A DNA stretch of 20,307 nucleotides from a virus: IMG/VR virus record IMGVR_UViG_3300029448_000577, positions 1 through 20,307 of that record; one strand, 5' to 3'. The first letter of the stretch is position 1, and every line of letters begins with the position of its first letter. A program made the translations under genes and the position numbers. Below the pieces are notes generated by a model that worked only from the letters and a program-made list of their open reading frames with translations, had not been told where the DNA came from and ran no database searches. Shown here piece after piece: positions 1-20,307 of this stretch.

Positions 1-36
1 TACAGGCAATACATCTAAATTAATTAAAAAATAAAT

Positions 37-2457
37 ATGGCAGAGTCTGTTATAAAAAGTTATTTTCCTAGTCAAGTTGTAAGCGATGCTGAAAAGTTGA
101 GTTACGACTATGGTTTAAAAGTTGCAAAAGCAATAGAAACAGAGTGGTTTTACAACAGTAGTAGTCACACTAGATATTCAGCTAATCAAAACAATTTTCA
201 TAATTTAAGATTATACGCAAGAGGAGAACAATCTGTACAAAAATATAAAGATGAGTTATCTATAAATGGTGACTTGTCTTATCTTAATTTAGACTGGACG
301 CCTGTACCTATTATACCTAAGTTTGTAGATATAGTTGTTAATGGATTAGCCGAGCGTATGTATGATATAAAAGCATACTCTCAAGACCCTTACGGCGTTA
401 GTCAAAGAACAGAGTATATGGAAGCTTTGTTAGAAGATATAAACATGAAATCTTATAATGATTTTGTTAAAGAAGAAATAGGTATTGACATTTCTAACTC
501 AGATCAAGAAACTTTACCAGTTAACGAAGAAGAACTTGCTTTACACATGCAGCTTACATATAAACAGTCTATTGAAATAGCTGAAGAGCAGGCTTTAAAC
601 GTTTTGTTTGATGGTAACAACTATGAGTTAATTAAAAAACAATTTTACTACGACTTAACTGTTTTAGGTATAGGCGCTGTAAAAACAAACTTTAACACTT
701 CAGAAGGTGTTACTATTAATTATGTTGACCCAGCTGATTTAGTTTATTCGTATACAGAGTCCCCGTATTTTGATGACATATATTATGTAGGTGAAGTTAA
801 AAATATACCAGTAAATGAATTAGCAAAACAATTTCCACACCTAACACCTGAAGACTTAGAAGATATTGTAAATAACAAAAGCTATCACCAAACAAACCAT
901 GCTAACTCTTCAAATTATCTTAACGAGGTTGACAATAATAAAGTTCAAGTTTTATATTTTAATTATAAAACATATATGAATGAAGTTTACAAAGTAAAAG
1001 AAACAGGTAGTGGTGCTGAAAAAGCAATAGAAAAAGATGATACATTTAACCCACCAACAGAATCAACTGATTATTCTAGACTACAAAGAAGTATAGAAAC
1101 TTTATACGAAGGTGCTTTAATACTTGGTACAAATAAGTTGCTTAAGTGGGAAATGTCTAAAAACATGATGAGACCTAAAAGTGATTTTACTAAGGTTAAA
1201 ATGAATTACGCTATTGTTGCTCCGCGTATGTATAAAGGTAAAATTGAAAGTTTAGTAAGACGTGTTACTGGTTTTGCTGATATGATACAGCTTACACATT
1301 TAAAGTTACAACAAGTGTTGTCACGTATGGTACCAGACGGTGTTTATTTAGATGCTGATGGTTTAGCTGAAATAGATTTAGGCAATGGTACAAATTACAG
1401 TCCACAAGAAGCTTTAAACATGTTTTTCCAAACAGGTTCTGTTATAGGTAGATCATTTACTTCTGAAGGTGAAATGAATCCTGGTAAAGTGCCTATTCAA
1501 GAAATACAATCAGGTTCTGGTGGTCAGAAGCTACAGTCACTTATAGGTAACTATAACTATTACTTACAAATGATAAGAGATACTACCGGACTTAATGAAG
1601 CTAGAGATGGTAGTACACCAGATAAAAACGCTTTGGTTGGTGTGCAAAAGTTAGCCGCAGCAAACAGTAACACAGCAACAAGACACATACTACAGTCTGG
1701 CTTGTTTTTAACTTCTCAGGTAGCGGAGTGTTTATCACTTAGAGTGTCTGATATTATAGAATACTCACCAACCGCCGACGCTTTTATTCAGCAAATTGGA
1801 GCTCATAATGTTGCTACGCTTAATGAAATGCAAAATTTACACTTATATGATTTTGGTATATTTATAGAGCTTGCTCCAGATGAAGAGGAAAAAGCATTAT
1901 TAGAAAATAATATACAAGTTGCTTTAGCACAACAAACTATTGACCTTGAAGATGCTATTGATATTAGAGAAATAAAAAGCTTAAAACTAGCAAATCAACT
2001 GCTTAAACTAAGAAGATCGAAAAAAATTGAAAGAGATCAAGAGCTAAGCGAAAGAAATATACAAGCACAAGCAGAGGCAAATGCACAAGCACAACAAGTT
2101 GCAGCGCAAGCAGAGGTGCAAAAAAACATGGCGCTTACAGAGCAAAAAACTTCTTTAGCTCAAATAGAAATGCAATTAGAGCTTCAAAAAATGCAAGCTG
2201 AAGGCGCACTTAAAAAAGAGTTAATGGAGCAAGAGTTTCAATACAACATGCAGCTTAGACAGATGGATAATGAAACTGTAAATAAAAAAGAAAAAGAAAA
2301 AGAAGATCGTAAAGACGAAAGAACAAGAATTCAAGCAACTCAACAAAGTGAGCTGATTGATCAAAGAAATAGTGCAAAAGCACCTAAAAACTTTGAGTCC
2401 GCAAGTAATGATAATATAGGAGGCGGATTTGATTTAGGTGCATTTGATCCTAGATAA
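37..2457 (+). CDS. Portal protein of a short-tailed phage
   Basis: Probably forms the dodecameric portal ring at one capsid vertex, through which DNA is packaged and ejected. Residues 55-74 (HNLRLYARGEQSVQKYKDEL) and 87-106 (WTPVPIIPKFVDIVVNGLAE) match the N-terminal pattern of large portals of marine and Bacteroidetes podoviruses, where an R-x-Y-A-x-G-x-Q segment precedes a P-I-I-x-K-x-V-D helix. The wing/stem region follows (about 180-640). The C-terminal third (about 650-770) is a Gln/Ala/Glu/Lys-rich predicted coiled coil, with a Gly-rich tail ending GGGFDLGAFDPR. At 806 residues it is long for a portal, but portals with C-terminal helical barrels reach this size. The ATG at 37 follows an A-rich leader (aattaaaaaataaat) with no Shine-Dalgarno. 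Position just before a scaffold-like gene and the capsid gene supports the call. Function is from recalled family resemblance and synteny, not from a search. Confidence 0.87.
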   Translation: MAESVIKSYFPSQVVSDAEKLSYDYGLKVAKAIETEWFYNSSSHTRYSANQNNFHNLRLYARGEQSVQKYKDELSINGDLSYLNLDWTPVPIIPKFVDIVVNGLAERMYDIKAYSQDPYGVSQRTEYMEALLEDINMKSYNDFVKEEIGIDISNSDQETLPVNEEELALHMQLTYKQSIEIAEEQALNVLFDGNNYELIKKQFYYDLTVLGIGAVKTNFNTSEGVTINYVDPADLVYSYTESPYFDDIYYVGEVKNIPVNELAKQFPHLTPEDLEDIVNNKSYHQTNHANSSNYLNEVDNNKVQVLYFNYKTYMNEVYKVKETGSGAEKAIEKDDTFNPPTESTDYSRLQRSIETLYEGALILGTNKLLKWEMSKNMMRPKSDFTKVKMNYAIVAPRMYKGKIESLVRRVTGFADMIQLTHLKLQQVLSRMVPDGVYLDADGLAEIDLGNGTNYSPQEALNMFFQTGSVIGRSFTSEGEMNPGKVPIQEIQSGSGGQKLQSLIGNYNYYLQMIRDTTGLNEARDGSTPDKNALVGVQKLAAANSNTATRHILQSGLFLTSQVAECLSLRVSDIIEYSPTADAFIQQIGAHNVATLNEMQNLHLYDFGIFIELAPDEEEKALLENNIQVALAQQTIDLEDAIDIREIKSLKLANQLLKLRRSKKIERDQELSERNIQAQAEANAQAQQVAAQAEVQKNMALTEQKTSLAQIEMQLELQKMQAEGALKKELMEQEFQYNMQLRQMDNETVNKKEKEKEDRKDERTRIQATQQSELIDQRNSAKAPKNFESASNDNIGGGFDLGAFDPR

Positions 2458-2485
2458 CAATTATTAACTATTATTATATTATATT

Positions 2486-3649
2486 ATGGCAAAAAAGAAA
2501 AAGGTAACTGAAGAAGTTACAAAAGTAGACTTATCTAAAAAAGCTACACCTGAAGATAACGTTACAAAAGTAAACCTAGATAAACCAATAGAAAATGAAA
2601 CCAAAGATGAAACTAAAGAAGATAACCCTGTCGACGAGGGAGTGGCTAGAGTCGATGAAAATGCCGATGCCGCAGAAAAACAAGAAGAAGTACAACAGGA
2701 AGCTGAAACACAAGAAACTCCAGTACTAGAAGAAATTACTGAAGAAGAAGTTAAAGAGCAAACAGAAGAATTAACTGAACAAGTTGAAGAAGCTGTATCT
2801 GAAGCTCAAGAGACTAGTAAAGCAATACCTGAAAATATACAAAAGCTAATGGATTTTATGGAAGATACTGGCGGTACATTAGAAGATTATGTAACGCTTA
2901 ATCAAGACTTTTCCAGTTATGATGACATGACAGTCCTTAGAGAGTATTATAAAAAAACAAAATCTCATTTAACGCCTGAAGAAGTAGAGTTTTTAATTGA
3001 TGACAGGTTTTCGTATGACGAAGAAGTTGATGAAGAAAGAGATGTTAAAAAGAAAAAAATAGCGTTAAAAGAGCAAGTTGCCGACGCTAAAGCCCATCTG
3101 GACAGGCAAAAGTCCAAATACTATGAAGAAATTAAAGCTGGGTCAAAGTTGACTCAAGAACAACAAAAAGCTGTAAATTTTTTTAATAGATATAACAAAG
3201 AATCAAAAGAAAACGAAGCGGTTCTTGAAAAACAAACAAATACTTTTAAAATGAAAACTAACAATGTTTTTAATAAAGACTTCAAAGGTTTTGATTATAA
3301 CGTTGGTGATAAAAAGTATAGGTTTAATGTTAAAGATGCTAACAAAGTAAAAGAAAACCAAAGTGATGTTAATAATTTTGTCAAGAAGTTCTTGAATGAA
3401 AATAACGAAATGTCAGATGCAAAAGGTTATCATAAATCTTTGTTCACTGCTAACAACCCTGATGCTATTGCAAAACATTTTTACGAACAAGGCAAGGCAG
3501 ACGCTTTAAAAACAAGTGTTGCTAAAGCCAAAAACGTAGACATGAATCCTAGACAACAACATGGCGTTGTTGAAGCTGGTGGTATAAAAGTTAGGGTGTT
3601 AGGTGATAGTTCTTCTGATTTTAAGTTTAAAATGAAAAACAATAAATAA
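2486..3649 (+). CDS. Acidic scaffold-like head assembly protein
   Basis: Likely capsid scaffolding or head-assembly protein, inferred mainly from its position between portal and major capsid genes and from composition. Residues 1-33 are Lys/Thr/Val rich; residues 35-112 are strongly acidic, rich in Glu and Gln, and probably disordered. A conserved-looking helical core runs from about 115 to 217 (it begins PENIQKLMDFMEDTGGTLED and continues through a D-D-R-F-S-Y-D-E-E segment and a charged helix). The C terminus contains GVVEAGGIKVRVLGDSSSDF followed by a basic tail (FKFKMKNNK), which could contact capsid subunits as in other scaffolds. No protease motif was recognised, so nothing shows how the scaffold would be removed. 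The gene lies 28 bases after the portal stop and 28 before the capsid start, so it is probably co-transcribed with both. Its leader and first codons closely resemble those of the gene at 5302. Confidence 0.66.
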   Translation: MAKKKKVTEEVTKVDLSKKATPEDNVTKVNLDKPIENETKDETKEDNPVDEGVARVDENADAAEKQEEVQQEAETQETPVLEEITEEEVKEQTEELTEQVEEAVSEAQETSKAIPENIQKLMDFMEDTGGTLEDYVTLNQDFSSYDDMTVLREYYKKTKSHLTPEEVEFLIDDRFSYDEEVDEERDVKKKKIALKEQVADAKAHLDRQKSKYYEEIKAGSKLTQEQQKAVNFFNRYNKESKENEAVLEKQTNTFKMKTNNVFNKDFKGFDYNVGDKKYRFNVKDANKVKENQSDVNNFVKKFLNENNEMSDAKGYHKSLFTANNPDAIAKHFYEQGKADALKTSVAKAKNVDMNPRQQHGVVEAGGIKVRVLGDSSSDFKFKMKNNK

Positions 3650-3677
3650 CAATTTAAAAATTAAAAAATAAAAAATT

Positions 3678-5225
3678 ATGGCAATTTCAAATCCAGGAGG
3701 TAATTTGAATACTGTACCGTCGCCAACTAAGGCTACGTTTGCAACAAATTATCTAGATTTAGCGTCAGGGTCTACGGACTGGGCGCAACAATATGTACCG
3801 GACTTAATGGAGAAAGAAGCTGAAGTATTTGGAAACAGAACTATTTCAGGATTTCTTGCTCAAGTAAGTGCCGAAGAGGCTATGACTGCTGATCAAGTAG
3901 TTTGGTCTGAACAAGGTAGATTACATTTATCTTATATAGGAAACATTAAAAGTACAACGGCAACTGCGGCGCCATCTGGTGTTGGTGGTGTTATTGAAAT
4001 CGATAGTGATATTGATGGAAATGCTACTTCAACTTCAGCTATTGATCACGGTATTAGAGTAAACGATTTACTTTTAGTATCTAGTGCTTCTTTAACAGCT
4101 ATGTGTTTAGTTACAGGTGTTACAGCTGACGATATTGATGTAGTTCCTTATAACTCAGTTACTACTGCTGGAACATTAGCAGGTATTGGTTTTAGTACTG
4201 ATACTGTTACTGTATTAGTTGTTGGTTCTGAATATGGAAAAGGTATGTCTTATGTAAAAGATGCTGTTACTACTACTAATATTCATAACAGAAGTCTTGA
4301 TCAAGTTGACTTCCGTCAATCAAACGAACCTCAATTTAAATCTTTTAGCAACAAACCAATTATAATGAAAGACTATTATAGTGTTTCTGGTTCTGATGCT
4401 TCTAGAGTTGGTTGGGTTGAAATTTCTCAAGAAGATGGAACTTCTGGATACTTATGGTATCTAAAAGCTGAATCTGAAACGAGAATGAGATTTACTGATC
4501 AACTAGAAATGGCAATGTTAGAATCAGTTAAAGTAGTTAATACTAAGTCTGAGGCTGATAACTTCTTAGGTGGTGCTGATAGTGCTGACGATGGTTCTTG
4601 GGGTACTCAAGGTTTATTTGACGCTATTAATGACAGAGGTAATGTTACTACTGGTGTTACTGGTGTTAACGCTGCTACTGATCTAGCTGAATTTGATGCT
4701 ATCTTAGCTGAGTTTGATTCTCAAGGTGCTATTGAAGAAAATATGATGTTTGTTAACAGATCTACTAGCTTAGCTATAGACGATATGTTAGCTGCAATGA
4801 ATTCTTACGGTGCTGGTGGTACATCTTACGGTGTATTCAACAACTCTGAAGATATGGCATTAAACTTAGGTTTCTCTGGTTTCAGAAGAGGTTCTTATGA
4901 CTTCTACAAGTCTGACTGGAAATACTTAAACGACAAAGCTACAAGAGGTGGTATTAATGCTGCCGCAACTTCTGATGCTGTTCGTGGGATATTTATTCCA
5001 GCTGGTGTATCATCTGTATATGACGAGCAGTTAGGAAAGAACATGAAACGTCCTTTTTTACACGTTAGATATAGAGCTTCTAATACAGAAAGTAGAAAAA
5101 TGAAAACTTGGACTACTGGTTCTGTTGGTGCCGTTACATCTGACTTAGATGCAATGCAAATGAACTTCTTATCTGAAAGATGTTTAATTACTCAAGGTGC
5201 TAACAATTTCATGTTAATGAAATAA
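3678..5225 (+). CDS. Major capsid protein (HK97-fold expected)
   Basis: Main shell subunit. The 515-residue protein has the layout of capsid proteins from marine and Bacteroidetes podoviruses. An N-terminal arm (1-60) includes DLMEKEAEVFGNRTISGFLA. A beta-rich segment (about 100-185, IRVNDLLLVSS then VTGVTADDIDVVPY) looks like an inserted or E-loop-side beta domain. A long helix (about 265-285, TRMRFTDQLEMAMLESVKVV) would be the spine helix. The C terminus contains FLHVRYRASNTESRKMKTW and ends LSERCLITQGANNFMLMK, a pattern I recall as strongly conserved in these capsids. The HK97 fold is an inference from family. A rho-independent terminator starts 14 bases after the stop. From about base 3990 on, T-ending codons (GGT, GCT, ACT, GTT) dominate, as expected for a very highly expressed gene; the first 300 bases are more mixed. 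Confidence 0.9.
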   Translation: MAISNPGGNLNTVPSPTKATFATNYLDLASGSTDWAQQYVPDLMEKEAEVFGNRTISGFLAQVSAEEAMTADQVVWSEQGRLHLSYIGNIKSTTATAAPSGVGGVIEIDSDIDGNATSTSAIDHGIRVNDLLLVSSASLTAMCLVTGVTADDIDVVPYNSVTTAGTLAGIGFSTDTVTVLVVGSEYGKGMSYVKDAVTTTNIHNRSLDQVDFRQSNEPQFKSFSNKPIIMKDYYSVSGSDASRVGWVEISQEDGTSGYLWYLKAESETRMRFTDQLEMAMLESVKVVNTKSEADNFLGGADSADDGSWGTQGLFDAINDRGNVTTGVTGVNAATDLAEFDAILAEFDSQGAIEENMMFVNRSTSLAIDDMLAAMNSYGAGGTSYGVFNNSEDMALNLGFSGFRRGSYDFYKSDWKYLNDKATRGGINAAATSDAVRGIFIPAGVSSVYDEQLGKNMKRPFLHVRYRASNTESRKMKTWTTGSVGAVTSDLDAMQMNFLSERCLITQGANNFMLMK

Positions 5226-5238
5226 GCATTTATTATAT

Positions 5239-5280
5239 TAAAGAGACTGGGATTAATTTCCCAGTCCCTTTATTTTTATT
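5239..5280 (+). terminator. Rho-independent terminator after the capsid gene
   Basis: A perfect 8-bp stem GACTGGGA/TCCCAGTC (5245-5252 with 5259-5266) closes a 6-base loop ttaatt. Beyond a single A/C mismatch (5244, 5267), five more pairs extend it (taaag 5239-5243 with cttta 5268-5272). A T-rich tract (tttatttttatt) follows. It is correctly oriented to end or attenuate transcripts from the head genes. The next gene starts only 22 bases after it on the same strand, so partial read-through or a promoter within 5281-5301 is implied. Confidence 0.9.
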
Positions 5281-5301
5281 AATTTTATTATATATTATAT
5301 T

Positions 5302-6126
5302 ATGGCAAAGAAAAAAGAAACAAAAGTGGAGACAACTCCACCGGTTGTAGAACAACCAAAAGTTGAAACACCGGTTATGGATATTCCAAAACCAAAAAAA
5401 AATAATTGGGAAATAAAAAATAGAAGTTATTTTTTAAGAGGTAAAAGTAGAAAATCTTTATCTAGATCTATAAAAAGTGCTGGTATTTATTATTTTGACG
5501 AAGAAAAAGGATACGAAAGAGAGTTGAAGTATTGCGAAAACCAAAGAACTTGTTTTGTAGATGAAATGCAAGGGGATCAAAGATTATCCCATATTATATT
5601 TAGAAACGGTGTTTTATACGTACCAAGAGAGAAACAAACACTACAAAAGATGCTTTCATTATACCATCCAGGTAGAAAGCATATATATAAAGAGCACAAA
5701 CCTCAAGTCATAGCTCAAAATGAAGTTGAAATTATAGAGTTAGAAATTGACGCGTTAAACGCGGCTAAAAATCTAGATATAGATATGGCTGAAGCGGTTT
5801 TACGTGTAGAAAAAGGTTCTGAGGTATCTACGATGAGTTCTAAGGAACTTAAAAGAGATTTATTAGTATACGCAAAAAGAAATCCTCAACTGTTCTTAGA
5901 TTTAGTTAATGATGAAAATGTTCAGCTTAGAAACTTTGGTATTAAAGCAACTGAAATGGGGATATTAAAATTATCTTCTGATCAAAGAACTTTTACCTGG
6001 GCTTCTAACGATAGAAAACTAATGAACGTTCCATTTGACGAACACCCTTATTCAGCTTTAGCCGCTTGGTTTAAAACTGATGAAGGTATGGAGATTTACT
6101 CCAATATTGAAAAAAGATTAAATTAA
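5302..6126 (+). CDS. Conserved phage protein of unknown function, head-gene context
   Basis: I do not recognise a named family, though the sequence resembles conserved unknown proteins of marine phages. Residues 1-35 form a Lys/Glu/Pro-rich, probably disordered tail starting MAKKKETKVETTPP. Residues 36-125 form a compact basic domain containing RSYFLRGKSRKSLSRSIKSA, then FDEEKGYERELKYCENQ and FRNGVLYVPREKQTLQKMLS. The aromatic and basic content could suit nucleic-acid or capsid binding. Residues 140-274 look helical (a long E/L/A helix at 141-170 and repeated charged helices). No catalytic motif or membrane segment is visible. It is the first gene after the capsid terminator and precedes the adaptor genes, so a minor head or head-completion role is reasonable but unproven. 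It has no obvious counterpart in T7 between genes 10 and 11. Confidence 0.6.
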   Translation: MAKKKETKVETTPPVVEQPKVETPVMDIPKPKKNNWEIKNRSYFLRGKSRKSLSRSIKSAGIYYFDEEKGYERELKYCENQRTCFVDEMQGDQRLSHIIFRNGVLYVPREKQTLQKMLSLYHPGRKHIYKEHKPQVIAQNEVEIIELEIDALNAAKNLDIDMAEAVLRVEKGSEVSTMSSKELKRDLLVYAKRNPQLFLDLVNDENVQLRNFGIKATEMGILKLSSDQRTFTWASNDRKLMNVPFDEHPYSALAAWFKTDEGMEIYSNIEKRLN

Positions 6127-6132
6127 TCTAAC

Positions 6133-6171
6133 TGTAGATGCGGTCGCTCTACGGGGCGATCGTAAACTACA
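6133..6171 (+). other. GC-rich stem-loop with UACG tetraloop, no T-tract
   Basis: In the 60-base gap between two same-strand genes, 11 consecutive pairs (6139-6149 with 6154-6164, including three G-T wobbles) close the loop tacg with a c-g pair, giving the C(UACG)G form of the very stable UNCG tetraloops. Below a small internal loop (6138 against 6165-6166), five further pairs join tgtag (6133-6137) to ctaca (6167-6171). No T-run follows on either strand, so it is not a standard intrinsic terminator. A transcript-stabilising, processing or translation-modulating RNA element is an inference. Confidence 0.72.
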
Positions 6172-6186
6172 AATTAAAAAGAAATT

Positions 6187-6999
6187 ATGGCAGTAAGTAT
6201 AGATAGAGTATATCAAAAGGTTTTAGCGTTAGCTAACAAAGAACAAAGAGGGTATATAACTCCTCAAGAGTTTAACTTATTTGCCGACCATGCTCAGATG
6301 GAAATATTCGAGCAATATTTTTATGACTTAAATCAATTCAAAAGAACACCTGGTAGTAGTGGTGAATACTCAGATATTGTATCTATAATAAAAGATAAAA
6401 TATCCATGTTCGAGCACTATAACGTTGGTAGTTATAACGTAACAGTTGCCAATAAGTATGGAGATTGTATAGCTTTTGATACGGATATACCAGATTTATA
6501 TAGATTAGGGGAGATCTCAGTTACGTATCCTGCAAAAGGGAAGAGTGGAGTTTGCGAGCAGTTAACACCAAAAGAATTTACTATAAGAAATAGAAGTAAA
6601 TTATCTAAACACACTGAAGATAGACCCGTATACATTAAAAGAGATAACCAAGGTCAATTACGTATAAAAATATATCCATATCCTAAAACTGTAGGTTTTG
6701 TGGATTCCAATGGAAATGCAGTTCCCGATGGTAGTGATATAACAACTGCCACGAATAAAGCTGGAATATCAGCTGATTACATAAGAAAACCTAAAAAACC
6801 AAATTGGTCTTATGTTGTTATAAACGAAAAACCACTTTACAATTCAACTAATACTGTAGATTTTGAACTACACGCTTCAGAGGAAACGGAATTAGTATAT
6901 AGAATATTAACGTTAGCTGGTGTTGCGATCGAGAAACCACAACTTGTACAAACCGCGGCTGGTTTAGGGGCAGGTCAAATTCAACAAGAAAAACAATAA
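6187..6999 (+). CDS. Head-tail adaptor / connector-type virion protein
   Basis: Likely one of the ring proteins stacked under the portal. The 270-residue protein starts with a helical region (1-55) containing GYITPQEFNLFADHAQMEIF and YFYDLNQFKR, a pattern I recall from conserved structural proteins of marine and Bacteroidetes podoviruses. Residues 78-165 are beta-rich (YNVTVANKYGDCIAFDTDIP; RPVYIKRDNQGQLRIKIYPY). A linker-like segment (about 168-195) leads to DYIRKPKKPNWSYVVINEKP and a C-terminal helix (ESETELVYRIL-type, residues 229-245) of the sort adaptor proteins use to dock on neighbouring rings. The tail is Gln/Ala/Gly rich. The start at 6187 follows aattaaaaagaaatt. Only four bases separate its stop from the next gene, so the two adaptors are probably translationally coupled. 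The exact ring position cannot be told from sequence. Confidence 0.66.
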   Translation: MAVSIDRVYQKVLALANKEQRGYITPQEFNLFADHAQMEIFEQYFYDLNQFKRTPGSSGEYSDIVSIIKDKISMFEHYNVGSYNVTVANKYGDCIAFDTDIPDLYRLGEISVTYPAKGKSGVCEQLTPKEFTIRNRSKLSKHTEDRPVYIKRDNQGQLRIKIYPYPKTVGFVDSNGNAVPDGSDITTATNKAGISADYIRKPKKPNWSYVVINEKPLYNSTNTVDFELHASEETELVYRILTLAGVAIEKPQLVQTAAGLGAGQIQQEKQ

Positions 7000-7003
7000 A
7001 TAA

Positions 7004-8503
7004 ATGGGATTATTAGACGATACTACACATAAAAATTATTACCAAGGTAATGATTTTGGAAATTATCAATTTACATCTTTAGATGATATTATAACTCAAT
7101 TCCAAATAGCTTATGTTGGTGAGGGTAAAATTATTCAAAAAGTTAAAAGAGCTGACATTGCATTCCATGCACAAAGAGGATTACAAGAGTTTTCTTTTGA
7201 TACTTTTAAATCGATCAAGTCTCAACAAATAGATCTACCACCAACATTAGTTATGCCACTGCCTCATGACTATGTAAATTACACAAAATTATCTTGGACT
7301 GATTCAGCTGGTATAAAACATCCACTATACCCTACGAACCGTACTTCAAATCCATTTCAAGTAAGGCAGGAAGATGATGGTGAGTATTCTTTTCCTGAAG
7401 AATTAGAGTTAATTGTTAATAATGATTTTTCAGCTGCCACTCTTGCTGACAATAAACCAGCTCCACCGTGGAAGAGAAATAGCCTCCCACAAACTGGCAA
7501 CTACACTACGATATATGCAGATTGCAACATAAGCCAAGAGGTATTAATATTTTCTCACAGAACTAGAACTAGTCACGGTGATTCTAGTGGTTGGGGTCAT
7601 GCCATGTCTATGTGGCAAGCGATAGATGTTAGTGATCAGGATTACGTGGATATTTCTGCTAAAGGAACCGCTGTAGATATGACAAATGGTCCTGGTGTTC
7701 TTAGGTTTGGTTTAAGCACAATGCCAGGTGATTCAAACACTAAAAACTTAAACAACCAAACCTATGCTGATTCAGGTACTAATCATTTACCAGAGAGTTT
7801 TGATCTCGTAGGACCTAACGGCGTGGGTAGTTATATAGAGTGGAGATCAAGTGATGGCACAGACGTGTCAAAAGAGTTGCTTAAAGTAGATGTTAGTGCG
7901 TATGATAAAGTTTATGTTTTAATAGTGTCTTACCAAGAATTTTCAGGCATAAATAGCACTCTTACAGCGACTAACTATATAGACGATGTGTCTGTAACAA
8001 ATAGTTACGCTAGCACAAAATTACAAGCCGCTATTGGTAACGAAACAGAATCTTCTACTTGGGGCTCCTACAAAGCAAACACTCCGTCTGAAAATCAAGA
8101 CGATTATCAAGATGACACTTACTGGCCGCAGGATGGATCTAGATACGGATTAGACCCTCAACACGCTCAAGCTAATGGATCGTTTTATATAGATCCTAGA
8201 TTAGGAAGAATACATTTTTCATCTAATATTTCAGGAAAAACTGTGATCTTAGATTATATAAGTGATAGTCTTGGTACGGACGCGGAGATGCAAGTTCATA
8301 AATTTGCAGAAGAAGCGATGTATAAGTATATAGCTTACGCAATTTTATCTACATCGTCCCAACCAATACACCAACAGTTAGCGCCTAGATTTAAAAAAGA
8401 AAGATTCGCGGAAACAAGGAAAGCTAAATTAAGATTATCTAATATTAAATTAGAAGAATTAACTCAAATACTTAGAGGTAAGTCTAAGCAAATAAAACAC
8501 TAG
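7004..8503 (+). CDS. Tail-tube / ring protein interrupted by a jelly-roll domain
   Basis: Probable head-to-tail ring protein, functionally like the T7 gp11 / P22 gp4 adaptors. The conserved shell is split in two. The N part (1-133) contains IAYVGEGKIIQKVKRADIAF and helix AQRGLQEFSFDTFKS, then LPHDYVNYTKLSW. The C part (about 336-499) contains SRYGLDPQHAQANGSFYIDP, LGTDAEMQVHKFAEEAMYKY and the basic end ILRGKSKQIKH. As I recall, related marine-phage proteins run almost directly from one part to the other and are about half this length. Here roughly 200 residues (134-335) intervene, with features of a carbohydrate-binding-like beta sandwich. The gene lies four bases after the previous adaptor and three bases before the nozzle gene, suggesting one tightly coupled tail-assembly operon. 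Function rests on family resemblance and order. Confidence 0.75.
   Translation: MGLLDDTTHKNYYQGNDFGNYQFTSLDDIITQFQIAYVGEGKIIQKVKRADIAFHAQRGLQEFSFDTFKSIKSQQIDLPPTLVMPLPHDYVNYTKLSWTDSAGIKHPLYPTNRTSNPFQVRQEDDGEYSFPEELELIVNNDFSAATLADNKPAPPWKRNSLPQTGNYTTIYADCNISQEVLIFSHRTRTSHGDSSGWGHAMSMWQAIDVSDQDYVDISAKGTAVDMTNGPGVLRFGLSTMPGDSNTKNLNNQTYADSGTNHLPESFDLVGPNGVGSYIEWRSSDGTDVSKELLKVDVSAYDKVYVLIVSYQEFSGINSTLTATNYIDDVSVTNSYASTKLQAAIGNETESSTWGSYKANTPSENQDDYQDDTYWPQDGSRYGLDPQHAQANGSFYIDPRLGRIHFSSNISGKTVILDYISDSLGTDAEMQVHKFAEEAMYKYIAYAILSTSSQPIHQQLAPRFKKERFAETRKAKLRLSNIKLEELTQILRGKSKQIKH
7403..8008 (+). other. Inserted CBM-like jelly-roll domain in the ring protein
   Basis: Residues about 134-335 of the 499-residue ring protein. 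It begins LELIVNNDFS, matching LIVNGNFE at the start of the third nozzle insert, and ends NYIDDVSVTNS, matching the I-D-N-I-S-V end of those inserts. Between lie W, Y and G-rich beta segments (GWGHAMSMWQAIDVS; YDKVYVLIVSYQEF). Such starts and ends are typical of carbohydrate-binding-module-like beta sandwiches (CBM4/9 type). Ligand and boundaries are inferred; boundaries may be off by about ten residues. Confidence 0.68.
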
Positions 8504-8506
8504 TAC

Positions 8507-11500
8507 ATGCCAGAGATTAAGCATAATTTTACCGGTGGTAAGATGAATAAGGATCTTGACGAGAGACTTGTTCCAAACGGAGAATATAGAGACGCAATGA
8601 ATATACAAGTGTCAACTTCAGAAGGGTCTGATGTTGGTACTGCGCAAAATATACTAGGTAACGCTTTGATTGCTGGTCAAGATTTTATATCTGAAAATTC
8701 AACTTGCATTGGGTCAATCGCTGATGAAAAAAATGATAAGTTATATTATTTTATTACTCAAAAAGAATTTTTAAATATAGATTTTACTGGAATTAGTGGT
8801 ACTACTTATGGTCAGACAGAGTGGTATTTGGATAGCAGTTGGGAGGCAGATAATAACAGGCTTGAAGCAAGCGCAGCAGCTACGACCGGTGATAATGCTA
8901 GATATCCTATTCCGGGAACTGATAATTTAATAGCTGGAAAAAGTTATATAGTAACGTTTACTGTATCAAATTACACGGCAGGAAAAGTGAGATTAATTTT
9001 ATATGGACAAAACAATGAGTATGGAACTACCTCTGATATAAGTAGTGGTGGTACGTTTACAGAAATTGTTACTATTAACCCTAGTACTGCAGGTGGCGGT
9101 GGTTTTGCTAACGCTATTTTATTTCAACCAAGAAATAGCGCTTTCACGGGTAATATAGATAATATATCTATCACAAAGGTGGAAGATTTTATATTAGAAT
9201 ATGATTCCATAAATAACCTTATAACACCAGTACTGGTTGATACTACTGGAGATGTTTTGAAATTTAACCCAAATAATATAATTACTGGTATAAATATCAT
9301 TGACAACATGTTGTTTTGGACAGATAATCACTCTGAGCCAAAAAAGATTAATATTTCTCGCTGTATAGAGGGTACTGATAATTCCGGTACAATACATACA
9401 AAACTCATAAACAAATCTAGAGGTTACGATATAAATTCTAATATAGATTTACAAGAGGAGCATATTACGGTTATTAGAAAATCTCCTAAAACAGCTCCAA
9501 CCATAGAACTATTTTCAGGGCAATACCCCGGTCTTACCTATGGTGGTGTAATGAGAATAACACCTGATCCAGGTGGTTTAACTGCTGGTGGATCAAACAC
9601 ACAAAACTCATCCTCTTTTATAAATGCATCAAATCAATATTATGACTTTAGTCAGTTTTCAATTGGTAGTCAGTTCTCTACACGTATAGAGACGGATTTA
9701 CAAGGTGATAGTGGTTTTACTTTAAGTTGGAATGTTAATGACACTGTCGTGCTCAAAGAATTTGGAGGCGCTAACTACGACGAGGTCCCACCATCACCTA
9801 TAACAAATTATAGCATAAAAGCTAGAGTAGTTGATGTTATGCACCCAAGTGATGATATTGTTGAGCTAGCGCCTAACAACGATTTTGATCTACCAAATAT
9901 AAACGGAGGTCGACCACTTGGGTGGAGTTGGGACAGTCATTTTATATATGATTCAGCTAATAAACTTATTAAAGGTGATAGCGCTAATTATGGAAGAGAA
10001 CTGTGGTGTGATCCAGTAATTCCATTTGTAGAGAACGGGGTTTACAAGGTTTCAGTTACTATATCTGATCACACCGAAGGACTAATTTTAGCTTATATAG
10101 TTGGTAATTCTAGTTATTCGTTTTACTCTGGTGGAAACATTCCCTACTGGTATCCAATAATCGGTGGTTCGACAGGTTGGATGGCACCAGCAGGACTAAA
10201 TACCACCGTGACACATGAGTTTACTTTTACTTTAAACAGTGCAACATCAAATAATGGCGCTAATTTTGGTGGAGGTAGCTCAACATGGGGTAATCTTACT
10301 AGTAAATTCTTTTTAAGAACCGATGATATAAGCAATAGTGGCAATGGTTTTAATGGTAATATTGAGAGTATTTCTATAGAAAGACAAGACGTTATAGACG
10401 CACAGGTAAAGTTGGAGGTAGTAGGTTTTGAGGGTACTCCACCAGCTACACCTCCAAACTACACAGAGTTAAAATATGCTGTTGAAAAACTAAGTGAAGA
10501 AGAAAAATTATTTGAATACAAGTTTCCAAGATTTGCTTATAGGTATCAATATGAAGATAAAGAATACTCCACTTTTTCCCCTTTTACTCAAGTAGCTTTT
10601 TTACCAGGTTCTTTTGATTATCATCCAAGAAACGCTTATAACTTAGGTATGGTTAATAATGTTAGTGAAATTACGCTTTCTGGATTTATCCCACAAGAAC
10701 CTGACCTGACTACTGGTGCGTCTAGTGGAGAGAGTCAAGATATTGTGGCTGTTGACATACTGTATAAAGACGAGGCTTCTCCAAATGTTTATGTAGTAGA
10801 CACCATTAAAAACAACCAACACAATAGCAGTATTTGGACTAATAACGAATATGTTGTAAAGTCAGAGATAATAAAAAGAGTACTTCCCTCAAATCAATTA
10901 TTAAGACCTTGGGATGCCGTTCCTAAAACGGCGTTAGCGCAAGAGGTTAGTGGTAATAGGGTTGTGTACGCTAATTACACGCAGGGGTTTGATTTAATAA
11001 ACCAAGATACAAACGAAGAATATTATCCAAATTTAAATGTCAGCTTGTCTAGTGATTACCAGGGTTTAAGTACGGTAAAATCTATTAAATCTTTAAGAGA
11101 GTACCAACTTGGGGTTGTTTTTGTTGACAAATACGGTAGAGAAACACCAGTATTGTCTAATTCAACTGGTGAGCAAAAGATAACTAAGAAAGATTCCAAC
11201 AAAAGCAATAAGCTTGAGGTTTCATTTGCGGACACAATGTTCCCTAAAGATTTAAAATACTTTAAGTTTTTTATAAAAGAAACCTCAGGAGAATATTACA
11301 ACATGTCTATGGATAGATGGTGGGATGCTGGAGATGGTTTAGCGTGGTTATCCTTTCCTTCCTCCGATGTAAATAAAATAGATATTGATACATTTTTAAT
11401 ACTTAAAAAAGGTGTGGGTTCTGACGCATTAGTTGAAGACAAGGCCAGATACAAAGTGCTAGCAATAGAAACAGAGGCGCCAGATTATATAAAAACTAAT

Positions 11501-14500
11501 AAGATATTATTAGAAGAAAAAACTCAACTATTTACAGCTACTGATGACAGTCTTTTTGGTAGTTCAATAGACAATGCTCCGCTACTTGGTAGGGACAGTT
11601 TTCAAATAAATTACCTGCCATTTGCCGATAGCTCTGGTTCTGAACTTCACAACGTAAAAGAACAAGAAGGCGTTTTATATATAGAGTTTGCTATTGGTGA
11701 TGGTACTTCGGATAGATACAGAATAGCAGAGATGAGCCAACCCCAAGCCCCAGCGCCTCAAGCTAAATACCATATAAAGCTAGACAAAAAACTTGGAGAT
11801 GATATCAACTTTATATGTGATGATCCATCAACTGGGTTAAGTCCAACAAAAATAGTTGACAATACTATCGTTAGGATATATAAGTATATTCCAGAGAACT
11901 CAAGTGAATTTGATGGAAGATTTTTTGTTAAGGTAAACAAAGATGACGTTTTTAACTCTAACGTTTACGCGGAAACTGTAGGGCAAAAAAGTTATAGAAT
12001 TTCGGTTTCTAAAAAGCTCTACTACATGGGCGCTAATCAAAAGACATTACACAGAAGCGAATTTACGGGTCAAACAAGAGGTATATATCAAAACCCTCTA
12101 TATCCTGTTGGGACTGGATCCAGTACAAGTGTTGATATGGGAGGTCCAAACAATAATTTACACTTTGGAACTTTTGCTCCTTTTTTTAGAAACTACAGGT
12201 GGAAATCAAATACAGTAACAGATTCTAGTAGTAATTATATTGGACAATACAGATTTGACGACACTAATCAAACAGATTGGGAAAATGAGCTAACCCACTG
12301 GACGGGACAAGGACAAGGCGCAGCAGTTTCATCTAACATGCCAAATATTAAAGCTGCTGACAAATCTGGTTTTGACGCTGGAGAGAGGTATGGTGTTTTC
12401 AACTCCAAAGGAGAGCAAGAAAAGGGTAACGTATGGTTTATTGACGGTGGTCCTTATTCAGGTGAACGTACTGGTGATCCTAGTTTAGATTGGGAATTTA
12501 TACACATGACAGATGATATTGAGCAAGGTGTAAATCAAAACACAGGTCCAAATACCGAATCTTCAATGGTAATAGCTATAGGAGGAATTTACCATAATAA
12601 AGAAAATCATTTTCAAGATGTGCAAAATGATAGCCATATAACTGAAGAATTTTTTAATATAGGTCGCGATAACGGTAACCCTTTCTATAACAGCTCACAG
12701 TTTAAGACTTTGGTAGCGAAAATATCACCTTCGATTAAGTTTAGGTTTAGAGAAGATCCTACAGGTGAAGTATATACAATTCAAACTAGTGGCGTAAACC
12801 ATCATATGAGATTGAGGTGGAGTGATGGGGCGAAACAATCACCTAGCTCGAATGAATATCCAGCATGGAATAACAACCCCAGTATACCTCAAGCTGCTCA
12901 ATTATCCCCAAACTTTAGTATGGGATATAAAACTACTTTTAAAAACAGCGATGGAGATGGTGATATGAGTTGGGATCCAACAAACGGGGGTAGTACCGGC
13001 CCAATTGATGGTGGCTTAAAGTTAACAGTACCACACGCTTCTTCCCCCCTTACTCTTGCCTATAATGAAGTTTATGTTGAAAATATACACGATATAGTAT
13101 GTGATATTAATGGAGGTAAGCATTCTATATCTAGGGGCATGATATTAACAAAGTATAGTTCAATATCGCTAAATGGTAGTTTTGATGATCCTAATGGTAG
13201 TAGCTCCAGCGTGTACTCAATGGAGCCACTTATAATAAGTGAGATAGATCCATACCCATCATCAGGTGCTACTCAAGGTTTCATTTTAACGCTAACTGGT
13301 TACTCTAGTTTATTTCTCAAAACAACTCCTAGCTCGGCAATAGCGGCATTAGGTTTGAAAAAACACAAAATCATGGACACTTCACCGAGTACGGGTCACA
13401 CGTTGGTTTTTCAACAACCAGCAATGAATGGTTATAGTCAATATTCTGTTAATAGAATAAATACAAAAGACCCTAATAGTGATGGTTTTTCACTTGCAAA
13501 CCCTGGTATATTAGCGGTTGGTTATACTATAGATTTTCTTGAAGAAATAAACCTAGAATCTGAGTTTCCTAGTAATCCTGCTGTTTGGGAAACTGAGCCA
13601 AAAGAGACTACTGATTTAGATATATACTACGAAGCTAGCGGGTATAATCCGCTTGAATTAACAGAAGAAACTAAGTACCTAGCAATACCAGCTGGTTCCT
13701 TAGTTGAATGTATAGAAAGTCCCGCGGCAACACTTGTTAATATGATCGTTACGAGTGTAGATTATGAGCCCCTGCCAAGCACACTTCTTCTCGGTCAATA
13801 TGGAACAGGAGTTTGGCGTTTATCTTTAGCTACTAAATTCACACAAGATCAACCTCTTGTTGGTAGTAGTTACATTCAAATAGGTAGTCATTTAAAAATA
13901 ACAAAACCAGGTGGTGGTATTATAACTGTTGAAGTAACCGGTTGGGATGCTGATGTTGCAAACCAATCGGGATACGCAGGTTTCCCAGCAAGAGTCCCGT
14001 ATGTGTATGTAAACGAAATTCTACACGGGTCAAATACAAAATACACTTTAGGTTGGCACAACTGTTATTCGTTTGGAAACGGCGTTGAGTCTAATAGAAT
14101 TAGAGATACTTATAATCTACCCTTTATAACTAATGGAGTAAAAGCGTCTACAACGCTAGACGAAAACCCCTATGAAGAGCAATTAAAATATGGACTTATA
14201 TATTCTGGTATATATAACTCAAATAGTAGTGTTAACAATTTAAATCAATTTATAGCTGCTGAAAAAATTACAAAAGAAATAAACCCTATTTATGGTAGCA
14301 TACAAAAGTTAAAAGCCGGTTGGGGACAAGGTGGTGATTTAGTAACGCTTTGCGAAGATAGAGTTTTAAAGATACTAGCAAATAAAGACGCTTTATTTAA
14401 TGCTGATGGAAATTCAAATATAACCTCAACAAACAGCGTTTTAGGTCAAGCTATTCCTTATTCTGGCGAGTATGGTATATCTAAAAATCCAGAATCGTTT

Positions 14501-16411
14501 GTATCAGAAGCTTACAGAGCTTATTTTACCGACAAAGTAAGAGGTGCTGTGATGAGGCTTTCTATGGATGGTTTAACACCTATATCTAGTGCTGGGATGA
14601 GTGATTGGTTTAGAGATAATTTAAAATTATCAACTAAACTTATTGGTAGTTACGATGATAGAAATGATGAATATAATATTACACTTGCAGATAGAAAAAC
14701 TTTAGGAGAAGAATTAATTGTAAATGGAAATTTTGAAACTGATCCATCAGATACGTGGTTTCAATCTGGATCTGTAAATCATTGGACCTGGGATAGCGTT
14801 AATAACAATATGTTTTCCGATGCAGATGACCATGAGAGAGTTGGCCAAGATCTTAGTGGTTCTATTGCACTAGGAAAAACTTATCAAATATCATATACTG
14901 TTGGAAAACCTCAAGATGGTTCTGATTTAGACGGTAGATTGTGGGTTACTCTTCATGACGAGAATGCTAATTACGCATCACTTCAAGGCACGACAAGCAG
15001 TTTAGCTTCTGTTGGAATGCATACAAAGAATATTACTGTAAAGAGTTCTTGGGTTCCTTGGCCGTGGGGAACTTTAGCCAACCATCCAAACAGTATACAT
15101 TTCCACAATAAAGCTCATGGTGGTAGTGGATATTTTAATGGAACCATAGATAATATATCTGTAAAAGAAGTTATACTTGATCCTACAACAGTTTCTTTTA
15201 AAGAGGATGTGAAAGGTTGGGTTAGTTTTAAGTCTTTTGTACCCGAGAACGCACTTAGCACAGCAAACAACTACTACACAGTGTTTGGCGGTAGACTTTA
15301 TAAGCACCACATTGAAAACATTAACAGAAACACTTTTTATAATACGTTTACAAACTCAAGTTTAAATGTTTTATTAAACGACACGCCAAGTAGTATAAAA
15401 TCATATCACACATTAGAGTATGAGGGTAGTCAATCTAGAGTTGAAGGTGTTAAAACAATTAATATTACAGGAGTAGAACACTCTCTTGGCTCTAGCGTTG
15501 ATGGTAGATATGCGTTTTTTGAGGCGTCAGATATGAATAGTTTGTTAAACCACTCTGATTGGAATGAAAGCATAATTGAAATAAAACAATATCGTAATAA
15601 TATTCTTATTTATCAAAACTATGCTAAACTATGGGATAGTACTAACACAGACTCTTTATCATCACCATCTGGTGGGCCTACAAAAGCGCATTTAAGACGT
15701 AATGAGTCTGCGGTGACAAGCGTTTTCCCTGGAAACTCTAATCCTGGTGATTTTCAAATTGGTGATGTTATAACAACACAACTACAAGAAGATAGTGTTC
15801 ACGCGATTGGCTCTGATCTATTTAACTCTACGCCAGCAGATGGTTGGTACGTTAGCAATATAGAAACTAATAAAGAAAAAGGTAGTTTACTTGAGTTCAT
15901 AGAAAAAGAAGGGAAATGGTTTAATTACATTAAAGGTTTAGAGTCTAGTTTTGATGATATAGATTTCGGTTCTTCTGAAGTTCAGGGTCTAGGTATTCAG
16001 TCTGAATTAAACAACGGTATGGTGCTTGAAAACGCAAATGGCCTTGGTGACGGAACTGCTAGAATATTTATAGACGGTGGTATAAACTGCTCTTTACAAG
16101 TTGGTGATGCTGTTTATTACCAATTACCTGATTCTGAAGAGATATTTAGCGCTGGTGTCGTTGTTACTAACCCTTCATTTTTCGATGGAATTACAGGGCC
16201 AACACAAGATCTTTTTCAGGTTGATATGAATGATCTTTTTAGTAGCCTACCCGGCCCAGGAACCGGGACATATTGGATGTTTGTAAAAAATCAGGTGATT
16301 AATATGAATGGTTTATCAGGGTATTATGCTAGCGCGAGGTTTGAAAATAATTCAAAAGTTAAAGCTGAGCTTTACGCAGTTAGTTCTGAAATAACACAAA
16401 GTAGTAAATAA
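8507..16411 (+). CDS. Giant tail nozzle / muzzle protein with inserted jelly-roll domains
   Basis: At 2634 residues this is the largest protein, covering about 39% of the window. It probably forms the hexameric nozzle of the short tail, the role of T7 gp12, P22 gp10 or the crAss-like muzzle protein. The N terminus (KHNFTGGKMNKDLDERLVPN, then EYRDAMNIQVSTSEGSDVGT) and blocks near 672-701 (KFPRFAYRYQYEDKEYSTFS), 918-944 (YFKFFIKETSGEYYNMSMDR), about 2000-2060 (AYFTDKVRGAVMRLSMDGLT) and 2231-2260 (FKEDVKGWVSFKSFVPENAL) match, from memory, a family widespread in marine phages and predicted to be beta-propeller-like. The C terminus ends in FENNSKVKAELYAVSSEI. Three jelly-roll domains interrupt this frame (about 88-225, 449-628, 2066-2224), explaining part of the unusual length. 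Residues about 1130-1900 and 2311-2443 hold further material I cannot assign. The start lies three bases after the ring-protein stop. No internal stop or frameshift was seen. Confidence 0.82.
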   Translation: MPEIKHNFTGGKMNKDLDERLVPNGEYRDAMNIQVSTSEGSDVGTAQNILGNALIAGQDFISENSTCIGSIADEKNDKLYYFITQKEFLNIDFTGISGTTYGQTEWYLDSSWEADNNRLEASAAATTGDNARYPIPGTDNLIAGKSYIVTFTVSNYTAGKVRLILYGQNNEYGTTSDISSGGTFTEIVTINPSTAGGGGFANAILFQPRNSAFTGNIDNISITKVEDFILEYDSINNLITPVLVDTTGDVLKFNPNNIITGINIIDNMLFWTDNHSEPKKINISRCIEGTDNSGTIHTKLINKSRGYDINSNIDLQEEHITVIRKSPKTAPTIELFSGQYPGLTYGGVMRITPDPGGLTAGGSNTQNSSSFINASNQYYDFSQFSIGSQFSTRIETDLQGDSGFTLSWNVNDTVVLKEFGGANYDEVPPSPITNYSIKARVVDVMHPSDDIVELAPNNDFDLPNINGGRPLGWSWDSHFIYDSANKLIKGDSANYGRELWCDPVIPFVENGVYKVSVTISDHTEGLILAYIVGNSSYSFYSGGNIPYWYPIIGGSTGWMAPAGLNTTVTHEFTFTLNSATSNNGANFGGGSSTWGNLTSKFFLRTDDISNSGNGFNGNIESISIERQDVIDAQVKLEVVGFEGTPPATPPNYTELKYAVEKLSEEEKLFEYKFPRFAYRYQYEDKEYSTFSPFTQVAFLPGSFDYHPRNAYNLGMVNNVSEITLSGFIPQEPDLTTGASSGESQDIVAVDILYKDEASPNVYVVDTIKNNQHNSSIWTNNEYVVKSEIIKRVLPSNQLLRPWDAVPKTALAQEVSGNRVVYANYTQGFDLINQDTNEEYYPNLNVSLSSDYQGLSTVKSIKSLREYQLGVVFVDKYGRETPVLSNSTGEQKITKKDSNKSNKLEVSFADTMFPKDLKYFKFFIKETSGEYYNMSMDRWWDAGDGLAWLSFPSSDVNKIDIDTFLILKKGVGSDALVEDKARYKVLAIETEAPDYIKTNKILLEEKTQLFTATDDSLFGSSIDNAPLLGRDSFQINYLPFADSSGSELHNVKEQEGVLYIEFAIGDGTSDRYRIAEMSQPQAPAPQAKYHIKLDKKLGDDINFICDDPSTGLSPTKIVDNTIVRIYKYIPENSSEFDGRFFVKVNKDDVFNSNVYAETVGQKSYRISVSKKLYYMGANQKTLHRSEFTGQTRGIYQNPLYPVGTGSSTSVDMGGPNNNLHFGTFAPFFRNYRWKSNTVTDSSSNYIGQYRFDDTNQTDWENELTHWTGQGQGAAVSSNMPNIKAADKSGFDAGERYGVFNSKGEQEKGNVWFIDGGPYSGERTGDPSLDWEFIHMTDDIEQGVNQNTGPNTESSMVIAIGGIYHNKENHFQDVQNDSHITEEFFNIGRDNGNPFYNSSQFKTLVAKISPSIKFRFREDPTGEVYTIQTSGVNHHMRLRWSDGAKQSPSSNEYPAWNNNPSIPQAAQLSPNFSMGYKTTFKNSDGDGDMSWDPTNGGSTGPIDGGLKLTVPHASSPLTLAYNEVYVENIHDIVCDINGGKHSISRGMILTKYSSISLNGSFDDPNGSSSSVYSMEPLIISEIDPYPSSGATQGFILTLTGYSSLFLKTTPSSAIAALGLKKHKIMDTSPSTGHTLVFQQPAMNGYSQYSVNRINTKDPNSDGFSLANPGILAVGYTIDFLEEINLESEFPSNPAVWETEPKETTDLDIYYEASGYNPLELTEETKYLAIPAGSLVECIESPAATLVNMIVTSVDYEPLPSTLLLGQYGTGVWRLSLATKFTQDQPLVGSSYIQIGSHLKITKPGGGIITVEVTGWDADVANQSGYAGFPARVPYVYVNEILHGSNTKYTLGWHNCYSFGNGVESNRIRDTYNLPFITNGVKASTTLDENPYEEQLKYGLIYSGIYNSNSSVNNLNQFIAAEKITKEINPIYGSIQKLKAGWGQGGDLVTLCEDRVLKILANKDALFNADGNSNITSTNSVLGQAIPYSGEYGISKNPESFVSEAYRAYFTDKVRGAVMRLSMDGLTPISSAGMSDWFRDNLKLSTKLIGSYDDRNDEYNITLADRKTLGEELIVNGNFETDPSDTWFQSGSVNHWTWDSVNNNMFSDADDHERVGQDLSGSIALGKTYQISYTVGKPQDGSDLDGRLWVTLHDENANYASLQGTTSSLASVGMHTKNITVKSSWVPWPWGTLANHPNSIHFHNKAHGGSGYFNGTIDNISVKEVILDPTTVSFKEDVKGWVSFKSFVPENALSTANNYYTVFGGRLYKHHIENINRNTFYNTFTNSSLNVLLNDTPSSIKSYHTLEYEGSQSRVEGVKTINITGVEHSLGSSVDGRYAFFEASDMNSLLNHSDWNESIIEIKQYRNNILIYQNYAKLWDSTNTDSLSSPSGGPTKAHLRRNESAVTSVFPGNSNPGDFQIGDVITTQLQEDSVHAIGSDLFNSTPADGWYVSNIETNKEKGSLLEFIEKEGKWFNYIKGLESSFDDIDFGSSEVQGLGIQSELNNGMVLENANGLGDGTARIFIDGGINCSLQVGDAVYYQLPDSEEIFSAGVVVTNPSFFDGITGPTQDLFQVDMNDLFSSLPGPGTGTYWMFVKNQVINMNGLSGYYASARFENNSKVKAELYAVSSEITQSSK
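8768..9181 (+). other. Nozzle jelly-roll insert 1
   Basis: Residues about 88-225. It sits between KNDKLYYFITQKE and DFILEYDSINN, which read as two adjacent strands of one propeller blade, so it appears to occupy a single loop. Core pattern: LIAGKSYIVTFTVSNYTAGK, then VRLILYG, and the terminal signature FTGNIDNISI at 213-222. This layout is typical of CBM-like beta sandwiches. Confidence 0.7.
9851..10390 (+). other. Nozzle jelly-roll insert 2
   Basis: Residues about 449-628. It interrupts the run from SIKARVVDVMHP to VKLEVVGFEGTPP. The start has NNDFDLPNINGGRPLGWSWD, the middle VYKVSVTISDHTEGLILAYI, and the terminal signature FNGNIESISI at 615-624. These align by eye with inserts 1 and 3. It is the longest of the three nozzle copies, with an extra Gly/Ser/Asn-rich loop (about 545-600). 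Confidence 0.68.
14702..15178 (+). other. Nozzle jelly-roll insert 3
   Basis: Residues about 2066-2224. It separates SYDDRNDEYNITL from TTVSFKEDVKGW, two blocks that are close together in the related marine-phage proteins I recall. The start is ELIVNGNFETDPSDTWFQSG, followed by NHWTWD; the middle is GKTYQISYTVGKP; the terminal signature FNGTIDNISV lies at 2210-2219. It is the most canonical CBM4/9-like copy of the set. Confidence 0.73.
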
Positions 16412-16426
16412 ATAAATAAATAAAAT

Positions 16427-18175
16427 ATGTCATATCACTACGGTTCATCAAGCTCATCAAGCACGCCTTCTAGCGCTACACAAAGAACAGTAAACGCTCA
16501 AGGACTAGTAGCACCTGATGGATATCATTATATGCCAGATGGAACTTTAATGTCTGACATCGAGCACGCTAGATTATATGGTAGCGGCGGAACAATAAAA
16601 TCATTTGATTTAAACACCGCAAACATAAAGGCTAGTGGTGAAAAAAGAACGTTTACAATAACGGGTGATGGAACGTTTAGCTTAATGATTAAAAACGAAA
16701 GTGATTATTATTATAACTTTAATACAAACAAGTTTCAAGCAACCAACACTAGATTGGCTAACAAAAAAATAAATAATACGTATAGTGGTAATATAAGCTT
16801 TCCGTCAGCACCAGCAACAACAGACACTGTTGATGGAGCCGTCAGTAGTGCTACTAGTGTAACCATGGATACTGCTGTTGCAACAAAAATGGAGGTAGGT
16901 GATAGAGTTACCGGAACTAGCGCTCTTAATGCCGCAAATATAACAGTTGCGTCTATAGACTCTGAAAAGGTGTTTTCTTTATCTTCAGCGGCTACTATAT
17001 CAGACGGTGTAACTTTAACTTTTACTGGCTCTGATCAATACGATATTTTTCTATTTGCAGAAAATGGAACTAAACACGCTAATTACAACGAAGTTAGGTT
17101 TGAAGATAATGCTATAGATATAAACTCTTCCACAGGATCTGACTCTTTATTACTTAGAAAAGTTATATACCAAACGCTAGATGTGAGGCTAACACTATCA
17201 GCTATATCGCCTAATGCTGAAACACTTTTTGCAGGTACATCGTCAACAACCCAATCTTTAACCGCTCAAGTAGGTAAAAATACTGGTAAAATTCCATTTT
17301 CAATTCCAGTTACAGCTGGTGCTACGCATTCACTTAAGATAGATAGAACTCCAACTATTAACGATGTGTTAATATTTGTTACTAGAACTATTGGATCTGC
17401 TCCTGTTGCTATAGAAGGTGAAGATGTTAGCGAGTCAACTTACTACAGGTGGCCAATTAGTAATATAGATGGGCTTACTGCTGGAATGATTATTGCTCCT
17501 GATACTAACGTAACAACTGGAACTGTAATATCTTCTTATGAGGAAGTTGTAACTCAAATGGAAGGCACTAGAGAAGAAAAAAGAATTACTCAAGTTAGAG
17601 TGGAACCATTAGACGGTTTAGGTGTTAAGCCAACTTTAACTAGAGATACGGCTACAAAACAATTAACAACAGTGCAAACCGGTAATATTGTTTTTAACAA
17701 AAAACAAGCAGCGGCTTTAGCTGATGATGTAGTAAAAATTTATGGTTATGGACCAAGTGCTATTAAAGCTTTATCCGGTTGGGAAATTGAACTTAGTGAC
17801 ATAGCTGTAACGTTAACAAAACCTACAGCTTTAGTTGCTACAACAACTATCAACAGTACTACTGTAAATATAGATAATGCAGATGGGATTATGGATGATG
17901 TGAGTACGGTTAGTAGTTTTAATATAAACTCTTCAGCAGCTAATCCAACAGTAACCAATATAGGTAGTTATAGTGGCACTACAGCAACATTAACCTTAAG
18001 CGCAGCTCAATCTTTAGAAGCTGGAGAAACATTAACATTTGATGGTGCTGGTAGAACTATAACAATATCTGGTAATATTGAGGTTAAAAAAGTTGGTGCA
18101 GTTAGATCTGATTGGAATGGTACTTTAATTTTTGACTTAGAAAAGTTTATAACAGCAACCAATGAGACGTCTTAG
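16427..18175 (+). CDS. Virion structural protein with two beta repeats
   Basis: Unnamed structural protein, probably tail- or capsid-surface associated. Residues 4-20 are a Ser-rich flexible segment. Next comes GYHYMPDGTLMSDIEHARLY (33-52), a motif I recall from marine phage virion proteins. Residues about 60-130 form a small beta domain (TFTITGDGTFSLMIKNESDY). Two related beta repeats follow: 140-202 (SSATSVTMD ... FSLSSAATISDGVTLTFTG) and 472-540 (TTINSTTVNID ... LTLSAAQSLEAGETLTFDG). Between them (about 205-440) is a further beta-rich region including TAQVGKNTGKIPFSIPVTAG. No enzymatic motif is visible. It begins 15 bases after the nozzle stop, behind taaataaataaataaaatATG. T7 has no equivalent between genes 12 and 13. 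A fibre, nozzle-accessory or decoration role is possible; none is shown by the sequence. Confidence 0.68.
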   Translation: MSYHYGSSSSSSTPSSATQRTVNAQGLVAPDGYHYMPDGTLMSDIEHARLYGSGGTIKSFDLNTANIKASGEKRTFTITGDGTFSLMIKNESDYYYNFNTNKFQATNTRLANKKINNTYSGNISFPSAPATTDTVDGAVSSATSVTMDTAVATKMEVGDRVTGTSALNAANITVASIDSEKVFSLSSAATISDGVTLTFTGSDQYDIFLFAENGTKHANYNEVRFEDNAIDINSSTGSDSLLLRKVIYQTLDVRLTLSAISPNAETLFAGTSSTTQSLTAQVGKNTGKIPFSIPVTAGATHSLKIDRTPTINDVLIFVTRTIGSAPVAIEGEDVSESTYYRWPISNIDGLTAGMIIAPDTNVTTGTVISSYEEVVTQMEGTREEKRITQVRVEPLDGLGVKPTLTRDTATKQLTTVQTGNIVFNKKQAAALADDVVKIYGYGPSAIKALSGWEIELSDIAVTLTKPTALVATTTINSTTVNIDNADGIMDDVSTVSSFNINSSAANPTVTNIGSYSGTTATLTLSAAQSLEAGETLTFDGAGRTITISGNIEVKKVGAVRSDWNGTLIFDLEKFITATNETS

Positions 18176-18184
18176 AGTAAAAAA

Positions 18185-18198
18185 ACAGTGAAAACTGT
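18185..18198 (+). other. Small hairpin with GAAA tetraloop
   Basis: The five-base stem ACAGT/ACTGT (18185-18189 with 18194-18198) closes a gaaa loop of the GNRA class, ten bases after the stop of the upstream virion gene. An A-run precedes it but no T-tract follows, so termination is unlikely. It may protect or separate the flanking messages. It is short and could be chance. Confidence 0.35.
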
Positions 18199-18229
18199 GA
18201 CTATAATATTTATAATTAAATAAAATATT

Positions 18230-18640
18230 ATGGATATTAGATCTTTTAACAAACAAAAAGATTTTGAAACACTTTGCGGTTGGTGGGATGATTGGGGTTT
18301 GTTTAAACACCATCAGGATGGTTTATCGGAAAACGGTATTATTGTAAGTAAAGATGAAGTTGATATATGTAGCGGTTTTTTATATAGTACTGACAGTCAT
18401 ATTGCTTGGATAGAGTTTATCACCATGAACAAAAATACAACTAAAAAACAAAGAGAAGGTGTTTTAGAAAAACTTATGGACGCTTTAGTTGAAAAAGCAA
18501 AAAATATGGGTTTTAGGCTTATAATGGGTCTTGGAACAGATGAACAAAATAATAAATCACCATTGTTAGCAAAATGGAGAGAAAAAAACGCAGATATTGT
18601 TATAAATAACTTATCTCAATATTATAAAGTAATAAATTAA
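18230..18640 (+). CDS. Small GNAT-fold acetyltransferase-like protein (T7 gp13-like position)
   Basis: The 136-residue protein has the strand-helix order of a compact GNAT domain. An N-terminal strand/helix (DIRSFNKQKDFETLCGWWDD) is followed by ENGIIVSKDEVDICSGFLYS and IAWIEFITMNKNTTKKQREG as the central strands, a helix (78-93), strand FRLIMGLGT, and the C-terminal helix/strand NKSPLLAKWREKN...YYKVIN. The acetyl-CoA loop, normally Q/R-x-x-G-x-G/A, would be Q74-R-E-G77-V-L79, so the last small residue is replaced by Leu. Activity is therefore uncertain. T7 gp13, required for virion assembly, has a GNAT-like sequence and also sits just before gp14, as this gene does. I infer a virion-assembly role or modification of a phage or host protein rather than metabolism. 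The leader is taattaaataaaatattATG. Confidence 0.68.
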   Translation: MDIRSFNKQKDFETLCGWWDDWGLFKHHQDGLSENGIIVSKDEVDICSGFLYSTDSHIAWIEFITMNKNTTKKQREGVLEKLMDALVEKAKNMGFRLIMGLGTDEQNNKSPLLAKWREKNADIVINNLSQYYKVIN

Positions 18641-18651
18641 AAAAAACAAAT

Positions 18652-19392
18652 ATGCCACAGGTAGTAGCAGGAAAAATAGCGGCAGGAACATTGCTTCAAG
18701 TAGGTGTAGCAGCTTATGGAGCATATAGCGCAAACAAACAAGGGCGAGCAATGCGTAGGCAATCTGCAGAACAAGCTAGAGCCGCTTTAGCTGAAAGAAA
18801 AGAACAGCAAAAAAGAGTAGATAAAGAAGTAGCTAATTACAGGGCTATGAAATTTACTAATCCATACGAAGGTATGGAAAATACTTTTGAAGACTTAAGA
18901 GTGTCTACTCAAGCCGCTGACTTTCAAGCTGAACAAGGAGCGCAACAAAGAGCAGATGTATTAGGACAACTTCGTGGTGCAGCTGGTACTAGTGGTATAG
19001 CTGCTTTAGCGCAATCTATGGCTAACCAAGGTCAATTACAAGCTAGACAAATCTCAGCACAACTAGCACAACAAGAGGTTGCAAACGAAAGAACTAGAGC
19101 GGTTGGAGCAGCAAAGATCCAACAATTAGAAAGAAGTGGAGATGCTATGGTTCAAGAAGCTGAATCTGGAAGACAGGCTACTATATTGGGTATGCAGCAA
19201 GGTCAAGCAGCAGGTGCAAACAAAAACTACCAACAAGCAATGCAAAACCAAGCATACGCTGGTTTATATGCAAATCAAATGCAAAATCAAGCTATGCAGA
19301 ACTTTGTGTCTACAGTGGCTAGCGCGGATTGGAGTGGTCTTGGTAGTGGTTTGCCTGAAAACCCATTAGACGATCCAAACTTAATAGCTTAA
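18652..19392 (+). CDS. Gln/Ala-rich putative internal virion (ejection) protein, gp14-like
   Basis: The 246-residue protein resembles internal core or ejected proteins of podoviruses (T7 gp14 type) in size, place and composition. A hydrophobic, Gly/Ala-rich segment at 5-25 (VVAGKIAAGTLLQVGVAAYG) could insert into a membrane during DNA ejection. It is followed by a basic, helical Ala/Gln/Arg stretch (30-65), then NPYEGMENTFEDLRVSTQAA, a Gln-rich helical body (85-215) containing LRGAAGTSGIAALAQSMANQ, and an acidic end. I recall the N-P-Y-E-x-M-E-N-T-F-E-D-L block from many marine phage proteins annotated only as structural. The start lies 11 bases after the GNAT stop. Homology to T7 gp14 itself is not demonstrable by eye; the assignment is by analogy. 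Confidence 0.6.
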   Translation: MPQVVAGKIAAGTLLQVGVAAYGAYSANKQGRAMRRQSAEQARAALAERKEQQKRVDKEVANYRAMKFTNPYEGMENTFEDLRVSTQAADFQAEQGAQQRADVLGQLRGAAGTSGIAALAQSMANQGQLQARQISAQLAQQEVANERTRAVGAAKIQQLERSGDAMVQEAESGRQATILGMQQGQAAGANKNYQQAMQNQAYAGLYANQMQNQAMQNFVSTVASADWSGLGSGLPENPLDDPNLIA

Positions 19393-19423
19393 CGTCTTTC
19401 AATTAAAAATAAATAAATAAAAT

Positions 19424-20307
19424 ATGGCTAAAAGTTTACTAGGAAAAGCAGATTCAACATTAGCAGCAATGTCTTTAAAAGAGTCAATGGCTGATGTTAT
19501 GCCTGACTATTCAGATATATATAAACAAAAAGCAAAAGGATTTAAAGAAAACCTTACTGTATTTCAAAAAACTGTTGGAGATTATTTTGATAATTTAAAT
19601 GCTGATAATAATGCTTTAGCAGACGAATTAAAAGAAGCTGTTTCTACTACTATGGCGGATCTTTCTATGGGAGAAACTCCTGATGAAGCTGGTATGGAGT
19701 TATTTAACACTGAGCTCAATAAATTAAGGCAAAGATTAAAAAATACACCACCTGGAAAGAAAGGTGAGCTAGATAGAGCTAAAATTACAGCTGAAATGGA
19801 AAGGTTAAAGAGCTCTACTGATGGCATGAGTAATACTTTAATTGATTTAGGTGTTAGAATTGAAAACGGGGATTTTATACCAAATGCCACTGGTAATGAA
19901 AACATGCAAATTCTTAAAGCTATAAACGATAGAACTGCTAATAGACAAGTTGTAAACGGTGATTTAGTTTATTCAATACCTGGTTCTGATAAGAAGATAA
20001 CACAACAGGATTTAAGGAAAATGCTTGTTTCTAACGATCCTAATATTAACAAAGCCGTAAACGTGGTAACAGTTAAAGCTGGTACACTGGGTAAAACAAA
20101 AGGTATGAAATGGGAGGATAATCGCCAAGAGATTGTTAATGGTTATAGAGAGTCACTTTCAACAAAATCAGGATTAGCCGCTAACATGCATCAACCTCAA
20201 GGTCCTTTAAAGTATTCATTTGCCGATTACTTATCAGGCAAAGGAGATAAAAAGTATAACGCTCAAATATGGAGCGCTTTAAAAGAATTAGGTGTAAATG
20301 TTCCTGA
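19424..20307 (+). CDS. Putative large internal virion protein, 3' end beyond window
   Basis: An open frame from ATG 19424 runs without a stop to the last base (294 full codons plus two bases), so this is a partial gene truncated by the window edge. The visible N terminus begins MAKSLLGKADSTLAAMSLKE and is soluble and mainly helical, with charged stretches such as ELNKLRQRLKNTPPGKKGEL and, further on, GDLVYSIPGSDKKITQQDLR. No transglycosylase motif or membrane segment appears in this part. The leader aaataaataaataaaatATG is the same 20 bases as that of the gene at 16427. Following a gp14-like gene, a gp15/gp16-type ejected core protein is the best guess. An adjacent structural role cannot be excluded. 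Confidence 0.55.
   Translation, partial: MAKSLLGKADSTLAAMSLKESMADVMPDYSDIYKQKAKGFKENLTVFQKTVGDYFDNLNADNNALADELKEAVSTTMADLSMGETPDEAGMELFNTELNKLRQRLKNTPPGKKGELDRAKITAEMERLKSSTDGMSNTLIDLGVRIENGDFIPNATGNENMQILKAINDRTANRQVVNGDLVYSIPGSDKKITQQDLRKMLVSNDPNINKAVNVVTVKAGTLGKTKGMKWEDNRQEIVNGYRESLSTKSGLAANMHQPQGPLKYSFADYLSGKGDKKYNAQIWSALKELGVNVP

Follow-up and report, generated by a model that had tools for sequence, protein, structure and literature searches.

Predicted CBM-type domains inserted in the ring and muzzle proteins of crAss-related phages

Two adjacent tail genes in the window (the whole stretch of DNA analysed here, a complete IMG/VR-type virus record of 20,307 bases) contain four inserted segments that fall into two sequence families, and three of these segments (R1, N1 and N2) are predicted by structural modelling to share one CBM-type beta-sandwich fold. 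The central proposal of the preliminary description, that CBM-like domains were repeatedly inserted into a ring and a muzzle protein and are lacked or swapped by close relatives, was borne out, with the amendment that the ring insert belongs to another sequence family than the muzzle inserts.

Results

The window and its tail genes

The gene order of the window runs from the portal via a probable scaffold, the major capsid protein, a short conserved gene and an upstream virion gene (6187..6999, + strand; phrog_14543) to the ring and muzzle genes. The same order was found in Cellulophaga phages phi38:1 and phi13:2 (with some small genes added in phi13:2), Flavobacterium phage elemoA, Maribacter phage Panino and the Manatee Spring podovirus ctfjg026, and the nearest isolates have Flavobacteriia as hosts. 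The ring gene (7004..8503, + strand; phrog_13977, E 2e-41) encodes a protein of 499 aa that is homologous to the 269–307 aa rings of Cellulophaga and Flavobacterium phages but carries an additional insert of ca. 200 aa, and insert-free ring homologs were present in the five cultured phages.

The adjacent gene (8507..16411, + strand; phrog_14478, E 3.2e-115) encodes a protein of 2634 aa that had provisionally been called a nozzle. Because its residues 8–70 match PF25731 (crAss_MUZ) with 31.2 bits, which is above the cut-off of 27, and its match to PF25729 (crAss_MUZ_C) lies just under the cut-off of 27 with 26.1 bits, we refer to it as the muzzle protein and regard the phages of the window as crAss-related. 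The cultured homologs of elemoA and phi38:1 reach 64.6–67.9 bits with PF25729, the match in the window being interrupted by a further insert (X5, see below). In twelve relatives (L014, L011, L025, L061, L056, L026, L012, L018, L021, L035, L034 and L075), the muzzle gene lies in two adjacent frames, with the break at approximately window residues 1740–1790, which may reflect a split gene, an assembly error or a frameshift.

Position and motifs of the inserted segments

Translation reproduced the position of the four segments, all on the + strand. R1 spans residues 134–335 of the ring protein (7403..8008), while N1, N2 and N3 span residues 88–225 (8768..9181), 449–628 (9851..10390) and 2066–2224 (14702..15178) of the muzzle protein. 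The short motifs from which their kinship had been proposed were present as well: the N-x-(N/D)-F start appears as VNNDF, PNNDF and VNGNF, with only a weak 'NIDF' in N1, the middle strand of the muzzle copies reads GKSYIVTFTV, GVYKVSVTI and GKTYQISYTV, and the segments end on F-x-G-x-I-(D/E)-(N/S)-I-S-(V/I), with YIDDVSV as the end of R1. The short start and end motifs would by themselves have been insufficient to show kinship of R1 to the other segments; it is the kinship among N1–N3 and the insertion sites that stand above chance.

Empty and filled sites in relatives

Site occupancy was examined in 154 related loci, in which the length of each site was taken between conserved anchors. Site lengths proved bimodal, being either empty or longer than 70 residues (50 to 133 uncultured relatives per site). 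Because identical insert strings were counted once, the numbers of empty sites are lower bounds: the N1 site was empty in at least 52 cases and filled in 70 (with 107–496 aa), the N2 site empty in at least 17 and filled in 33, and the R1 site empty in at least 15 and filled in 118. The N3 site was empty in at least 56 cases, with 6 further cases containing 123–199 aa and 27 containing about 950–1440 aa.

A MAFFT alignment of 36 full-length muzzles, made without chosen anchors, recovered low-occupancy segments at residues 89–236, 445–631 and 2063–2226, and most of the flanking blocks had an occupancy above 95%. Occupancy amounted to 0.49 for N1, 0.37 for N2 and 0.17 for N3, although these fractions are biased since some of the loci had been found via insert peptides, which leaves the bimodality unaffected. 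Additional low-occupancy segments appeared at residues 1481–1636, 2501–2634 and 2313–2436. The last of these corresponds to X5 (15443..15814, + strand; occupancy 0.18), which interrupts crAss_MUZ_C in such a way that the match spans positions 2–81 in L122 and L002 but ends at 55 in the window. X5 is missing from most relatives, and content of similar length occupies its position in L090, L101, L006 and L092. Membership of X5 in any of the sequence families J, R and V described below could be dismissed, as no profile matched it.

All four sites were empty in each of the five cultured relatives (phi38:1, phi13:2, elemoA, Panino and ctfjg026). The flanks of N1 and R1 are plainly continuous in these phages, as illustrated by the N1 junction, which reads IYWFVNSNTGDYVIEYD in phi38:1 versus LYYFITQKE[N1]EDFILEYD in the window. 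Around N2, the five cultured phages have a shorter or missing stretch, so that the emptiness of this site is better shown by the IMG/VR relatives than by these distant cultured ones. When N3 and R1 were used on their own in tblastn searches of cultured phage records, no match was obtained at that sensitivity. The anchor-free alignment, the bimodal lengths and the empty sites in cultured relatives together confirm that the segments were inserted between continuous blocks, and the empty sites rule out that they are an integral part of the fold. Rather than being carried by all homologs, the inserts are lacked or swapped by close relatives and, because the outgroups are empty, their gain in the lineage of the window is the simpler reading.

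Two sequence families among the four segments

Iterated HMM searches started from N1, N2 or N3 converged on one common set of 61–67 inserts (family J). The same procedure started from R1 yielded 86 inserts, all from rings (family R), with zero overlap with J. Since the J profiles share members, the comparison was repeated with profiles limited to one site each, and hhalign then gave 98.7% for N1–N2, 98.0% for N1–N3 and 97.0% for N2–N3, with the reservation that J membership had been set by a shared search and this test is therefore not wholly independent. Direct BLAST comparison of N1 with N3 of the window (E 6.6e-6) agreed with the profile result. The site-restricted N1 profile also recognised J copies from ring genes (98.0%). 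Family R, by comparison, gave only 1.6–11% against the three muzzle profiles and 27% against the ring-gene J copies, in both cases through short alignments of the start motif, while reversed controls stayed below 1%. The proposal of one family inserted four times thus stands for N1, N2 and N3 and falls for R1, for which membership in J was rejected by the iterated searches, the site-restricted profiles and the protein comparison, the start motif alone being alignable.

In eight other inserts, the ring site is occupied by J. In other phages, close kin of the window included, the ring site and at times the N1 site are filled by an unrelated, beta-rich-looking family (V) with the motif GMxVSGPxIxxxTxV (e.g. 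L002:3672-4127, L004:7379-7873 and L078:10259-10699). The long fillings of the N3 site (e.g. in the L084 muzzle, 11504-21469) carry at least two tandem J-like units at their C-terminal end in 25 of 27 cases, these units reaching 98.3% to J with hhalign. Across 86 ring homologs, the inserts are open-frame with conserved fold positions. Locus L115 contains two ring-type frames in succession (3808-5343 and 5359-6984), both with R-family inserts, which is possibly a ring-gene duplication. Directly 3' of the muzzle gene, the window contains a gene of 582 aa (16427-18175) to which no PHROG or Pfam entry matched and which is a candidate appendage or fibre gene; a V-family domain that had been suspected in it by eye found no match in an HMM search and was discarded.

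Predicted folds

An AlphaFold2 model of the ring protein, built with 68 ring homologs, had a mean pLDDT of 67.9 and a pTM of 0.47, with a poorly modelled core, while R1 within it mostly reached a pLDDT of about 85–95. In structure searches, R1 (model residues 133–339) matched CBM70 (4d0q; Z 13.4, rmsd 2.9 over 147 residues), CBM16 (Z 12.3), CBM61 (Z 12.2) and CBM4-2 (Z 11.9), and it also resembled jelly rolls found in phage tailspikes, for example in K2-2 TSP. A model of muzzle residues 1–720 (mean pLDDT 73.0, pTM 0.38) placed N1 (model residues 85–228) closest to CBM15 (1gny; Z 11.7), CBM86 (Z 11.2) and CBM29, the three spanning Z 11.7–11.0, and N2 (model residues 451–632) closest to CBM70 (4d0q; Z 12.6) and CBM16 (Z 12.5). 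According to these models, R1, N1 and N2 are CBM-type beta-sandwiches, as had been supposed from the sequence, and no difference in fold separates the three. Eph receptors and meprins were also among the matches, indicating that beta-sandwiches of this type serve non-glycan roles too. In a library of predicted viral structures, the best matches of the ring model included an uncultured ring of 455 aa (36% identity), a Tenacibaculum phage structural protein of 269 aa, and proteins annotated 'Carbohydrate-binding, CenC-like'.

For N3, a CBM-type fold is suggested by its homology to N1 and N2 and by a match to Pfam CBM_4_9 (PF02018) that, with 19.9 bits (E 9.8e-4), is the best score in the window but lies under the gathering cut-off of 25.9. 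At E<=0.01, CBM_4_9 was found in 3 of 55 J members and 0 of 40 R members, and single-sequence Pfam searches of N1, N2 and R1 gave no useful match. The J profile nevertheless found CBM70 (4d0q) from sequence alone with an E-value of 4.9e-6. Searches of PDB sequences with N3 (phmmer) and with profiles of A1, A2, A4 and A6 gave no match, and a residue-level mapping of crAss001 gp44 onto the window was therefore not obtained.

Movement and turnover of the inserts

J copies at different sites can be closer to each other than copies at the same site. In L122, for example, N1 shows 54% identity to N3 of L092 (153 residues), and the ring insert shows 43% identity to N1 of L098 (105 residues). J has also entered a third gene: L028:7525-8622, a homolog of the upstream virion gene, whose copy in the window is without a J domain, has a J domain inside that is 47% identical to the N3 insert of L002. 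The encoded protein measures 366 aa versus 225–296 aa in the 150 other homologous ORFs, making this the sole case in 151.

On a FastTree phylogeny of 114 core sequences, the minimum number of state changes was 14 for R1, 24 for N1, 5 for N2 and 11 for N3, counts that are indicative given the many weak forks in this tree. Within the seven-row clade of the window itself (support 98), R, J or V occupies the ring site, and the N1 and N3 sites are each either empty or filled. Where ring cores are 80–90% identical, their inserts have a median identity of 34% (n=82 pairs). At the DNA level, identity to L031 is about 85–97% in the blocks that flank R1 and N1 but falls to about 35–70% within the two inserts, while in comparison with L122 both R1 and N1 have been replaced and N2 still shows 67–93% identity. 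A dip and recovery of this kind would be expected if domains were exchanged by way of conserved flanks. The GC content of the inserts (0.365–0.389) is close to that of the cores (0.323–0.364). In 18 longer contigs (40–67 kb), J matches were confined to frames of 1775–2854 aa (muzzle-sized) or 438–473 aa (ring-sized), and R matched once per genome, in a frame of 468–572 aa, in 16 of the 18.

Discussion

The closest precedent for the system in the window comes from dairy siphophages, in whose evolved Dit proteins CBMs have been inserted. In lactococcal phages, neck and tail CBMs bind host cells (PMC6669499), and CBMs inserted in Dit allow the phages to adsorb to lactococci that produce EPS (PMC10688798). 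The evoDit, TpeX and neck-passage insertions of the lactococcal 936/Skunavirus phages likewise place CBM-type domains within conserved tail structural proteins, at several virion positions per phage group, and are present, absent or of several types in otherwise similar phages (PMC6669499, PMC10688798). As in evolved Dit proteins, the inserts described here lie in a conserved tail protein and are missing from relatives with the same core. The 936/Skunavirus phages differ in being long-tailed, in infecting Gram-positive hosts and in having binding and adsorption demonstrated experimentally, whereas the present system is known from sequence and models. Moreover, the recipients in the window are the ring (phrog_13977) and the muzzle (phrog_14478, PF25731) instead of distal tail (Dit), major tail or neck-passage proteins, three J copies reside in one polypeptide, and J is common to several genes.

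In crAss001, twelve ring subunits encircle the tail barrel and six muzzle subunits make up the tip (PMC10172136). By domain match (PF25731, PF25729), the muzzle of the window is the same protein as crAss001 gp44, of which the structural report notes that its length varies via insertions into the crass and IG2 domains and suggests that the tip contacts the host (PMC10172136). The domains it describes in gp44 are Ig-like and not CBM-type jelly rolls, and its passages on these proteins that we consulted contain no description of comparable ring inserts or of interchange between sites or genes (PMC10172136). The BACON tandem repeats of crAssphage are likewise putative carbohydrate-binding domains carried by tail proteins in phages of Bacteroidota, and both duplication and horizontal transfer have spread them, but they belong to another domain family and form tandem arrays in tail-associated proteins instead of insertions in ring and muzzle loops (PMC6949934). 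With CBM families 70, 16, 4 and 61 (R1, N2) and 15, 29 and 86 (N1), the domains of the window share the predicted fold and, in the case of J and N3, a weak sequence match to CBM70 4d0q and CBM_4_9, respectively. They differ from these families in remaining below the Pfam cut-off, R being without a sequence match, and in having virion proteins, not glycoside hydrolases, as their carriers. CBM-like modules inserted in tail proteins and length variation of the crAss muzzle by insertion are thus already known. In the open-licence literature, we found no report of CBM inserts in ring or muzzle proteins, and neither the ring and muzzle of crAss-related phages as recipients nor one domain family common to several sites and three genes was found described.

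Taken together, we consider it probable that the inserts are exchangeable modules for adhesion, carried by the barrel and the tip of the tail, which would most plausibly bind glycans as the inserted CBMs of lactococcal phages do. CBMs usually act through multivalent, weak binding of surface polysaccharide. The ring (tail barrel) and the muzzle (tail tip) would offer a few permissive positions that accept whole CBM-type beta-sandwich domains, and homologous recombination via the conserved flanking tail sequence would exchange them. By analogy with crAss001, the domains may project from the outer surface of the tail; this exposure is drawn from the analogy and not from our models, as the ring and muzzle cores were modelled poorly. 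If the analogy holds, a virion would display about 12 R1 domains per ring and 6 x 3 = 18 J domains on the hexameric muzzle. These could bind the capsule, exopolysaccharide or LPS of Bacteroidota hosts, which, on top of whatever fibres exist, would provide avidity and a means of adjusting which hosts are recognised.

Accessory beta-sandwich domains of unclear role are common in phage structural proteins. The inserts might accordingly be decorations with a structural role, stiffening or shielding the tail without any ligand, like accessory Ig-like or decoration domains. The crAss001 muzzle, which has two Ig-like domains and for whose insertion-derived length differences only an effect on surface properties is mentioned (PMC10172136), would agree with such a role. 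We nevertheless deem it unlikely, because cultured relatives that share the core have nothing at any of the four sites, which makes the inserts dispensable for assembly, and because replacement by unrelated families and inserts of 34% identity beside cores of 80–90% fit a changing partner better.

Somewhat less credit is given to the inserts being docking platforms for other virion proteins such as fibre hubs or fibres, in which case their swapping would follow that of the fibre genes. The first two ring proteins of crAss001 bear fibre-docking hubs (PMC10172136), and R occurs once per genome and only in ring-sized frames, so R1 would be the best candidate for such a role. N1–N3, by contrast, reside in the muzzle and not in the hub-bearing rings, and one J family spread across several sites and genes is hard to reconcile with site-specific docking. 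Near-neutral traffic, in which tolerant loops gain and lose compact beta domains by recombination without a selected function, would be in line with the high turnover, with the unrelated inserts X5 and V, and with the stretches of about 950–1440 aa at N3 in some phages. It appears improbable given that the inserts have kept their frames open and their fold positions conserved, and that the accepted domains mostly stem from CBM-like families and not from a random sample of folds.

A further-reaching form of the adhesion reading is that the tail serves as a modular 'pegboard', on which a short-tailed lineage displays and reshuffles a shared pool of CBM-like domains over four or more sites spread across three core tail genes. 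Recombination inside single genes as well as from one gene to another would then allow host recognition to change while dedicated fibre genes stay as they are. The phages might even rely on this in place of classical tail fibres. We hold this wider reading as a whole to be tentative and rather doubtful.

Sites that are empty in cultured kin and differently filled in close kin point to an interchangeable host-surface-binding system within the tail machine. The crassvirus muzzle is thought to contact the host, and discrete domains with naturally empty counterpart sites offer ready material for tests of what it recognises. The fast turnover of inserts beside slowly evolving cores may in turn provide a marker of host-recognition types in marine metagenomes. 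More broadly, the presence of such inserts in barrel and muzzle proteins of marine crAss-related phages, with one domain family common to several sites and genes, suggests a general way for tail machines to gain surfaces that bind hosts.
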